Both the position numbers and the translations under genes were made by a program. The notes under the pieces are model-generated. The model did not search any database. It had not been told where the DNA came from and was given only the letters and a program-made list of their open reading frames with translations. From Amycolatopsis benzoatilytica AK 16/65 (GTDB lineage: Bacteria > Actinomycetota > Actinomycetes > Mycobacteriales > Pseudonocardiaceae): 64,000 bases of DNA. The stretch covers positions 6,072,564-6,136,563 of the forward strand of contig NZ_KB912942.1 in the NCBI RefSeq assembly GCF_000383915.1, given 5' to 3'. Below are positions 1 through 64,000 of the stretch, piece by piece; the first letter of the stretch is position 1; every line of letters starts with the position of its first letter.

Positions 1-686
1 GACGGCGGGACCGAGGGCTTGTTCCCGGTCGGCGACGTGGTCGGCACACCGAGCTGCTGAGCCAGCTGACGGTGCTGCTGCAGGAGCTGATCACGGTTGT
101 CCGACTCGGCGACCTGGGTGAGCGCGGCCTGCGCGTCGGCGAGTGCCCGGCGGGCATCGGCGAGGCGGTTGTCGGCCAGCGCCAGGTTCGCTTTCTCCAG
201 GTCGAGCTTGGCTGCGGCGGCGGCCTCGACGGAGCGGGCGTGGTCGGCGTACAGGACCTTCGTCAGGCCCCACAGCGTGTCTCCCGGCTGAGCGTCGCGC
301 GCGGCGAGGCCGGTGCCGGTGAAAGCGATGGCGGCGGCAGCGCACGCGGCCGCCACCGGCACGAAAACGCGGCGGCGCCGGCCGCGGCTCGAGTATTTGC
401 GCGCCGACGCGGCGCTCTTGACGGTGCGGACCGCGGTGTCGGCGTCCACGAGCTCGCCCAGCGGTTCGCTGTCGATGTCGCGGCGCCACGCGAGCAGCAG
501 CGCGTTCAGTTCCTGGTCCCCGAGCCCGTCAGCAACCGTCGGATCGGTTCCGCCGAGCGCGTCGAGCAGGGCGTCGTCGGCTTGGATAGCCGTGAGGTCC
601 CCGTCGGCCTCCGCTTCGTAACCGGTCAGGTCGTCCCCGTGCGCGGAGGACGACAAGTCTCGGTCCCGGTCTTTGCGGTCGGTCAC
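1..686 (-). CDS. rsdA: Anti-sigma-D factor RsdA, partial (3' end beyond window)
   Basis: Membrane-bound anti-sigma factor expected to bind SigD and hold it inactive. The visible 228 residues start at a GTG that directly abuts the sigD stop (TGAGTG), with its GGAGGTGA ribosome site inside the end of sigD, so the two are co-translated. An acidic N-terminal stretch (about 1-50) matches the sigma-binding region of RsdA proteins. A basic patch (RGRRRR, 101-106) precedes one membrane segment (about 107-127). The outer part begins with a GDTLWGLTK motif and continues as an Ala/Gln-rich coiled coil (about 148-205). M. tuberculosis has the same sigD-rsdA order. The C-terminus is outside the window. 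Confidence 0.88.
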   Translation of the reverse strand, partial: MTDRKDRDRDLSSSAHGDDLTGYEAEADGDLTAIQADDALLDALGGTDPTVADGLGDQELNALLLAWRRDIDSEPLGELVDADTAVRTVKSAASARKYSSRGRRRRVFVPVAAACAAAAIAFTGTGLAARDAQPGDTLWGLTKVLYADHARSVEAAAAAKLDLEKANLALADNRLADARRALADAQAALTQVAESDNRDQLLQQHRQLAQQLGVPTTSPTGNKPSVPP

Positions 687-1268
687 TCAGATCACCTCCT
701 CGGCGGCGAGCACCTTACGCAAACGGGCCAGCGCGCGGTGCTGAGCCACCCGGACCGCACCCGGCGTGGACCCGACGGCTTCCGCCGTCTCCTCCGCCGA
801 CAGTCCGACTACGACTCGCAGCACGACAATTTCCCGTTGCTTGTCCGGCAGCACCTGCAGCAACTGCGCCATCCGCTCGTTCAGCTCGCCCTGCAGAGCG
901 CGCTGCTCCGGGCCGACGCTGTTCTCGATCTCGTCCGGGATCTCGGCGACCGGATCGGCCCGGTTGCGTCCCGCGGCGCGGTGCGCGTCGGCGACCTTGT
1001 GCTGTGCGATCCCATAGACGAACGCCAGGAAGGGGCGGCCCTGGTCACGGTACGAGGGCAATGCCGTGAGCACCGCGAGACACACCTCCTGCGCAACGTC
1101 GTCTGCCGAAGCGAACGAACGCTCCTGCCTGCCTACCCGGGCGCGGCAGTACCGCACCACCAGAGGACGAATGGCGGCCAGCAACCGCTCGACTGCCTGA
1201 GGGTCTCCCTCGACAGCGGCGGCGACCGGCTCGTCCAGTCCATCCCCCACAGTGGCCATCGCAGACAA
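687..1268 (-). CDS. sigD: RNA polymerase sigma factor SigD (ECF type)
   Basis: Alternative sigma factor of 193 residues. It has region 2 (about 34-105, with DDVAQEVCLAVL and the FVYGIAQHKVADAHR promoter-melting helix) and region 4 (about 133-185, with LPDKQREIVVLRVVVGLSAEE and the GAVRVAQHRALARL helix-turn-helix). Its position beside rsdA and close to whiB3 and groEL1 matches M. tuberculosis sigD. The Streptomyces counterpart next to bldM and whiD is ShbA, which drives hrdB transcription, so this could be a ShbA-type factor. ATG at 1268 is used; a second ATG lies three codons in. The stop overlaps the rsdA ribosome site, which couples factor and anti-factor. Confidence 0.92.
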   Translation of the reverse strand: MSAMATVGDGLDEPVAAAVEGDPQAVERLLAAIRPLVVRYCRARVGRQERSFASADDVAQEVCLAVLTALPSYRDQGRPFLAFVYGIAQHKVADAHRAAGRNRADPVAEIPDEIENSVGPEQRALQGELNERMAQLLQVLPDKQREIVVLRVVVGLSAEETAEAVGSTPGAVRVAQHRALARLRKVLAAEEVI

Positions 1269-1625
1269 CAGTCCCAGCGTTACGTGTAGGCGTGCAAAGA
1301 ATCCGGCGCGTGGTCATACCCGCCCGCCGGTCACCGCTACCGTACCGTCGGAGTCCTGCCAGACAACCGCCAGAGGTGGTGACCGGCGCGCCGGTCCCGG
1401 AAGCGCCGCCCGAGTGAATCGGGCCGACCGGGGTTTGCGCAGGTTGGCGGTAGTTCGGGCAGTGCCGTCGCTCGGTGGGGACCTGGGCGGCGCGTGCGCG
1501 TCGGGAACAAGACAACAGGTTTCGGCAACAGGACAACAGGTACGGGCCAGGGCGGCTGCCCTGGCCCGTTCGTCACCGCGGGAGTCGGATCGGAAGTCCC
1601 CGTTTGCCGGATGTCTCTCAGCCGG
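1269..1625. other. Intergenic region upstream of sigD
   Basis: 357 bp without a convincing gene. It contains a 12-bp stem hairpin at 1542-1569 and three copies of CAACAGG at 1513, 1526 and 1534, the outer two extending to GACAACAGGT 21 bp apart. The sigD promoter must lie here, but I cannot place -35/-10 boxes with confidence. Confidence 0.6.
1542..1569 (-). terminator. Hairpin terminator after the bldM-like gene
   Basis: Perfect 12-bp stem (ACGGGCCAGGGC paired with GCCCTGGCCCGT) with a 4-nt loop, about 57 bp past the stop of the BldM-like gene. There is no T-run, which is common in high-GC actinobacteria. Confidence 0.65.
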
Positions 1626-2222
1626 TCAGGACACCAGGCCGCGCCGGAAGCCGTGCGCGACGGCCTGTGCGCGGTCGCGGACGCCGAGCTTGCGGAACAG
1701 CCGCCGCGCGTGCGTCTTCACGGTGTCCTCGGAGAGGTACAGCTCGCGGCCGATCTGGCCGTTGCTCTTGCCCTGGCTCATGCCGCGCAGGACCTGCAGC
1801 TCGCGCTCGGTGAGCTGCACGCCCGGGTCGGACGGCTGCCGCGGCGCCGGCACCGAGGTGCTGGCCAGCGTGTGCGCCAGCGCGGCGACCAGCTCGGGGC
1901 GCGAAGCGTCCCAGCGCAGGTAGCCGCGGGCTCCGCCGGCGATCGCCGCGGCGATGCTGCCCGCGTCGTCCGGGGCGCCGAACACGATCACGTTCGCCTG
2001 GGGGTTCGCGGAGACGAGCCGGCGAGTGGCCTCGACGCCCGTCGGGACCGCGCGTTGCGTCCCGACCAGCACGACGTCGACCGGCTGACGGGTGTACCGG
2101 GCCAGCAGCTCGTCACCGTGCGCTACGCAGTCGATGCGACTGACCCCAGGCACCGCGGACATCACACGGGTGAGCCCTTCGCGGACACTGCGTCGGTCGT
2201 CGCAGATCAAGACCGTCGTCAC
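1626..2222 (-). CDS. bldM: BldM-like orphan response regulator with degenerate receiver
   Basis: LuxR/NarL-type DNA-binding protein of 198 residues, close in sequence and length to Streptomyces BldM, the developmental regulator that acts as a homodimer or with WhiI. The receiver domain is about 1-115; the helix-turn-helix is about 135-195 (LTERELQVLRGMSQGKSNGQIGR, then SEDTVKTHARRLFRKLG). The phosphorylation pocket is lost: Gly54 replaces the acceptor Asp, Gly82 the conserved Thr and Trp104 the conserved Lys. The acidic pair D8-D9 remains. The protein probably works without phosphorylation. It sits in the Streptomyces-like whiD-bldM-sigma neighbourhood. Confidence 0.85.
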   Translation of the reverse strand: MTTVLICDDRRSVREGLTRVMSAVPGVSRIDCVAHGDELLARYTRQPVDVVLVGTQRAVPTGVEATRRLVSANPQANVIVFGAPDDAGSIAAAIAGGARGYLRWDASRPELVAALAHTLASTSVPAPRQPSDPGVQLTERELQVLRGMSQGKSNGQIGRELYLSEDTVKTHARRLFRKLGVRDRAQAVAHGFRRGLVS

Positions 2223-2353
2223 GGGGTTTCCTTCCTGCAGCCGGGTGACATTCCACTTCCCCTATCGGACGCTTTAGCCCGAACCTTGACACGATCCGGT
2301 GGCTTTTTTTGAAGTTTCTTAGCCCAGTTGCCGGAACGCCTGTTCCCGCAGGC

Positions 2354-3244
2354 CTACTGGGGTCCGACGGGCACCCACGGGGATTCGAGTGCGATGCGCG
2401 TCACCCCAGGATCCGCGTGCCGTAACACTGCGTGCAACACCTCCCGGCTCCTGAATCGATACTCCTCGGCCCGGCCGGGGTCCAGGTCGGCGGCGACCTG
2501 GGCGGCCACCCAGCCGAGCGAGTCCAGCCCCTGCTTCTCGGCGGCCTCGAACGCGGCGATGACGAGTTCGCGCGCACCGGGCCGGCCGGCGGCGTGCAGC
2601 GCGACGCCGAGGACGATGCCGGACTTCACGACGTGCCGGGCCGCCCCCCTGGAAACAGCCGTGTCGTATGCGAGCTGAGCTGGGGCGATAGCCGCTTCGG
2701 GCTGCCCGTCGGCAAGTTCGGTCTCGGCGGCGACCCAGCCGCCGCGGACGGTCGCGCGCCAACGCCGGTCCGCCTGCGCGGCGCGGACCGCCAGCCGGCG
2801 GGCGGCGGAAGTGCGACCGAGCGCGAGGTTGTCGGCAGCCAGTCCGAGAAGCGCGTCGGCTCGGGCTCCAGCCAGGTCCAGCCCGTAGTCGCTCGGTTCG
2901 GCGGACCGGGGAGACAGTTGGGTGTTTCCTGTCGTTTGTGCCCGAGTGTCCGTTGCGGTCAGCCCGACGGCGAGCAGCGCCTGACCGTCCAGCTTCCGCG
3001 CCGCCGTGTGCCCGCCCAGCTGCCGCCGATGCGACGCGAGCGTGCTTCCGGCGAGCGAAGCCGTCACCGGATCCGCTGCTCGCCGCAGCGGCTCGAGCAA
3101 TGCCGCCGCGGCCGCATACCGGCCGCGAGCGCCCAGCACGATGGCCGCCAGGAGGCGCCGCCTTGGCGATCCGTCGCGAGGTATCGAGTCCGGCAGACTG
3201 GTGCCTGAACCGAACGCGACAGCGGCCAGTGCTTCTTCGTCCAC
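2354..3244 (-). CDS. Conserved hypothetical protein, helical-repeat type (Rv3415c-like position)
   Basis: Soluble 296-residue Ala/Arg/Leu-rich protein with no membrane segment or catalytic motif that I recognise. Several helix pairs (LLAAIVLGARGRYAAAAALL; ADALLGLAADNLALGRTSAA; ARRLAVRAAQ) resemble tetratricopeptide-type repeats, so a protein-binding role is plausible. M. tuberculosis keeps an uncharacterised gene (Rv3415c) at the matching place between sigD and whiB3. GTG start at 3244, 9 bp after the MerR-type gene, so both are probably one transcript. No function is assigned. Confidence 0.75.
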   Translation of the reverse strand: MDEEALAAVAFGSGTSLPDSIPRDGSPRRRLLAAIVLGARGRYAAAAALLEPLRRAADPVTASLAGSTLASHRRQLGGHTAARKLDGQALLAVGLTATDTRAQTTGNTQLSPRSAEPSDYGLDLAGARADALLGLAADNLALGRTSAARRLAVRAAQADRRWRATVRGGWVAAETELADGQPEAAIAPAQLAYDTAVSRGAARHVVKSGIVLGVALHAAGRPGARELVIAAFEAAEKQGLDSLGWVAAQVAADLDPGRAEEYRFRSREVLHAVLRHADPGVTRIALESPWVPVGPQ

Positions 3245-3253
3245 CGGATCTTT

Positions 3254-4237
3254 CTATCGCGGAGCACCGACAAGAACATGCTCGACGCGGTTTGCCGCGG
3301 CGCCGAGATCCGGCAGCAACTCGACCTTGGGCGGCAACATCCCGGGATCCCAGCCGGGGCCGCACGCGAACAACCGGCTCCGCTGCCTTCCCCGAGAGAT
3401 GCGCGTGAACAGCCGAGAGTCCGCGTCCGACCGATGCGCCCAGAGCACGACTGCCGCTGGCGCGCTTCGCCGTACGGCGACCGCGAGCACTTCTGACGGC
3501 AAGGCGATTCCGAAAAGCTGCGCGCCGATCCGTCGCCCGGCGAGCGCGGCCGCGAGCGCGTACACCGGCATGTTGTCCCGTTCTTCCGGCACGCAGGCAA
3601 GAAGGACTGGCCGTTGGTTACGAGGCTCGTCGAGAACCGGCGTCGCTCGCACTAGTGCCGCGTACACGCACTCAGCCAGCAGATACTCGACTTCGGCGCC
3701 CGCGTGCACGCCGCGCCACCGCGCGCCTAACGCCGTCAGTACTGGGTCGATCACGCCAGACCACGCAGACAGGACGCCTAGCTCGCCAATCGCGTCAGCG
3801 AGCATCCGCTGAACCGCGCCAACGTCCATGGCCAGCGCTGCGGTGCTCAGCCGGCGCGCGAGCCGAGAAGGGACTTCGCCGTCGTCTACGGGCGCCTTCG
3901 ATCCGTTGGCTTCCACGGGCTGCGCGGGCGCTGGCACCGCGTCCGCTCGCGGCATCTGTTCCAACGCATACCGCGCGGCCTCCGCCGTGGACGCGCCGCG
4001 AAGCAGCGCGCGTTGCATGAGCTCAAGGCGTCCGATGTCGGAACTGCCGTAGCGGCGATGCCGCCCGTCCGTGTGCCGGCTGGGACCGAGACCGTAGCGA
4101 CGGTCCCAGGTTCGAAGGGTGGACGGCGCGACACCGAGCCGACGGGCGACCGAGGCCACCGGCAGGGTGGGTTCTCCATCGCCTGATCCCACCCGGTCAA
4201 TATCCAGCCCGCGAGCGGTCCCGGCAACCCGAGCCAA
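3254..4237 (-). CDS. MerR-family regulator with degenerate cobalamin-binding-like domain
   Basis: DNA-binding regulator of 327 residues. The MerR helix-turn-helix is about 25-83 (PVASVARRLGVAP, then STLRTWDRRYGLGPS and GRHRRY), the type found in LitR/CarH regulators. The C-terminal half (about 125-320) has the layout of a helix bundle plus Rossmann-like B12-binding domain, but the ExHxxG-like motif that carries the cobalt-ligating His is absent (PEERDNMPVYALAAAL occupies that place). Light or B12 sensing is therefore doubtful. TTG at 4237 is the longest start; GTG at 4192 is a good alternative. Divergent from whiB3 and upstream of the helical-repeat gene. Confidence 0.8.
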   Translation of the reverse strand: MARVAGTARGLDIDRVGSGDGEPTLPVASVARRLGVAPSTLRTWDRRYGLGPSRHTDGRHRRYGSSDIGRLELMQRALLRGASTAEAARYALEQMPRADAVPAPAQPVEANGSKAPVDDGEVPSRLARRLSTAALAMDVGAVQRMLADAIGELGVLSAWSGVIDPVLTALGARWRGVHAGAEVEYLLAECVYAALVRATPVLDEPRNQRPVLLACVPEERDNMPVYALAAALAGRRIGAQLFGIALPSEVLAVAVRRSAPAAVVLWAHRSDADSRLFTRISRGRQRSRLFACGPGWDPGMLPPKVELLPDLGAAANRVEHVLVGAPR

Positions 4238-4400
4238 AAGCCCAGCTCACACATCCGGGGGATGCCTAACGGCTGAATCGCCGCGGATCTATTGAACAAC
4301 TATTGGCGCGCTTCTAACGTTACCGCCGTTGCACCGAATGGAGTATCGGCACCACAGCAGAGCAGCTAATGGCATCGACCGGATGACGGAGGCGGTCAGG

Positions 4401-4703
4401 ATGGCAGACACGCGCAGGCTCCCCGGCCCCAATGCAGATATGTGGGACTGGCAGCTGGAGGGGTCGTGCCGGGGGATGGACAGCGGTTCCTTCTTCCACC
4501 CGGACGGAGAGCGGGGGCCGGCGAGGGCGCGGCGCGAGGCCAGGGCCAAGGCGATCTGCCTGTCCTGCCCGGTGCTGGACCTGTGCCGCAAGCACGCGCT
4601 CGCCGTGCACGAGCCCTACGGCATCTGGGGCGGACTGTCCGAATCGGAACGAGACCACATCATCAAGCAGGACAAACGTGCGTTGACGATGGCGCACGTC
4701 TGA
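4401..4703 (+). CDS. whiB3: WhiB3/WhiD-family iron-sulfur transcription factor
   Basis: Wbl protein of 100 residues that carries a redox-sensitive 4Fe-4S cluster and usually acts with the primary sigma factor. Four cysteines are visible: one in LEGSCRGMDS and three in CLSCPVLDLC. The WhiB turn GIWGGLSE and a basic tail follow. The N-terminus (LPGPNADMWDWQL) and length match M. tuberculosis WhiB3 and Streptomyces WhiD. ATG 4401 is chosen because GGAGG lies 8 nt upstream and the family length fits; longer forms from 4383 or upstream add non-conserved residues. It lies between the sigD cluster and groEL1, as in mycobacteria. Confidence 0.93.
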   Translation: MADTRRLPGPNADMWDWQLEGSCRGMDSGSFFHPDGERGPARARREARAKAICLSCPVLDLCRKHALAVHEPYGIWGGLSESERDHIIKQDKRALTMAHV

Positions 4704-4707
4704 GTCT

Positions 4708-5352
4708 TCAGCATGGCGCGGAAGGGGCGGTGTCCACCTCGGACACCGCCCCTCCGCTGTCTTTCGGCCACCACTCGAGCGCGAGGTCGACCACGGTCAT
4801 CAGGGTGTCGAGGGTGACTCCGTCGCGCGCCTGCATGGACAGGCCGTAGAACACGGTCGTGTAGAGCGCGGCGAGCGCTTCGGTGTCGACGGTGGCGGCG
4901 AGATCGCCTTCGTCCACTCCGCGGCGAAGGCGCTCCCGGATCTGCTCTCGCACGCTATCCCGCGAAGCAGCGAGGTACTTCCAGACCGACGCGTTGGCTG
5001 GCGTGCAGTTGGTCGCCGCCAGCACGACCATGCAGCCTTTGGGGTGCCCAGGCTCGACGTATGCGCGGGCATTGTCGCGAAGCAGCGCCTCGATCGCTTC
5101 ACGAGCCGTCGGCTGCTCTCGCAGCGCGCGTCCGGTGTAGTGCCCGTACGCAGACTGGTAGTGCTCAACCGCTTCGCGGAACAGCGACTCTTTGTCACCG
5201 AAGGCCGCATAGAGGCTCGGCGGACGGATGCCCATCGCTTCGGTGAGCTCCGCCAGCGAAGCGCCTTCGTAGCCACGCTCCCAGAACACGAACATGGCCT
5301 TGGTGAGCGCCGCCTCGCGGTCGAACGCGCGAGGACGGCCACGCGGTGACAT
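4708..5352 (-). CDS. TetR/AcrR-family repressor
   Basis: TetR-type repressor of 214 residues with an N-terminal helix-turn-helix (about 12-58; GASLAELTEAMGIRPPSLYAA is typical) and a helical ligand domain containing CMVVLAATNC, as in the AcrR subgroup that often controls oxidoreductases. It diverges from the short-chain dehydrogenase; the 93-bp gap between start codons carries two copies of a candidate operator (5364-5382, 5416-5434). Its last residues are encoded inside the terminator hairpin of whiB3. The ligand is unknown. Confidence 0.9.
   Translation of the reverse strand: MSPRGRPRAFDREAALTKAMFVFWERGYEGASLAELTEAMGIRPPSLYAAFGDKESLFREAVEHYQSAYGHYTGRALREQPTAREAIEALLRDNARAYVEPGHPKGCMVVLAATNCTPANASVWKYLAASRDSVREQIRERLRRGVDEGDLAATVDTEALAALYTTVFYGLSMQARDGVTLDTLMTVVDLALEWWPKDSGGAVSEVDTAPSAPC
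4723..4753. terminator. Bidirectional terminator between whiB3 and tetR
   Basis: Perfect 13-bp stem (AGGGGCGGTGTCC with GGACACCGCCCCT) and a 5-nt loop. It starts 20 bp after the whiB3 stop. The right-hand gene is convergent and its stop is at 4708-4710, so the hairpin lies within tetR coding sequence. Confidence 0.8.
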
Positions 5353-5363
5353 GGACCACCTTC

Positions 5364-5434
5364 TTTAGCGAACGATACAGAATCCTTGACCCGGCCCATC
5401 CTACGTCGCTATTTATTTAGCTATCACTACAGAA
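5364..5434. promoter_or_regulatory. Dehydrogenase promoter flanked by two copies of a candidate TetR operator
   Basis: Two 19-bp direct copies, TTTAGCGAACGATACAGAA (5364-5382) and TTTAGCTATCACTACAGAA (5416-5434), are 52 bp apart, about five helical turns. Each has a weak inner dyad (TAGCGAACGATA; TAGCTATCACTA). Between them lie TTGACC (5386-5391) and TATTTA (5410-5415) with an 18-bp spacer, a good vegetative promoter reading towards the dehydrogenase. The first copy is 12 bp from the tetR start, so one repressor could control both genes. Confidence 0.6.
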
Positions 5435-5445
5435 AGGGGTGGAGC

Positions 5446-6186
5446 ATGGGGACCCTGGACGGCAAGGTCGCGCTGATCACCGGCGGAAGCCGCGGCATCG
5501 GCGCGGCGATCGCACTCCGGCTGGCCGAGGACGGCGCGGACGTCGCGATCACCTACGAACGCGCCGCCGACCGGGCCGCGGAAGTGGTAGCCAAGATCGA
5601 GAAACTGGGCCGCCGCGGCCTGGCTCTGCGGGCGGACGCCGCCGACGCGGACGCGGTGACCGGCGCGGTCGACCAGACCGCGGCCGAGCTCGGCGGGCTG
5701 GACGTGCTGGTGAACAACGCCGGCATCTTCCCGGCAGGCCCGATCGACCAGCTGACGAACGAGACGATCGACCGCACCCTGGCGATCCACGTCCGCGCAC
5801 CACTGGTCGCCATCCGCGCCGCGCTGGCGCACCTGGGCCGAGGAGGACGGATCGTGTCGATCGGCAGCGACTTGGCCGAACGCGCGCCGTTCGGCGGACT
5901 GAGCCTGTACTCGGCGAGCAAGGCCGCGTTGGTCGGGATGACCCGGGCACTGGCCCGCGACCTGAGCGAACGCGGCATCACGGCGACCGTCGTGCACCCG
6001 GGTTCGACGAGCACGGACATGAACCGGCCGGACGGTCCGCACGCGGGCCAGCAGCTGGCGAACATCGCACTGGGGCACTTCTGCGAACCGGAAGACATCG
6101 CGGCGACGGTGGCGCACCTCGCGGGTCCGGGCGGGCGGTACATCACTGGGACCGCGATCACGGTGGATGGCGGGTTCACGGCCTGA
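5446..6186 (+). CDS. SDR-family oxidoreductase
   Basis: Classical short-chain dehydrogenase/reductase of 246 residues, NAD(P)-dependent, cytosolic. Seen: TGGSRGIG cofactor loop (12-19), NNAG (90-93), Ser141 in SIGS, Tyr155 and Lys159 in YSASK, and the C-terminal TGTAITVDGG. The position that normally holds the Asn of the catalytic tetrad (aiNvrap) is His115. Substrate unknown. ATG 5446 follows GGGGTGGAG; longer starts would read into the promoter. Divergent from and probably repressed by the TetR protein, an arrangement typical of small-molecule-inducible SDR genes. Confidence 0.92.
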   Translation: MGTLDGKVALITGGSRGIGAAIALRLAEDGADVAITYERAADRAAEVVAKIEKLGRRGLALRADAADADAVTGAVDQTAAELGGLDVLVNNAGIFPAGPIDQLTNETIDRTLAIHVRAPLVAIRAALAHLGRGGRIVSIGSDLAERAPFGGLSLYSASKAALVGMTRALARDLSERGITATVVHPGSTSTDMNRPDGPHAGQQLANIALGHFCEPEDIAATVAHLAGPGGRYITGTAITVDGGFTA

Positions 6187-6421
6187 GGCCGGAGAAAGCC
6201 GCGGTCCGCGGCCGCGTCTTCCCTATGCTCCAGGACATGATCTTCCGGGTGCGCTTCCGCGCGGACGACGCGGCAGCCGGCTGGCCCCGCATCCAGCCGC
6301 GCGTCACACGACCTGAGGCAACCGGCAGCCGCGCCGCCCGCAGATCGCCGCCCAGCGAACCGGCGGTCTGGCGGGTCGCGTGCTTCAGCCATCCGGTCGA
6401 CACCATGCCCCGGAAACAGCG
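6187..6421. other. Gap between dehydrogenase and acetyltransferase
   Basis: About 235 bp with a short GC-rich dyad (GCCGCGG/CGCGGC near 6198) just after the dehydrogenase. A 66-codon open frame (6224-6424) has no ribosome site or recognisable motif and is not called a gene. Confidence 0.4.
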
Positions 6422-6910
6422 GTGACTTCAGTGATCGAGACTCCGCGGCTCGATCTCCTGCCGCTGCGGGTGGCACACGCCGACGAAATGGCGATCGTGC
6501 TGGCCGATCCGGCCCTGCACACCTACATCGGCGGTGCCCCGGATCCGGTCGAAACCCTCCGCCAGCGCTACCAGCGCATGACGGCCGGCTCTCCCGACCC
6601 GGCCGTGTCCTGGTTGAACTGGGTCATCCGGCTGCGCGCCGATTCCTGCTTGACGGGCACGGTCCAAGCGACAGTCGCCGAGCGAACAGCCGAAATAGCC
6701 TGGGTGGTGGGCACGCCGTGGCAAGGACGCGGCATCGCGACCGAAGCCGCGCGAGGGCTGGTCGGCTGGCTGGCTCGGCAACCGGTCGACGAGGTCGTCG
6801 CCCACATCCACCCGGACCATCACGCCTCCGCCCGGGTCGCGGCCGCGGCCGGGCTCGTGCGGACTGCCGACTGGCACGACGGCGAGATCCGCTGGCGGCT
6901 CAAGCCATGA
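6422..6910 (+). CDS. GNAT-family N-acetyltransferase
   Basis: Acetyl-CoA-dependent N-acetyltransferase of about 162 residues, RimJ/RimL-like subgroup. The N-terminus IETPRLDLLPLR is typical. The acetyl-CoA loop is seen as TPWQGRGIATEAARGLVGWL (Q/R-x-x-G-x-A form), followed by a HPDHHASARVAAAAGL helix. GTG 6422 is chosen because GGAAA lies just upstream; GTG 6431 and an upstream in-frame start at 6380 are alternatives. Substrate unknown. Convergent with groEL1 across a strong terminator. Confidence 0.85.
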   Translation: MTSVIETPRLDLLPLRVAHADEMAIVLADPALHTYIGGAPDPVETLRQRYQRMTAGSPDPAVSWLNWVIRLRADSCLTGTVQATVAERTAEIAWVVGTPWQGRGIATEAARGLVGWLARQPVDEVVAHIHPDHHASARVAAAAGLVRTADWHDGEIRWRLKP

Positions 6911-6911
6911 A

Positions 6912-6947
6912 AAACGGGGCGGCACCCCAAGGGATGCCGCCCCGTTT
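6912..6947. terminator. Bidirectional terminator between acetyltransferase and groEL1
   Basis: Perfect 13-bp stem (AAACGGGGCGGCA with TGCCGCCCCGTTT) and 10-nt loop, 1 bp after the acetyltransferase stop and 13 bp from the end of groEL1. It ends with TTT on either strand. Confidence 0.85.
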
Positions 6948-6960
6948 CACGAAAACCGCG

Positions 6961-8586
<1,626 letters not shown>

Positions 8587-8615
8587 TTACCTTTCGGTTG
8601 GTCGTGCGACGCAAA

Positions 8616-8653
8616 ACGCCCCGTACCCCGGCATCGTGCGGGGCCCGGGGCGT
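8616..8653 (-). promoter_or_regulatory. Hairpin between groES and groEL1
   Basis: Two stacked stems: ACGCCCCG (8616-8623) with CGGGGCGT (8646-8653), and CCCCG (8626-8630) with CGGGG (8639-8643), separated by a 2x2 mismatch. As it lies inside the groESL transcript it may attenuate readthrough or serve as a processing site. Confidence 0.5.
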
Positions 8654-8674
8654 CCTTGCGCTGCGAGTGACGCG

Positions 8675-8968
8675 TCAGTTGATGACGGCCAGCACGTCGC
8701 GGGCGGAGAGGATCAGGTAGTCCTCGCCGTTGTACTTGACCTCGGTGCCGCCGTACTTGGAGTAGATGACGACGTCGCCGACAGCCACGTCCAGCGGAAC
8801 GCGGTTGCCCTTGTCGTCGATGCGGCCCGGGCCAACGGCCAGAACCTTGCCCTCCTGGGGCTTCTCCTTGGCGGTGTCGGGGATGACGAGGCCGGAAGCG
8901 GTCGTCTCCTCGGCCTCGCTCGTCTGGACAACGATCTTGTCCTCGAGCGGCTTGATGTTCACGCTCAC
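8675..8968 (-). CDS. groES: 10-kDa co-chaperonin GroES
   Basis: Heptameric lid of GroEL. The protein is 97 residues from GTG 8968, which follows GGAGG with 8-nt spacing and gives the family N-terminus [16 protein letters not shown] longer reading from ATG 9004 would add 12 non-conserved residues and read through the ribosome site. Seen: mobile loop [13 protein letters not shown], roof segment [13 protein letters not shown] and C-terminal [14 protein letters not shown]. First gene of the groESL operon; the CIRCE operator lies about 100 bp upstream. Confidence 0.97.
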
Positions 8969-9405
8969 CGGGTTGACCTCCACGGTCGTCGAAAGCGTCG
9001 GCATGATGACTTGTTACGGCTCATACCACCCCCGCCGTCGCGGGTGCCGGGGCGTGTCCGGGCCGTTCGATTAGCACTCTAGCCATGGGAGTGCCAGCTT
9101 CGCAAGGAGGGTCGGTTTGACGTGGCGAAACGTGTCGCGGAAGCGGCTGACCGGCGGCTTTGTTCCGGGCCGGTTCCGCGATCCGGCCCGGCGGCGTGAC
9201 CGGGCTCGCCGTCCGTCCGCCCTGACGAACAGGATGCCCGGGCTCCGCGGTCTGATCGTCCCGCACCGGCTGGCCAGGCGCGGCCGGGACGAGAGCGAAC
9301 GCGCCGTTCGACCGCTCGGCGCAGACCCCCGTCGGCGCGCTCGCCCAGGCCCCGGTCAGCCGTTAAATTCACCCCCGATGGCCATCGAACCTGGGGGTTT
9401 CCATC
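8969..9405. other. groES/amidase divergent control region
   Basis: 437 bp without a gene. It holds the groES promoter and CIRCE near its left end. On the right is a dyad immediately before the amidase: CCCCC (9372-9376) can pair with GGGGG (9393-9397), the likely amidase ribosome site, around a 12-bp palindrome CGATGGCCATCG (9376-9387). Nothing recognisable between about 9110 and 9360. Confidence 0.6.
9071..9097 (-). promoter_or_regulatory. CIRCE operator (HrcA site) of groESL
   Basis: TTAGCACTC-N9-GAGTGCCAG matches the CIRCE consensus TTAGCACTC-N9-GAGTGCTAA at 16 of 18 arm positions. On the minus strand it overlaps a promoter with -35 TTGCGA (9105-9100) and -10 TAGAGT (9081-9076), spacer 18 bp. 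HrcA bound here would block the promoter, so groESL should be heat-induced by derepression. Confidence 0.88.
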
Positions 9406-11331
9406 ATGTCTCGTTCAGTTCACCGGATCGCCGCCGCCGGCGCCGGGCTGGCACTGCTGGCCGGGCTGACCGTGCTGACCGCGCCGGCACAGGCAGCCGC
9501 CGCGCCGGGCAGTCAGCGTCAGCGCGATTTCGCGGCCGCGGCCGGCGAGTTCGGCGTACCGCTCGACGTGCTGCTCGGCGTCTCCTATTTGGAGTCCCGC
9601 TGGGACGACCACGCGGGCACGCCCAGCACCGCCGCCGGCTACGGCCCGATGCATCTCACCGACCTGCGCACTGCCGGGGCGACCGGCGAGTTCGGCCCCA
9701 GCGACGACCCTCGTGGCGACGACGCGCGTCCGGGCTTCCGGCCGATGGCACCGCCGCCGACCACTGCTTCGCCGAGCCTGCAGACCGCAGACGCGGCAGC
9801 CGCTTTGCTGCGCACTGACGCGACGACAGTGCGTACGGACCCAAAGCAGAACATCCGCGGCGGCGCGGCGCTGCTCGCGCAGTACCAACGACAGCTAGGG
9901 GTACGCAGCGAAGCCGCTAAGGACTGGTACGGCGCGGTGGCGCGCTACAGCGGTTCCGAAGACGTGGCGGCGGCGCGATCGTTCGCCGACGAGGTCTACG
10001 GCACCATCAGCAGCGGCGTGATGCGTACGACCGATGACGGCCAGAACGTCGCGCTCGCGGCCGCGAAGGACGTGAAGCCGGACCGTACCCAGGCGGACCG
10101 ACTGGGGCTGCGAGCGGACGCTCCGCCGGCAGCCGAGTGTCCGGAGTCGGTGGCGTGCGAATCGGTGCCCGCGCCATATCAGCAGCTGCCCGTCGGCAGC
10201 TACGGCAACCACGACGTCGCGGACCGGCCGACGAGCCAGAAGATCGACTACATCGTCATCCACGACACCGAGACGACCTGGGACCAGGCGCTCAAGCTCG
10301 TGCAGGATCCGACGTACCTCGCCTGGCACTACACGGTCCGGTCGCAGGACGGCCTGATCGCGCAGCACGTGCCGACCAAGGACGTCGGCTGGCACGCCGG
10401 GAACTGGTACGTGAACTCGAAGTCGATCGGCATCGAACACGAAGGCTTTGCCGCGCAAGGAACCTGGTTCACCGAGGCGATGTACCGCTCGTCCGCGAAA
10501 CTGGTGCGCTACCTCGCCGGCCGCTACCGCATCCCACTGGACCGCGCGCACATCATCGGCCACGACAACGTGCCCGGCACCACTCCGGCGACCATCGCCG
10601 GCATGCACTGGGACCCGGGCCCGTACTGGGACTGGCAGCACTACTTCGAGCTGCTCGGCGCTCCGCCGCACCGCACCGGCAGCACCAGCTCGCCGCTCGT
10701 CACGATCGCCCCGGACTACCAGCGCAACCCGCAGACGTTCACCGGCTGCGACCAGATCGGCTCCGGAAACCCTTGCCCGGCCATGAATTCCGAAGCTGTG
10801 GTGCTGCACACCGCGCCGAGTGATTCCGCGCCCCTGGTCTCCGACCCCGGACTGCACGGCACCGGTCCGTCCACAATGGATGTGTCCGATGTGGGCAGCC
10901 GGGCGGCCACCGGCCAGCAGTACGCGGTCGCCGACCGCAGCGGCGAATGGACAGCGATCTGGTACCTGGGGCAGAAAGCCTGGTTCCACAACCCGGGCAC
11001 CGCACCCGCCGCCGTGCCCGCGTCCGGGATGATCGCCACGCCCAAGCCGGGCAAGGCGACCATCCCGGTCTACGGCCGCGCATACCCGGAAGCGTCCGCG
11101 TATCCGGCGAACATCCCGCCGCAGGCACTCGCGCCGATGCCGTACACGTTCGCCGCGGGCCAGCGGTACGCGGTAAACGGCTTCCAGCCGTCGGAGTACC
11201 TGTGGGCCACCACGTTCGACCCGGCGCAGCACGTGGTGGTGCGAGGGAAGACGACGTACGTGCAGGTCCAGTTCGGCCACCGGATCGAGTACGTCAACCT
11301 CGACGACGTGCAGCTGCTGCCGGCTTACTGA
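9406..11331 (+). CDS. Secreted N-acetylmuramoyl-L-alanine amidase
   Basis: Cell-wall hydrolase of 641 residues, exported: signal peptide 1-31 (hydrophobic GAGLALLAGLTVLTAP, Ala-x-Ala site). Residues about 35-215 resemble a lysozyme/transglycosylase-like helical fold (PLDVLLGVSYLESRW). An Amidase_2/PGRP zinc domain follows (about 265-415): His286 in IVIHDTE, WHAGNWYVN, His386 in IIGHDNVPG, and His401/Asp403 in HWDPGPYWDW. The C-terminal 230 residues, with repeated A-x-G-QxYAV segments, look like SH3-type wall-binding repeats. Starts the block between groES and tsaD. A hairpin around its ribosome site may regulate translation. Confidence 0.9.
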   Translation: MSRSVHRIAAAGAGLALLAGLTVLTAPAQAAAAPGSQRQRDFAAAAGEFGVPLDVLLGVSYLESRWDDHAGTPSTAAGYGPMHLTDLRTAGATGEFGPSDDPRGDDARPGFRPMAPPPTTASPSLQTADAAAALLRTDATTVRTDPKQNIRGGAALLAQYQRQLGVRSEAAKDWYGAVARYSGSEDVAAARSFADEVYGTISSGVMRTTDDGQNVALAAAKDVKPDRTQADRLGLRADAPPAAECPESVACESVPAPYQQLPVGSYGNHDVADRPTSQKIDYIVIHDTETTWDQALKLVQDPTYLAWHYTVRSQDGLIAQHVPTKDVGWHAGNWYVNSKSIGIEHEGFAAQGTWFTEAMYRSSAKLVRYLAGRYRIPLDRAHIIGHDNVPGTTPATIAGMHWDPGPYWDWQHYFELLGAPPHRTGSTSSPLVTIAPDYQRNPQTFTGCDQIGSGNPCPAMNSEAVVLHTAPSDSAPLVSDPGLHGTGPSTMDVSDVGSRAATGQQYAVADRSGEWTAIWYLGQKAWFHNPGTAPAAVPASGMIATPKPGKATIPVYGRAYPEASAYPANIPPQALAPMPYTFAAGQRYAVNGFQPSEYLWATTFDPAQHVVVRGKTTYVQVQFGHRIEYVNLDDVQLLPAY

Positions 11332-11420
11332 GGTTTCCTCAGCAAGGCCGAGAGCGGCGGGTTAGGCATCGCGATGCCCGCCAGGACGCCAGCGGGGACG
11401 AGGCAACCCCGCTCCCGCAG

Positions 11421-11479
11421 AAGTGCGTGAAGGGAACCCTGAGGGACTCTGAGTACCTCGATGTTCCCTTCACGTACTT
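11421..11479. repeat. Dispersed palindrome, copy A (putative bidirectional terminator)
   Basis: Arms GTGAAGGGAAC (11427-11437) and GTTCCCTTCAC (11463-11473) pair perfectly, and the pairing extends outwards to 16 of 17. The centre, GAGGGACTC-T-GAGTACCTC, is also a dyad. Same outer GTGAAGG and inner GGGACTC pattern as the elements at 28454 and 58255. Lies between the convergent amidase and arsI genes. Confidence 0.75.
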
Positions 11480-11545
11480 CAGCATCGCGTACCAAGCCAT
11501 CGGGTCAGGTAGCACCCTGCACCAGCTACCGAGAAGCCTTACTGA

Positions 11546-11965
11546 TCACTGGTGCCGCGGGGGGGTGCAGCACTCCGTGGCCTCCGGACCGAACGTCTGC
11601 GAGTCCGCCTTTACCGTGTAGACCTCCCACGGCTCCTGCCCGGGGCCGTGCACCCACACCTTGTCCTGTACGGCGTAGCAGCAGGTGGTGTTGTCTTCCG
11701 GCAGGGTGTCCAGCCCTTCGCCGGTCAGGCGCTTGCTCGCCGCGCTGACCTCGTCGGTCGATTCCACCTCGACGCCCAGGTGGTCCATCACGGTCGCCTG
11801 GCCCGGCTCGCCTTCCAGCAGCACGAGCTTCAGCGCCGGTTCAGCCACCGCGAAGTTGGCGTAACCAGGTCGCCGCTTGGCCGGTTCGACGCCGAACAGC
11901 TTCGAGTAGAAGTCGACCGAGCCTTCGAGATCGCCGACCCGCAGGGCCAGCTGCACACGAGACAT
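11546..11965 (-). CDS. arsI: ArsI/CadI-family arsenic/cadmium resistance metalloenzyme
   Basis: Vicinal-oxygen-chelate protein of 139 residues, homologous to ArsI C-As lyase and M. tuberculosis CadI (Rv2641). Predicted metal ligands Gln5, His62 and Glu114; the vicinal pair Cys95-Cys96 in NTTCCYAVQDKVWV, which binds trivalent arsenic in ArsI; and a C-terminal Cys132-Cys133. ATG 11965 follows AAGGAG and gives the family N-terminus MSRVQLAL; a longer start would run into the operator. Divergent from arsR across a 78-bp control region. Methylarsenite demethylation is inferred from family, with cadmium binding the alternative. Confidence 0.88.
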   Translation of the reverse strand: MSRVQLALRVGDLEGSVDFYSKLFGVEPAKRRPGYANFAVAEPALKLVLLEGEPGQATVMDHLGVEVESTDEVSAASKRLTGEGLDTLPEDNTTCCYAVQDKVWVHGPGQEPWEVYTVKADSQTFGPEATECCTPPRHQ

Positions 11966-11978
11966 CCGCACTCCTTGA

Positions 11979-12043
11979 TTAGAAGATTGTCTAAACAGTG
12001 CCCTCAGATTGCCGCTTGAATAGACGTCTGTCAAGATAGACGC
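11979..12043. promoter_or_regulatory. Candidate ArsR operators between arsI and arsR
   Basis: Two dyads in the divergent promoter region: TTAGA-N6-TCTAA (11979-11994), and ATAGACGTCTGT (12020-12031) centred on the palindrome AGACGTCT. ATAGACG recurs at 12036-12042, directly before the arsR start. One site is near each gene, which fits autoregulation plus control of arsI. Confidence 0.55.
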
Positions 12044-12406
12044 ATGCCGAAACAGCTGCCGATCGTCGCGATGGACGCCTGCTGTTCACCGCTTGCCCGC
12101 GAGCCGCTGAGCGAGGAGCAAGCCGTCGACCTGGCCAAGCTGTTCAAGGCGATAGCCGACCCGGTACGGCTGCGACTGCTGTCCCTGATCGCCTCGCACG
12201 AGGGAGGCGAGGCCTGCGTCTGCGACCTCACCGACGCGTTCGAGCTGACCGGCCCGACCATCTCGCACCACCTCAAGGTGCTGCGCGAGTCCGGCCTGAC
12301 CACCGGCGAACGGCGCGGCACCTGGATCTACTACCGCGTCCACCCCGAGGTGCTGGCCCGGCTTTCCGCCGTGCTCGTCCCGGGCGACGTCCCGGCGCCG
12401 GCATGA
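12044..12406 (+). CDS. arsR: ArsR-family metalloregulatory repressor
   Basis: Winged-helix repressor of 120 residues (core about 28-105; DNA-recognition helix TGPTISHHLKVLRESGL). Cysteines: Cys13-Cys14 in DACCSPLA and the pair in GEACVCDL at the start of helix 3. The N-terminal CC plus helix-3 Cys arrangement resembles Corynebacterium glutamicum ArsR, whose As(III) site uses those cysteines. Probably releases the arsI and arsR-acr3 promoters on As(III) binding. The last codons overlap the start of the transporter gene by 4 nt (ATGA), giving translational coupling. Confidence 0.93.
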   Translation: MPKQLPIVAMDACCSPLAREPLSEEQAVDLAKLFKAIADPVRLRLLSLIASHEGGEACVCDLTDAFELTGPTISHHLKVLRESGLTTGERRGTWIYYRVHPEVLARLSAVLVPGDVPAPA

Positions 12407-13845
12407 CCAGGCCCGCCCGGCTGTCCACGCTGGATCGCCTGCTGCCGGTCTGGATCGGTGCCGCGATGGCCGCCGGACTCCTTGCCGGACGGTGGATTCC
12501 CGGGCTGAACACCGCGGTGTCCGCCGTACAGGTGGACGGCATCTCCCTGCCGATCGCACTCGGCCTGCTGGTGATGATGTACCCGGTGCTGGCGAAGGTC
12601 CGCTACGACCGGCTGTCCTCGGTCACCCGCGACCGGCGGCTGCTGTGGCCGTCACTGGTGCTGAACTGGCTGGTCGGGCCGGCGCTGATGTTCACACTCG
12701 CCTGGCTGCTGGTGCCCGACCTGCCCGAGTACCGCACCGGCCTGATCATCGTCGGGCTGGCCCGGTGCATCGCGATGGTGATCATCTGGAACGACCTCGC
12801 CTGCGGAGATCGCGAAGCCGCCGCGGTGCTGGTCGCGCTGAACTCGGTGTTCCAAGTGGTCGCGTTCGGATTGCTGGGCTGGTTCTATCTCTCGGTGCTG
12901 CCGGGCTGGCTCGGCCTGCCACAGACCGATCTGACGGTGTCCGGCTGGCAGATCGCGAAAAGCGTGCTGATCTTCCTCGGCATCCCGCTCGTCGCCGGGT
13001 ATCTCACCCGCCGCCTCGGCGAGCGGGCGAAAGGCCGGGAGTGGTACGAGAACCGGTTCCTGCCGCGGATCGGCCCGGCCGCACTGTACGGGCTGCTGTT
13101 CACCATCGTCGTGCTGTTCGCGCTGCAGGGCGACCAGATCACCGCGCGACCGCTGGACGTCGCCCGGATCGCGGTGCCCCTGCTGGCCTACTTCGGGCTG
13201 ATGTGGGCCGGGTCGTACACGCTCGGCAAGGCGATCGGCCTGTCCTACGAACGCACCACCACACTGGCGTTCACCGCCGCGGGCAACAACTTCGAGCTGG
13301 CCATCGCGGTCGCGATCGCGACCTTCGGGGCGAAGAGCGGACAGGCGCTGGCCGGCGTGGTCGGGCCGCTGATCGAGGTGCCGGTGCTGGTGGGCTTGGT
13401 CTATGTCTCGCTGGCGCTTCGGCGCCGGTTTCGGAGTGGAGGTCGTGTGCGCACGCCGGAAGTCCTGTTCGTCTGTGTCCACAACGCGGGCCGTTCGCAG
13501 ATGGCCGCCGCGCTGCTGCACCAGCACGCGGACGGACGCGTCGCCGTCCGCTCCGCCGGATCAGCGCCCGGGAACGAGGTGAACCCGGCGGTGGTCGAGG
13601 TGATGGCCGAGATCGGCATCGACGTCTCCCGGGAGTTTCCGAAGAAACTCACCACCGACGCGGTGTCGGCGGCGGACGTCGTCATCACCATGGGCTGCGG
13701 CGACGCCTGCCCGGTTTTCCCGGGAAAGCGTTACCTCGACTGGAAACTCGACGACCCGGCCGGACTCTCCGCCGCGCAGATCCGCCCGATCCGCGACGAG
13801 ATCGATCGGCGCGTCCGGGCGCTGCTGGCAGAACTGGACGGATAG
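12403..13845 (+). CDS. acr3-arsC: ACR3 arsenite exporter fused to ArsC arsenate reductase
   Basis: Fusion of 480 residues. Residues 1-340: ACR3/bile-acid-type carrier with about ten membrane segments and the essential Cys122 (LARCIAMVIIWNDLA). Residues 341-351: basic linker. Residues 352-480: low-molecular-weight-phosphatase-type arsenate reductase, P-loop CVHNAGR (Cys358-Arg364), Cys432 and Cys436 in MGCGDACP, and DWKLDDP. The reductase makes arsenite at the membrane next to the exporter. M. tuberculosis Rv2643 has the same fusion beside cadI and arsR. GGAGG at 13438-13442 precedes in-frame GTG 13447, so a free ArsC of about 132 residues may also be made. Confidence 0.93.
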   Translation: MTRPARLSTLDRLLPVWIGAAMAAGLLAGRWIPGLNTAVSAVQVDGISLPIALGLLVMMYPVLAKVRYDRLSSVTRDRRLLWPSLVLNWLVGPALMFTLAWLLVPDLPEYRTGLIIVGLARCIAMVIIWNDLACGDREAAAVLVALNSVFQVVAFGLLGWFYLSVLPGWLGLPQTDLTVSGWQIAKSVLIFLGIPLVAGYLTRRLGERAKGREWYENRFLPRIGPAALYGLLFTIVVLFALQGDQITARPLDVARIAVPLLAYFGLMWAGSYTLGKAIGLSYERTTTLAFTAAGNNFELAIAVAIATFGAKSGQALAGVVGPLIEVPVLVGLVYVSLALRRRFRSGGRVRTPEVLFVCVHNAGRSQMAAALLHQHADGRVAVRSAGSAPGNEVNPAVVEVMAEIGIDVSREFPKKLTTDAVSAADVVITMGCGDACPVFPGKRYLDWKLDDPAGLSAAQIRPIRDEIDRRVRALLAELDG

Positions 13846-13872
13846 CCCGGGGCTCCCGCGCGAGCCCCGGGC
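13845..13872. terminator. Bidirectional terminator between acr3-arsC and the glycosyltransferase gene
   Basis: Perfect 11-bp stem GCCCGGGGCTC/GAGCCCCGGGC with a 6-nt loop. It begins at the last base of the acr3-arsC stop codon and ends 2 bp before the end of the convergent GT2 gene. Confidence 0.8.
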
Positions 13873-13874
13873 CG

Positions 13875-15260
13875 TCACGCGTCCAGGGCGACCTTCACGC
13901 CCGCGCTCGTCTCGGTGTTCCGCCGAGTCTTCGCCCACCCGTTACGCCCACGCACCAACCGGAACAGCGCGCGCCAGGACGTGATGTAGAAGGTGTAGAT
14001 GTACAGCGCGTACAGCAGCCCCATGCCGATCCCGCGGAAGATGTTCTTGCTGCGCAGGCATTTCATCTGATAGATCGGCCCCCACACCACGAACGGCAGC
14101 AGTCCGAACGAGCCGTAGATCGCGAAGAGGATCCAAGCGCCGCCGGTGAACCACGTCCACACCTGGCCCGGATCGCCGGCCGTGTTGACCAGGAGCAGGA
14201 TGAACGGAACCGGGTAGAGCAGCGAGCCGAGCAGCTGCATCCACGGCTGCGCAAGGTAGTACATCATCTCCGCGGCGCCCAAAGTGGACACGTGCGGCGA
14301 GTCCCAGATCCGGCGCAGGTACCGCATGCACTGCATGGTGCCCTGCCCCCACCGGGTGCGCTGCACGAGGAACCTGCGCAGGCTGTACAGCCCTTCCTGA
14401 TCCACGTGGGAGTCCGGGGTGAAGCCGGTGCGCCAGCCCGCGGTGAGCAGGTGCACGCCGAGTTCGAAGTCCTCCAGCAGGGAGCCTCGCCACGGGGCCA
14501 TCTCCCCGCCGCCGATCGAGTCCAACGCGGACAGCCGGGTGAACTGCCCATTGCCGCCCATCGAGATCGTGCCGGTGAAGCCGCGCGAGGTTTGGATGGC
14601 GGCGATCGCGGTGCGGAACTCCAGGTCCTGCAGCTGGGCGAGTTTCAGGCCGAACGCCCGGGAAAACCAGGTGCGGCCCGGCGCGCGGCCGTGCACGTTG
14701 CTCATCCGCACGTCGAGCTGGACGGCCCCGATGGTCTCGTCGCCGAACAAATGGTCCGCGGCGCACACTTCGAGGCAGTTGGGCGCGGGACGGCCGTCCG
14801 CGTCGACCACGACGACGACCACCCGGTCCCGGTCGGCGTTGGGGCCGAGCCAGTCGTCCAGTTCCCGGTAGGCGGCGTTGAGCGCGTCTCCCTTGCCAGT
14901 ACGGGCTTCCGGGCGCTCGCGGGCGACCAGGTGCAGGTTCGCGTCGTAGCCGCCGTTGCGCCGCCAGACCGATCGGACCACGCGCGCGGTCCGGTCGTCG
15001 GAATCGTCGTCGACGACCCACACGTGCGCGCGGCGGAACGTGCCGCGCAGGTAACGCACGGTCTCGCGGATCACCACCTCCTCGTCCCGGCACGGAACGA
15101 AGAAGTGCCAGGAGAAGTCGGCCGGATCGCCGACCGGGGCGGGTTTGCGGCGCAGGTAGGGCACCACGATCAGCACGACGTACACCAGGAACGCGACGCT
15201 CATGGTGAGCGCGAACGCCTGCGTGACCGACAGCAGGATCTTCAGGCCGGAGTCGCTCAC
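13875..15260 (-). CDS. Processive GT2-family membrane glycosyltransferase
   Basis: Membrane glycosyltransferase of 461 residues, of the cellulose/hyaluronan/poly-GlcNAc synthase type. Two N-terminal membrane segments, then a GT-A domain with VPCRDEEVVIRETV, WVVDDDSDD, the metal motif VVDADGRP, SLLEDFELG and QRTRWGQG (QxxRW), then about four C-terminal membrane segments. Donor and product are unknown. Start is GTG 15260, overlapping the exosortase stop by 4 nt (GTGA); a longer frame reaching 15305 would lie inside the exosortase gene. Coupling to an exosortase suggests it glycosylates, or makes a polymer joined to, the exosortase substrate. Confidence 0.88.
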   Translation of the reverse strand: MSDSGLKILLSVTQAFALTMSVAFLVYVVLIVVPYLRRKPAPVGDPADFSWHFFVPCRDEEVVIRETVRYLRGTFRRAHVWVVDDDSDDRTARVVRSVWRRNGGYDANLHLVARERPEARTGKGDALNAAYRELDDWLGPNADRDRVVVVVVDADGRPAPNCLEVCAADHLFGDETIGAVQLDVRMSNVHGRAPGRTWFSRAFGLKLAQLQDLEFRTAIAAIQTSRGFTGTISMGGNGQFTRLSALDSIGGGEMAPWRGSLLEDFELGVHLLTAGWRTGFTPDSHVDQEGLYSLRRFLVQRTRWGQGTMQCMRYLRRIWDSPHVSTLGAAEMMYYLAQPWMQLLGSLLYPVPFILLLVNTAGDPGQVWTWFTGGAWILFAIYGSFGLLPFVVWGPIYQMKCLRSKNIFRGIGMGLLYALYIYTFYITSWRALFRLVRGRNGWAKTRRNTETSAGVKVALDA

Positions 15261-15823
15261 GCCGCGGCCTGCTTCTCGGCCTTCGTCTTGCGCGTGGACA
15301 GCCACACGAACAGCACCAGGGAGATCGCGCCGCCGATGACACTGACCATCGAGCCGAGCAGGGTGTGCCCCCAGTAATAGCCCTCGTCCGTGCCTAAGGC
15401 GTTGACGAGGCCGACGATCGTCAGGATCCGTAACTGATTAACCAGAATCACCGCGATCACGGAAATTCCCAGCGCAAAAAGGAGCCGCCGGGCATTCCGC
15501 GGCCGGAACCAGAGCAGCACCGCGGTTACTAATAGCAACGGCAGCAGCAGGAATACCGAGGAGCATTCTGGCGTCATTCGCAACCCGAATGGAGTATCGC
15601 CAGTCAACCCGAAGTAGACCGTTTCCCGGTTTCCGGCGACATATACACCCGATGAGGTGATGACGCGAAGGATGGCACCGGCCAGGTGCACTTCGAGTTC
15701 GCGGTACGCGCGCTCCACGAGCACCAGCAGCACTCCGGCGACGAGCACGCAGAGCACTCCGAACAGCGCGATACGCTGCGGGAACTTGCGTGAACCAGTC
15801 ACCGGAACATGGACAGCAGCCAC
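15257..15823 (-). CDS. Exosortase/archaeosortase-family transpeptidase-like protein
   Basis: Integral membrane protein of 188 residues with five or six hydrophobic segments. The exosortase catalytic triad is visible in order: Cys87 in TPECSSVFLLLP, Arg132 in NQLRILTI and His153 in YYWGHTLLGS. The family cleaves C-terminal sorting signals and is thought to transfer the protein to a membrane or envelope anchor. Two leucines, L98 (15530-15532) and L131 (15431-15433), are TTA codons, and the gene uses many A/T-ending codons unlike its neighbours. GTG 15823 follows GAGAGG. Divergent from the secreted protein at 16151, its likely substrate. I cannot resolve the exosortase subtype. Confidence 0.85.
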   Translation of the reverse strand: MAAVHVPVTGSRKFPQRIALFGVLCVLVAGVLLVLVERAYRELEVHLAGAILRVITSSGVYVAGNRETVYFGLTGDTPFGLRMTPECSSVFLLLPLLLVTAVLLWFRPRNARRLLFALGISVIAVILVNQLRILTIVGLVNALGTDEGYYWGHTLLGSMVSVIGGAISLVLFVWLSTRKTKAEKQAAA

Positions 15824-16150
15824 GACGACCCTCTCAGCCGAAAACCCAGCGGAAACGAAGCGGACCCCACGGCGAGCTTAAGCCACGAAGTTTCCTCCCT
15901 GCACCGGACTGCCCCCATTCCGGAGACACCGGAGCAGCCTTCGGCACGATCCGCCGCAATCTTGCTAGGCCGTTCGAGTGAACGTTTACCCGACCTGGGA
16001 CAAAGCGAATTTCTATCACTCGATCCGGTGGTCGAGGGAAAAATCTGTGCCATTTCTGAAACTCCCGGCGATAACCGATCCGCGTGCCGACTCAAGGTTT
16101 CAGCGGGTTTCGTCCGTGCCGCGGCTCGCCCAGAGAAAATCGGAGGACCA
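15824..16150. other. Divergent control region of the exosortase module
   Basis: 327 bp without a gene, locally A/T-richer (about 16000-16070) than surrounding DNA. Small dyads occur (TCCGGAGACACCGGA near 15919; CACTCGATCC/GGTGGTCGAG near 16018). No known riboswitch pattern was recognised. Promoters for both directions should be here. Confidence 0.45.
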
Positions 16151-16918
16151 GTGAAGAGACACCTCGTGCGACGGGGCGGAGCGATCGCCGCGGTCGTGGC
16201 GAGCATCGCCTTGGCCGGTGCCGTTCCGGCCAGCGCCGCTCCCGGCGACGGGTCGGCCTACGGCGTCGACGTCAAAGTGACGCTGCTCGGGCAGCCCGCG
16301 GTGACGCTCGGCCCGCTCGCGGCGGCGAACACCAACGGCCCGACGCACAACACCGCGGTCTCCGCGAACGTGCCCGGCGTGCTGTCCACCGGCGTGATCA
16401 ACACGTCCGCCGTGCGCGACGACAACTCCGGCTCCGTGACGTCGAAGGCGTCGACCGCCGACGTCGGTTTGCCGTTGCTCAAGGCCGCGCTCGGCAACGT
16501 CGGCGCGAAGGCCGTCGAAGCGGTGTGCACCGCGACACAGGAAGGCGTGAAGGGCAGCAGCACACTGGTCGGTGCGAACCTCGGCAGCCTGGGCAAGGTC
16601 GACGCCACCCCGGCGGCGAACACCCAGCTCGCCGTGAACGTCGGCCCGCTGCACATCGCGACGCTGATCCTCAACGAGCAGATCAAGAACAAGGACGGCA
16701 GCCTCACGGTCAACGCGCTGCACCTGAAACTGCTCGGCGGCGAGGCGCTCGGCGCTCTCGGCTCGGGCGACGTGGTCCTGTCGTCGGCGACCTGCGGCCC
16801 GGCCGCTCCCCCGATGCCGCTCGCTTCGGGCACCGGCATGTGGGTCGGCTTCGGCGTGCTCGCCGCGATCGCGGTGCCGGTCGGCCTGCGATTCAGCCGC
16901 CGGCGTTCGGCTGCCTGA
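16151..16918 (+). CDS. Secreted, C-terminally anchored surface protein (choice-of-anchor-like)
   Basis: Exported protein of 255 residues. Signal peptide 1-29 (KRHLVRRGG then a hydrophobic core, cut after PASA). The mature part is rich in Gly/Ala/Val/Asn/Thr beta-type segments (VDVKVTLLGQPAVTLGPLAAANTNG) with two cysteines. The tail has the three-part layout of a sorting signal: PMPLASGTG, a membrane segment (about 228-247) and RFSRRRSAA. It resembles actinobacterial 'choice-of-anchor' proteins, whose members use varied C-terminal anchors. GTG 16151 follows GGAGG closely; an open frame continues upstream but lacks a signal peptide. Likely client of the divergent exosortase. Confidence 0.75.
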   Translation: MKRHLVRRGGAIAAVVASIALAGAVPASAAPGDGSAYGVDVKVTLLGQPAVTLGPLAAANTNGPTHNTAVSANVPGVLSTGVINTSAVRDDNSGSVTSKASTADVGLPLLKAALGNVGAKAVEAVCTATQEGVKGSSTLVGANLGSLGKVDATPAANTQLAVNVGPLHIATLILNEQIKNKDGSLTVNALHLKLLGGEALGALGSGDVVLSSATCGPAAPPMPLASGTGMWVGFGVLAAIAVPVGLRFSRRRSAA

Positions 16919-16939
16919 CCCTCGTGAGGTGATGGATCG

Positions 16940-17119
16940 ATGTACAAGTTGCCTGGTGCCGGGGTCGGCGTCGCCGGTGGCGGAGTGGGCACCCTCGCCG
17001 CCACCGGCGCCGACGTCGGCTGGTGGCTCGCGCTCGGCGTCCTGCTGGTGATCCTCGGGGTCGCCGCACTGGTCGCCGTGCGCCGCCGGAACCGGCGGTT
17101 CGCCCGCCTGGACGGCTGA
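16940..17119 (+). CDS. 59-residue peptide consisting mostly of a LAATG sorting signal and TM anchor
   Basis: Short gene 21 bp after the surface-protein gene, GAGGTGAT six bases before ATG 16940. The product starts with a Gly/Val-rich segment (MYKLPGAGVGVAGGGVG), then TLAATGADVG, one hydrophobic helix (WWLALGVLLVILGVAALVAV) and RRRNRRFARLDG. LAATG fits the LAxTG signal of class E sortases, and the motif-helix-basic layout also fits exosortase signals. There is no signal peptide and almost no body before the signal. It may be a small membrane partner of the module or a decayed surface protein. Confidence 0.6.
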   Translation: MYKLPGAGVGVAGGGVGTLAATGADVGWWLALGVLLVILGVAALVAVRRRNRRFARLDG

Positions 17120-17123
17120 AGTC

Positions 17124-17162
17124 CCGGGCTGCCGGCGGTCACGCCGCCGGCAGCCCGGTTTT
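17124..17162 (+). terminator. Intrinsic terminator after the LAATG peptide gene
   Basis: Perfect 15-bp stem (CCGGGCTGCCGGCGG with CCGCCGGCAGCCCGG), 5-nt loop, followed by TTTT. One of the few hairpins here with a T-run. It separates the surface-protein transcript from wecB. Confidence 0.85.
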
Positions 17163-17185
17163 CCGGGACACTCGAGAGGGTGAAG

Positions 17186-18346
17186 ATGGTGGACGTGATG
17201 CTGCTGGCCGGAACCCGGCCGGAAGCGGTCAAACTCGCGCCGCTCGCGCTGGCGCTCGACGCGCACCCCGGGTTGCGTCCGCTCGTCGTGCACAGCGGAC
17301 AGCACCAGGGCATGGTCGAGCAGGCGCTGGCGCCCTTCGGGGTGACTGTCGACGCGTGGCTGGACATCCCGCCGCGGGTCACCGGCACCCAGGCGGAACT
17401 GGTGTCCGGCCTGCTGCCCGCGCTGGACGCGGCGCTGCGCCGGTCCGAACCGGCCGCGGTCGTCGTGCAGGGCGACACCACGACCGGACTGGCCGGCGCG
17501 CTCGCCGCGTTCTGGCTCGGCATCCCGGTGGTGCACCTGGAAGCCGGGCTCCGTACGCACGATCTGACTTCGCCGTTCCCCGAGGAGGGAACGCGGCAGA
17601 TGATCTCGCGGATCGCGGCGCTGCACCTGGTTCCGACCACCGCGGCGGCGGTCGCGTTGCGTGCCGAAGGCGTTCCGGAGGAACGAATCACGCTCACTGG
17701 CAACACGGTCGTCGACGCGGTGCTGGCGGTGGCCGCGCGAGACCTGCCCGCGCGAGACCCGGCGCTCGCGTTGCTGGAGATGGAGATCGCCGAGGCGGGC
17801 GAACAGCTGGTACTGGTGACGTCGCACCGGCGGGAGTCCTGGGGACTGCCGTTGACGCGCACGCTCACCGCGGTGCGGCAGATCGTCGACGAGCATCCGA
17901 ACGTGCAGGTCTTGTTTCCGGTGCACCCGAATCCGGCAGTGCGGGCGCAGGTCGAAGAGGAGCTGGGCGGGGTCGAGCGGGTGACCGTGACCGAACCGCT
18001 GGAGTATCCGGATCTGGTGCGCGCGTTGCGGTTGGCGTCGCTGGTGCTGACCGATTCCGGTGGGATTCAAGAGGAAGCGCCGACCTTCGGCACCCCGGTG
18101 CTGGTCCTGCGGGACACCACGGAGCGGCCGGAAGCGGTCGACGCCGGCTGCGCCTGGTTGGTCGGCACGGAACCGGAGCTGATCACCACGCTTGCCGCGC
18201 GCATTCTCGGCGGGCAGCTGCGAGCAGCCGCGTCCGCGAACCCGTATGGGGACGGGTCCGCGGCAACGAAATCCGTGCTGGCGATCGAGACTCTGCTGGG
18301 CCACTCTCGCGCCGCGGCGAGCCTGGTGAGCGAAGAAGCCGGTTAG
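17186..18346 (+). CDS. wecB: UDP-N-acetylglucosamine 2-epimerase (non-hydrolysing)
   Basis: Interconverts UDP-GlcNAc and UDP-ManNAc for surface polysaccharide or teichoic-type polymers; cytosolic, 386 residues, usual length. Seen: AGTRPEAVKLAPL, VQGDTTTGLAGALAA, HLEAGLRT, TGNTVVDAV, TSHRRES, FPVHPNP and DSGGIQEEAPTFGTPVLVLR. ATG 17186 is favoured because GAGAGGG lies 5 nt upstream; GTG 17180 overlaps that site. Behind the surface-protein genes but after a terminator, so it has its own promoter. It could supply UDP-ManNAc to the nearby GT2 enzyme (inference). Confidence 0.92.
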   Translation: MVDVMLLAGTRPEAVKLAPLALALDAHPGLRPLVVHSGQHQGMVEQALAPFGVTVDAWLDIPPRVTGTQAELVSGLLPALDAALRRSEPAAVVVQGDTTTGLAGALAAFWLGIPVVHLEAGLRTHDLTSPFPEEGTRQMISRIAALHLVPTTAAAVALRAEGVPEERITLTGNTVVDAVLAVAARDLPARDPALALLEMEIAEAGEQLVLVTSHRRESWGLPLTRTLTAVRQIVDEHPNVQVLFPVHPNPAVRAQVEEELGGVERVTVTEPLEYPDLVRALRLASLVLTDSGGIQEEAPTFGTPVLVLRDTTERPEAVDAGCAWLVGTEPELITTLAARILGGQLRAAASANPYGDGSAATKSVLAIETLLGHSRAAASLVSEEAG

Positions 18347-18354
18347 AACCGGCT
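18337..18354. terminator. Short dyad over the wecB stop codon
   Basis: AGCCGGTT-AG-AACCGGCT, 8-bp arms, with the TAG stop at the centre. The 21-bp gap to convergent tsaD leaves no room for anything else. A weak bidirectional terminator is likely. Confidence 0.45.
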
Positions 18355-18367
18355 CTGCCGCATGAGG

Positions 18368-19414
18368 TCAGAGCGACACGATCTCCACCGGCAACCCCGG
18401 GTTCGCGGAGAAGTCCAGCGGCGCGGTCGCCCGGCCCGCCGCGACGACGTGCGCACCCAGCGCCGCGATCATCGCTCCGTTGTCCGTGCAAAGCTTCGGC
18501 CGGGGCACCCGGAGCTCGATCCCGGCTGCCGCGCACCGTTCGGCAGCCAGCTCGGACAGCCGCGAATTCGCTGCCACCCCTCCGGAAATCACCAGCGTGC
18601 CGATGCCCTGTTCGTGGGCGGCCTTGACGGCTTTCGCGGTGAGCACGTCGGCGACCGCTTCCTGAAACGATGCGGCGACATCGTTCACCGGGATCTGGTC
18701 ACCGGCCCGCTCGGCGTTCTCCACCCAGCGCGCCACCGCGGTTTTCAAGCCGGAGAAGGAGAAGTCGAACTTCGCATCCCGCGGACCGGTCATCCCGCGA
18801 GGGAACGCGATCGCCTTCGGGTTGCCCTGCTTGGCCGCCTTGTCGATCGGCGGACCGCCCGGATAGGGCAGGTCGAGCACCCTCGCGACCTTGTCGTACG
18901 CCTCCCCCGCCGCGTCGTCCACAGTGGAGCCAAGCTCGGTGATCTTGGACGCGATGTCGTCCACCCGCAGCAGCTGGGTGTGCCCGCCGGACACCAGCAG
19001 CGCCAGCACCGGCGACGGCAACGGCCCGTGCTGCAGGGTGTCGACCGCGATGTGGCCGGCCAGGTGATTCACGCCGTACAGCGGGACGTCCAACGCCGTC
19101 GCGTATGCCTTCGCCGCCGAAACGCCGACCAGCAACGCACCGGCGAGCCCCGGGCCGGCGGTCACCGCGATCGCGTCCACATCGGACAGTTTGAGGCCGG
19201 CGGTCGCGAAGGCCCGCTCCGCGGTCGGCACCATCGCTTCGAGGTGCGCCCGGCTGGCGACCTCGGGCACGACCCCGCCGAACCGGGCGTGCTGGTCCAC
19301 ACTGGACGCGACCTCGTCGGCCAGCAGCTCCACCGAACCGTCGTCGTGGAGCCGGACGAGGCCGACGCCGGTCTCGTCGCAGGAGCTTTCGATGCCCATG
19401 ATGACGCGCGCCAT
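18368..19414 (-). CDS. tsaD: tRNA threonylcarbamoyladenosine transferase TsaD
   Basis: Catalytic subunit for tRNA t6A37 synthesis; 348 residues. Seen: [11 protein letters not shown], the metal motif [47 protein letters not shown] and [11 protein letters not shown]. Works with TsaB and TsaE on threonylcarbamoyl-adenylate. The start overlaps the rimI stop by one base (TGATG), so tsaB-rimI-tsaD are translationally coupled. In M. tuberculosis this gene directly follows groES; here about 9 kb of other genes lie between. Confidence 0.97.
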
Positions 19415-19896
19415 CAGCCGGCCACCTCGTCTCGTGCCGGGGCCTGCGCGGGGCGGGCCATGGTGAACGCGTCGGCACCGGAGGGCTGGTAGTAGCGCTT
19501 CCGGATACCCAGCTTTTCGAAACCGTGTGCCTCGTACAGCTTCACGGCAGGGTCGTTGTCCGTGCGCACCTCAAGGAACACCGGCGCGCGCATTTCGTCG
19601 GCGCGGGTCAGCAGCGCACGCAGCAACGCCTTGCCGATGCCCTGCCCTTGCGCCTCCGGTACCACGCCGATCGTGTGCACTTCCGCCTCGTAATCCCCGC
19701 GGCGGCCCACTACCGCGAGGCCCGCGTAGCCGAGGAGCGTCTCGCCGTCGTCGGTGCGAGCGGCCAGGTAGTAGTAGCCCTGGTCCAGCTCGGACTGGAA
19801 GGCGCGCGCACTCCACGGATCGTCGCCGGGAAAGAGGATCTTCTCGATCTCCGCGCACCTCGCGACATCAGCGCGGCGCAACTGGTCGAGTTTCAC
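19414..19896 (-). CDS. rimI: Ribosomal-protein-alanine N-acetyltransferase RimI
   Basis: GNAT enzyme of 160 residues that acetylates protein N-termini (ribosomal S18 in E. coli). Seen: [18 protein letters not shown], the acetyl-CoA loop [19 protein letters not shown] and [26 protein letters not shown] 19896 overlaps the tsaB stop (GTGA). The tsaB-rimI-tsaD order is conserved across actinobacteria. Confidence 0.95.
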
Positions 19897-20558
19897 GGCG
19901 CGGTCACCCTCTTGCGCGCGGTCGGCTCAACAGCGTCCGGGCGACGCAGGTACAGCGGCGTCAGCGCTTCGGGCTCCGCGCGCTCGAGAAGCGCCGTACG
20001 CGCCACGCGCACCAACCCGGCCGGTGACGGGAACCGCGGCTCAATAGGCACCACGCCTACCGCGGCGGCGTACTGCAACGCACCGTCGCCCGCCGCGACG
20101 CGAATGTCCGTCTCGACCTCCGCCGGACGCTGTACCTGCGGACCGTCGACCCGCACGCCCGAAGCGTCATACGCAGCCCAGTAGACCTCGCGCCGCCGCG
20201 CGTCCGTGAAGACGAGGAACGGCTTGTCTGTACGCACGACATCGGCGGCGATCGCGTCCAAGCTGCACACCGGGTACGCCGGGATGCCGAGCGCGTGCGC
20301 ATACGCAGCAGCCGTCGCCATGCCCGCGCGCAACCCGGTGAACGGGCCAGGCCCGACGCCGCAGACGATCGCGTCGAGCTCGCGCAGCGTGACGCCAGCC
20401 TCTTCCGCCGCAGCCATCGCGTGGGGCGCGATGAGCTCGCCGTGCGCTCGCGGGTCCACCGTGACGCGCTCTGCCCGGGTGACGAGCTCCGCCTCGTCGA
20501 CGGCAACGATGCCCGCGGTCACCGCCGGGGTCGCCGTGTCGATCGCCAATACCAGCAC
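19893..20558 (-). CDS. tsaB: tRNA threonylcarbamoyladenosine synthesis protein TsaB
   Basis: Non-catalytic scaffold that pairs with TsaD, 221 residues. Seen: VLAIDTATPAVTAGIV (ASKHA-fold phosphate-loop remnant) and the signature CGVGPGPFTGLRAGMATA. GTG 20558 is chosen from the conserved VLVLAIDT start with GGGAAA upstream; a much longer open frame continues upstream without homology. First gene of tsaB-rimI-tsaD. Its usual upstream neighbour tsaE is 8 kb away (28525). Confidence 0.95.
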   Translation of the reverse strand: MLVLAIDTATPAVTAGIVAVDEAELVTRAERVTVDPRAHGELIAPHAMAAAEEAGVTLRELDAIVCGVGPGPFTGLRAGMATAAAYAHALGIPAYPVCSLDAIAADVVRTDKPFLVFTDARRREVYWAAYDASGVRVDGPQVQRPAEVETDIRVAAGDGALQYAAAVGVVPIEPRFPSPAGLVRVARTALLERAEPEALTPLYLRRPDAVEPTARKRVTAP

Positions 20559-20780
20559 GATTTCCCAGGGTAGCCCTGGACCCGACGGGACGCGGGGGCG
20601 GGAGGGCACCGCCGACCGGATACGGAAAGTGACCGGACCGGCGGCGATCACTGCGGTAAGTGAGCACTTCCCCTGCCCGGCTAGGGGATTTTGTCCGCAC
20701 TGGGAACCGTCGGCGACTAAGCTGAGTCCGAACGTCGGCAGAGATAGACGCTGCCGCCGGGTACTAGGGGGAGCGTGATC

Positions 20781-21287
20781 GTGGGCAACGGCCAGTCGTC
20801 CAGCAGCGAATCGTCCAGCTCGAGCAATCCGGCGGACGGGCGCGCCGGGTACGTCGACCCGGAAGAGCAGGCCCTTCGCGACCGCCAGGACGAGCAGTTC
20901 GGCGAAGCGATGAACATGAACGGCGTGCACGTCTACCAGCGCCGCGCGGCCGAGGACGCCAAGGTCAACGCTGCCGCCGCGGGCGGCGGGTTCCACATGG
21001 ACATCGACGCGATGAAGAAGCTCCAGCCCCAGTGGCAGAGCATCGCGGACAAGCTGAGCGACATGATCGCCGCCGGCGGCCAGCTGCGAGTCGTGCCCCC
21101 GCCTGCCGAAGACCCGGCCAGCTCGATGCAGAAAAAGGCGGCGGACATGCACGCCGACGCGTACTTGAAGAGCCTGCGGCAGCAATACGAATACGCGAAG
21201 GGCTACGCGAGCAAGCTGCAAGAAGCGATCGACAAGACCGCGGCGCAGGATCAGGCCAACACCGACAGCCTCCGCAAGCAGGGATGA
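20781..21287 (+). CDS. WXG100/EspC-like helical protein of a satellite T7SS operon
   Basis: 168-residue acidic protein. A Ser-rich N-terminus (GNGQSSSSESSSSS) and a short charged region precede a helical segment (about 70-165) with heptad-like spacing (MDIDAMKKLQPQWQSIADKLSDMI; YLKSLRQQYEYAKGYASKLQ). The QPQWQS turn is a poor WXG. No cysteines or membrane segment. GTG 20781 is picked because AGGGGGAG lies 7 nt upstream; GTG 20775 is too close to it. First of four overlapping or abutting genes that end with an EspG-like chaperone, hence the T7SS assignment. No sequence family recognised. Confidence 0.65.
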   Translation: MGNGQSSSSESSSSSNPADGRAGYVDPEEQALRDRQDEQFGEAMNMNGVHVYQRRAAEDAKVNAAAAGGGFHMDIDAMKKLQPQWQSIADKLSDMIAAGGQLRVVPPPAEDPASSMQKKAADMHADAYLKSLRQQYEYAKGYASKLQEAIDKTAAQDQANTDSLRKQG

Positions 21288-21880
21288 CCCGAGTGAAGAC
21301 ACGCATCGCGGCCGGCCCGGCCGTCGGCCTCCTGCTGCTTGCCACGGCTGCTTGTTCCTCGACGCCGGGCACCCCGGCACCGGCCGCGTCCGCCGCGCCG
21401 TCCAGCTCGTCGCCCAGCGTGCCGAAGGTGAACGCCCCGCTGGATGCCGCCAAGTACGAGCAGAACCCGTGCGCACTGCTCAGCTCGGCCCAGGCGACCG
21501 AGGTGATCAAGTCGGTCCGCAACCGGCAGGGCAAAGGCCTGGTCGGACCCATTTGCACCTGGAACGATGCCGACAGCAACAGCGTCGCCGTCGGGTTGGT
21601 CCCCGGACAGGGCGGACTCGCTAGTTCCTACGCGTACCGCGACAGTGCCGCCGGCTACTTCCAGGTCGCACCGGACGTGAACGGCTACCCCGCGGTGTAC
21701 ACCTCGCCGTCGGACGACCGGAAAAACGGCGGCTGCCAGGCCGTGGTCGGCATCAAAGACGACGAGACCCTCACCTCTTCGGTCTTGCTCGACAAAACGT
21801 CGCCGGATTACCGCGACCCGTGCTCGCTGGCCGCGAAGGCCGCCGCCGCGGCGGTCGCCACTATCAAGGCAGGTGCGTGA
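21284..21880 (+). CDS. DUF3558-type secreted lipoprotein
   Basis: 198-residue exported lipoprotein. N-terminal signal (MTRVKTRIAAGPAVGLLLLATAAC, shown in part: GLLLLATAAC) with the acylated Cys at 24, then a Pro/Ser/Ala linker (about 25-50). The folded domain has NPCALLSSAQATEVI near its start, CTWND, GGCQAVVGI and DPCSLAAKAAAAAV near its end, the conserved cysteine pattern of DUF3558. Function of the family is unknown. Overlaps the previous gene by 4 nt (ATGA) and shares one base with the next (TGATG). Confidence 0.85.
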   Translation: MTRVKTRIAAGPAVGLLLLATAACSSTPGTPAPAASAAPSSSSPSVPKVNAPLDAAKYEQNPCALLSSAQATEVIKSVRNRQGKGLVGPICTWNDADSNSVAVGLVPGQGGLASSYAYRDSAAGYFQVAPDVNGYPAVYTSPSDDRKNGGCQAVVGIKDDETLTSSVLLDKTSPDYRDPCSLAAKAAAAAVATIKAGA

Positions 21881-23181
21881 TGGCCAACCTCAGTCCGCAG
21901 GAAATCGTTCGCCTGGTCAAGTCCGGCAAGGGCTCGGTCGGCCTGTACCAGGGCTCCGACCAGTCCGCCCAGCTGTCCGCGCAGCACGAGCAGATCGCCG
22001 GCGAGATGCGCCGGCTGCAGAGCTCGATGAGCGAGTTCTGGCAGGGCGACTCGGCCGGCCAGGCCTACGCCGGCGCCGGACCGCTGGTTCAGGCATCCCA
22101 GACAAGCGGGCAGCACCTCGCGCAGGCCCAGGACCTGTACCAGGGCCAGGGCGGTTCCTTCAACTCTCTGCAGAGCAAGATCCAGGGCGTTGGAGACCTC
22201 GGCGACAAGCCGGCCAACGACTGGGTCTCCGACACCCCGCTTTCCTTCATGTCCAATCGAGCCGACGAGATCGACGCATGGAACAAGAAGGCCCAGATCG
22301 TCACTGACAGTTACAGTACTTATCACTCCCAGTCCTCGGACAACTCGGCCCAATGGACGAACCCCTCGCAGTACGGCGAGCTCGCTCTGCCCTCGGCCGG
22401 CGGCGACTTCACCGTCACCCAGCCGAGCAGCACCGGCACCGGGCATCTGCCCACGCGTTACCTGCCGGGCGGCGGGTCGATGCCCAACGACGGTTACGCC
22501 GGCGGCGGCAACAGCACCACCAGCAGCACCGGCAGCACTAGCACCGGTTCCGCCACCGACCACACCAACGACCGCACCGGTCCGCCGGGAGCCCTGCCGC
22601 CGTCGGACACGCATCCGTGGGGCCCGAAGGACGTTCCGCCGGCTCACCCGCCGGTCGACCCGCCGGTCCGGCATTCGGGCGGGACGGAGGAGACCACCAC
22701 GTCCGGCTACGTTCCGCCGGACGTCACCACGACCAACCCGGTCAACCCCTGGTCGCCGAACGGCACCGGGCCGAACCCGACCAGCGGGGGCGGCGGGAAC
22801 AGCAACAGCCTCTACGCGCCCGGGGTCACCGGTCCGTTCGGCGGAGCCGGCGGCAGCGACTTCAGCGGCGGGCGCGGCGGCTCCACCGGCGGTCCGGGCG
22901 GCAGCGGCGGCGCGGGCAACAGCCTCGGCCGCGGCGCGGGTGCGGGCACCGGCGCCGGGTCGGTCGGCAATGCCGAGGCCGTCGGCGGCAAGGGCGGCGT
23001 GGCCGGTGCGGCCGGTCGTCCAGGGGCGTCGGGCATGGGCGGCGCGATGGGGCACGGCAAGAAGGGCGAAGGCGAGGACGACCTGGTCCACGAGACCGCC
23101 GACTACCTCGTCGAACAGGACCCGGACGCCGCGCTGATCGGCGAGCTGCCCAAGGCGGTCCCGCCGGTGATCGGTCTCTGA
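21880..23181 (+). CDS. T7SS substrate-like protein with WXG100-type head and Gly/Ser/Thr/Pro-rich tail
   Basis: 433 residues. The head (about 1-150) is helical with FWQGDSAGQAYAGA, a W-x-G turn of the WXG100/PPE kind. The middle and tail (about 160-390) are low-complexity Gly, Ser, Thr, Asn and Pro. The end is ordered again: DDLVHETADYLVEQDPDAALIG followed by ELPKAVPPVIGL. YLVEQD fits the YxxxD/E T7SS export signal. The tail pattern GE-x5-PPVIG recurs in the ESX-4 protein at 58355. ATG 21880 shares a base with the lipoprotein stop; longer starts run into the lipoprotein gene. Likely secreted, role unknown. Confidence 0.72.
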   Translation: MANLSPQEIVRLVKSGKGSVGLYQGSDQSAQLSAQHEQIAGEMRRLQSSMSEFWQGDSAGQAYAGAGPLVQASQTSGQHLAQAQDLYQGQGGSFNSLQSKIQGVGDLGDKPANDWVSDTPLSFMSNRADEIDAWNKKAQIVTDSYSTYHSQSSDNSAQWTNPSQYGELALPSAGGDFTVTQPSSTGTGHLPTRYLPGGGSMPNDGYAGGGNSTTSSTGSTSTGSATDHTNDRTGPPGALPPSDTHPWGPKDVPPAHPPVDPPVRHSGGTEETTTSGYVPPDVTTTNPVNPWSPNGTGPNPTSGGGGNSNSLYAPGVTGPFGGAGGSDFSGGRGGSTGGPGGSGGAGNSLGRGAGAGTGAGSVGNAEAVGGKGGVAGAAGRPGASGMGGAMGHGKKGEGEDDLVHETADYLVEQDPDAALIGELPKAVPPVIGL

Positions 23182-23183
23182 CG

Positions 23184-23954
23184 ATGCTCGTGCTTTCGCG
23201 CGAGGTGGTGCTTCCGGCCGACTCGTTGCCGCTCGCGGCAGAGCTGGCCGGGGTCTCGCTCCCCTCCTCGCTGTCTCCTGACGTGCTCTGGCGCGACCCG
23301 GAAGAGGACCGCGCGTACCGCGACGCGGCGGTCGACGCCATGGCCAGCCAAGGCGTGTGGGGTCGTGGCGGTCCGGACGAGGCATTCGTCCGGACCATGA
23401 CCGTGCTGTGCCGCGGCACCACGGAGCTGTCCGCGACCGTCGAAAGCGGCCGCGACCGGCATTACCGGCTGCTCGTCGCCGCTTCCGGCAAGGACGCCGT
23501 GCTCGCCTGTCACATGCCCTCCACCAGCACCGTTGTGATCCGGCCCGCCCGGCCGGACGCGATCGCGGACAGCCTGGTCCGGGAACTGCCCCGGGTCCCG
23601 CCCGCGGACGGGCCGGCAGTGTCAGTTCCCGAATCCGCGGTGCAGCTCGCGATCGACGGCGGACCGGCCCGCCACGACGCGCGGCTCGTGCTCGACATCG
23701 CCGCGCTGCCCCGGCACGGCGGCGGCCAGATCACCGCCGCCACCCGGGACGGCCTCGGCGGGCGGCGGACCAGCGGGCCGGACGTCTGCACGTACTACGA
23801 CACCGACCACGGCCGGTACCTGTTTTCCTTCTCCACCACCGACGGCGGCGAGCGCTACGTGAACGTGGCCCCGGCCCGGTACGAAACCATGGTCACCCGG
23901 ATGCACGCGCTGCTCGACCACCTCACCGGACAAAGCCCAGCGCCGTTGCTGTGA
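23184..23954 (+). CDS. EspG-family T7SS-associated chaperone-like protein
   Basis: 256-residue soluble protein resembling the EspG family, which in mycobacteria binds PE-PPE pairs and delivers them to the ESX machinery. Seen: an N-terminal LSREVVLPADSLPLAAELAG beta-helix start, VLCRGTTELSATVESG, a central RYRLLVAA-type strand and FSTTDGGERYVNVAPARYETMVTRMHALL at the end. It starts 2 bp after the preceding substrate-like gene, which suggests that protein is its client. Last gene of the operon. Confidence 0.8.
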   Translation: MLVLSREVVLPADSLPLAAELAGVSLPSSLSPDVLWRDPEEDRAYRDAAVDAMASQGVWGRGGPDEAFVRTMTVLCRGTTELSATVESGRDRHYRLLVAASGKDAVLACHMPSTSTVVIRPARPDAIADSLVRELPRVPPADGPAVSVPESAVQLAIDGGPARHDARLVLDIAALPRHGGGQITAATRDGLGGRRTSGPDVCTYYDTDHGRYLFSFSTTDGGERYVNVAPARYETMVTRMHALLDHLTGQSPAPLL

Positions 23955-24016
23955 ATCGGGCCCGGGCACGAGGTACGGTGCGATTCCAGGTGCCGGCGAC
24001 GCAGGAGGTCCGCGAA

Positions 24017-25435
24017 GTGCCCGATCCGCTTTTCCCCGCAGTCGCCGCCGGATCCGCGAAGGAAGCGCTGCGCTTCGGCGACCGGAAGCTGACCTACGCC
24101 GAACTGGGCTCGGTCGCCGGCGCGCTGGCCGCGGAGCTTCCCGCCGGGCGGGTGGCGGTGTGGGCGACGCCGACAGTGCACACCAGCGTCGCGGTGGTCG
24201 CCGCGCTGCTCGCGGGGGTCGCGGTCGTGCCGCTGAACCCGAAGATCGGCGAGCGCGAACTCGCGCACATCCTCGCCGACAGCAAGCCGGAGCTGGTCCT
24301 CGCCGAGCCAGGCGTCGAACTGCCCGCCGCGCTTACCCTGCCGAGGCGCGACATTCCGCTGACCGGCGAAGGCGCGCCGCCGAGTGAAGAACCGGACGCG
24401 GAAGCGCCCGCGTTCATCGTCTACACCTCTGGCACGACCGGCCCGCCCAAAGGCGTCGTACTGCCGCGCCGCGCGATCTCGACCACGCTCGACGCGCTCG
24501 AGGACGCCTGGCAGTGGACCGCGGACGACGTGCTCGTCCACGGGCTGCCGCTGTTCCACGTGCACGGCCTGATCCTCGGCATCCTCGGCCCGCTGCGCCG
24601 CGGTGGTTCGGTGCGCCACCTCGGCCGGTTCTCTCTCGAAGGCGTCACCCGGGAACTAGCGAACGGCGCGACCATGCTGTTCGGCGTTCCCACGATGTAC
24701 CACCGGATCGCCGAGACGGTCGCCGACGACGAAGCGCTCGCCGGCGCGCTCAAGTCCGCCCGGCTGCTCGTGTCCGGCTCGGCCGCGTTGCCGGTGCACG
24801 ACCACCAGCGGATCACCGCCGCGACCGGCCAGCAGGTCGTGGAGCGCTACGGGATGACCGAGACGCTGATGAACACCAGCGTCCGCGCGGACGGCGAGCG
24901 CAAACCGGGTTCGGTCGGCGTCCCGCTCGCCGGGGTCGAACTGCGGCTGATCGACGAGTCCGGAGCCGAAATCAGCGAGCCGGACACGGTCGGCGAGATC
25001 CAGGTCCGCGGGCCGAACCTGTTCACCGAATACCTCAACCGGCCGGACGCGACGGCCGCCGCGCTCGACGGCGGCTGGTTCCGCACCGGCGACATGGCCA
25101 CCCGCGACCCGGACGGGTACGTGCGGATCGTCGGCCGCAAGGCCACTGACCTGATCAAGAGCGGCGGCTACAAGATCGGCGCCGGCGAGATCGAGAACGC
25201 GCTGCTGGAACACCCGGACGTCGCCGAGGTCGCGGTGACCGGCGAACCGGACGACGACCTCGGCGAGCGGATCGTCGCCTGGGTGGTGCCAGCCGGCGAG
25301 CGGCCGACCGTCGAGCAGCTCGCCGACCATGTCGCGAGACTTCTCGCCCCGCACAAGCGGCCGCGGGTCGTGCGGTACCTGGACGCGTTGCCGCGCAACG
25401 ACATGGGCAAGGTCATGAAGCGAGCGCTGGGATGA
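24017..25435 (+). CDS. matB: Malonyl-CoA (dicarboxyl-CoA) synthetase MatB
   Basis: ATP-dependent acyl-CoA ligase of 472 residues, very similar to Streptomyces coelicolor MatB, which makes malonyl-CoA or methylmalonyl-CoA. Seen: LRFGDRKLTYAELG, the AMP loop VYTSGTTGPPKGVVLPRRA, LPLFHVHGLILGILGPLRRG, GSAALPVHDH, ERYGMTETLMNTS, GWFRTGDMA, GRKATDLIKSGGYKIGAGEIE and the C-terminal DALPRNDMGKVMKRAL with the catalytic Lys. GTG 24017 follows AGGAGG by 8 nt. Overlaps the carboxyltransferase gene by 4 nt (ATGA). Could feed extender units to fatty acid or polyketide synthesis. Confidence 0.93.
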   Translation: MPDPLFPAVAAGSAKEALRFGDRKLTYAELGSVAGALAAELPAGRVAVWATPTVHTSVAVVAALLAGVAVVPLNPKIGERELAHILADSKPELVLAEPGVELPAALTLPRRDIPLTGEGAPPSEEPDAEAPAFIVYTSGTTGPPKGVVLPRRAISTTLDALEDAWQWTADDVLVHGLPLFHVHGLILGILGPLRRGGSVRHLGRFSLEGVTRELANGATMLFGVPTMYHRIAETVADDEALAGALKSARLLVSGSAALPVHDHQRITAATGQQVVERYGMTETLMNTSVRADGERKPGSVGVPLAGVELRLIDESGAEISEPDTVGEIQVRGPNLFTEYLNRPDATAAALDGGWFRTGDMATRDPDGYVRIVGRKATDLIKSGGYKIGAGEIENALLEHPDVAEVAVTGEPDDDLGERIVAWVVPAGERPTVEQLADHVARLLAPHKRPRVVRYLDALPRNDMGKVMKRALG

Positions 25436-26748
25436 CCGGCTCCGCACGCGAGCTGCTGGGCGAGCTCGCCGCCGAGTTCACCGAGCTGTCGACGGTGCAC
25501 CCGGTGGCCGACAATCCGATCGAATGGCCGGGCTACCCGGAAGCCCACGCCAAGGCGGCCGTGCGCACCGGCGAGACCGAATCGGCGATCGTCGGCGAGG
25601 CTCGGATCGACGGCCTGCCTGCCGTGCTGATCGCGTGGGAGTTCGGGTTCCTCGGCGGTTCGATCGGCCAGCAGACCGGCGACCGCATCGAAGCCGCCTT
25701 CGCGCACGCCAAGGAGCGCGGACTGCCCGTCGTGTCGCTGGTCGCGACCGGCGGCAGCCGGATGCAGCACGGGATGCGCGCCCTCTCTCAGCTGCAGCGG
25801 ATCGCACGCGCCTCCGCCGAAGCCCGCGCGGCGGGCATCGCACAGCTCTCGGTGCTGCGCGACCCGTCGACCGGTGGCGGCTGGGCGACGCTCGGCGCGG
25901 GTTCCGACGTCGTGCTCGGTCTGCCGTACGCGCAGGTGGGCTTCGCGGGCTCTCGAGTACGGCCGGCATCGTCGCCTTCGGAGGCGTACAGCGTCGAAGC
26001 GAAGCTGGAGTGGGGTCAGGTCGACCGTCTCGTGGAGCCTGAGGAGCTTCGCGACGTACTCGTGCGATGGTTACAGCTGCTGTCCTCACGATCGACAGAG
26101 CCCGCTCCCCCGCCTGCGGCCCGTCGCGCCGTCGCGCTACCCGAGACCGGGTGGGACGCCGTACGGAGGGCGCGCGCTTCTTCGCGAGCGCGCGCCCCGG
26201 AGTACCTCGACACCTACTTCGACTGGCGAGAGAACATCCAAGGCGACCGTGTCGGCCATGTCGACGAAGGCGTGCAGTGCGGCTTCGGCTGGCGAGAAGG
26301 ACGCGCAATCGCGTACGCAGCGCAGTGCGGCACTGCGACCCGTCCGGCGGGCTTCCGCACCGCTGCCAGGCTGGTCCGGCTGGCGTCGCGGCTAGGAATC
26401 CCGGTGTTGACGCTGGTGGACACACCCGGCGCAGCCAACGACGCCGACGCGGAAGGGAACGGCATCGGACCGGCGATCGCGGAGCTGTTCGAAGCGATCG
26501 CGACCGCCGCGGTGCCGGTCACCACGCTCGTGATCGGCGAAGGCGGATCCGGCGGCGCGCTGGCGTTCGCCGCCTCGGGCACGACCTGGATCGCGCCCGA
26601 CGCGTACTTCTCGGTCACTTCCCCGGAGGCCGCGGCAGCGATCCTGAAACGGCCGATGACCGAGATCCCGGCCGTAGCCGACCAGCTGCGGTTGCGCCCG
26701 CAAGACCTGGTCGGCCTCGGCCTGGCCGTCGGGATCGTCGAGCCTTAG
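25432..26748 (+). CDS. Single-chain acyl-CoA carboxyltransferase (AccD-like plus AccA-like halves)
   Basis: 438 residues made of two crotonase-fold halves. N half (about 25-215): AVLIAWEFGFLGGSIGQQTGDRI and SLVATGGSRMQHGM, AccD-like but without the four-Cys zinc finger. C half (about 230-435): GFRTAARLVRLASRLGIPVLTLVDTPG, IGEGGSGGALAFA and SPEAAAAIL, AccA-like. Such proteins transfer carboxyl from biotin, or act as decarboxylase subunits. No biotin carboxylase or carrier gene is nearby. Translationally coupled to matB, so it probably acts on the same C3 dicarboxyl-CoA pool (inference). Its TAG stop overlaps the stop of a 34-codon gene on the other strand. Confidence 0.85.
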   Translation: MTGSARELLGELAAEFTELSTVHPVADNPIEWPGYPEAHAKAAVRTGETESAIVGEARIDGLPAVLIAWEFGFLGGSIGQQTGDRIEAAFAHAKERGLPVVSLVATGGSRMQHGMRALSQLQRIARASAEARAAGIAQLSVLRDPSTGGGWATLGAGSDVVLGLPYAQVGFAGSRVRPASSPSEAYSVEAKLEWGQVDRLVEPEELRDVLVRWLQLLSSRSTEPAPPPAARRAVALPETGWDAVRRARASSRARAPEYLDTYFDWRENIQGDRVGHVDEGVQCGFGWREGRAIAYAAQCGTATRPAGFRTAARLVRLASRLGIPVLTLVDTPGAANDADAEGNGIGPAIAELFEAIATAAVPVTTLVIGEGGSGGALAFAASGTTWIAPDAYFSVTSPEAAAAILKRPMTEIPAVADQLRLRPQDLVGLGLAVGIVEP

Positions 26749-26849
26749 GCGCGGCTGCGCCAGTTGCGCTGCGCGTAGGACGCAAGGGAAGCCGCGACCG
26801 CGACTCCCGCCGTCGCACATGTTGCGATGGCCACGAATACTGCCGTCAT
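26745..26849 (-). CDS. Candidate 34-residue membrane peptide
   Basis: Short reading frame with a strong ribosome site (TGAGGAGGAG, 5 nt before ATG 26849). Product: MTAVFVAIATCATAGVAVAA, then a short polar end SLASYAQRNWRSRA. It has one hydrophobic helix and a positive C-terminus, as in many small membrane proteins. Its TAA overlaps the convergent carboxyltransferase TAG by two bases. No homologue is known to me; the call rests on the ribosome site and composition. Confidence 0.45.
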   Translation of the reverse strand: MTAVFVAIATCATAGVAVAASLASYAQRNWRSRA

Positions 26850-27032
26850 TTCGGCTCCTCCTCACGGGTGATTTTCCAGGTTCTCCCTGTTCAAGCGCAT
26901 GGTCCCGGACGCGTGTTACCGCCGCCAACCCCCTGCGAGGGTGAGACGCGTCACGTTAGGCTTCCTCTCGATCGCGGTACGTGCTGATCGGTGGGTTCCG
27001 GATCAAGGAGCCTGAGAAGCGAAGGGAGCGAT

Positions 27033-28433
27033 GTGACAGAGGCAGCGGACGGGAGGGGGCCGTCGGGCGGCGTCACCGTCACAGACAGCGCCACGATGCG
27101 CCGGGCCGTCGGGGCGGCAGCGGTCGGCAACATCACCGAGTGGTTCGATTTCGGGGTCTACGGATACCTCTCCACCACCATCGAGGCGCAGTTCTTCCCG
27201 CCTGGCAATCCCGCGCTAGCCCAGCTCGCGACGTTCGCGACGTTCGCGGTGGCGTTCCTGGTGCGTCCGCTCGGCGGCCTGTTCTTCGGCCCGCTCGGCG
27301 ACCGGATCGGCCGGACCAAGGTGCTCGCGGTGACGGTGATCCTGATGGCCACCGGCACCTTCCTGATCGGCCTGATCCCGTCGTACGCCTCGATCGGGCT
27401 GGCCGCGCCGATCCTGCTGGTCTGCGCACGGATCCTGCAGGGTTTCTCCACCGGCGGCGAGTACGCCGGCGCGATGACGTTCATCGCCGAGTACAGCCCG
27501 GACCGCAAACGCGGCTACTTCGGCAGTTTCCTGGAGTTCGGCACCTTCATCGGATACGCGCTGGGCGCGACCGTGTCCTCGGTGCTGCCGCTGGTCTCGA
27601 CGCCTGCCTTCATGGACACCTGGGGCTGGCGGATCCCGTTCATGGTGGCGCTGCCGCTCGGCATCGTCGGGGTCTACCTGCGAACGAAGCTCGAAGAGAC
27701 GCCGGCGTTCCAGCAACTGCTCGACGAGTCCGGCAAGCGCGAGGACGCCGAGGCCAAGCACGTAGTGCGGACGATCTTCGCGAAGTACTGGCCGACAATG
27801 GTGCTGGCCGGCGGCCTCGTGGTGACCTGGAACGTCACCAATTACATGCTCACCAGCTACCTGCCGACGTATCTCAAGGACGAACGCACCATGTCCGCGC
27901 ACGGCGGCCAGGCGATCTCGGCCACCGCGGCGGAATGGCTGCAGATCTGCGTGCTGTGGCTGGGCGTGCTGCTGATCCCGTTGCTGGGCAAGCTCAGCGA
28001 CAAGATCGGCCGCAAGCCGATCCTCTGGGTCGGCGCGGGCGGGCTGATCGTGCTCGGCCTCCCTATGGTGCTGCTGCTCAAGAGCGGTTCGCTGACCGCG
28101 GTGCTGCTCGGACTGGTCCTGATGGGACTGCTGCTGATCTGCTTCTCCTCGACCTGCCCGTCGACGCTGCCCGCGCTGTTCCCGACCGAGGTCCGCTACG
28201 GCGGGCTGTCGATCTCGTTCAACATCTTCGTGTCGGCGTTCGCCGGGACGGTGTCGCTGGTGATGAGCGCGCTGGTGCTGGCGACCGGCGACCTGAAATG
28301 GCCGGGGTACTACCTGATGATCGCCGGGGTCGTCGGCGTGCTGACGTTGACGAAGCTGAAGGAGACCTCGCGCAAGCCGTTGCCCGGCTCGGCACCCGCA
28401 CTGTCCACAGAGGAACAGGCACAGTCGGTCTGA
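27033..28433 (+). CDS. MHS-family (ProP/KgtP-like) MFS proton symporter
   Basis: Membrane transporter of 466 residues with 12 predicted segments. Metabolite:H+ symporter features: AAVGNITEWFDFGVYGYLST at helix 1, GPLGDRIGRTKVL between helices 2 and 3, ILQGFSTGGEYAGAMTFIAEY, GWRIPFMVALPLG, GKLSDKIGRKP, and a long cytoplasmic tail. The family carries osmolytes such as proline/betaine or dicarboxylates such as 2-oxoglutarate; the substrate cannot be read from sequence. Next to matB, a dicarboxylate is an attractive guess. GTG 27033 follows AAGGGAG; an upstream start at 26991 lacks such a site. Confidence 0.88.
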   Translation: MTEAADGRGPSGGVTVTDSATMRRAVGAAAVGNITEWFDFGVYGYLSTTIEAQFFPPGNPALAQLATFATFAVAFLVRPLGGLFFGPLGDRIGRTKVLAVTVILMATGTFLIGLIPSYASIGLAAPILLVCARILQGFSTGGEYAGAMTFIAEYSPDRKRGYFGSFLEFGTFIGYALGATVSSVLPLVSTPAFMDTWGWRIPFMVALPLGIVGVYLRTKLEETPAFQQLLDESGKREDAEAKHVVRTIFAKYWPTMVLAGGLVVTWNVTNYMLTSYLPTYLKDERTMSAHGGQAISATAAEWLQICVLWLGVLLIPLLGKLSDKIGRKPILWVGAGGLIVLGLPMVLLLKSGSLTAVLLGLVLMGLLLICFSSTCPSTLPALFPTEVRYGGLSISFNIFVSAFAGTVSLVMSALVLATGDLKWPGYYLMIAGVVGVLTLTKLKETSRKPLPGSAPALSTEEQAQSV

Positions 28434-28453
28434 TCTTTCCGTCAGCCGACCGG

Positions 28454-28503
28454 CCGTGAAGGATCCCTTCCGGGAATCCAAGTCTCAAAGGGGCCCTTCA
28501 CGG
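28454..28503. repeat. Dispersed palindrome, copy B (putative bidirectional terminator)
   Basis: Arms CCGTGAAGGATCCCTT (28454-28469) and AAGGGGCCCTTCACGG (28488-28503) pair at 14 of 16 positions. The centre GGGAATCCAAGTCTC is a worn form of the GGGACTCTAAGTCCC centre seen in the other copies. Lies between convergent MHS transporter and tsaE. Confidence 0.75.
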
Positions 28504-28524
28504 CTTTTGGCGCGTGAGTGCCGC

Positions 28525-28980
28525 TCAGGCGGCCTGCAGCTCGTCCACCCGGTCCGTCCACGAACCGTGCGGTTCCAGCACGACGGTCCGGGTGTCGTCG
28601 TCGCGGCGGGTCAGCCGGACCACCAAGTGGTCCTCGGAGAGCCGTTCCGCGCTGCCCTCGCCCCACTCGACGACCACCGCCGACGATTCCAGGTCGGTGT
28701 CCAGGTCGAGGTCGTCCAGCTGGGTCAGGTCGCCGCCGAGCCGGTAAGCGTCCACGTGGATCAGCGGCACCCCGGCCGCGCCCGCGGCGTGCACCCGGGC
28801 CAGCACGAAGGTCGGCGAGCTGACCCGGCCGCCGACTCCGAGGCCGTCCGCGATGCCGCGGGTCAGTGTGGTCTTGCCTGCCCCGAGAGGACCGTCGAGC
28901 AGCACCAGGTCGCCCGCGCGCAGCACCGCGCCCAGCGCCCGCCCGAAAGCCATCGTGTCCTCGGGGGTTTCCAGAATCAC
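28525..28980 (-). CDS. tsaE: tRNA threonylcarbamoyladenosine synthesis ATPase TsaE
   Basis: Small P-loop ATPase (151 residues) that powers the TsaBD complex. Seen: DTMAFGRALGAVLRAGD, Walker A LLDGPLGAGKTTLTRG, SSPTFVLA, HVDAYRL and VVVEWGEG. GTG 28980 overlaps the hydrolase stop as GTGA, the coupling used throughout this operon; GTG 28989 or 28992 are possible. Last gene of alr-hydrolase-tsaE. Mycobacteria have tsaE directly upstream of tsaB; here the two are separated by the 20.8-28.4 kb insert. Confidence 0.93.
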   Translation of the reverse strand: MILETPEDTMAFGRALGAVLRAGDLVLLDGPLGAGKTTLTRGIADGLGVGGRVSSPTFVLARVHAAGAAGVPLIHVDAYRLGGDLTQLDDLDLDTDLESSAVVVEWGEGSAERLSEDHLVVRLTRRDDDTRTVVLEPHGSWTDRVDELQAA

Positions 28981-30065
28981 CTTGTCCACCACCAGTTCCG
29001 CCGGTTCGGTGCGGCGCTGCCGCCGCACCGCTGCACCAAATCGATGAGATGGCTGTTCACCAGCTCGGGTTGTTCGAGCTGCACCATGTGCCCGGCCCCG
29101 CGCACGCGCACCAGCTCGGCGTCGGGCAGTTCCGCGGCGATCCGCTCCGCGTGCGCGAACGGGGTGAACCGGTCCGAGTCGCCGCCGATCACCAGCACGT
29201 GCGCGTGTTTGAGCCCGGCCAGCGCAGCGTAGCGGTTGTGGCTGCCGAGAGTGCCGACGAAGTTCGTCAACCCGCGGACCGGCGTGACCGCCAGCATTTC
29301 CAGCATGAAGTCGACCAGCCGCGGTGAAACGTCCCGACTGCCGAAGGCCAGCCGTCGCACGGCTTGCCGGGTGAGCTGACCGCCGGCCGCGCGGACGAAT
29401 TCCACCAGCCCTGGTTGCCAGCCAGCAAGTCCGCCGACGCCGCGCGTCAGCGGGTTGTACTTGGACAGCAACGGTCGCGGCAACCCGCGCGCACCGACTT
29501 CGCCGGCCGCGGTCGCGATGAACGCGACACCGCATACGCGTTCTTCGAAAAGGTCCGGCCGTTGCGCAGCCAGTTCCATGATCACCATGCCGCCCATGGA
29601 ATGTCCCATGAGGACAATCGGTCCTTCGGGCACCATCGCGCGCAACACGCTGTCGAGGTCGTGCGCGAGCTGCTCGATGGTCGACGTGTGTTCCGACGCT
29701 TCTCCGGAGAGACCGTGGCCGCGATGGTCGTAGTAGACCTGGCGTACGCGCGGCAACCGCAGCGAAGCGACGTCGCGCCGTTGGAAGTGCCACGAGCGCC
29801 GCGAAAGCGCGAAGCCGTGTACGCCGACGAGTGTCAGCTCAGCGGGTTCGCCGTCCTCCGGATCGATCTCCTCTACCGACAGCGGCGTACCGTCCTCTGC
29901 GGCGACCGTCGACATCCGGTCCGGCTTCAGCTCGCCTAACGGCTCGTCCGCGAGCGGGTCTTCAGCCGGCTTGCGTTGTTGCGTCGCGACCACCGCCGCG
30001 GCAGCGCCGGTCACCACCGCCCCGACGCCACCCGCGATCGCCCACAGCCGCGCCGACGGATTCAC
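28977..30065 (-). CDS. Membrane-anchored alpha/beta hydrolase
   Basis: 362 residues: an N-terminal membrane segment (about 7-27) then an alpha/beta hydrolase. Nucleophile Ser in GHSMGG, oxyanion region GVHGFALSRRSWHFQ, acid Asp in VIGGDSDRFTP and His in VRGAGHMVQLEQP. This hydrolase type between alr and tsaE is common in actinobacteria, but its substrate is unknown; an esterase or lipase acting at the membrane is likely. Starts with GTG overlapping the alr stop (GTGA) and overlaps tsaE at its end. Confidence 0.87.
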   Translation of the reverse strand: MNPSARLWAIAGGVGAVVTGAAAAVVATQQRKPAEDPLADEPLGELKPDRMSTVAAEDGTPLSVEEIDPEDGEPAELTLVGVHGFALSRRSWHFQRRDVASLRLPRVRQVYYDHRGHGLSGEASEHTSTIEQLAHDLDSVLRAMVPEGPIVLMGHSMGGMVIMELAAQRPDLFEERVCGVAFIATAAGEVGARGLPRPLLSKYNPLTRGVGGLAGWQPGLVEFVRAAGGQLTRQAVRRLAFGSRDVSPRLVDFMLEMLAVTPVRGLTNFVGTLGSHNRYAALAGLKHAHVLVIGGDSDRFTPFAHAERIAAELPDAELVRVRGAGHMVQLEQPELVNSHLIDLVQRCGGSAAPNRRNWWWTR

Positions 30066-31180
30066 GCCCGCTCCCCCAGGTACCGGCGCACGACTCGCGG
30101 CCGGTACATCGAGGTGACGATCTCGTAGTCGATGGTGCCGAGCTTGTCAGCCCATTCGCGCGCGGTCGGCTCGCCGGAGCGGCCGGCGCCGAACAGGACG
30201 ACCTCGTCGCCCGCCTTGGGCGCGTCGTCGCCGCAGTCCACCACCAGCTGGTCCATGCAGACCCGGCCGGCCACCGGACACCGCCGTCCGCCGAGCCAGA
30301 CCTCCATCCGGCCGGACAGCGAACGCGGCACGCCGTCGGCGTACCCGGTGGGCACGAGCGCGAGCGTGGTGTCCTGCTGCGCGGTCCAGGTGTGCCCGTA
30401 GGACACCGAACTGCCGGCCGCCACCCGCTTCGTGAGCACGACCTCGGAGCGGAAGGTCATCGCCGGGCGCAGGTCGTCGTCGGTCGGCACCGGGTTGAGG
30501 CCGTACATCGCGATGCCCGGGCGGACCAGGTCGAAGTGCAGATCGGGCCGGGTGAGCACGGCCGCGGAGTTCGCCAGGTGCCGGATCGGGTCGAGCCCGG
30601 CGGCGCGGGCCGCGTCGTACGCCTCGGCGAACACCTTCGCCTGTGCGTCGATAGACGCGTGGCCGATGTCGTCGGCGCACGCCAAGTGCGACCACACGGC
30701 CACCACCTCGACGCCGCGCGCCTGCGCCGCCGCGTCCACCAGCGCGGGCCAGTCGGCGGGCGGGCAGCCGTTGCGCGACAGCCCGGTGTCGATCTTGAGG
30801 TGCACGCGAGCGCGCTTTCCGGTGCGCTCGGCCGCGGCAGCGACCCGGGCCAGCTCGCCGAGCGAGCTGACGCCGAGGTCGACATCCGCTTCGAGGCCGG
30901 GCGCGAAATCCGCCTCCGGCACGTCCAGCCAACTGAACAGCCGGGTGGACAGCCCGGCAGCGCGCAACGCGAGCGCTTCCTGCAGCGAGCAGGCACCGAG
31001 CCAGGTCGCCCCGGCCTCGACCGCGGCACGGGCCACCGGCACCGCGCCGTGCCCGTACGCGTCGGCCTTGACCACGGCCATCACAGCGGAACCGGCCGCG
31101 CGGGCGGCCAGCAGGGAAAGGTTGTGCCGCACTGCGCCGAGATCGATGACGGTCTCGGAATGCGGGAAACTGGCAGTCAT
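30062..31180 (-). CDS. alr: Alanine racemase
   Basis: PLP enzyme making D-alanine for peptidoglycan; 372 residues. Seen: PLP lysine motif AVVKADAYGHG near residue 39, KIDTGLSRNGC, VRPGIAMYG, catalytic Tyr in SVSYGHTW, and VCMDQLVVDCG. ATG 31180 is the only plausible start (an in-frame TGA lies 18 nt upstream, with no alternative start between) but no clear ribosome site precedes it. The start codon lies at the edge of the loop of a perfect 15-bp inverted repeat (31164-31198). Heads the alr-hydrolase-tsaE operon. Confidence 0.95.
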   Translation of the reverse strand: MTASFPHSETVIDLGAVRHNLSLLAARAAGSAVMAVVKADAYGHGAVPVARAAVEAGATWLGACSLQEALALRAAGLSTRLFSWLDVPEADFAPGLEADVDLGVSSLGELARVAAAAERTGKRARVHLKIDTGLSRNGCPPADWPALVDAAAQARGVEVVAVWSHLACADDIGHASIDAQAKVFAEAYDAARAAGLDPIRHLANSAAVLTRPDLHFDLVRPGIAMYGLNPVPTDDDLRPAMTFRSEVVLTKRVAAGSSVSYGHTWTAQQDTTLALVPTGYADGVPRSLSGRMEVWLGGRRCPVAGRVCMDQLVVDCGDDAPKAGDEVVLFGAGRSGEPTAREWADKLGTIDYEIVTSMYRPRVVRRYLGERA

Positions 31181-31198
31181 AACGACTGCCAGTTTCCC
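31164..31198 (-). promoter_or_regulatory. Perfect inverted repeat enclosing the alr start codon
   Basis: GGGAAACTGGCAGTC (31164-31178) and GACTGCCAGTTTCCC (31184-31198) with a 5-bp centre. In the alr mRNA the AUG sits at the loop/stem junction and the first five codons form one arm. It could be a terminator for the upstream ABC-ATPase gene, an operator, or a translational switch. Confidence 0.6.
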
Positions 31199-31209
31199 AC
31201 GTCATGGCT

Positions 31210-32310
<1,101 letters not shown>

Positions 32311-32313
32311 CGG

Positions 32314-33744
32314 TCAGTCCTCTCCGAATTTCGCGGGAACCCCGTGCACGGCTTCGCGCGCCTCGAGGTGGCGGTGCTGGATCTCGATGCCCGCAGCGCG
32401 CAGCGCCCCGGCCGGCTCGTCCAGCACGAGCCGGGTTTCAGTTCCTTGCCACAGCGGCGGTTCAGTGGTGCCGGCGAGCGCCCAGGCAGCCTGGCGGGCG
32501 GCCCCGAGCGCGACGTACTCGCCGACCTCGGGAATCACCACCGGGACGCCGAACACGACCGGGGCGATGGCACGTACCGCGGCGGACTGCGCGCCGCCGC
32601 CGATGAGCAGCACTCGCTTGACCGTCAGACCCTGGGCGCGCACCGCGTCCAGGCCGGCGGCGAGACCGCACAACATGCCTTCGACGGTGGCTCGCGCGAG
32701 GTTCTCCGGCGTCATGTTCGCCCTGGTCAGCCCATGCAGCGAACCGCTCGCGCCAGGCAGGTTGGGAGTGCGCTCGCCGTCGAGGTAGGGAAGCAGGGTG
32801 AGCCCGTCCGCACCCGGCTCGGCGGCCAGCGCGAGCCGATCGAACTCCGGCAGGTCGACGCCGAGCATCCCGGCGCCCGCGGTGAGCACGCGGGCCGCGT
32901 TGAGCGCGGCGGTGAGCGGGAGAAACCGGCCGGTCGCGTCGGCGAACCCGGCGACCAGCCCGCTGGCGTCCGCCGCGCCTGCCTCGGCGACGCCGAAGAC
33001 GGTACCGCTGGTGCCGATCGAGATCACCGCATCGCCCGGCGCCAGTTCGAGCGCGAGCGCGGCGGCCATGTTGTCGCCGGTGCCCGCGGACACGAGCAGG
33101 CCGTCGCTGGTGTGCCCGGCGACGTCGGACGGCCCGAGCACGGTCGGCAGTTCCGGCGTACGGCCGCCGAACGCGTGCGCCAGGATCTCCGGACGGTAGG
33201 CGTTGTCCGTCGGCGAGAAGTAACCGGTGCCGGAGGCGTCGCCGCGGTCGGTCACCGCGGTTTCGGGCTGGCCGAGCAGCCGCCAGGTCAGCCAGTCGTG
33301 CGGCAACAGGACGCGCGCCACCCGGTCCGCGTTCTCCGGCTCGTGCTCGGCGAGCCAGCGGAGCTTCGTGACGGTGAAGCTGGCGACCGGAACGAGCCCG
33401 ACCTGCTTGGCCCAGACGCCCGGGCCGCCGAGTTCCTCGGTGAGGTCTTTGGCCGCCTGCGCGGAGCGGGTGTCGTTCCACAGCAAAGCCGGGCGGACCA
33501 CCTCGCCGGCTTCGTCCAGCGTGACCATGCCGTGCTGCTGACCGCCGATGCCGATCGCCCGCACGCCGTCGAGTACGTCGCGGGTGGCCTCCGCAAACGC
33601 TTGCGCCCAGGCTGCCGGGTCGACTTCAGTTCCGTCCGGATGAGGCGCGCGACCGGTGCGCACGACTTCCCCCGTGCGCGCGTCGCAGACGACGATCTTG
33701 GTCGACTGGGTCGACGAATCGACTCCTGCCACCAGCTCAGTCAT
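32314..33744 (-). CDS. xylB: Xylulokinase (FGGY family)
   Basis: Carbohydrate kinase of 476 residues. Seen: AGVDSSTQSTKIVV (phosphate loop 1), GIGGQQHGMV with WNDTRS (sugar contacts typical of xylulokinase), VISIGTSGTVFGV and LLIGGGAQSAAVRAI (adenosine site). Length and the QQHGMV motif favour D-xylulose over glycerol or gluconate. The start overlaps the end of the DeoR gene by 8 nt. With the ABC ATPase and regulator it forms a pentose-use operon lacking the isomerase and permeases. Confidence 0.9.
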   Translation of the reverse strand: MTELVAGVDSSTQSTKIVVCDARTGEVVRTGRAPHPDGTEVDPAAWAQAFAEATRDVLDGVRAIGIGGQQHGMVTLDEAGEVVRPALLWNDTRSAQAAKDLTEELGGPGVWAKQVGLVPVASFTVTKLRWLAEHEPENADRVARVLLPHDWLTWRLLGQPETAVTDRGDASGTGYFSPTDNAYRPEILAHAFGGRTPELPTVLGPSDVAGHTSDGLLVSAGTGDNMAAALALELAPGDAVISIGTSGTVFGVAEAGAADASGLVAGFADATGRFLPLTAALNAARVLTAGAGMLGVDLPEFDRLALAAEPGADGLTLLPYLDGERTPNLPGASGSLHGLTRANMTPENLARATVEGMLCGLAAGLDAVRAQGLTVKRVLLIGGGAQSAAVRAIAPVVFGVPVVIPEVGEYVALGAARQAAWALAGTTEPPLWQGTETRLVLDEPAGALRAAGIEIQHRHLEAREAVHGVPAKFGED

Positions 33745-34558
33745 AAAGCTGACCCTCCTCGACGTACTCCGCCGTCGCGACGGCCGTGCCGGCGTTCAGC
33801 GCGGCCTCGATCTCCTCGGTCGGAGTGGCTTCGCTAGTGATCAACAGGTCGTAGTCGCCGACCGTGCCGTGCGCATAGGTGGCGGTGCGGCCGAACTTGG
33901 AGTGGTCGAGCACCAGCACGTTGCGGTTCGCGGAGCGCAGCACGGCCTTCTTCAGCTCGGCGTAGTCGCGGACCGGGTGGAACAGCCGGCCCACCGCGAC
34001 CGCGCTGACCGAGACGAAGGCGACGTCCGCGCGGGTGCGTTCGAGCAACGCGAGCACGTCCGGACCGGAGCAAGAGTCGTACTCAGGGTCGTAATGGCCG
34101 CCGGCGATCACTACGTCGACCCCGCTGCCCAACAGCCGCGCGGCTTGCAGCGAGTTGGTGATCACGGTGAGGCCCTCGACCCGCGCAAGCCGCTCGACCA
34201 GCGGGAACAGCGTGGTGGAGTCGTCCACGAAGACGGTCTGGCCGGGCTCGACCTGCTGGATCGCCAGCTCGGCCAATGCGTCCTTCTCGGCCGAGTGCAG
34301 CGTGAACCGGCTGGCGGACTCCATGGTGAGCGCCGGGTACGCCTCGACCTTGCCGCGCAGCTTCCGCAGCAGCCGCCGCTCGGCCAGCTCGTCGAGGTCG
34401 CGGTGCATCGTCATCAGGCTGACGCCGAACCGTGCGGTGAGGTCGTCGATCCGGACTTCGCCCTGGTCAATGACGTAGTCGAGGATCTCCTGCCGCCGCT
34501 GCCCGACGGCGGCGTCGGAGGGGCGCGTCTTCGGCCGCCCTGACGTGTCTCGACTCAC
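33737..34558 (-). CDS. DeoR-family transcriptional repressor
   Basis: 273 residues: N-terminal helix-turn-helix (about 22-75, RRQEILDYVIDQGEVRIDDL, then FGVSLMTMHRDLDELAE) and a DeoRC sugar-phosphate sensor domain (about 90-255, with FVDDSTTLFPL, ITNSL and DHSKFG). Likely represses its own operon (deoR-xylB-ugpC) until a pentose phosphate binds. GTG 34558. A candidate operator of three GTTA-type repeats lies 30-52 bp upstream (34588-34610). Confidence 0.92.
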   Translation of the reverse strand: MSRDTSGRPKTRPSDAAVGQRRQEILDYVIDQGEVRIDDLTARFGVSLMTMHRDLDELAERRLLRKLRGKVEAYPALTMESASRFTLHSAEKDALAELAIQQVEPGQTVFVDDSTTLFPLVERLARVEGLTVITNSLQAARLLGSGVDVVIAGGHYDPEYDSCSGPDVLALLERTRADVAFVSVSAVAVGRLFHPVRDYAELKKAVLRSANRNVLVLDHSKFGRTATYAHGTVGDYDLLITSEATPTEEIEAALNAGTAVATAEYVEEGQLYD

Positions 34559-34587
34559 ACGCCTTTCTTACCAGATATCACCGCCAG

Positions 34588-34610
34588 AGTTAACACATAA
34601 CTAGATAACT
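34588..34610 (-). promoter_or_regulatory. Candidate DeoR operator
   Basis: On the minus strand three near-copies follow each other: AGTTATC, TAGTTATG, TGTTAACT, about 8 bp apart. The outer AGTTA/TAACT also form a dyad. It is the most A/T-rich piece of this gap and lies just upstream of deoR. Confidence 0.5.
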
Positions 34611-34634
34611 TCTCGCCCACCGCCCCGCCACACC

Positions 34635-34714
34635 GCACCCCAATGCCACATTCGGTGCATGCGACGCACCCAATGTGGCATTCGGTGCATCTGACGCACC
34701 CAATGCCACATTGG
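34635..34714. repeat. Three ~30-bp tandem units with alternating orientation
   Basis: Units start with GCACC(C)CAATG and end near CGGTGCAT-N2-GAC: 34635-34665, 34666-34695 and 34696-34714 (partial). The 3-bp centre alternates CCA, TGG, CCA, so each AATG-N3-CATT core is inverted relative to the next. Lies between nnrD and deoR, both on the minus strand. It can fold into several alternative hairpins. Confidence 0.7.
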
Positions 34715-34726
34715 GGCGCGTTCTGG

Positions 34727-36172
34727 TCAGCGGGAAGCAGCGCGGACCAGCCGGAGCGCGGCAGGGATCGCCTCCACCAAGCCGGACGCCGAGGTCGGCG
34801 CGTCCTCGGCGGCGATCGCACCGGCCAGCGAATGCACCTGGGCGGCCGCCGCGGCGGCGAGCCATGGGTCGAGCCCCGCCGCGAGCAGCGAGCCGACCAA
34901 CCCGGTCAGCACGTCCCCAGACCCAGCGGTCGCGAGCCACGACCCACGCGGAGTATTCACCGCGGCGCGGCCGTCCGGGGCCGCGACGACTGTGCAATGA
35001 CCCTTCAACAGGACCACGGCGTCGTACTTTTTCGCCGCCTCGCGCGCCGCCGCCACCCGGTCCGCGCCCGGACGCCGCCCCATCAGCCGTTCGTACTCGC
35101 CGGCATGCGGAGTGAGGACGAGCGGCGTGTCCGGATCGCGGGCGTCCAGCACCTCCGGCGTGCGCGCGATGATCGTGGTGGCATCCGCGTCCGCGCACAC
35201 CGGAACGCCCTGGCCGAGGATGTGCCGCAGCACCTCGCGCCCGTCCCCGCCGGTACCGATGCCGGGACCGACCACCCACGCCTGCACCTGTCCGGCATCG
35301 GCAACTGAGCCGGTCGCGACGATCTCCGGCCATCGCGCGCGGACCACATCCGCGGCGGGCCCGGCGTAGCGGACCATCCCGGCGGTGGCGCGCACCGCGG
35401 ACCCGGACGCGAGCACCGCCGCCCCGGGGTACGTCGCCGACCCGGCCGCGATCCCGGCCACGCCTTGGCTGTACTTGTCGTCGAACGGCCCGGGAATCGG
35501 CCACGCCGCTGCGACGTCGGCCAACTCCAGCCGGTGCAGATCCGGCTCGCCCAGCCACGGCCGCAGTCCGATGTCCACCAGCACTACCTCGCCGCACTCC
35601 TGCGGAGCGAGAGCGTGCACCGGTTTCAGCGCGCCGAAGGTGACCGTGCGCGCGGCAGTGACATGCGGACCGTCGACCGCGCCGGTGTCCGGATCCACCC
35701 CGCTGGGCAGATCCACCGCCACCACCGGAGCCTCGACCCGCGCGACCACCTCAGCCGCGTCCGGCCGCAACGGACCCCGCGCCGAGATGCCGACGATCCC
35801 GTCCACCACCACGTCCGCTTGCGCGATCCACTGTGGACTGTCCACAATCGACACCACGCGGCCGCCATGGCGGCGCAACGCGGTCAACCCCGCCGCATGC
35901 GCCTTCTCCGGATTGAGCAGTACCGCGGTCACGAAGACGCCTCGCCGGCGCAGGAAAGCGCCCGCCCACAGCGCGTCGCCGCCGTTGTTGCCGGAACCGA
36001 CCAGCAGCACCGCCCGCCGGCCGGACACTCCACCGGTGTCCTCGGCCAGCAGACCGGCTACCTGCGTCGCGAGCCCGAACGCCGCACGCCGCATCAGCTC
36101 GCCGTCCGCCGTGCGCGCGAGCAGCAGGTTCTCCGCCGCGCGAATCCGTTCGGTAGTCCAGATTCCCTGCAC
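34727..36172 (-). CDS. nnrD: Bifunctional NAD(P)H-hydrate epimerase/dehydratase
   Basis: Repairs damaged NADH/NADPH hydrates; 481 residues. The N-terminal epimerase (YjeF_N, about 1-210) has GSGNNGGDALWAGAFLRRRG and AVDLPSGVDPDTG. The C-terminal ADP-dependent dehydratase (about 225-480) has KYSQGVAGIAAGS, VVGPGIGTG, LTPHAGEYERLMG, VLLKGHCTVVAAPDG and the ribokinase-like TAGSGDVLTGLVGSLLA. Just downstream of glmS, the order seen in M. tuberculosis around Rv3433c-Rv3436c. Confidence 0.95.
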   Translation of the reverse strand: MQGIWTTERIRAAENLLLARTADGELMRRAAFGLATQVAGLLAEDTGGVSGRRAVLLVGSGNNGGDALWAGAFLRRRGVFVTAVLLNPEKAHAAGLTALRRHGGRVVSIVDSPQWIAQADVVVDGIVGISARGPLRPDAAEVVARVEAPVVAVDLPSGVDPDTGAVDGPHVTAARTVTFGALKPVHALAPQECGEVVLVDIGLRPWLGEPDLHRLELADVAAAWPIPGPFDDKYSQGVAGIAAGSATYPGAAVLASGSAVRATAGMVRYAGPAADVVRARWPEIVATGSVADAGQVQAWVVGPGIGTGGDGREVLRHILGQGVPVCADADATTIIARTPEVLDARDPDTPLVLTPHAGEYERLMGRRPGADRVAAAREAAKKYDAVVLLKGHCTVVAAPDGRAAVNTPRGSWLATAGSGDVLTGLVGSLLAAGLDPWLAAAAAAQVHSLAGAIAAEDAPTSASGLVEAIPAALRLVRAASR

Positions 36173-36188
36173 GGCGGCGGCCTCCCGA

Positions 36189-38051
36189 TTACTCGACCGT
36201 GACGGACTTCGCCAGGTTACGCGGCTTGTCGATGTCGTAACCGCGCGAACTGGCGATCTCCGCGGCCAGCACCTGCAGCGGCACGGTGGACACCAGCGGC
36301 TGCAGCAGCGTCGGCACCGCGGGCACCTCGATCAGCTCGTCCGCGAACGGGCGCACGGTCTCGTCGCCCTCCTCGGCGATGACGATCGTGCGCGCACCGC
36401 GCGCCTGGATCTCGCTGATGTTCGACACCAGCTTCGAGTGCAGCACCGCGCGGCCCTTCGGCGACGGCATCACGACGACGACCGGCAGGCCCTCTTCGAT
36501 CAGCGCGATCGGACCGTGCTTCAGCTCGCCGGCCGCGAAGCCCTCCGCGTGCATGTACGCGAGTTCCTTCAGCTTCAGCGCGCCTTCCAGCGCCACCGGG
36601 AACCCGACGTGCCGCCCGAGGAACAGCACCGCGCGCGAGTCGGCGATGCGCCGTGCGATCTCACGGGTCTGGCCGACCGTCGAGAGCACCTTCTGCACGG
36701 CGGCCGGCGCGGCTTCCAGTTCAGCGAACTCGCGGGCGACCTCGTCCGGGTACTTGGTGCCGCGCGCCTGCGCGAGCGCCAGGCCGACCATGTAGTTCGC
36801 GGCGATCTGGGCGAGGAACGCCTTCGTCGACGCGACGCCGATCTCCGGTCCGGCGTGCGTGTACAGCACCGCGTCGGACTCGCGCGGGATCTGCGCGCCG
36901 TTCGTGTTGCAGACCGCCAGCACCCGGGCCTTCTGCTCCCGCGCGTGCCGGACGGCTTCGAGGGTGTCCGCGGTCTCGCCGGACTGCGAAACGGCGACCA
37001 CCAGGGTGTCCCGGTCCAGCACCGGGTCGCGGTAGCGGAACTCCGAGGCCAGCTCGACCTCGACCGGCAGGCGGCACCAGTGCTCGATGGCGTACTTGGC
37101 GACCAGGCCGGAGTGGTACGCGGAACCACAGGCGATCACGAAGACCTTGTCCACGTCGCGCAGGTCCTGGTCGGAGATGCGCTGCTCGTCGAGGATGATC
37201 CGGCCGGACTCGAAGTGCCCGCGCAGGGTGTTCGCCAGCGCTTCCGGCTGCTCCTCGATCTCCTTGAGCATGAAGTATTCGTGGCCGCCCTTTTCGGCGG
37301 CCGACAGGTCCCAGTCGACGGTGAACGGCTTGGCCTGCGCGGCGTCGCCGTGGAAGTCGGTGACCTGGTAGCCGTCGCGGGTGATGACGACCAGCTGGTC
37401 CTGGCCGAGTTCGACCGCCTCGCGGGTGTGCTCGATGAACGCCGCGACGTCCGAGGCGACGAAGTGCTCGCCCTCGCCGACCCCGACCACCAGCGGCGAC
37501 GACCGGCGCGCCGCGACGATCGTGTCCGGCTCGTCGGCGTGCGTCACGACCAGCGTGAACGCGCCCTCCAGGCGGCGGCAGACGGCGGCGACGCTGGCCG
37601 GCAGGTCGCCCTTGGTCTCGCCACCGAAGTACGCGCGGGCGACCAGGTGGGCCGCGGTCTCGGTGTCGGTGTCGCTGGCCATCTCGATGCCCTCGGCCTC
37701 GAGCTCGGCGCGCAACGCGGCGAAGTTCTCGATGATGCCGTTGTGCACCACCGCGACCCGCCCGGACGTGTCCCGGTGCGGGTGCGAGTTGCGGTCCACC
37801 GGCGCGCCGTGCGTGGCCCACCGGGTGTGCCCCATGCCCGCGGTGCCGGCGAACGAGTCGCGACCGACCTCGTCGAGCCGGGCTTCCAGGTTGGCCAAGC
37901 GGCCGGCCTTCCGCTCGACGTTCAGGGCGCCGGCGCCGTCGAGCACCGCCACCCCCGCCGAGTCGTAGCCCCGGTATTCCATGCGGCGGAGCCCACCGAG
38001 CACGACGTCCAGGGCCGGGCGGTGTCCGACGTATCCCACGATTCCACACAC
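36189..38051 (-). CDS. glmS: Glucosamine-6-phosphate synthase
   Basis: Glutamine:fructose-6-phosphate aminotransferase, first step to UDP-GlcNAc; 620 residues, full length. The GTG start is followed directly by catalytic Cys2 (CGIVGYVG). The glutaminase domain (1-240) has GHTRWATHG and VHNGIIENF. Two SIS domains follow (about 290-610), with ACGSAYHSGLVAKY, VSQSGETADT, and DKPRNLAKSVTVE at the C-terminus. No glmS ribozyme was recognised upstream. Works with GlmM encoded 5 kb away. Confidence 0.97.
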   Translation of the reverse strand: MCGIVGYVGHRPALDVVLGGLRRMEYRGYDSAGVAVLDGAGALNVERKAGRLANLEARLDEVGRDSFAGTAGMGHTRWATHGAPVDRNSHPHRDTSGRVAVVHNGIIENFAALRAELEAEGIEMASDTDTETAAHLVARAYFGGETKGDLPASVAAVCRRLEGAFTLVVTHADEPDTIVAARRSSPLVVGVGEGEHFVASDVAAFIEHTREAVELGQDQLVVITRDGYQVTDFHGDAAQAKPFTVDWDLSAAEKGGHEYFMLKEIEEQPEALANTLRGHFESGRIILDEQRISDQDLRDVDKVFVIACGSAYHSGLVAKYAIEHWCRLPVEVELASEFRYRDPVLDRDTLVVAVSQSGETADTLEAVRHAREQKARVLAVCNTNGAQIPRESDAVLYTHAGPEIGVASTKAFLAQIAANYMVGLALAQARGTKYPDEVAREFAELEAAPAAVQKVLSTVGQTREIARRIADSRAVLFLGRHVGFPVALEGALKLKELAYMHAEGFAAGELKHGPIALIEEGLPVVVVMPSPKGRAVLHSKLVSNISEIQARGARTIVIAEEGDETVRPFADELIEVPAVPTLLQPLVSTVPLQVLAAEIASSRGYDIDKPRNLAKSVTVE

Positions 38052-38191
38052 GAGAACTAGCGTAACGAGGCAATACCAGTGCCCTGCCCCGGTCCCGTCC
38101 GAACCCGCTGAACAGCGGAAACAACGTTCTCCGCGATACCGGCGGTGCGGCGCGCGGGCCGGGCGCGGGCCTGGGCAGTAAGGTCACGCGC

Positions 38192-39028
38192 ATGGCCAGC
38201 AAGCCCAAGCAGCTGCTCACGGAGCTGTCCCACCCGGGTCCGCACGAGGTTTTGCGCGGCAATCTCGCCCTGGTCGGCCTCCCCGGCGTCGTGTTCACCC
38301 CGCGTCAAGGCCTGGGCCTGCCCGCGATCGCCTTCGGCCACGGCTGGCTGCAGCCCGCGACGCGCTACCGCCAGCTGCTGCACCACCTCGCGAGCTGGGG
38401 CGTGGTCGCGGCAGCCCCGGCGACTCAGCTCAGCCCGCTCCCGTCGCACCGCCTGCTGGCCGGCGACCTGCTGACCACCCTCGATGTCATCACGACGGTC
38501 CGCCTTGGCCCGGACGGAATCAGCATCGACCCGGACAAACTGGGCTTGGCCGGCCACTCCACCGGCGGCGGAGCGGCAGTACTGGCCGCGGCGCAGTCGG
38601 CGAGTGCCGGCGACGACGCGCGGCCTCGCGTGCGCGCCGTGGCGACGGTGGCCGCCGCCCAGACGTTCCCATCAGCGACCGAAGCCGCGAAGCTGGTCAG
38701 CGTTCCTGGCATGCACCTGGCGGTGGACGGCGACCTGGTCGCACCAGCGGTCGGCCACGCCGAAGCCATCGCGCACGCCTGGGCCGGGCCGGTACAGCTG
38801 CGGACGCTGTCGAAGTCTTCCCACCTCGCGGTGACGGAGGGGCGGCACTGGAGCCAGCTGCTGCTGCAGGGGAAGCCGCAGCGGGCGACTCAGCAGCTGA
38901 CGAAGGCGCTGTTCACGGCGTTTTTCCTGACCCAGTTGACCGGGACCGAGAAGTACCTGCCGCTGCTGGACGCGGACGTGAAGCACGCGGCGATCGAGGT
39001 GCTGGAGGACGAGGAAACGGCCGCCTGA
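38192..39028 (+). CDS. Alpha/beta hydrolase (dienelactone hydrolase/cutinase-like)
   Basis: 278-residue cytosolic-looking hydrolase. Seen: IAFGHGWLQPATRYRQLLHHLASWG near the N-terminus, nucleophile Ser in GLAGHSTGGGAAVLAAA, a candidate acid Asp in AVDGDLVAP and His in SKSSHLAVTEG. The layout resembles PET-hydrolase/chlorophyllase-like enzymes but without a signal peptide. Substrate unknown. Stands alone in the plus direction between glmS and a minus-strand T7SS operon, ended by a strong hairpin. Confidence 0.83.
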   Translation: MASKPKQLLTELSHPGPHEVLRGNLALVGLPGVVFTPRQGLGLPAIAFGHGWLQPATRYRQLLHHLASWGVVAAAPATQLSPLPSHRLLAGDLLTTLDVITTVRLGPDGISIDPDKLGLAGHSTGGGAAVLAAAQSASAGDDARPRVRAVATVAAAQTFPSATEAAKLVSVPGMHLAVDGDLVAPAVGHAEAIAHAWAGPVQLRTLSKSSHLAVTEGRHWSQLLLQGKPQRATQQLTKALFTAFFLTQLTGTEKYLPLLDADVKHAAIEVLEDEETAA

Positions 39029-39056
39029 GGCGACGCCCGCGAAGGCAAGCTTTGAC

Positions 39057-39100
39057 GGAGCAAGGGCTAGGCACCTCGCGAGGCGCCTAGCCCTTGCTCC
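39057..39100. terminator. Bidirectional terminator between hydrolase and T7SS operon
   Basis: 44-nt near-perfect palindrome: GGAGCAAGGGCTAGGC pairs with GCCTAGCCCTTGCTCC around A-CCTCG/CGAGG-C, a single A-C mismatch. It ends 4 bp before the convergent gene end. Confidence 0.85.
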
Positions 39101-39103
39101 TGC

Positions 39104-39556
39104 TCAGGTAGCCAGCCAATCCGTGTTCGTGTAGTCCTCGTCCTCGTCGTGGTGCATCCCGCGACGATGCCTCCCAGACGGAGCAGCAGCAGGCGTCGGA
39201 GCGGTCGTCGGCGGAGTGTTGGACCGCGGCAGGATCGGCTCCTCGGCCGGGACGTAGCCAGCGCGGCGCTCGTTCTCCGCCTCGTCGTCCTCGAACCCGA
39301 AACTGACTTGGTCCGGGTCCTTCTCGCCGGTCGTGGCCTCGGTAGCCCACCCGCCCGCAGCTTTCGCCCGGCGGTTCCGTTCCTGCAGCCGGACGAAGAC
39401 CTCGCCCTGGATGCGACCCTGCTTGTCGAGCTTTTCCTTGCTCTCGGCAACGGCCTCCGAACGATTGCGGTCGAGCAGCGCCGCGCGCGCCCCGTTCTCC
39501 GCCTCCAGCGAGTCGAGCTTGGCCCGCATCGCGGCGAGCGCATCCCCTGAACTCAT
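39104..39556 (-). CDS. T7SS-operon coiled-coil protein
   Basis: 150-residue hydrophilic protein. Residues 1-70 form a charged coiled coil (ALAAMRAKLDSLEAENGARA, then KEKLDKQGRIQGEVFVRLQE). The rest is acidic and Pro/Thr/Ala-rich, with a His/Asp/Glu-rich end (HHDEDEDYTNTDWLAT). No membrane segment or known domain. Third gene after the EspC-like and 896-residue genes, so it may be a cytosolic partner of the secreted pair. No family recognised. Confidence 0.65.
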   Translation of the reverse strand: MSSGDALAAMRAKLDSLEAENGARAALLDRNRSEAVAESKEKLDKQGRIQGEVFVRLQERNRRAKAAGGWATEATTGEKDPDQVSFGFEDDEAENERRAGYVPAEEPILPRSNTPPTTAPTPAAAPSGRHRRGMHHDEDEDYTNTDWLAT

Positions 39557-39582
39557 CAGGAACCCCCTTTCGACCCGCTGGA

Positions 39583-42273
39583 TTAGCGGCCGGTGGAATC
39601 GTCGTCCAAGGACCCGCTGATCCGCTGTCCCGACACGCTTTTCTCGAACAACCCGCCTGTGACCCGGTAGGCGCTGCTCCGTTCCTGATCCTGGCCGCCG
39701 GGTGCGCTGCCGAGGCTTCCGCCGCCCATCATTCCGCCGCCCATCATGCCCTGCTGCTGCGGCTGTTGGTCGCTGTGCGTCGGCGCCGTGCCCAGCTCGG
39801 CGGTCGAAGGCTGCGGGCCGTCGCTGCCGATCGACGCGTGCAGGACCTGGTTGTTCGGATCGTCGTGCCCTGTTCCGAGGCCGCCGGAGCTGTCCATCGG
39901 ATTGGCGATCGACTGCGCCGTAGTCGAGTCGTCGACCTCTGGAACGCTCGCTCCGCCAGCTCCGGCGTCAGCCGCCAGCGGAGCTCCAGCGGTGGGATGC
40001 GCGGCCGAGGCGGCAGGGGCGTCGTGCTGGACCTCCTGCGCGACCGGTTGGCCCGAGTGGCCGCCTGGCGCGGATACCGGTTCCGACTGGCCGCTGTGCG
40101 CCGCGGGCGCGGCTCCGGCATCCGGCTGCCCATGTGTGCCGATCCCTGGGTGCTCGGCCGCCTGCTGAGCCGTAAGGCCATCGACCGGTCGCGCGCCGGC
40201 ATTGGGCGGCGTACCACCGTCGCCCACAGCCTGCTGTGCACCGTCGTGGCCCGGAGAGACACCGTCCGGCTTCGTTTCCCCGCCAAGCGTGTACTTCACC
40301 GGCTCGCCGCTGCCGTCGTCCACCGTGACAACGGTGGGCCCGCCCGGGCCCTGCGGACGCTCGGCCGTGATCTTGAGGTTGCCGTCTTCGACGTGGATCT
40401 TGCCGTCGGCGCCCGGTTCGTACTTGTGCGCGGCAGCAGCGTCGCCAGGCTGGCCTGGCGCACCGGCCCCGCCGCCGGGATGTCCTGGGGTCCCTGGTCC
40501 CGGCGTAGTGCCCTGCTCTGGAGTCCCGTGGCCGCTCGCGGGCTGCCCCGCGCCGCCGTGGTCTCCAGAAGCATCGCCCGGGACTGGAGTGTGCGCGCCC
40601 GGCACACCAGGCTGGGTGAATCCTTGCCCCGGCGTGGCGGGCAGACCGTCCTTGTCGAAGTCGAGCTGATAGCTCTTCGGGTGGCCGGTGCCGTCGTCGA
40701 CGGTGATTGCCATCTCGCCGGTCGCGGCCGGCTCGGTCATGGAGATCTTGTGCTTGCCCTGCTCGACCGTCATCGACTCGGGTTCGTGCGGCTTCACCGC
40801 TTGACCGGTCGTCGGATCGATCGGGAACGGCTTGCCAGTCGCGGGGTCGACTTCCAGCGGCTGGTGCGTGACCGGGTTCGTCTCTGCGCCGGACGGAGTG
40901 GCCGGCTGGGTTTCCGACGGCGTGGTCGGCACCTTCGGCATCTCGACGGAGGCGGGCGTGACCGATCCGCCCCCACCGCCGGTGCCCGGTCCGCTCCCAC
41001 CCGTGCCGGGACCCGTTCCGCCAGTGCTGCCGGGGCCGGACTGCTTCCCTCCACCGCTGTCAGACTTGCCCGTCCCGCTGTCCGGCGCGGTCTGGTCCAC
41101 GTTGCTGTACGGATCCTGCGGAAGCTGCCCGAAGAAATCAGTGAGCGCTTTCCATGCCCCGTCGACCGTGGTGTGCGTATTCGTGCACATCGCCTTGAAG
41201 TCGCGGATGTAGCCCTCGTAGAACTTGCCGAAGTTGTTGCGCAGGTATTCCGTGCACTGGTCGACGATGTGGTTGACCGTGTCGTCGTTCAGGTTGCAGT
41301 CATCGTCGTTGATCATCTTCTGAGACTCCGCGTCGAGGAACTTCGCGCAGTGCTTGAAGTCGTCCTGACTCGCATTGCTGCGCAGTTCGACGATCCGGAT
41401 GATTCGGTCGAGGTCCTGCGCGGTGACCTGACCGATGGAATCGACGCGGTACTTGATGACCCAATCCGCTTTGTCTCGGCAGGCTTTGCCAATCGAGCCG
41501 CACGCAGCCTTCATCGCGTCGGAAGCATGCGTATTCGCGTCCGCGACGACCTTCGTGTCCGCGGTGTAGTTCTTCTCGAAGTTGTTCGCCTGGTCGGCGG
41601 CCGCACCGTGCCAATCGGCAAGATGGACGGACAACTGCCCGGCCACGTCGGTGGACGCATCGGTGACCGCACCGGCCAGCTTGGCAAATTCGTCCGCACC
41701 CGCCATGAACTTGGTGAACGGGATCTTCCGCTGCTCGTCGTAGAGCTTGTAGATGTCGTCCTTGTTCACCGGCTGGAACCCGACGGCCTGCGCCGCGCGG
41801 TTGTACAGCGGGATGAAGACGTCGAACGTGGACCGCATCCCTGGCAGGCCGAGATCGAGGATCTCGTCGGACGTGCCCGCTCCCGCGTCCGTTTTCGACG
41901 CCTTGGCTGCCTGCTCGTCAAGCTTGGCCTTAGCGTCCTCGGCGTCTTTCTTGCCCTTGGCGCGGCCGTCCGTCTGGCTCTTGTCGTAAATGTCTTTGGC
42001 TTGCGAATACGCCTTTTTGACGGCGCTCTCGCCGAGCGGAATATCCGTCGGCCTCTCGCCGCTCATCGCCATGTCGCGCTTGACGTTGTCGCGCCATTGT
42101 TCGAACTCGTGCTGATCCCGGAACCCGTACTGGGTGGGGTCATGGTCGTCGATGTACTCCAGATACTTCCACGCCAGATCCGTGCCGGCCTGTGTCTTCG
42201 CCAGGCTCGGGTCTGCAAGCATCTGTTCGATCTCTTGCTTCGTCGGGACGTCGTCCCTGGCGCTCGCGCTCAC
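39583..42273 (-). CDS. Large T7SS-associated protein with six-Cys helical domain and low-complexity tail
   Basis: 896 residues. 1-130: charged helical region. 145-390: helical domain containing DWHGAAADQANNFE (a WXG-like turn at Trp221) and six cysteines (258, 265, 309, 326, 340, 363). About 400-890: Gly/Pro/Ser/His-rich tail with two related modules, at about 502-538 and 627-664, that share VE-x-G-x2-KI and TVDDG-(S/T)-G-x-P. A Met/Gly cluster (MMGGGMMGGG) precedes the ordered end SSAYRVTGGLFEKSVSGQR. GTG 42273 overlaps the EspC-like gene stop. Probably exported with its partner; function unknown. The even number of cysteines suits disulfides outside the cell. Confidence 0.7.
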   Translation of the reverse strand: MSASARDDVPTKQEIEQMLADPSLAKTQAGTDLAWKYLEYIDDHDPTQYGFRDQHEFEQWRDNVKRDMAMSGERPTDIPLGESAVKKAYSQAKDIYDKSQTDGRAKGKKDAEDAKAKLDEQAAKASKTDAGAGTSDEILDLGLPGMRSTFDVFIPLYNRAAQAVGFQPVNKDDIYKLYDEQRKIPFTKFMAGADEFAKLAGAVTDASTDVAGQLSVHLADWHGAAADQANNFEKNYTADTKVVADANTHASDAMKAACGSIGKACRDKADWVIKYRVDSIGQVTAQDLDRIIRIVELRSNASQDDFKHCAKFLDAESQKMINDDDCNLNDDTVNHIVDQCTEYLRNNFGKFYEGYIRDFKAMCTNTHTTVDGAWKALTDFFGQLPQDPYSNVDQTAPDSGTGKSDSGGGKQSGPGSTGGTGPGTGGSGPGTGGGGGSVTPASVEMPKVPTTPSETQPATPSGAETNPVTHQPLEVDPATGKPFPIDPTTGQAVKPHEPESMTVEQGKHKISMTEPAATGEMAITVDDGTGHPKSYQLDFDKDGLPATPGQGFTQPGVPGAHTPVPGDASGDHGGAGQPASGHGTPEQGTTPGPGTPGHPGGGAGAPGQPGDAAAAHKYEPGADGKIHVEDGNLKITAERPQGPGGPTVVTVDDGSGEPVKYTLGGETKPDGVSPGHDGAQQAVGDGGTPPNAGARPVDGLTAQQAAEHPGIGTHGQPDAGAAPAAHSGQSEPVSAPGGHSGQPVAQEVQHDAPAASAAHPTAGAPLAADAGAGGASVPEVDDSTTAQSIANPMDSSGGLGTGHDDPNNQVLHASIGSDGPQPSTAELGTAPTHSDQQPQQQGMMGGGMMGGGSLGSAPGGQDQERSSAYRVTGGLFEKSVSGQRISGSLDDDSTGR

Positions 42274-42581
42274 TTGCCCGCCCCCTTGATGTCGCTCGAG
42301 GACTGGCTCTCGTTCGCCTGATAGTGCCCGCCCGCGGCGTTCAGCTTCTGCGCGAACGCGTCCGAGGCTTTGAGGTAGGCGTCGACCATTCCGGCGATCT
42401 TCTGCACGCCGGTCTGATAAGGCTGGAAGTTCTGAGCGTGCGCCTCACCGAAATCGGCCGCGATGATCTGCACGTCCTTGACCGCGGCCAGCGGCTGCTG
42501 GACCGTGTTGCGCGGCATCTCGCTCAGCGCTCGCGCCGCCCGTGTCAGCGCATCCGTATCGACCTTGTGGCCGCCCGCCAT
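42270..42581 (-). CDS. EspC-like T7SS target protein
   Basis: 103-residue helical protein. Its start (GGHKVDTDALTRAARALSEM) and two-helix layout match the EspC/DUF2580-type group of small secreted ESX partners. There is no WXG turn; a TGVQKIAGMVDAYLKASDAFAQKL helix carries the hydrophobic face. First gene of the operon, translationally coupled (GTGA) to the 896-residue protein, so the two are likely co-secreted partners. Confidence 0.75.
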   Translation of the reverse strand: MAGGHKVDTDALTRAARALSEMPRNTVQQPLAAVKDVQIIAADFGEAHAQNFQPYQTGVQKIAGMVDAYLKASDAFAQKLNAAGGHYQANESQSSSDIKGAGK

Positions 42582-42710
42582 CTCCGCCCCTCCCTTAACG
42601 CACCTGCGTTCGCCACCTTATGACGCACTGAACGCGCCGTTGGTGCCGAACACGCGCCTACGGAATGTACCCGGAGAGTGACGAGAGCCGCAGCGATTCG
42701 GGCAGATCGG

Positions 42711-44048
42711 TCAGCAGACCGCGGACACGACTCCGGCCAGCCGATCCGCCGCCGCCTGTGCCGTGGCGTGGGCCGGAGCCTCGACCATCACCCGCACCAG
42801 CTGCTCGGTTCCCGAAGGCCGCAGCAGAACCCGGCCTTCCTCGCCCAGCTCCGCTTCGACCTCGCCGACCGCGTCCCGGACCTCGGCGGAGCCGGCCACC
42901 GCGGCCTTGTCCACCACCGGGACGTTCACCAGGACCTGCGGCAGGCGCTGCATCACGCTCGACAGCTCCGCCAGCGGCTTCCCCGTCGCAGCCATCCGGG
43001 CCATCAGCCGCATGGCGGTCAGCAGGCCGTCACCGGTCGTTGCGTGAGCGGGAAGCACTACGTGGCCGGACTGTTCGCCGCCCAGGGCCAGGCCGGATGC
43101 GCGCAGTTCCTCGAGCACGTAGCGGTCTCCGACGGCGGTCGTCACGACCGTGATGCCGTGCGCCTTCATCGCCAGGTGCAGGCCCAGGTTGCTCATCACG
43201 GTCGCGACCAGGGTGTCCTTCACCAGCGCGCCCTCTTCGGCCAGCGCCAGCGCCAGGACCGCCATGATCTGGTCGCCGTCCACCAACTCGCCGGAGGCGT
43301 CGACGGCTACGCAGCGATCGGCGTCGCCGTCGTGGCCGATGCCCAGGTCGGCCCCGTGTTCGACCACGGCCGCGCGGAGCAGGTCCGGGTGGTTCGAGCC
43401 ACAGTTCTCGTTGATGTTGATGCCATCGGGGTTCGCGTGCAGGGCCACGACCTCGGCGCCGGCCCGGCGGTACGCCTCCGGGGCGGCGACGGACGACGCG
43501 CCGTTCGCGCAGTCGACCACGACCTTCAGCCCGGCCAGCGGGTGCGGCGTGGCGGCGACCAGGTGCTCGAGGTACTGGTCGAGCGCCTCCGGGACCTCGG
43601 TCACCCGGCCGACGCCGGAACCGGTCGGGCGGGTGACTCCGGCGGCGTCCAGGCCGGCTTCGATCTCGTCCTCGATGCTGTCCGGCAGTTTGTGGCCGCC
43701 GGCGGCGAAGAGCTTGATGCCGTTGTCCGGCATGGGGTTGTGCGAGGCGGAGATCATCACGCCGAGGTCCGCGTCGAGCTTGCCCACGAGGTAGGCGACC
43801 GCGGGCGTGGGCAGCACGCCGAGCCGCAAGACGTCCGCGCCGGCCGAGGCGAGGCCGGCCACCACGGCCGCCTCCAGCATCTCGCCGCTCGCGCGGGGGT
43901 CTCGGCCCACGACGGCCACCGGACGGTGCGAACGGTCGTGCGCGGCCAGTACGCGCGCGGCGCTCGCCGCGACCGCCAGTGCCAGCTCAGGGGTCAGGTC
44001 GGCGTTGGCCAGACCGCGTACCCCGTCAGTGCCGAACAGTCGAGCCAT
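42711..44048 (-). CDS. glmM: Phosphoglucosamine mutase
   Basis: Converts glucosamine-6-P to glucosamine-1-P for UDP-GlcNAc; 445 residues. Seen: [12 protein letters not shown], the phosphoserine loop [13 protein letters not shown], metal loop GHDGDADRC and phosphate-binding [15 protein letters not shown] 44048 follows AAGGAGG by 5 nt; starting further upstream would translate the ribosome site. Downstream of rplM-rpsI but separated by a terminator, as in mycobacteria (mrsA). Confidence 0.97.
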
Positions 44049-44205
44049 CTCGACCTCCTTGTCCACCTAGTTCACCGAGCCTCGGGCGAAAGCGCCCGAC
44101 CAACCTAGCTGTGGCCCGGACGAGCGTGCGCCCTACCCCTGGACAGTCGCGGCGACCGCCGCAAACGCATCAACTGGGCACGCATCAAGTCCGGAAAACG
44201 CCGGA

Positions 44206-44234
44206 AGCGCCCATCCGATGGACGGATGGGCGCT
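44206..44234 (-). terminator. Terminator of rplM-rpsI
   Basis: Perfect 12-bp stem AGCGCCCATCCG/CGGATGGGCGCT with a 5-nt loop, 30 bp past the rpsI stop. Confidence 0.8.
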
Positions 44235-44263
44235 CCCGGGGTTGCGCCAGAAACGCTGAAAAA

Positions 44264-44770
44264 TCAGCGCTTGCTGTACTGCGGAGCCTTGCGGGCCTTC
44301 TTGAGGCCGTACTTCTTCCGCTCCGTGGCGCGCGCGTCACGGGTCAGGAAGCCGGCCTTCTTGAGTGCCGGGCGGTCGTCGGCGTCGACCTCGACCAGCG
44401 CACGGGCGATGGCGAGACGCAGCGCGCCCGCCTGGCCCGAGATCCCGCCGCCCTTGAGGTTGGCGAAGATGTCGAAGGAGTCCGGCTTCTCGACGGTCAC
44501 CAGCGGCTCCTTGATGAGCTGCTGGTGCACCTTGTTCGGGAAGTACTCCTCGAGCGTGCGGCCGTTGAGCTTGAACTCACCGGTACCCGGCACGACGCGA
44601 ACGCGGACCACGGCCTCCTTGCGGCGGCCGACCGTCTGCGCCTTGCCACCGGCGGCGCGCGACGGGCGCGGGGCGGCGGGCGACTCGCTGGTCGCGACAG
44701 CCTCGGGGGTCTCGGTCGAGGCGACGACCTCGGCCTCGGTCTCGGTGCTGGTCAACTGTTCCTCACTCAC
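44264..44770 (-). CDS. rpsI: 30S ribosomal protein S9
   Basis: 168 residues. The conserved S9 body (about 40-168) shows [44 protein letters not shown] and the C-terminal [17 protein letters not shown] that reaches P-site tRNA. The first 40 residues are an acidic Ser/Thr/Glu/Ala extension, common in actinobacterial S9. GTG start overlaps the rplM stop (GTGA). Confidence 0.98.
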
Positions 44771-45219
44771 TGCGCGACCTGCGCGATCTTGGTGATCTCG
44801 CGCGCCTGCGGCTGCTGCGCGGCGTGCGGGTGCTGCGGGCCGGCGTATACCTTCAGCTTCTTGGCCTGGGCGCGGCCGAGCTTGTTCTTCGGCAGCATGC
44901 CCTTGACGACCTTCTCCACAAGGTGCTCGGGCTTGGTGTCGAGCAACTCGCCGAAGGAGCGCTTCCGCAGACCGCCGGGGTAACCGCTGTGCCGGTACGC
45001 GAACTTCTGTTCGCGCTTGTTACCGGTCAGCGCAACCTTCTCGGCGTTGACGATGATGACGAAGTCACCGGTGTCCACGTGCGGGGCATAGGTCGGCTTG
45101 TGCTTGCCGCGCAGCAGCGTGGCGACCTCGGTCGCGAGCCGGCCGAGCACGACATCCTCGGCGTCGATCACGTGCCAGGCACGAGTGACGTCGCCGGGCT
45201 TGGGGCTGTACGTGGGCAA
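44767..45219 (-). CDS. rplM: 50S ribosomal protein L13
   Basis: 150 residues, usual length. Seen: [57 protein letters not shown] and [20 protein letters not shown]. The start is an unusual TTG (45219), supported by GAGG seven bases upstream and by the conserved N-terminus [10 protein letters not shown]. Operon rplM-rpsI. Confidence 0.98.
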
Positions 45220-45471
45220 GGGTCTACCTCGTCGTCATTGCGTGTGGGTAATGTGCGGGCCGAGCGCTGACGCGCCGCATCGCACAACGACATATGAAGA
45301 TACCCCTGTGGTCCCCGATGCTGTGCAGCGGGGGTGCGAAGACGCCTCACCGGCCGGTCGGAGCATACCGGGCAGCCCGCCGGACGCACCACGCCGCCGC
45401 GCGCGACACGCCAAGATGAGACGATTCCGGCGCGCACCCGCGCGAGCAGGACGAACACCTGGGGACGGCAG

Positions 45472-46377
45472 TTGAAAACACGAGCGAGGAAGACCCGAGC
45501 ACTCCGCACCGCCTGCGCTGTCGGCGCCGTGCTGGCACTCGCGACCGCCTGCGGGCAGGCCCGCGCCGGCACCGCGCTGCCCGACGGGGACCAGGCGGCC
45601 GCGTACGTCGGCGCGAAGTTCGAAAAGGCCATGTCGAAGCTGGGCGACATCATCGTCGACCCGCGCAATGTGACCACTTCCACTGACCGGTACTTCCGGC
45701 TCGACGACAAGTACCTGCACAACATCGTCACCGCGGCGCGCACCGGCAGCCCGGAGAGCCGGATCGTGCACAACCGGTCGCAGAAGGACCCGAACGAGTT
45801 CCTCGACTCGTTCACCCCCGCCGACGGCGCGGTCGAGTACCTGCTGCTCGGACCGGCCTACAAGTCGCTCGAGCCGACGCCGTGGGTGTCGATGCCCAAG
45901 CCGGAGGCCGGGCTCGTGCAGGCGTGCTCCTGGGGCGGCGTGCAGATCGGCTGCCGGATGGGCGACGCGGTGGACTCCGCCTACCAGGCGGACAAGAAGG
46001 CGCTGCGCGGCGCGAAGAGCTCAGCGGACGGCAGCGAGCAGCTGACCGTCAACGTCCCGTTCTCGATCTTCCTCGACAAGCGGATCGAGATCCTGCCGGA
46101 CAAGGTGCTCAACTCGATCGGGCCGGAGCTGCGCAAGCAGGTGGTGCCCGCGGTGATCACGCTCAAGCCGGACGGCTCGCTCGCCGAGTTCACGATGAAC
46201 GCCAAGTTCGAGGGCGGCGGCCACAAGGTCGAGCTGCGCTACGACTTCAAGTTCACCGGCGTCGCCTCCGCCGCGGACCTGCCGACGGTGCCGGACCCGA
46301 CGCAGGTCACCGCACTGCCGGACGCCGCAGCCAAGAGCGACTTCTACCGTCGGCTCGGCGAGCTGCAGGGGCAGTGA
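45472..46377 (+). CDS. Secreted putative lipoprotein, unknown function
   Basis: 301 residues. The basic N-terminus (KTRARKTRALR), a hydrophobic stretch and LALATAC (Cys27) indicate a signal peptide with a weak lipobox. The mature protein has two central cysteines (QACSWGGVQIGCRMGD) and a beta-rich second half (LTVNVPFSIFLDKRIEILPD; EFTMNAKFEGGGHKVELRY). No family recognised. TTG 45472 is the only start that leaves a proper signal peptide, but its ribosome site is weak. Followed after 52 bp by a DUF4333 gene. Confidence 0.7.
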   Translation: MKTRARKTRALRTACAVGAVLALATACGQARAGTALPDGDQAAAYVGAKFEKAMSKLGDIIVDPRNVTTSTDRYFRLDDKYLHNIVTAARTGSPESRIVHNRSQKDPNEFLDSFTPADGAVEYLLLGPAYKSLEPTPWVSMPKPEAGLVQACSWGGVQIGCRMGDAVDSAYQADKKALRGAKSSADGSEQLTVNVPFSIFLDKRIEILPDKVLNSIGPELRKQVVPAVITLKPDGSLAEFTMNAKFEGGGHKVELRYDFKFTGVASAADLPTVPDPTQVTALPDAAAKSDFYRRLGELQGQ

Positions 46378-46429
46378 TGCGCTTCCTTCCGCCGGTTCCC
46401 GCGCTGCCCGACTCCCGAGGTGACCTCCG

Positions 46430-47233
46430 ATGACCCAGCCGCCCGACCAGTACCCACAAGGCCAGCCGCAGTGGTGGCAGCCGGGAGCGAACGCGCCGCA
46501 GCAGCCCGGCTATCCATCCGAAGTGGACGGTTCGGGACACCAGGGCCAGCCGTCCTCCGGCGGGCAGTGGGCGCAGCAGCCGCAGTATCCGGCGCAGCAG
46601 TACCCGCCGCAGGGCTATCCCGCCCAGCCGTACGGCCAACCCCAAGGGCAGCCCTACGCGCAGCCGCAGGGCCAGCCGGCTCCGGCGCAGCAGTACGGGC
46701 AGCCGCAAGGCCAGCCTGCTCCCGGGCAGCCCTACTCTCAGCCGCAGAGTCAGCCGATGCCTGGCCAGCAGTACGCGCAGCCCTACGGCGATCCGGCGCA
46801 GCCGCAGAGCCAGCCCACGCCGGCGCAGCCGCAAGACCAGCCCGGGGCCACGTACGGCGGCGGGTTCCAGCCGTCCGAGTACGGCGGCCTCGGCGCGTTC
46901 TCCGCGGCGGACAAGAAACCGCGATCGAAGAAGCCACTGCTGATCGCCGGCGCGGTCGTCGTGGTGCTGGCCGCGGCCGGCGGGATCTCCTGGGCGACCG
47001 GAGTGTTCTCCGGGGACACGCTCGAGCAGAAGTCTTTGCAGGACGGCGTTTCCCGGGTGCTCAACGAGAGCTACGGCGAGCCGGACGTGAAGAACGTCTC
47101 GTGCCCGTCCGGGCAGAAGGTGGGCAACGGCGTCACCTTCGACTGCACAGTGCAGGTCGGCGGGCAGCCGAAGAAGGTGACCGTGCGAGTGCTCAACGAC
47201 AAACCGGAGTACTCGGTCGGCGCACCGCATTGA
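46430..47233 (+). CDS. DUF4333 membrane protein with QP-rich repeats
   Basis: 267 residues. About 1-150 is a cytosolic Gln/Pro/Gly/Tyr-rich segment built on QPQGQPxxxQQYG-type repeats, followed by a Lys/Arg patch (KKPRSKKP), one membrane helix (about 166-187, LLIAGAVVVVLAAAGG) and an outer DUF4333 domain (about 195-265) with its paired cysteines (VSCPSGQK and FDCTVQVGG). DUF4333 proteins are common envelope proteins of unknown role. Sits just outside ESX-4. Confidence 0.85.
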   Translation: MTQPPDQYPQGQPQWWQPGANAPQQPGYPSEVDGSGHQGQPSSGGQWAQQPQYPAQQYPPQGYPAQPYGQPQGQPYAQPQGQPAPAQQYGQPQGQPAPGQPYSQPQSQPMPGQQYAQPYGDPAQPQSQPTPAQPQDQPGATYGGGFQPSEYGGLGAFSAADKKPRSKKPLLIAGAVVVVLAAAGGISWATGVFSGDTLEQKSLQDGVSRVLNESYGEPDVKNVSCPSGQKVGNGVTFDCTVQVGGQPKKVTVRVLNDKPEYSVGAPH

Positions 47234-47290
47234 TCCGCCCTAACCAGTAACGGGCCGTTGCTCGATTGCACGACAGCCCGTTCCGTGGCA

Positions 47291-47347
47291 GGCACAACCA
47301 CGACGGCCTGTTACGCGTTTGGGCACAACCACGACGGCCCGTTGCGT
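47291..47347. repeat. Two 31-bp-spaced repeats plus a divergent third
   Basis: GGCACAACCACGACGGCC occurs at 47291-47308 and 47322-47339, each followed by YGTTRCGYGT. A shorter relative, CACGACAGCCCGTTCCGTG, precedes them at about 47269-47287. They fill the gap between the DUF4333 gene and esxT, before the terminator at 47441. Confidence 0.65.
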
Positions 47348-47440
47348 GCCAAGGTGCGACTCAGTGCCGTGCCAGCGGTCCGCGCCCGCCGAAACCCGAT
47401 CCGCGGTCCGCATCCCCGGCGAATTCCTTGCCAGCGCACG

Positions 47441-47480
47441 AAAACGGCGGGCCGGCACCCGAAGGTGCCTGGCCCGCCGT
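47441..47480 (-). terminator. Intrinsic terminator after esxT
   Basis: On the minus strand ACGGCGGGCC-A-GGCACC, a TTCG tetraloop, then GGTGCC-GGCCCGCCGT followed by TTTTCG. 16 paired bases with one bulge, 18 bp past the esxT stop. Confidence 0.88.
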
Positions 47481-47497
47481 GGTTTTCCGAGCGTGGC

Positions 47498-47788
47498 TCA
47501 GAACAGGTTCTGCACCGAGCGGTCGGTCGCCTGGTAACCGTCGGCGATCTGCGGCAGGACGGCGGCGATCTGCGCCAGGAGCTGGGTCAGCTCCTCGAAC
47601 TTCTGGTCCCACTCGCGCTGGGCGCCGTCGTACTGCTGCTTCGCTTCACCGGTCCAGCTGTTGGTCAGCGGGGCGAGGTCGCTCTTCAGGTTGTCGAAGA
47701 GGCCCTTCAGCTCGCCACCGGTGGAGGTGCAGTCCTCCGCGGCGCGGTGAATGGTGCCCGGATCAACAACAATGCGGCCGTCAGGCAT
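47498..47788 (-). CDS. esxT: WXG100 protein EsxT-like
   Basis: 96-residue secreted-type helical hairpin. The WXG turn reads NSWTGEAKQQYDGAQREW, close to the LWTREAAAAY turn of mycobacterial EsxT, followed by a long second helix (FEELTQLLAQIAAVLPQIADGYQATD). Forms a heterodimer with EsxU in mycobacteria. Last gene of the eccC-led minus-strand operon, ended by a strong terminator. Confidence 0.85.
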   Translation of the reverse strand: MPDGRIVVDPGTIHRAAEDCTSTGGELKGLFDNLKSDLAPLTNSWTGEAKQQYDGAQREWDQKFEELTQLLAQIAAVLPQIADGYQATDRSVQNLF

Positions 47789-47848
47789 GTCTAACTCCTG
47801 TCAGAAGAATGAAGAAAGAATGAGGAAGAACTGAACGGAAAAGCTGGG

Positions 47849-48175
47849 TCAGCCGAGGATGTCGCCGAAGCCCTTGTTGAGCGACTGGATGTGCTCGTGC
47901 TGCGCCGCTTCGCTCTTGGAGTAGGTCGAGCCCGCTTCCTGCAGCAGCTCGCCGATGCGGTGCAGCGCATCGTTCAGGCCGCGGCCGGCGTCGTCGAAGC
48001 GGCGCATGACGGCGTCGAAGGCACGCTGCGCGTCGCCTTCCCAGCCCGCGCGGGTCGCCTCGATGTTCGAGCGCAGGTCGCCCAGGTTCTTGTTCATCCG
48101 GCTGGTCGCGTCGGTAACGCGCCCCTCGGCCGCGGTGAATTCCTTCGGATCCCCAGTGAAACCGCCAGAAGCCAT
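47849..48175 (-). CDS. esxU: WXG100 protein EsxU-like
   Basis: 108-residue WXG100 protein. Turn: RAGWEGDAQRAFDAVMRRF. Helix 1 is DATSRMNKNLGDLRSNIEA and helix 2 DALHRIGELLQEAGSTYSKSEA. GGGGGTAGC precedes the ATG. Position upstream of esxT and downstream of the Rv3446c-type gene equals M. tuberculosis esxU. The 243-bp gap upstream could hold a separate promoter for the esxU-esxT pair. Confidence 0.85.
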   Translation of the reverse strand: MASGGFTGDPKEFTAAEGRVTDATSRMNKNLGDLRSNIEATRAGWEGDAQRAFDAVMRRFDDAGRGLNDALHRIGELLQEAGSTYSKSEAAQHEHIQSLNKGFGDILG

Positions 48176-48418
48176 TGGGAGCTACCCCCTTCGTGAGTGG
48201 TTGTGCGCGCCAGCTGGTGTTCCCGGCACTGCACCTACGACGAAGACATTGCCAGTTCGGTTCTCGGTTGTCGCGACTTCTTCGCAAGTAGTTGCTTGCG
48301 GGAACGCCGGATCAGGGAACCGATTGACGAGCACCCGCTGACCGCACCACGGATGATCGCGGAAAAACCATGTCCACCAGCGTGGTTAGCACACGCACAG
48401 GGCAGTTCCGAGAACATT

Positions 48419-48778
48419 TCAGAGCGGTCGGCGCATGATTCGCAACTGCGAAAAGTCCTCGTCCTCATCACTCGTCCGTGTCGGTTCGGGCGAAACTTGC
48501 GGACGGACGGGAACCGGATCGGCATCCTGCGGCGCCGACGGCATCGGCAATCCGCGCGCGGCACGAAACCGGCGGGCGGCACCGCCCAGTGCGGACGGCG
48601 GCACCGGCGCCGCGCCGGAAAGCCGGCGGCGGCCGAACTCCTTCAGCAGTTCCCGGTTTTCCTTGCGCCTGCGTTCGCTGCGAGCCAGCGCGGTGCTCGC
48701 GACGCGCCGGGAAAACGTGACTGCGTCCTGCCCAGCGCGGGTGAAAGCCGCCGGCGCGGATTCCGGTTCGGACGGCAA
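48419..48778 (-). CDS. Extra small basic protein in the ESX-4 operon
   Basis: 119 residues, Arg/Ala/Pro-rich, no membrane segment. A helical segment (FTRAGQDAVTFSRRVASTALARSERRRKENRELLKEFGRR) is shown here only in part: FSRRVASTALARSERRRKEN. The Pro-rich second half ends DEDEDFSQLRIMRRPL. TTG 48778 is supported by AAGGAG six bases upstream, and the gene begins 11 bp after the Rv3446c-type gene. The M. tuberculosis locus has no gene here. Function unknown. Confidence 0.6.
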   Translation of the reverse strand: MPSEPESAPAAFTRAGQDAVTFSRRVASTALARSERRRKENRELLKEFGRRRLSGAAPVPPSALGGAARRFRAARGLPMPSAPQDADPVPVRPQVSPEPTRTSDEDEDFSQLRIMRRPL

Positions 48779-48789
48779 CGGGAACTCCT

Positions 48790-50805
48790 TCAGCTGAGGA
48801 TCTTCAAGGTGCGCACCACTTGGTCACAGGCGGCGTCGATGCGCGGTTTCAGCTCGGGCTTCTGGTACTGGCAGCCGACCGCGACCCGGAACTGTCCCTG
48901 CACGATCACGTACCAGTTGACGATGATCTGCTCGTCCTTGGCTTCCTGATAGCTGATGACTGCCCGGCCACCATAGGTGCCATTCGGGTTGAACGCACTG
49001 ATCCGGTTGCTGCTGTCGGCGACCGACTGCATGCTGTCGACGAGCTTCTTGCGATCCGCGGTCGCGTCGAAGCCGTTGAGGAATTCCTGCGCGAGCACGA
49101 GGTCGTTGCCGCCGAGCGCGTCCTGCGGGCGCAGGATCACCTGCCGCTCGGCGACCTGGTCGGTGGTCTGGACCCAGTTTTCCGGAGCGACCAGGCTGTA
49201 GTCGTACTGCGTGAGCGTGCGGCCCTGCGGGGTGCTGTCGCCGCGAGTGGCGAAGTAGACGGCCGCGCCGCCGCCGAGCGCGACTACGAGCACCGCCGCC
49301 ACGATCAGCCACAGCCGACGACGGCTCTTCGCCTTGCCCGCGGAATCCCCCGAGCTGCCGGCTCCGGGCGCACCGAACGCCGCGTTGCCGGAACCGTTCG
49401 GCAATGGACTGTTCGCCAGCGGACCGTTTGCGCCCGGAACCGGAACGCTGAACGGACCGCTCTGCGGCCCGCGGACTGGGTCGCCCGGCGGGAACCCGCG
49501 CGGCGGCACGGCTGAGCCGCCGCGCATCGGCTGCGGTACCGGCGGACCCGGCACCGGCGGCATGCCGCGCCGGGTCGGCACTCCCCCGCGGACGACCTCA
49601 GTGCGTTGCTCGACCGACCCCGGAATCGCCGTTCCGGGCAGCGCACCTGTGCGGTCGGGCTCCAGCAGGACCGCGCGGAGCGCGCCGCGAGCGACGACCG
49701 TCTCCGGCTGGTCCAGGCTGGTCGGCACGACGCCGGTGCGCTCGTGCACCAGCCGGGAGATCATCGGGATCCGGCTGGACCCGCCGACCAGGAAGATCGC
49801 GGCGAGCTGTTTCGGGCGCAGCCCGGAATCGCCGATCGCACCGCTGGTGAGTTCGACCACCCGGCCGAGCGGAGCCGCGATCAGCCGTTCCAGGTCTTCC
49901 CGGGTGACGTGCGCGTCCGCGAACGGCGGCGGCAACGGCACGTCGGTGTACGCGTGCCGGGACAGCGTCTCCTTCGCACCGCGCACATCCTGGCGCAGCA
50001 CCCGGCGGCGGCGCCGCTCGGAAAGATCGTGGCCCGACACCAGTTGCTGCCACGCTTCCGGATCGGTGCCGGACACCAGCGACCCGACGTGGTCCAGCAG
50101 CGCCTGGTCGATGTCCGCCCCGCCGAAACTCGGGTCACCGCGAGTGGCCAGCACCTGGAACCCGCCGCGCTGCGGTGCCCCGCCCGGCGCTCGCGCGGCC
50201 CGGGCGGCTTCCGGCGACCGCTGCACGACGCTGACGTCCACCGTGCCACCGCCGAGGTCGAGCACGGCCAGTGCTTCGCCGGGACGGCCGGAGAACTCGA
50301 CCGTCCGCCCGCCCGGCGCGGCCGCCGGAGCGAATGTGGCCGCGTGGTACACCGCCGCGGCCACCGGTTCCGGCACCAGCGCGACCTCGCGCGCCAGCCG
50401 GCCGGCGGCTTGGCGCAGCAGCCGGGTGCGGATCGCGCCCCAATCCGCCGGATGCGTCAGCACCAGCAGATCGACCGGGGCGTCGCCGGCGACGCGCCGC
50501 GCTTCCGCGACGGCGCGCTCCAGCACCGCGTGCACGACGTCGGTGACCCGAAGCACCGAATCGCCGAGGAGCAGGTCGCCCTCGTCGATCCGGCGCTTCG
50601 GGTTCGGCTCGTAGCGCGACGGGTCGACCGCCGCCTGCCGTTCCGCCTCCTGCCCGACGAACAGCGTGCCATCGGACGCCGCGTACACCGCCGAGGACAT
50701 CAGCGGCTGCCCGTCGATCACCACGACCTGCGGTTCGCGGCCGTTGACCGAAACGACGACGCAGGTGCTCGAGGTGCCGAAGTCGACCGCGACCCGCACC
50801 GTCAC
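48790..50805 (-). CDS. T7SS-associated Hsp70-like membrane protein (Rv3446c family)
   Basis: 671 residues. An Hsp70/actin-type ATPase (1-370) has VAVDFGTSSTCVVV, LAVLDLGGGTVDVSV and VGGSSRIPMISRLV. A Pro/Gly-rich linker (about 380-490), a basic patch and a membrane helix (about 497-518) follow, then an outer domain (about 525-671) of the type that defines T7SS-associated proteins of the Rv3446c family. The Hsp70 substrate-binding domain is absent. It may use ATP binding to signal across the membrane or prepare ESX-4 substrates. Lies between eccC and esxU as in M. tuberculosis. Confidence 0.88.
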   Translation of the reverse strand: MTVRVAVDFGTSSTCVVVSVNGREPQVVVIDGQPLMSSAVYAASDGTLFVGQEAERQAAVDPSRYEPNPKRRIDEGDLLLGDSVLRVTDVVHAVLERAVAEARRVAGDAPVDLLVLTHPADWGAIRTRLLRQAAGRLAREVALVPEPVAAAVYHAATFAPAAAPGGRTVEFSGRPGEALAVLDLGGGTVDVSVVQRSPEAARAARAPGGAPQRGGFQVLATRGDPSFGGADIDQALLDHVGSLVSGTDPEAWQQLVSGHDLSERRRRRVLRQDVRGAKETLSRHAYTDVPLPPPFADAHVTREDLERLIAAPLGRVVELTSGAIGDSGLRPKQLAAIFLVGGSSRIPMISRLVHERTGVVPTSLDQPETVVARGALRAVLLEPDRTGALPGTAIPGSVEQRTEVVRGGVPTRRGMPPVPGPPVPQPMRGGSAVPPRGFPPGDPVRGPQSGPFSVPVPGANGPLANSPLPNGSGNAAFGAPGAGSSGDSAGKAKSRRRLWLIVAAVLVVALGGGAAVYFATRGDSTPQGRTLTQYDYSLVAPENWVQTTDQVAERQVILRPQDALGGNDLVLAQEFLNGFDATADRKKLVDSMQSVADSSNRISAFNPNGTYGGRAVISYQEAKDEQIIVNWYVIVQGQFRVAVGCQYQKPELKPRIDAACDQVVRTLKILS

Positions 50806-50848
50806 CGGGAACCCCTTCCTTCGCCCGCGCGGGCTCGTCCCCGGTCGA

Positions 50849-53800
50849 TCAGTCCGGCTGGATCCACGACACCTGGATCAGCTGCTTGCCGTTCTTGCGG
50901 CTGAGCATGTTGCCCCGGCCAGGCGGCATGGCGCTGGGCCGGATGTTGCCGATCAGGACACCTTCGTCGCGGGAGCCGTTCATCACCATGCCGGTGGCCG
51001 CGAGTTCCTTCAGCTTGCCCAGGATCGGGTCGTAGGCCGCGCGCGACGCACCACCGGTGCGCCGGACCACGATCAGGTGCAGGCCGACGTCCTTGGCCTG
51101 GGCCAGGAACTCCGCCAGCGGCTTGAGCGGGTTGGTGGACTGGGTCGCGACCAGGTCGTAGTCGTCGACCAGCACGAACAGTTCCGGGCCGCTCCACCAG
51201 GACCGGCTCTTGAGCTGTTCCTGGGTGACGTCCGGGCCGGGCAGCCGCCGGGTCATCGACCCGTTGACGTCCGCGACCATGCCCTCCAGCTGCTGCGCCG
51301 ACACCGCGTAGCCCAGCAGGGACGGCCCCTCCAGGAACCCGAGCATCGTGCGCCGGTAGTCGACCAGCAGGATCACCGCTTCCTGCGGCGTGTACCGCTC
51401 GGTGATGCCCCGCGCGATCTGCCGCAGCAGGTTCGTCTTGCCCGACTCGCCGTCGGCGAAGGCGAAGAAGTGCGAGTCCGACTCGAAGTCCAGGTAGATC
51501 GGCTGGAGGTCTTCCTCGTTGACGCCGATCGGGACCATCTTGTGGTCGCGGCGGGTCTCCAGCGCGAGGACCTCTTCGTAGGTGATCATCTCCGGCAGCA
51601 GGCGGACCTGCGGAGCGACCCGGCCGCGCCAGGCGCCGCGGATCTTGGCCACCGCGTCGGCCACGCCCGCCGCGATCGTCTCCGGGTCGCTCGACCCGTC
51701 GATCCGGGGCAGGCCGCCCAGCAGGTGCAGCTTCTCCCGGGTGAGCCCGCGTCCGGGCCGTCCGGCCGGGACGTTGACCGCGATCCGCCGGTCCATCTCC
51801 GACTCGGTCGGGTCGCCAAGGCGCAGCTCGAGCCGGGTGCCGATCATGTCCTTGATCGCCGGGCGCAGGTCCGCCCACCGGTTCGCGGAAATGATCACGT
51901 GCACGCCGTAGGCAAGGCCCTGGGTGGCCAGCCGGGTAATCGAGGTTTCCAGCTCCTCGAAGTCGTCTCGCAGCGCCCGCCAGTTGTCCACGATCAGGAA
52001 GGCGTCGCCGAACGGATCCTGCTCGGCGGAGATCTCGCCGCGGCGCTTGCGGTTGCGGAACTCCGTCATGGAGTCCACGCCCATCTCGCCGAACCGGCCT
52101 TCGCGCTCGGTCATCAGCGTGGTCAGCTCGGCCACGATCCGTCGCGCCTTGTCCGGCTCGCGCCGGGCCACCGCGACGCCGCCGACGTGCGGCAGGTCGG
52201 CGAGACCGGCGAGGGTACCGCCACCGAGGTCGAGGCAGTAGAACTGCGCTTCCTCGGGGGTGTGCGTCAACGCCATCGACATGATCAGCGTCCGCAGCAT
52301 CGTCGACTTGCCCGACTGCGGACCGCCGGCGATCACGCCGTGGCCCTGCGCACCGGAGAAGTCCGCCCACAGCAGGTCGCGCCGCTGCTCATACGGCCGG
52401 TCCACGATGCCCATCGGCACCTGCAGCCGCCCGTTGCCAAAGAACCCGACCGGGGAGAGACCGCGGTCCTCGGTGGGGTTGAGGTTCGGCAGCATCGTGT
52501 CGAGCGAGTTCGGCTCGTTGAGCGGCGGCAGCCACACCTCGTGCGCCGGCGGCCCCTGCCCGACCAGCCTCCCGACGATCACGTCCAGCTCGCTGGGCTC
52601 GACCGCCTCTTCGGACTCCTGCTTCTTCGGGGCTTCTTGTTCCTCGGCGACCGGTTCCGGCTCGGGTTCCTTCGGCAGTTCCACGAAGTCCGGCACGAAC
52701 AACTGCGGGCGCTTGTCCGCGCGCACCACGGTCGCGGCCGGGCCGGCCGCCTTGATCCCGGCGGGCCGGTACGGCCCGGACACATACGACGCCTTGAACC
52801 GCACCAGGGTCGAGGTGTCGTACTTCAGGTAACCGCCACCGGGGACCGACGGCAGCTCGAACGCGTCCGGCACGCCGATCGCCGCGCGGGATTCCGCCGC
52901 GGAGAAGGTCTTCAGGCCGATCCGGTAGGACAGGTGCGAGTCCAGACCGCGCAGCTTGCCCTCTTCCAGCCGCTGCGACGCGAGCAGCATGTGCATCTGC
53001 AGCGACCGGCCCAGCCGGCCGATGGCGACGAACAGGTCGATGAAGTCCGGCTTCGCGGCCAGCAGTTCGGAGAACTCGTCACAGACGATGAACAGCGCGG
53101 GCAGCGGGTCGAGGTCGGCGCCGTTCTCGCGGGCCTTCTCATACTCCCAGACGTTCTTGAAGTTGCCGCCGTTCTTCAGCGCTTCCTGGCGGCGGTTCAT
53201 CTCGCCGGCCAGTGCGTCCTTCATCCGGTCGACCAGCGTGACCTCGTCCGCGAGGTTGGTGATCACCGCGGACACGTGCGGGGCCTTGTCCAGCCCGAGG
53301 AACGTCGCACCGCCCTTGAAGTCGACGAGGACGAAGTTCAGCGTGCTCGACGAATGCGTCGCCAGCATCCCCAGTACCAGCGTCCGCAGGAACTCGGACT
53401 TACCGGAACCGGTCGCGCCGATGCACAGCCCGTGCGGGCCCATGCCCTCGGCCGCGGCTTCCTTGATGTCCAGCTCCACCGGCTGCCCGTACTCGCCGAC
53501 GCCGAACGGGACGCGGTAGCGGTCGCGGATCGGCCGGGGCCGCCACGCCTGCTGCACGTCGAACGTCATCGGGTCGCCCGGAATGCTCAGCAGCTCCAGC
53601 AGCGAAGGGTTGGACAGCAGCGGCTCTTCCTCGCTGGTGTCGTTCCCGCCGCCGCCACCGCCGACCCGGTAGGGCGCGATCAACCGCGCCAACGCCTCCA
53701 CCTCGACCACGCTCAGCCAGTCCGGGCGGCCGAACCACTCCACGCCGCCCGCGCTGCGCGCGCCGAGCCGCTCCTCCTCGACCACGAGCCGCAGACCGCG

Positions 53801-54868
53801 CCGGGCGGCCAGGTTGCCGATCGAGTCCGACAAGTCGATCAAGGTGACGCCGACCAGTCCCTCTTCGAGGATGATCTGCTCCTCGCGGGTCACTTCGGCG
53901 TCGTCGACGATGATCACGATGTGCGGCTGGTCCGGCGCGGGCGTCGCGTTGCGGGAGAACCGCTGCCGATCCCGCAGCTCCTCGTCCAGCCAGTCTTCGA
54001 TCTGCTTGAGCGAGCCGGCCATCATCCGCAGCTGCCCGATGCCGTCCGACAGGTCCGGGTGCTGGACGTGCGGGAGCCACTTGGCCCACTCCCACTCCTC
54101 CTTCGCCCGGCCCGCGGTCGCCACCGCGATCATCACGTCGTCCGGGCTGTGGAAAGCCACCAGCTGGGCCAGCATCGCGCGGGTCAGCGCGCGGGTGCGG
54201 CTGCGCTCGCCCTGCATGCTCACCGCGGCGAACCCGCGCAGCGTGATCTGCGTCGGCAGGTCCGGCACGATCGAGTGCGCGCGCACGAACCGGCGCAGCG
54301 CGAGGGTGGCGATCGGCTCCAGCTCGTCGACCGGCCCCGTCTGAGGCGGCACCAGCCGCGTCGCCAGCCGGTGCGAACTGCGACCCACCCGCAGGTGCAG
54401 GAAATCCGCGTCGTTCTGGCGGCGCTCCCACATCCGGCGGCTGGCCGCGAGCGACCACAGCGACTGCGGGTCCGGGTGCACCCATTCGAGCGCGGCGCGC
54501 TGGTCGACCATCGCCTCGCGGGCGCGGTCGCGCATCTGGCCGAGATACCGCAGGTAATCCTTGCGGTCCTCGTCCATCTCGGCCTTCTTCTGGCCGCCGC
54601 CCTTGCCGCCGCCGCCCGCGAGCATGCCGACGGTGCCCATCAGCATCATGCCGCTCATCATGATCGTCGTCGGGCTCTTGCCGCCCGAGATGAACATGAA
54701 CGCCATCATGCCGAGCGACGCGAAGATCATCACCCCCGGAATCGCCTTGGCGACAATGTTTCCCGGGATCGTGCGGGGCACCTCGGGCGGCGGCTCGAGG
54801 TGCACCTCGCCGCCGGGTGGGCGCGGCGCGGCCAGCCGCGGCGACTTCTTGAACTGCAGCGTGCTCAT
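50849..54868 (-). CDS. eccC4: T7SS ATPase EccC (ESX-4)
   Basis: Motor of the secretion machine, 1339 residues in one chain. N-terminal Pro-rich segment, two membrane helices (about 45-61 and 67-85), a DUF-type stalk region, then three FtsK/SpoIIIE-type ATPase domains with Walker A at GATGSGKSE (484-492), GGPQSGKST (848-856) and DGESGKTN (1139-1146). Only the first has the classic DE Walker B (IVCDEF, Glu598); the second reads IVDNW and the third LVDDYD, so domain 1 is probably the main hydrolase. An acidic linker (about 731-762) joins domains 1 and 2. First gene of the minus operon, divergent from eccD. Confidence 0.95.
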   Translation of the reverse strand: MSTLQFKKSPRLAAPRPPGGEVHLEPPPEVPRTIPGNIVAKAIPGVMIFASLGMMAFMFISGGKSPTTIMMSGMMLMGTVGMLAGGGGKGGGQKKAEMDEDRKDYLRYLGQMRDRAREAMVDQRAALEWVHPDPQSLWSLAASRRMWERRQNDADFLHLRVGRSSHRLATRLVPPQTGPVDELEPIATLALRRFVRAHSIVPDLPTQITLRGFAAVSMQGERSRTRALTRAMLAQLVAFHSPDDVMIAVATAGRAKEEWEWAKWLPHVQHPDLSDGIGQLRMMAGSLKQIEDWLDEELRDRQRFSRNATPAPDQPHIVIIVDDAEVTREEQIILEEGLVGVTLIDLSDSIGNLAARRGLRLVVEEERLGARSAGGVEWFGRPDWLSVVEVEALARLIAPYRVGGGGGGNDTSEEEPLLSNPSLLELLSIPGDPMTFDVQQAWRPRPIRDRYRVPFGVGEYGQPVELDIKEAAAEGMGPHGLCIGATGSGKSEFLRTLVLGMLATHSSSTLNFVLVDFKGGATFLGLDKAPHVSAVITNLADEVTLVDRMKDALAGEMNRRQEALKNGGNFKNVWEYEKARENGADLDPLPALFIVCDEFSELLAAKPDFIDLFVAIGRLGRSLQMHMLLASQRLEEGKLRGLDSHLSYRIGLKTFSAAESRAAIGVPDAFELPSVPGGGYLKYDTSTLVRFKASYVSGPYRPAGIKAAGPAATVVRADKRPQLFVPDFVELPKEPEPEPVAEEQEAPKKQESEEAVEPSELDVIVGRLVGQGPPAHEVWLPPLNEPNSLDTMLPNLNPTEDRGLSPVGFFGNGRLQVPMGIVDRPYEQRRDLLWADFSGAQGHGVIAGGPQSGKSTMLRTLIMSMALTHTPEEAQFYCLDLGGGTLAGLADLPHVGGVAVARREPDKARRIVAELTTLMTEREGRFGEMGVDSMTEFRNRKRRGEISAEQDPFGDAFLIVDNWRALRDDFEELETSITRLATQGLAYGVHVIISANRWADLRPAIKDMIGTRLELRLGDPTESEMDRRIAVNVPAGRPGRGLTREKLHLLGGLPRIDGSSDPETIAAGVADAVAKIRGAWRGRVAPQVRLLPEMITYEEVLALETRRDHKMVPIGVNEEDLQPIYLDFESDSHFFAFADGESGKTNLLRQIARGITERYTPQEAVILLVDYRRTMLGFLEGPSLLGYAVSAQQLEGMVADVNGSMTRRLPGPDVTQEQLKSRSWWSGPELFVLVDDYDLVATQSTNPLKPLAEFLAQAKDVGLHLIVVRRTGGASRAAYDPILGKLKELAATGMVMNGSRDEGVLIGNIRPSAMPPGRGNMLSRKNGKQLIQVSWIQPD

Positions 54869-55195
54869 CGAAGGACCCCTCTATTCCTGCTCGACGCCTG
54901 CACCCGGGTGCGCGGGACAACCTATCGAACGTCGTCCCGGAAATCCGGCCAACTCCCGGATCGGCATCGTGCACTCCCCTCAAAGGGTCCCCGCGGGACC
55001 CGTCCTCCTGTGCGCCCGAGTGTAGGGACCGGCACCGACAGTAAACGGCCCAGGAGGACGCATCCGCTGGTCGGACTGGCCCGCCACAGCCTGGACGGGT
55101 ATTTTCCCGGGCTATTTCCGGAGACGCGCTGAAACCTGTCACCAGGTTCGGTATAAGTTCCCCCGGGAGCTGACTCATCAGAGCGGGGGCATCTA
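54869..55195. other. eccC/eccD divergent control region
   Basis: 327 bp without a gene. A promoter for eccD is recognisable at 55129-55157. On the eccC side I see no clear boxes. Confidence 0.6.
55129..55157 (+). promoter_or_regulatory. eccD promoter with dyad in the spacer
   Basis: -35 CTGAAA (55129-55134), 17-bp spacer, -10 TATAAG (55152-55157), 38 bp before the eccD start. AACCTG-N4-CAGGTT (55133-55148) fills most of the spacer and could be an operator. Confidence 0.5.
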
Positions 55196-56596
55196 GTGGC
55201 AACGGGCACGACGGTATTCAGCAGGGTCACAGTGGTCGCACCGACCACACGCATCGACGTGGCCCTCCCGGCCGACGTCGCGGTGGCCGACCTGCTGCCG
55301 ATGCTGCTGGAGATGGCGAAGGAGGTCACTCCGGACGGCGGCGCCCGCCACGGCGGATGGGCACTGGCGAAGCTCGGCGACGCGCCGCTGGACCCCAGCC
55401 GCACGCTGGCGTCGCTGGGCGTGGTCGACGGCGAACTGCTGCAGCTGCGGAAACGCAACGAGAACCCGCCGCCGCCGCTGTACGACGACGTGGTCGACGC
55501 GATCGCCGAGTCCGACCCGGACACCTTCCGTCCGTGGACGAAGGAGACCGCGCGCCGGTTCGGTCACGCAGCGGGCGGGCTGGCCCTGTTCTTCTCGGCG
55601 CTGGCTCTGTTCTTCAGCGGTTCGCTCTACGGCGGCTCCTCGCTCGGCCCGGCCATCGCCGGCGGCCTCGGCGCGATCGCCTGCGTCGCGGTCGGCGCCA
55701 CCCTGGTCAAGGGCTACCAGGCCGAAGCGACCGGCGTGCTGATCGCTTCGGCGGGCGGCCTCCCGCTGGCGTTCGTCAGCGGCTTCTACATCGTGCCCGG
55801 CCTGTCCGTCCGGGCGAACCTGCTGCTCGGCGCGGTCCTGGTGCTGATCGTCTCGGCGGTCTGCATCCTGGTCGTGGGCGCGGGCATCCGGGTCTTCATC
55901 GCGACCGCCACCGCCGGCGTGTTCGGAGCGCTCGCCTTCCTCGTCGCGACGCTGGTGACCAGCACGAACACGGCCTCGGTCGCGGCCGGCACGGTCGCCG
56001 TCGCGCTCGCCTGCATCTCGTTCCTGCCGCGCGCCACCATCTGGCTGGCCAAACTGCCGCTGCCGTACGTGCCGAGCACCGCCGAAGAACTCAAGGAAGA
56101 CTCCGGCTTCCCGGACTACGAAGCGATCGAGCAGCGCACCGCGGTCGCGCACGACTACATGACCGGTCTGATGATCGGCTGCGGCGCGACCACCGCGCTC
56201 GCCGCGATTCTCGCGACCACCGCGCCGAATGTCTTCGGCATCATCCTCGGCATCATCGCCACCCTGGTCCTGCTGCTGCGCGCCCGCGCGTACGCGAACG
56301 GCGCGCAGGCCATCGCGCTGCTCACCACCGGCATGATCGCTGGAGCGGGCATCCTGCTCGGCTGGCTGTTCTTCTCGGCCACCGCGGACCAGCGGCTGCT
56401 GTACGTGTTCGGCGCGCTGATCCTGATCGCCGCCGCCTCGCTGGTGGTCGGCGTGGTCTTCCCGGACCAGCGCTTCTCCCCGCCGCTGCGCCGCGCGGTC
56501 GAGATCATCGAGGCGATCTGCATCGCCGTGGTGCTGCCGCTCGCGCTGGGCGTCATGGACCTCTACTCGACGCTGCGCCACCTGAACCTCAAATGA
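55196..56596 (+). CDS. eccD4: T7SS membrane channel protein EccD (ESX-4)
   Basis: 466 residues. The N-terminal ubiquitin-like (YukD) domain (about 1-90, with RVTVVAPTTRIDVALPADV and LDPSRTLASLGVVDGELLQL) lies in the cytosol. About eleven membrane helices follow (from about 125 to 455). EccD lines the membrane vestibule of the ESX complex together with EccC, EccB and EccE. GTG 55196 follows GCGGGGG. Overlaps mycP by 4 nt (ATGA). Confidence 0.95.
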   Translation: MATGTTVFSRVTVVAPTTRIDVALPADVAVADLLPMLLEMAKEVTPDGGARHGGWALAKLGDAPLDPSRTLASLGVVDGELLQLRKRNENPPPPLYDDVVDAIAESDPDTFRPWTKETARRFGHAAGGLALFFSALALFFSGSLYGGSSLGPAIAGGLGAIACVAVGATLVKGYQAEATGVLIASAGGLPLAFVSGFYIVPGLSVRANLLLGAVLVLIVSAVCILVVGAGIRVFIATATAGVFGALAFLVATLVTSTNTASVAAGTVAVALACISFLPRATIWLAKLPLPYVPSTAEELKEDSGFPDYEAIEQRTAVAHDYMTGLMIGCGATTALAAILATTAPNVFGIILGIIATLVLLLRARAYANGAQAIALLTTGMIAGAGILLGWLFFSATADQRLLYVFGALILIAAASLVVGVVFPDQRFSPPLRRAVEIIEAICIAVVLPLALGVMDLYSTLRHLNLK

Positions 56597-58236
56597 GCCG
56601 CGCCATGGGCTCCCGTCGTTCGGTCCCGCGCAAACTCGGCTTGCCGGGCCGGGCCGGGGTCGCGCTGTTCGCGGCCGGGCTCGGGATGTTGTCCCCGTTC
56701 GCCGCCGCGCCGGCTTCCGCGCAGACCGCGGCCACGCCGGCGGGCAGCTGGGCCACGCCGCCGCCGCTGCCGCCCGGTTACGGACCGCCGGCCGACGAGG
56801 GCGGGCCGGACAAGAAGTACAAGAAGAAGAACGAGTGCGTGCAGCGCAGCCTCGGGCAGAACGTCGTCATCAACGCCCGGCCGTGGGGCCAGGACTACCT
56901 GCAGCTGGACAAGGCCCAGCAGATCGTCCGGGCGAAGACGGGCTCGGTCGGCGGCGGCCAGAAGGTCGCCGTGATCGACACCGGTGTCACGAAGCACCCG
57001 TGGTTCCAGGACCGGCTGGAGAGCGGCGGGGACTACGTCGCGCCGCCGGACAACGGGATCGCCCCCGGCCTGCAGGACTGCGACGGGCACGGCACCGAGG
57101 TCGCCGGGATCATCGCGGGCAACCCCCGCGACCCGAACGTCGGGTTCATCGGGGTGGCTCCGGACGCGCACATCGTGTCCTACCGCCAGCTCAGCGAGAA
57201 CTACACCAAGGACGACAGCCCGCAGCAGCCGCCGGCGAGCAGCGGGAACAGCCAGCCCCCGCCCGCGTCCAGCGGCAACAGCCAGCTGCCGCCGTCGTCC
57301 GGCGGCGGCACCGGCAGCGGCCAGCCCGGCGGCACCGCGCCGCAGCAGGACAACAAGGGCGACAACCGGCAGCTGGCCAAGGAAGGCACCGCGGGCACGC
57401 TCAAGACGCTCGCGGAGATCATCCGCAACATCGCCGACGGACAGCGCGCCGGCGTGATCAACATGTCCGTCGACCACTGTCGCGCCGGCACCGCCCCGGG
57501 TGACATCCAAGACGGCGAGCGGCAGGTCCAGGCCGCCGTGAAGTACGCGACCGACCGCAACATCGTCGTCGTCGCGGCGGCGGGCAACGTCTCGGAGGGC
57601 TGCCCGCAGAACGACCAGGCGGACCCCAACAAGCCGAAGTCCATCGTCACGCCGCCGTGGTTCGCCGACGACGTGCTGTCCGTCGGCGCGATCGACGATG
57701 ACGGCAGCGTCGCGCAGTTCAGCGTGCACGGCCCATGGGTCGGCGTGGCCGCGCCGGGCACCAAGATCGTTTCGCTCGACCCGGCGCAGGACTCGCAGGG
57801 CCTGGCGAACCTGACCATTTCGAACGGCCAGGCGTCGCAGATCCAGGGCACCAGCTTCGCCGCGCCGTACGTGGCCGGCCTCGCCGCGCTGGTCCGTCAG
57901 ATGTACCCGCGCCTCAATGCGAAAGAGGTCATCAAGCGGATCGAAGCGACCGCGCAGCACCCGGCCGCGCCAGGCGGGCGGGACAACTTCGTTGGCTACG
58001 GCGTGGTCGACCCGGTGGCCGCGCTCACCGCGAACCTGCCGGGCGACACCGGCGACCTGACACCGCCGAAGCCGGTCGTGCAGGAGGCGGTCCTGCCGCC
58101 GTCCGGCGCGGGCAGCTCGACGCCGATGATCGTCGCGCTGGCCGGGACCGGCGGCGGAGTCGCGGCGCTGCTGATCACTCTGTTCGTGATGCACACGATC
58201 CGGCGCAACCGGCCTTCGTCACCGAAGCCTCGCTGA
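56593..58236 (+). CDS. mycP4: Mycosin subtilisin-like protease MycP (ESX-4)
   Basis: 547-residue membrane-anchored subtilase. Signal peptide (about 1-43), catalytic Asp129 (VAVIDTGV), His166 (DCDGHGTEVAG), oxyanion Asn332 (AAAGN) and Ser421 (QGTSFAAPYVAG), then a C-terminal membrane helix (about 518-538) and basic tail. A Pro/Ser/Gln-rich loop (about 208-255) between His and Ser carries repeats of QPPxASSGNS, in the place of the mycosin loop 5 insertion. Mycosins stabilise the ESX complex. Follows eccD in one operon and is ended by a dispersed palindrome. Confidence 0.95.
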   Translation: MSRAMGSRRSVPRKLGLPGRAGVALFAAGLGMLSPFAAAPASAQTAATPAGSWATPPPLPPGYGPPADEGGPDKKYKKKNECVQRSLGQNVVINARPWGQDYLQLDKAQQIVRAKTGSVGGGQKVAVIDTGVTKHPWFQDRLESGGDYVAPPDNGIAPGLQDCDGHGTEVAGIIAGNPRDPNVGFIGVAPDAHIVSYRQLSENYTKDDSPQQPPASSGNSQPPPASSGNSQLPPSSGGGTGSGQPGGTAPQQDNKGDNRQLAKEGTAGTLKTLAEIIRNIADGQRAGVINMSVDHCRAGTAPGDIQDGERQVQAAVKYATDRNIVVVAAAGNVSEGCPQNDQADPNKPKSIVTPPWFADDVLSVGAIDDDGSVAQFSVHGPWVGVAAPGTKIVSLDPAQDSQGLANLTISNGQASQIQGTSFAAPYVAGLAALVRQMYPRLNAKEVIKRIEATAQHPAAPGGRDNFVGYGVVDPVAALTANLPGDTGDLTPPKPVVQEAVLPPSGAGSSTPMIVALAGTGGGVAALLITLFVMHTIRRNRPSSPKPR

Positions 58237-58254
58237 TCCCAGCGAGCTGGTGCG

Positions 58255-58309
58255 GTCCGTGAAGGGCCCCTTGAGGGAGTCTAAGTCCTTCAAGGGGCCC
58301 TTCACGGAC
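58255..58309. repeat. Dispersed palindrome, copy C (putative bidirectional terminator)
   Basis: Perfect 20-bp arms: GTCCGTGAAGGGCCCCTTGA (58255-58274) with its complement at 58290-58309, around GGGAGTCTAAGTCCT, itself a near-perfect dyad. Best-preserved of the three copies. Lies between convergent mycP and the WXG100-type gene. Confidence 0.85.
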
Positions 58310-58354
58310 GTTCGAGGCCGCTCGCCGCGTTGTCCGCGACGGCGGCCCCCTTGA

Positions 58355-59461
58355 TCACTTTCCGGGTTTCGGCGTCTTCCCGCCCTTCTCAGGGCGTTTC
58401 GCGGGCGGGTCCTCACCGATCACCGGCGGGGTGACCTGCGCGGGCTCGCCGAAGATCTCGGACGCTTTGCCCGCGGCGCGCTGTTTCGGCTTGTGCGTCG
58501 CACCGCCGCCACCGCCACCGCCGCCGCCCATCATCGGCATCATCGGCATCATCGACATGCCGCCGCCTTGATTCGCCGCCGCGGCCGGCTGGGGAGCCGG
58601 CGCGATCGGCTCGGGCGGCGGGACGACCGCTTGGCCCTGCTCCAGGTTCGGGTCCGCGGCGGTTTCCTTGCCCGGGTGAGGATTCTCCGCTGCCGACGGG
58701 CTCACCGCATCGGCTGCCGACGAGGCCACAGCGGACTCTCCAGCCGAAGCGGCGGACGACTCGGCCGCGGAAACCGGTTCCTGCGCGACGGCTTGCGACC
58801 CCGGCTTCGACGACTCGGCGGCCGGCGCTGCCGAAGCATTCGGCGCAGGAGCGCCCGCCGGTCCGTCCGCGTCGTGCAGTCGGAACTGTTGCGCCGGATA
58901 GTGGTGCCGCAGCTCGATGCTCGACGGGCTGCCGGGCGGCGCGTCCACGCCGCTGCACAGCCGGCCGAACTCCTGCAGGACGTCTTCCGCCGAGTCGCAG
59001 AGCGATTTCAGCGATTCCCCGGTCTCCCGCATCTGCGACCGGGCCCGGGACGCGCCGCCGCTGGGCAGCATCGCCGACTCGGACAGCAGGTCGGCCGCGT
59101 CGACCAGGATCTCTTCGGCGGCGGCCGCGATCTTGCGCATCGATTCGGTGAGCTGGTCGAGCGATCCGGCGAGTGCGTCGAGCGCATCCTCCGCGCCTTC
59201 GCTGGCCGCCCGGATTTCGCCCATGTAGGCAACGAACGCGTCCGCGTCCGGGCCAGACCAGGACGCGTCGATCCGGCCCAGATCGTCCGCGAGATCGGTC
59301 GAGATACGGGCCGCGGTGCGGGCCGCGGCGCGCAGCCGCTCGGCCTCCGCGTCCAGCTCCTCCCAGCGCCCGGTCAGCGGCCGGTAATACGCGGCGACCG
59401 GATCGGTCACCCCGAGCTCGCGCGCGAGCTCGGTCACGTACGCCAGGGACGGCTCGGTCAT
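58355..59461 (-). CDS. WXG100-domain T7SS protein with Pro/Ala-rich tail
   Basis: 368 residues. About 1-180 is a helical WXG100-like domain with turn DASWSGPDADAFVAYMGEI. A Ala/Ser/Pro-rich linker follows (about 200-290), a Met cluster and nine glycines (MSMMPMMPMM then G9, about 306-324), and a basic end containing SEIFGEPAQVTPPVIGED. The GE-x5-PPVIG tail also ends the protein at 21880. Translationally coupled to the EspC-like gene upstream. Probably a secreted or surface client of ESX-4; precise role unknown. Confidence 0.78.
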   Translation of the reverse strand: MTEPSLAYVTELARELGVTDPVAAYYRPLTGRWEELDAEAERLRAAARTAARISTDLADDLGRIDASWSGPDADAFVAYMGEIRAASEGAEDALDALAGSLDQLTESMRKIAAAAEEILVDAADLLSESAMLPSGGASRARSQMRETGESLKSLCDSAEDVLQEFGRLCSGVDAPPGSPSSIELRHHYPAQQFRLHDADGPAGAPAPNASAAPAAESSKPGSQAVAQEPVSAAESSAASAGESAVASSAADAVSPSAAENPHPGKETAADPNLEQGQAVVPPPEPIAPAPQPAAAANQGGGMSMMPMMPMMGGGGGGGGGATHKPKQRAAGKASEIFGEPAQVTPPVIGEDPPAKRPEKGGKTPKPGK

Positions 59462-59802
59462 CCGACCCTCCCCGCACGCTTGATCCGCTCGGCCGCGTCG
59501 GAGTCGCGCTCGGCGTGCCCCGCGGTCAGCTGCTCCAGCGCCGCACTGACCGACCGCAATGCGGCAGCCCCGGCGGCGAGCTGGCCACGCAAGGCGTGTG
59601 CTGCCTGTGTGTAGGACTCAGGCACGCCCAGCTGCGCGGCCAGCCCCCCGTATGCCTCGGCAGTGGTCGTTCCCACCTCGCCCGCGGCGGTTTCGAGCTC
59701 GTCAGCCGCTCCCGCGACCTTCGCCGCATAGCCGCCGACGACCGCCCCCTCGATCCGCACGGCGTTTGTACCCGGACTGCTTCCCGGCGCTGTCACGAAC
59801 AT
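59458..59802 (-). CDS. EspC-like T7SS target protein
   Basis: 114-residue helical protein with small-residue-rich helices (GAVVGGYAAKVAGAADELETA; SVSAALEQLTAGHAERDSD), no Trp or Cys. Size, composition and coupling (4-nt overlap) to a WXG100-type gene fit an EspC/EsxB-like partner. Lies 46 bp after eccB on the same strand. Confidence 0.7.
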   Translation of the reverse strand: MFVTAPGSSPGTNAVRIEGAVVGGYAAKVAGAADELETAAGEVGTTTAEAYGGLAAQLGVPESYTQAAHALRGQLAAGAAALRSVSAALEQLTAGHAERDSDAAERIKRAGRVG

Positions 59803-59848
59803 CCTCCGCTCACCCGACTGTGTCGAGTGTGACGGACGGGACTCGCGG

Positions 59849-61486
59849 TCAGTTCCCGGCAGGCGCCTGTCCGGCCGCCGCGGCTGGCTGCTTGTACGAG
59901 CCGGCGTTCGGGTCGATCGGCACCGAGTCGAACTGCTTCATCACGTTCTGCACGTTCAGCGACGCGCCGGTGGGCAGCAGCCCGATGATCGACTCCGGCG
60001 CGGGCAGCCGGTTGTTCAGCCCGAGTCCTTCCGCGGTCGCCACGTCCGGCACGCCGTAGCGGATGCCGCGGTCGGAGATCAGCTGGATCGGGCCCTTGTT
60101 GAAGGTCTCCTTGGCATCGGTGGCCGACTGCACCACCGCGCCGTACCCGGTCGGCATGTAGAAGCCGGTGATCGGAAGGCCGTTCGGACCGGGAGTGCTG
60201 ACGCTCAGGATCTTCGAGCTGCCGTCGGCGTTGGCCGGCACCGGGACCTTGTTGTTGATGTACACCGAGGTGTGCGCCTGGGAGTGGTCGGCGTTCAACG
60301 CCCAGCCGAGGCAAGCCACCTGCGAGTTCTGAGTGGCGTCGAGGACCGTCGGCACGACCTTCGGGTAGGTGTCGACGTCCACGTAGCCGGCGTCGCCGGG
60401 CTGCAGCACCTTGACGTTGTTGAGCCGGTCCAGGCCGAGCTGCACCGTGGTGGCCGTGCCGCCGCTCTTCGCCGTGCGAACGATGTCCGCGACCGCCGGC
60501 GACACCTTCTGGATGCCGGTCTTGGCGATCAGCCAGAACTCCTGCACATCTCCGGCCGGCTGGGTCGAGAAGACGCTGCCGACGGTCAGGCCGTCGAAGT
60601 TGCCCGGAGCGGTTGTGCCGTCGCCGTCCACCGCGGGCGGGTTCAGCGGAGTGACCTCGCGAATCGCGTTCAGGAACGCCTGCGACACCTTTCGTGCCTT
60701 CGACGGCAGCCGCAGCGCCGCGCGCACCGGGTCGTTCACGTCGCTCGGCAGCGCCGCGCGCACCGTGTTCGAGTCCGGGTGAGCCTGCGTGGCCGGCTGC
60801 CGGTAGATGAGGTAGGTCTTCCCGTTGCCCGTGTCGCCGAGCAGGGCCTGCTTGTCCTGCAACTCGGTGCCGAGGTTAGGGACGCCGGCCACCACGTCGG
60901 TGTCGGTCTGGTTGATCGAGTCCGGCTGCGGCAGCTTCGGGTTCAGCTTGACCTCGTCGCAGACCGCCCAATTGGGTGAAATGCGTTGGTCGGCCGAGGG
61001 CAGCAGCTGCGGGCCGTCCGGGATGCCGGTGAGCTTGTCGCGCGGCATGCCCTTGAGCTGCTCGTCCGAGACGACCGTGGGGTTCTTCACGTCGGCCGCC
61101 TGCGGCTGGGCCGGCGCACCCCCCTGGCCTTGTCCCTGACTCGCCTGCTGCTTCTGCGCCATGAGAATCAGCCGCGCGGACGCCAGGTTGAACGTCGGGA
61201 TGAGCCGCGCCGGGTTGCCGGTGACGACATACACGGTGCCGGACTGCTCGCCGATCACGATGTTGTCCGTCGCCGGGACCGACGGCGCGGGGCTCAGCAG
61301 CCCCCACAGCACGAAGACCACCGCGCCGAGAACGCCGAGGATGACGCCGACCGCGGTAGCCCGCCCGTGCGAGCGCATCGGGTCGTGCAGCATCACCGCG
61401 TCGCGGCGGACCAGCGCGGACTGCATCCTGCGCAGGACGAACTTATATGCCTGAACCTGAGACTTAGTCGTGGGTGTTGATGGCAT
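59849..61486 (-). CDS. eccB4: T7SS membrane protein EccB (ESX-4)
   Basis: 545 residues. A short cytosolic N-terminus ([22 protein letters not shown], in part [12 protein letters not shown]) is the EccB signature. One membrane helix (about 44-63) follows, then a large outer domain of repeated R-type folds with the conserved disulfide pair Cys176 (PNWAVCDEV) and Cys392 (VACLGW). The C-terminal Ala/Pro/Gln stretch is flexible. EccB is the outer-facing part of the ESX complex. Divergent from eccE. Confidence 0.95.
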
Positions 61487-61642
61487 TCTCGACCTACAGT
61501 CCTCCCCGTCGCGGTACGGTTCCGCAGGATAGCCGTACGGGGACCGTCTGGTGTGGGGTTTCTACCAACTCCGGTTAGGGTCAGGCATCCCGGGACCGGC
61601 TTTCCGGGTACGCAGCACTCACGAGGGGAAGAGAACGCGCGG

Positions 61643-63505
61643 ATGTCCGTCAGCACGCCTCCACGTCCGCCTGGTCCGCAGGGACCGCCACCGCCTCCCG
61701 GGGGACGCCCTCCGGGTCCGCCGCAGCGGCCCGGCAGAACCGGCGGACCGGGTGCGGCGCCCGGCGGTCCCGGCCTGCCTCCTCGCGGCCCGGGCGGCCC
61801 GGGCGGCCCCGGTGGACCGGCAGGTCCCGGCGGGCCCGGACGGCCCGGCGGCCCGGCGACTCCCGGTCCCGGTGTTCCCGCTCCCGGCGCCCCCGGCGGT
61901 CCCGGCCCCAAGCCTGGTCCGGGCGGCCCCGGCGGTCCTCGGCCAGGCGGCCCGGGCGGGCCTGCTGGTCCCGGCGGCCCGGCAGTGCCGGGCGGTCCCG
62001 GCGGACCGGGCGGCCCGCGCACCGGACGTCCCGGCGGCAACGGCCCCGGCGTTCCCCGTCCCGGCGGTCCCGGCGGACCTGGCGGCGGCGGTCCTGGCGG
62101 ACCTGGCGGACCTGGCGGCGGCGGTCCTGGCGGACCGGGCGGACCCGGCGGACCTGGCGGCGGCGGTCCTGGCGGACCCGGTGGACCGGGCGGCCCCGGC
62201 GGATCCGACGGCGGCATGCCGGACGGCAGCGGCGAACCCGCCCCGACCGGCGGCGTCGCGACCGCGGTCCGGATGGCCCCGCCCTCGCGGCGGCGTTCCG
62301 GCGGCATCTCGCTCGGCCCGCTGCCGGTGGCGAACCTCGTCGTGCTGGAAGTCGGCGTCGCGATCGGCCTGGTGCTGCTCGCGATCAACATGCAGCTCAA
62401 GTACGTCGCGATCGGCGTCGCGGCGCTCGGCCTGATCCTCGCTTTCCTGCGCGTGGGCGGGCACTGGTTCACCCAGTGGCTCGGACTGACACTGCGCTAC
62501 CGGTTCCGCTCGCACGGCCGGATCGCGACCCCGCCTCCGCCGACCCCGATCGAAGAACTCGCCGAAGAGAGCGCGATCACCGGCCCGGAGGACGCGCGGG
62601 TCAGCCTGCTGCGCCTCGCCGTGCCGGACCTCGTGGTGGCGCACGCCGTCGACCACGAACGGCAGGAAGTCGGCATCGCCTGGAACGACGGCACCTGGAC
62701 CGCGGTCCTGCTCGTCGAGCCGATGCCGGCGATGATCTCCCAGGCAGGCGGCGCGCCCAGCCTCCCGCTGTCCGCGCTCGCGCCGTGCCTGGAAGACCGC
62801 GGCGTGGTGCTCGACTCCATCCAGATGATCTGGCACAGCTACCCCGGTTCGGCCGCGATGCCCGCGGACGCGCCCGCGCTCAGCTCGTATCTGGAGGTGC
62901 TCGGCCCGCTGCCCGCGGCGGCCCGGAGGACCACCTGGATCGCGGTCCGGCTGGACCCGCGGCGCTGCCCGGAGGCGATCCGGGAGCGCGGCGGCGGCGT
63001 CGTCGGCGCCCACCGCGCGATGATCGGCGCCCTGTCCCGGGTGCGCAACGCCCTCGAATCCCAGGGCGTGCCGACCCGGCCGCTCGACCCGGACGAGCTG
63101 CTGCGCGCCAGCATCTCGGCCGCCGAGCTCACCGCGGTCGCCGGCTCGAACGAGAAGGTCAGCCTGCAGGAAAGCTGGACCGGCGTCACCGCGGCCGGCA
63201 TCGGGCACTCCTGCTACGCGATCAGCAGCTGGCCCAAGGGCAAGATCAGCGGCAGCCTGAACGCGCTCACCAGCGTGCGCGCGCTGTCCGCGACGGTGGC
63301 CATGTCGATTTCGCCGTCCGCCGACGAGGGCCGCATCGGCTTGCGCGGCGTGGTGCGGCTCAGCGCCCGCAACCCGCGTGAGCTGGACTCGGCCGCCCAG
63401 CGGCTGCAGAACATCGCCGAGCGACTGGACGTCGATCTGACCCCGCTGAAGGGCCTGCAAGTCTCGGCGTTCTCCGCGACGCTGCCGATCGGAGGTACGG
63501 CATGA
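61643..63505 (+). CDS. eccE4: T7SS protein EccE (ESX-4) with collagen-like N-terminal extension
   Basis: 620 residues. The first about 195 are almost entirely Gly/Pro ([23 protein letters not shown] runs), then a basic patch (SRRRSGG), two membrane helices (about 225-262) and the EccE domain (about 290-620, with [21 protein letters not shown], in part GIAWNDGTW, and [10 protein letters not shown]). EccE sits at the edge of the ESX core complex. M. tuberculosis ESX-4 lacks EccE, but ESX-4 of many other actinobacteria keep it. ATG 61643; a longer frame upstream lacks a ribosome site. Overlaps the next gene by 4 nt. Confidence 0.88.
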
Positions 63506-64000
63506 GCGCCCGTGTCCGCGACGCCGGGCGAAACGCCGGCATCGCCCCCGAGTTCACTGTCGACCCGGCCATGCTCGACGCGATCAGTCCGTCCGGAGAC
63601 CGCGGCGGCGTCGTTCTCGGTTCCGGTCTCAAGGGCGAGCCGCTGACGGTGTCCGCGCTGCGTTCGCAGCCGACTCGCATCGTGCTGGTCGGCGGTCTCT
63701 ACCTGGCCCGCCAGGTAGCCATGCGCGCCTTGGCGACCGGTGCCTGGGTGGTCGTCGCGACCGGGCGGCCCGCGGCGTGGCAGGTGCTGCAGCAGGCCGC
63801 GGGCAACCGGGATGGACGGCCGTCCCCGCTGGTGCAGATCCGCCGGCTCTCGCCGGTCGAACTGCCGCGTCCGTCCGAGGACGCGCCGCTGCTCGTCGTC
63901 ACCGACGGCGGGCCGACGCCGCAGGACCTGTTCCCGCCCCGTTCGCCGTGGCAGACCACCGTGTACGTGCTGCCCTACCTGCACCCGCAGGCGTCCACCA
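63502..64000 (+). CDS. ESX-4-associated hypothetical protein, partial
   Basis: First 166 residues of a gene that runs off the window. ATG 63502 has GGAGG six bases upstream and overlaps the eccE stop (ATGA). The visible part looks like an alpha/beta cytosolic domain ([32 protein letters not shown], in part [27 protein letters not shown]). No Walker motif, membrane segment or known family recognised so far. Coupling to eccE implies a role in ESX-4. Confidence 0.65.

Follow-up and report, generated by a model that had tools for sequence, protein, structure and literature searches.

Exosortases adjoin glycan genes in, for example, the XrtG system of Firmicutes, which, according to the accessible part of its description, likewise has an exosortase beside a CTERM protein and glycosyltransferases in Gram-positive hosts (PMC12854382). 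LAXTG is the motif used by class E sortases, as far as the available portion of PMC5148588 describes them. NCBIfam already names all five genes considered here: exosortase P (NF012139), CoaP (NF053845 and NF040603), XrtP-associated glycosyltransferase (NF053846), LAXTG small protein (NF058583) and WecB. Thus, the XrtP system is already catalogued at the database level; the XrtP, CoaP, glycosyltransferase and LAXTG models name no link with WecB. A literature search found no experimental study of the XrtP system. The claim of a preliminary description that the system is uncharacterised therefore holds experimentally, within the literature searched, but not for its families, which NCBIfam names. 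We know of no established link between exosortases and the glycan genes that neighbour them.

The XrtP cassette of Amycolatopsis benzoatilytica

The window analysed is a stretch of 64,000 nucleotides from the soil actinomycete A. benzoatilytica AK 16/65 (contig NZ_KB912942.1). It contains a five-gene surface cassette (an exosortase, CoaP, a GT2 glycosyltransferase, WecB and a 59-residue membrane peptide) at the positions given in the preliminary description, and all five genes score above their own NCBIfam cut-offs. Among 200 genomes of the family, all 47 complete copies share one gene order and orientation, which, together with the five scores, indicates that the cassette is more than a chance assembly. 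The glycosyltransferase is present above cut-off in 50 of the 52 genomes with XrtP, CoaP_CTERM in 46, and the small peptide in 47 (LAXTG matches down to 6.0e-9 were entered and weaker ones omitted, and one match of 5.0e-9 in a 465-residue frame of G301 was left out); Fisher values for this co-occurrence ignore phylogeny. A glycosyltransferase above cut-off lies within 3 kb of 52 of the 55 XrtP copies. The search for co-occurrence across genomes that had been proposed as a check thus came out in favour of the preliminary description, and the exosortase-substrate pair, processive-type GT2 and WecB that it had grouped are conserved together. Gene predictions in the loci and the background gene set were made with a simple GC3 script.

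XrtP and CoaP

The gene for XrtP (15257..15823, minus strand, 188 aa) scores 273.7 bits against NF012139 (cut-off 200), whereas its score against the XrtG model is 22.4 bits (cut-off 102.75). An alignment of 65 rows, in which some loci appear twice, confirms exactly the catalytic residues proposed earlier, Cys87 (codon 15565-15563, minus strand), Arg132 (15430-15428) and His153 (15367-15365), which are present in 61, 64 and 62 rows, respectively. We infer that XrtP is a Cys-Arg-His membrane transpeptidase or protease acting on CoaP.

CoaP, a secreted choice-of-anchor P protein and the presumed substrate of XrtP (16151..16918, plus strand), consists of a choice_anch_P domain and a CoaP_CTERM region, both above cut-off (NF040603, 94.2 bits, cut-off 27; NF053845, 56.6 bits, cut-off 35), with an N-terminus that resembles a signal peptide by eye; it is the sole CoaP_CTERM protein above cut-off in the host genome. 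Its sorting motif, LASGTG (residues 224-229; 16820..16837, plus strand), is followed by a helix and RRR, and A225, S226, G227 and G229 are invariant among 38 aligned sequences. Of the 66 proteins in the CoaP-like cluster, 51 carry ASGxG, the remainder being mostly paralogues without the tail; the motif is present in 30 of 31 Amycolatopsis loci, the remaining one having a run of N.

In two loci the exosortase Cys is replaced, by His in G300, where a His has also changed to Ala, and by Gly in G367, and CoaP_CTERM is absent throughout both genomes; G300 retains the glycosyltransferase, an LAVTG peptide and WecB despite its Cys-less exosortase. Joint loss of Cys and CoaP does not explain every case: CoaP_CTERM is also absent in G306 and G403, which have diverged exosortases with an intact triad, and in G350, where an exosortase remnant keeps the triad residues, and CoaP occurs without XrtP in 3 of 49 CoaP genomes. 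G365 was rejected as a case of XrtP without CoaP, because a run of N in that assembly interrupts its CoaP gene.

Glycosyltransferase and UDP-GlcNAc 2-epimerase

The longest open reading frame of the XrtP-associated GT2 (13875..15305, minus strand, 476 aa) scores 739 bits against NF053846 (cut-off 520). Translation more probably begins at the GTG at 15260-15258, a codon overlapping the xrtP stop (GTGA), than at a start giving the longer overlap, since 19 of the first 20 homologues among the matches listed have 457-467 aa. DD, DxD, ED and QxxRW motifs and membrane helices are present, the catalytic motifs being nearly invariant among 74 aligned glycosyltransferases, and the fold matches include hyaluronan synthase (7sp7, E=6.9e-12) and cellulose synthase (4p00, E=2.3e-10). 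The protein is predicted to be a processive-type GT2 synthase of the hyaluronan/cellulose class. As a GT2 for an amino-sugar polymer it would resemble the MatAB and PNAG synthases, so far as the accessible part of PMC5972031 covers them, but it differs in having WecB and a peptide with L[AP]xTG beside it; membership of the PgaC/IcaA family of PNAG synthases was rejected (TIGR03937, 35.1 bits against a cut-off of 422.3).

WecB, a non-hydrolysing UDP-GlcNAc 2-epimerase (17180..18346, plus strand; TIGR00236, 379.3 bits, cut-off 210.15), adjoins the cassette in all 31 named Amycolatopsis loci and all 16 loci of other GTDB genera. No WecB was found within the sampled stretch of L192, L234, L240, L279, L283 and L288. 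That it is a chance neighbour was rejected, because WecB and the cassette remain together in two chromosomal contexts and the host genome has a single WecB above the TIGR00236 cut-off.

The Met-Tyr micropeptide

The 59-residue peptide (16940..17119, plus strand; NF058583, 93.5 bits, cut-off 65) has the layout MYKLPG...LAATG-helix-RRRNRR, with a single helix and a basic tail. Its Tyr2 codon (16943..16945, plus strand) and its sortase-type motif LAATG (16994..17008, plus strand) belong to a pattern found in 60 of the 64 actinobacterial exosortase loci examined, a set that includes exosortases below every subtype cut-off: a single-helix peptide of 49-72 residues in which Tyr follows the start codon and L[AP]xTG precedes the helix and basic end. 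These 60 comprise the window, 31 Amycolatopsis loci and 28 others, so the last 28 are the more independent evidence. The scan did not require Tyr in choosing the reading frame and counted any in-frame start up to 40 residues upstream; among the 242 other ATG genes predicted at these loci, a single one starts with Met-Tyr. A profile gave Tyr2 in 100 of 108 matches, a count that is biased since the profile itself held Met-Tyr. The micropeptide was not found in the other four exosortase loci, the remnants L181 and L182 and the distant systems L234 and L235. Between Tyr2 and the motif lie 4 to 18 residues in the 60 loci. In the alignment of relatives (A2), the row for L237 is out of register around the motif. 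The scope of NF058583 is the XrtP-type peptide; the nine peptides scanned from other loci either score under its cut-off or give no match.

The micropeptide is not a reduced version of the CoaP signal, as its motif is a different one (L[AP]xTG versus ASGxG); a single enzyme for both signals was rejected for the same reason. The motif, helix and basic tail of a sortase substrate are all present (TIGR01167, 24.5 bits, cut-off 15.9), and the host genome encodes a class E sortase (5 of 6 sortase matches classed). The peptide resembles the LAXTG substrates of these enzymes, as the available part of PMC5148588 presents them, in its L[AP]xTG-helix-basic tail, but differs in that neither a protein domain nor a distinct signal peptide is visible and little exists beyond the signal and Met-Tyr; inspection of the 59 residues by eye shows no N-terminal signal peptide, and the single helix alone would carry export. 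The combination of Met-Tyr with a wall motif, found in almost every relative covered, suggests a candidate route for fixing a sugar polymer to the wall.

A possible mechanism with two sorting outputs

The reading that we tentatively favour is of a surface-glycan cassette whose proteins are sorted along two distinct lines, CoaP cut by XrtP, and the micropeptide serving as a sortase-type anchor or glycan acceptor. Judging from co-occurrence and co-loss, XrtP would cut CoaP at the ASGxG-helix-Arg tail, either joining it to the glycan of the cassette or merely releasing it from the membrane. Fold, motifs and linkage are consistent with a GT2 that polymerises and exports an amino-sugar polymer from UDP-ManNAc and/or UDP-GlcNAc, the UDP-ManNAc being supplied by WecB. 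The micropeptide would lie in the membrane with its N-terminus outside and its basic tail inside; as L[AP]xTG is a signal of the sortase type, cleavage by a class E sortase would leave about 9 to 24 residues, Tyr included, on the wall across relatives, and a polymer started on, or attached to, Tyr2 would thereby become fixed to peptidoglycan. A glycan acceptor or tether fits better than a structural protein because of the conserved Tyr2, the varying linker and the tiny mature size; the identity of the polymer, its linkage and the role of the Tyr are what we infer. If true, this would be covalent linkage of a wall polysaccharide through protein sorting rather than phosphodiester ligases, and the micropeptide may account for wall-binding of a synthase-made polymer. 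At 38-72 residues, with Met-Tyr and the sorting signal fixed, it is a small, synthesisable target for tests of glycosylation and wall attachment. It is doubtful whether the Met-Tyr micropeptide is, throughout Actinomycetota, a minimal sortase-anchored acceptor with a GT2/WecB polymer on Tyr2, and whether exosortase lineages place a CTERM protein on that same surface.

Loci with an altered exosortase or none

The cassette might instead be an ordinary XrtP system and a catalogue entry only, in which CoaP and the micropeptide are both substrates of XrtP, the glycosyltransferase decorates CoaP and WecB feeds in sugar. Every component is in NCBIfam, where the glycosyltransferase is named as XrtP-associated, the micropeptide is present in 60 of 64 exosortase loci, and an analogous XrtG system with a CTERM protein and two glycosyltransferases is reported from L. 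plantarum in the accessible part of PMC12854382. We nevertheless consider this rather unlikely: the micropeptide motif is unlike that of CoaP, and the peptide, which the preliminary description underrated, persists without CoaP at L179, next to an exosortase devoid of Cys and His, and occurs at L280, L281, L284 and L286, where no exosortase was detected. At the latter four loci, a micropeptide of 38-39 residues (MYGVLLPVTG...) with a classical LPVTG, 3 residues from Tyr2, is accompanied by the glycosyltransferase and WecB.

PgaD and IcaD are membrane accessory subunits of a synthase and are needed for polymerisation, and the micropeptide could be such a subunit of the GT2, its Tyr2 contacting the synthase and its LxxTG being secondary. 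A Pseudonocardiaceae clade comprises 22 exosortase-less glycosyltransferases, of which 15 have a single-helix ORF directly upstream, usually without the two signatures (Tyr2 in 4 of 15, L[AP]xTG in 1 of 15), and for 7 no such upstream ORF was found; on a Streptomyces plasmid, the glycosyltransferase is immediately preceded by an ORF of 80 aa that starts Met-Tyr but has no LxxTG. In the Pseudonocardiaceae clade, to the detriment of the reading favoured above, the peptide, if related, cannot serve as a sorted Tyr acceptor, since it mostly lacks Tyr2 and L[AP]xTG, and its features are closer to those of a membrane subunit that belongs to the glycosyltransferase. As an explanation of the micropeptide itself, an accessory subunit is unlikely, because L[AP]xTG is retained across a large divergence, even in the 39-aa form with MYGVL alone before LPVTG, and the linker varies widely in length, which would be odd for a docking segment.

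While anchoring of the micropeptide by a sortase remains our preferred reading, parts of it are compatible with another possibility, that XrtP covalently joins CoaP to the glycan made by the glycosyltransferase. The single CoaP_CTERM protein of the host is encoded beside the exosortase and glycosyltransferase, and the end branches of the glycosyltransferase tree are longer at loci whose exosortase is missing or dead (L184, 0.35; L183, 0.70; L190, 0.92; L179, 0.44) than in L178, the sister of L184 (0.05), or at the median (0.16), in a quick tree with long branches from which 4 near-duplicate rows were left out. Such joining is quite improbable in our estimate, given that WecB adjoins the glycosyltransferase in 25 of 25 exosortase-less loci, a frequency which suggests that the glycan would be independent of the exosortase. 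At five loci (L280, L281, L284, L286 and L288) the glycosyltransferase is fused to a DUF2334 domain, an arrangement that recalls MatB, a GT2-CE4 protein in the available part of its description (PMC5972031).

The XrtP cassette and its distribution

The five genes at 13875..18346 that the preliminary description had grouped as an exosortase-centred surface module lie exactly where it placed them, and NCBIfam assigns all of them: the exosortase is XrtP (273.7 bits, cut-off 200), with the triad Cys87/Arg132/His153 confirmed to the residue by alignment; the GT2 enzyme is the XrtP-associated glycosyltransferase (GT; 739 bits, cut-off 520), the true start of which is probably the GTG at 15260, in a GTGA overlap with the XrtP stop codon; the secreted protein (CoaP) has the choice_anch_P and CoaP_CTERM domains; the 59-residue peptide is LAXTG_small_WW (93.5 bits, cut-off 65); and the last is WecB (379 bits, cut-off 210). 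No paper on XrtP or on the Met-Tyr peptide was found in the non-subscription literature searched. Among the systems covered there, the closest exosortase analogue of the cassette is the XrtG system (PMC12854382), and the closest experimental glycan analogue is PNAG synthesis by MatAB (PMC5972031).

XrtP was detected in one of 246 genomes of the class, namely that of the window (E <=1e-20); within the family, 52 of 200 genomes have it (E <=1e-10), with 45 of these over the cut-off. The same 200 genomes include 52 with an over-cut-off GT, 49 with CoaP_CTERM and 50 with the small peptide (hits as we assigned them), and XrtP shares 50 genomes with the GT, 46 with CoaP and 47 with the peptide. The association proposed from the single sequence is seen across genomes: the complete cassette, with GT, CoaP and peptide all <=3 kb from XrtP, occurs at 47 of 55 XrtP copies, in identical orientation (47/47). 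The exception in genome G365 is an assembly gap; G350 and G367 hold remnants with no GT over the cut-off; and diverged exosortases are found in G300, G306, G403, G270 and as a second copy in G263, all five with a Met-Tyr LxxTG peptide nearby on direct scan (loci L179, L180, L264, L192 and L188). A class-wide search for any exosortase was positive in nine of 296 genomes, that of the window included, with the peptide in seven, WecB in seven and a GT homologue near all nine (two weak, at 22 and 27% identity); the seven exosortases scanned were all under the XrtP, XrtR and XrtS cut-offs. Actinobacterial exosortases under these cut-offs, those of L236, L237, L238, L239, L240 and L188, represent uncatalogued subtypes, and a few have CTERM-like proteins specific to them in the vicinity.

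WecB adjoins the peptide in 31/31 named Amycolatopsis loci and in 16/16 loci of other GTDB genera. The Amycolatopsis cassette site is the tsaD neighbourhood, usually with groES-groEL as well, whereas other genera mostly have a different neighbourhood, with what we take to be nicotinamidase and cysteine-synthase-like genes; because adjacency is kept although the surroundings differ, WecB is a cassette member, as originally described. In G398, which belongs to the same genus and has no XrtP hit, the GT remnants beside tsaD (L242:5054-5959) are probably the result of secondary loss of the cassette.

XrtP and CoaP

The tail signal of CoaP, ASGxG, differs from the L[AP]xTG of the micropeptide. It is present in 51 of 66 proteins of the CoaP-like cluster and in 30/31 Amycolatopsis loci, the single miss containing an N run; the remaining misses are mostly tail-less paralogues, plus L188 and one mis-called ORF. 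The structural model of CoaP, with a mean pLDDT of 78, is rich in beta structure. Among 65 aligned exosortase rows, the Cys/Arg/His triad is broken only in L179 of G300 (two rows, one gene) and L182 of G367, the row of the L181 fragment having gaps. A profile search found no CoaP_CTERM in G300 or G367, and this twofold joint loss of the catalytic Cys and CoaP, the best evidence here, suggests that XrtP acts on CoaP. G306, G403 and the G350 remnant, which retain the triad yet are without CoaP_CTERM, speak against a simple rule of co-loss; the diverged exosortases of G306 and G403 may have other substrates. CoaP occurs without XrtP in G351, G368 and G412. Despite its broken triad, L179 retains GT, peptide and WecB, so these three may do their work without a functional exosortase.

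A second choice_anch_P protein in the window's own genome (L243:3850-5243; C1, about 284.8-286.3 kb) has no visible membrane anchor, and its gene lies directly upstream of a sortase-domain gene: the same domain as in CoaP, with a different anchoring partner.

The glycosyltransferase and its likely product

The best matches of the GT AlphaFold model (mean pLDDT 76) include hyaluronan, cellulose and chitin synthases. Its motifs are nearly invariant among 74 aligned GTs: DD (first D in 68, second in 74), DxD (74 and 73), ED (74) and QxxRW (Q and R in 74, W in 72). On a quick GT tree, exosortase presence requires five changes, and GTs with an absent or dead exosortase have long end branches. WecB accompanies exosortase-less homologous GTs in 25/25 loci of one set and in 10/12 such loci across the phylum, and a Streptomyces plasmid clusters polysaccharide deacetylase, GT2, WecB and GH16. 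Since WecB is conserved beside the GT with and without exosortase, and given the deacetylase/GH16 cluster, the product is likely to be an amino-sugar glycan, its polymer type being a prediction. Over the cut-off, WecB occurs once in the window's genome; a further hit, at 142.6 bits, falls short of it.

GT2-DUF2334 (deacetylase-like) fusions of 949-1209 aa were observed at L280, L281, L284, L286 and L288, with WecB adjoining in 4/5. The first four loci, from deep-branching genomes, combine the fusion and WecB with a 38-39 residue peptide of the pattern MY(G/N)(V/A)LLPVTG-helix-basic, and our own exosortase profile found no exosortase in these stretches; the L288 stretch has neither MY...LPVTG peptide nor WecB.

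The Met-Tyr micropeptide

The micropeptide scan looked for L[AP]xTG with a helix and then basic residues downstream, and ORFs were chosen irrespective of Tyr. A start codon directly precedes Tyr in 60/60 listed exosortase loci (49 ATG, 11 GTG), the peptides having 49-72 residues, with Tyr2 separated from the motif by 4-18; none was found in exosortase loci L181, L182, L234 and L235 (60/64 overall). As background, Met-Tyr begins 1/242 genes predicted with an ATG start in these loci. M1, Y2, L19, G23 and G40 are invariant in an alignment of 16 diverse peptides. The micropeptide, whose membrane topology is likewise a prediction, might be anchored by a sortase and carry the glycan made by GT and WecB on Tyr2 as acceptor: LAXTG is used by class E sortases (PMC5148588), and the window's genome encodes a class E sortase. 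Alternatively, the micropeptide may be a membrane subunit of the GT. This role is favoured by the single-helix ORFs upstream in 15/22 loci of a Pseudonocardiaceae exosortase-less clade (Tyr2 in four, LxxTG in one), which are the main evidence against the acceptor role.

Decayed-looking micropeptides were seen at L187:6790-6933, with no start codon followed by Tyr, and at L185:7287-7424, with the helix broken up; exosortase is absent from both, and the GT is missing or in pieces.

Neighbouring genes

Beside the module, at 11546-13845, is an arsenic-type operon whose SBF-type permease carries a fused low-molecular-weight phosphatase domain, presumably resembling Acr3-ArsC; the ORFs ahead of it we take to resemble an ArsR regulator and a glyoxalase-like protein. 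The genes at 20775-23181 presumably resemble an ESX/WXG100-type secretion cluster.
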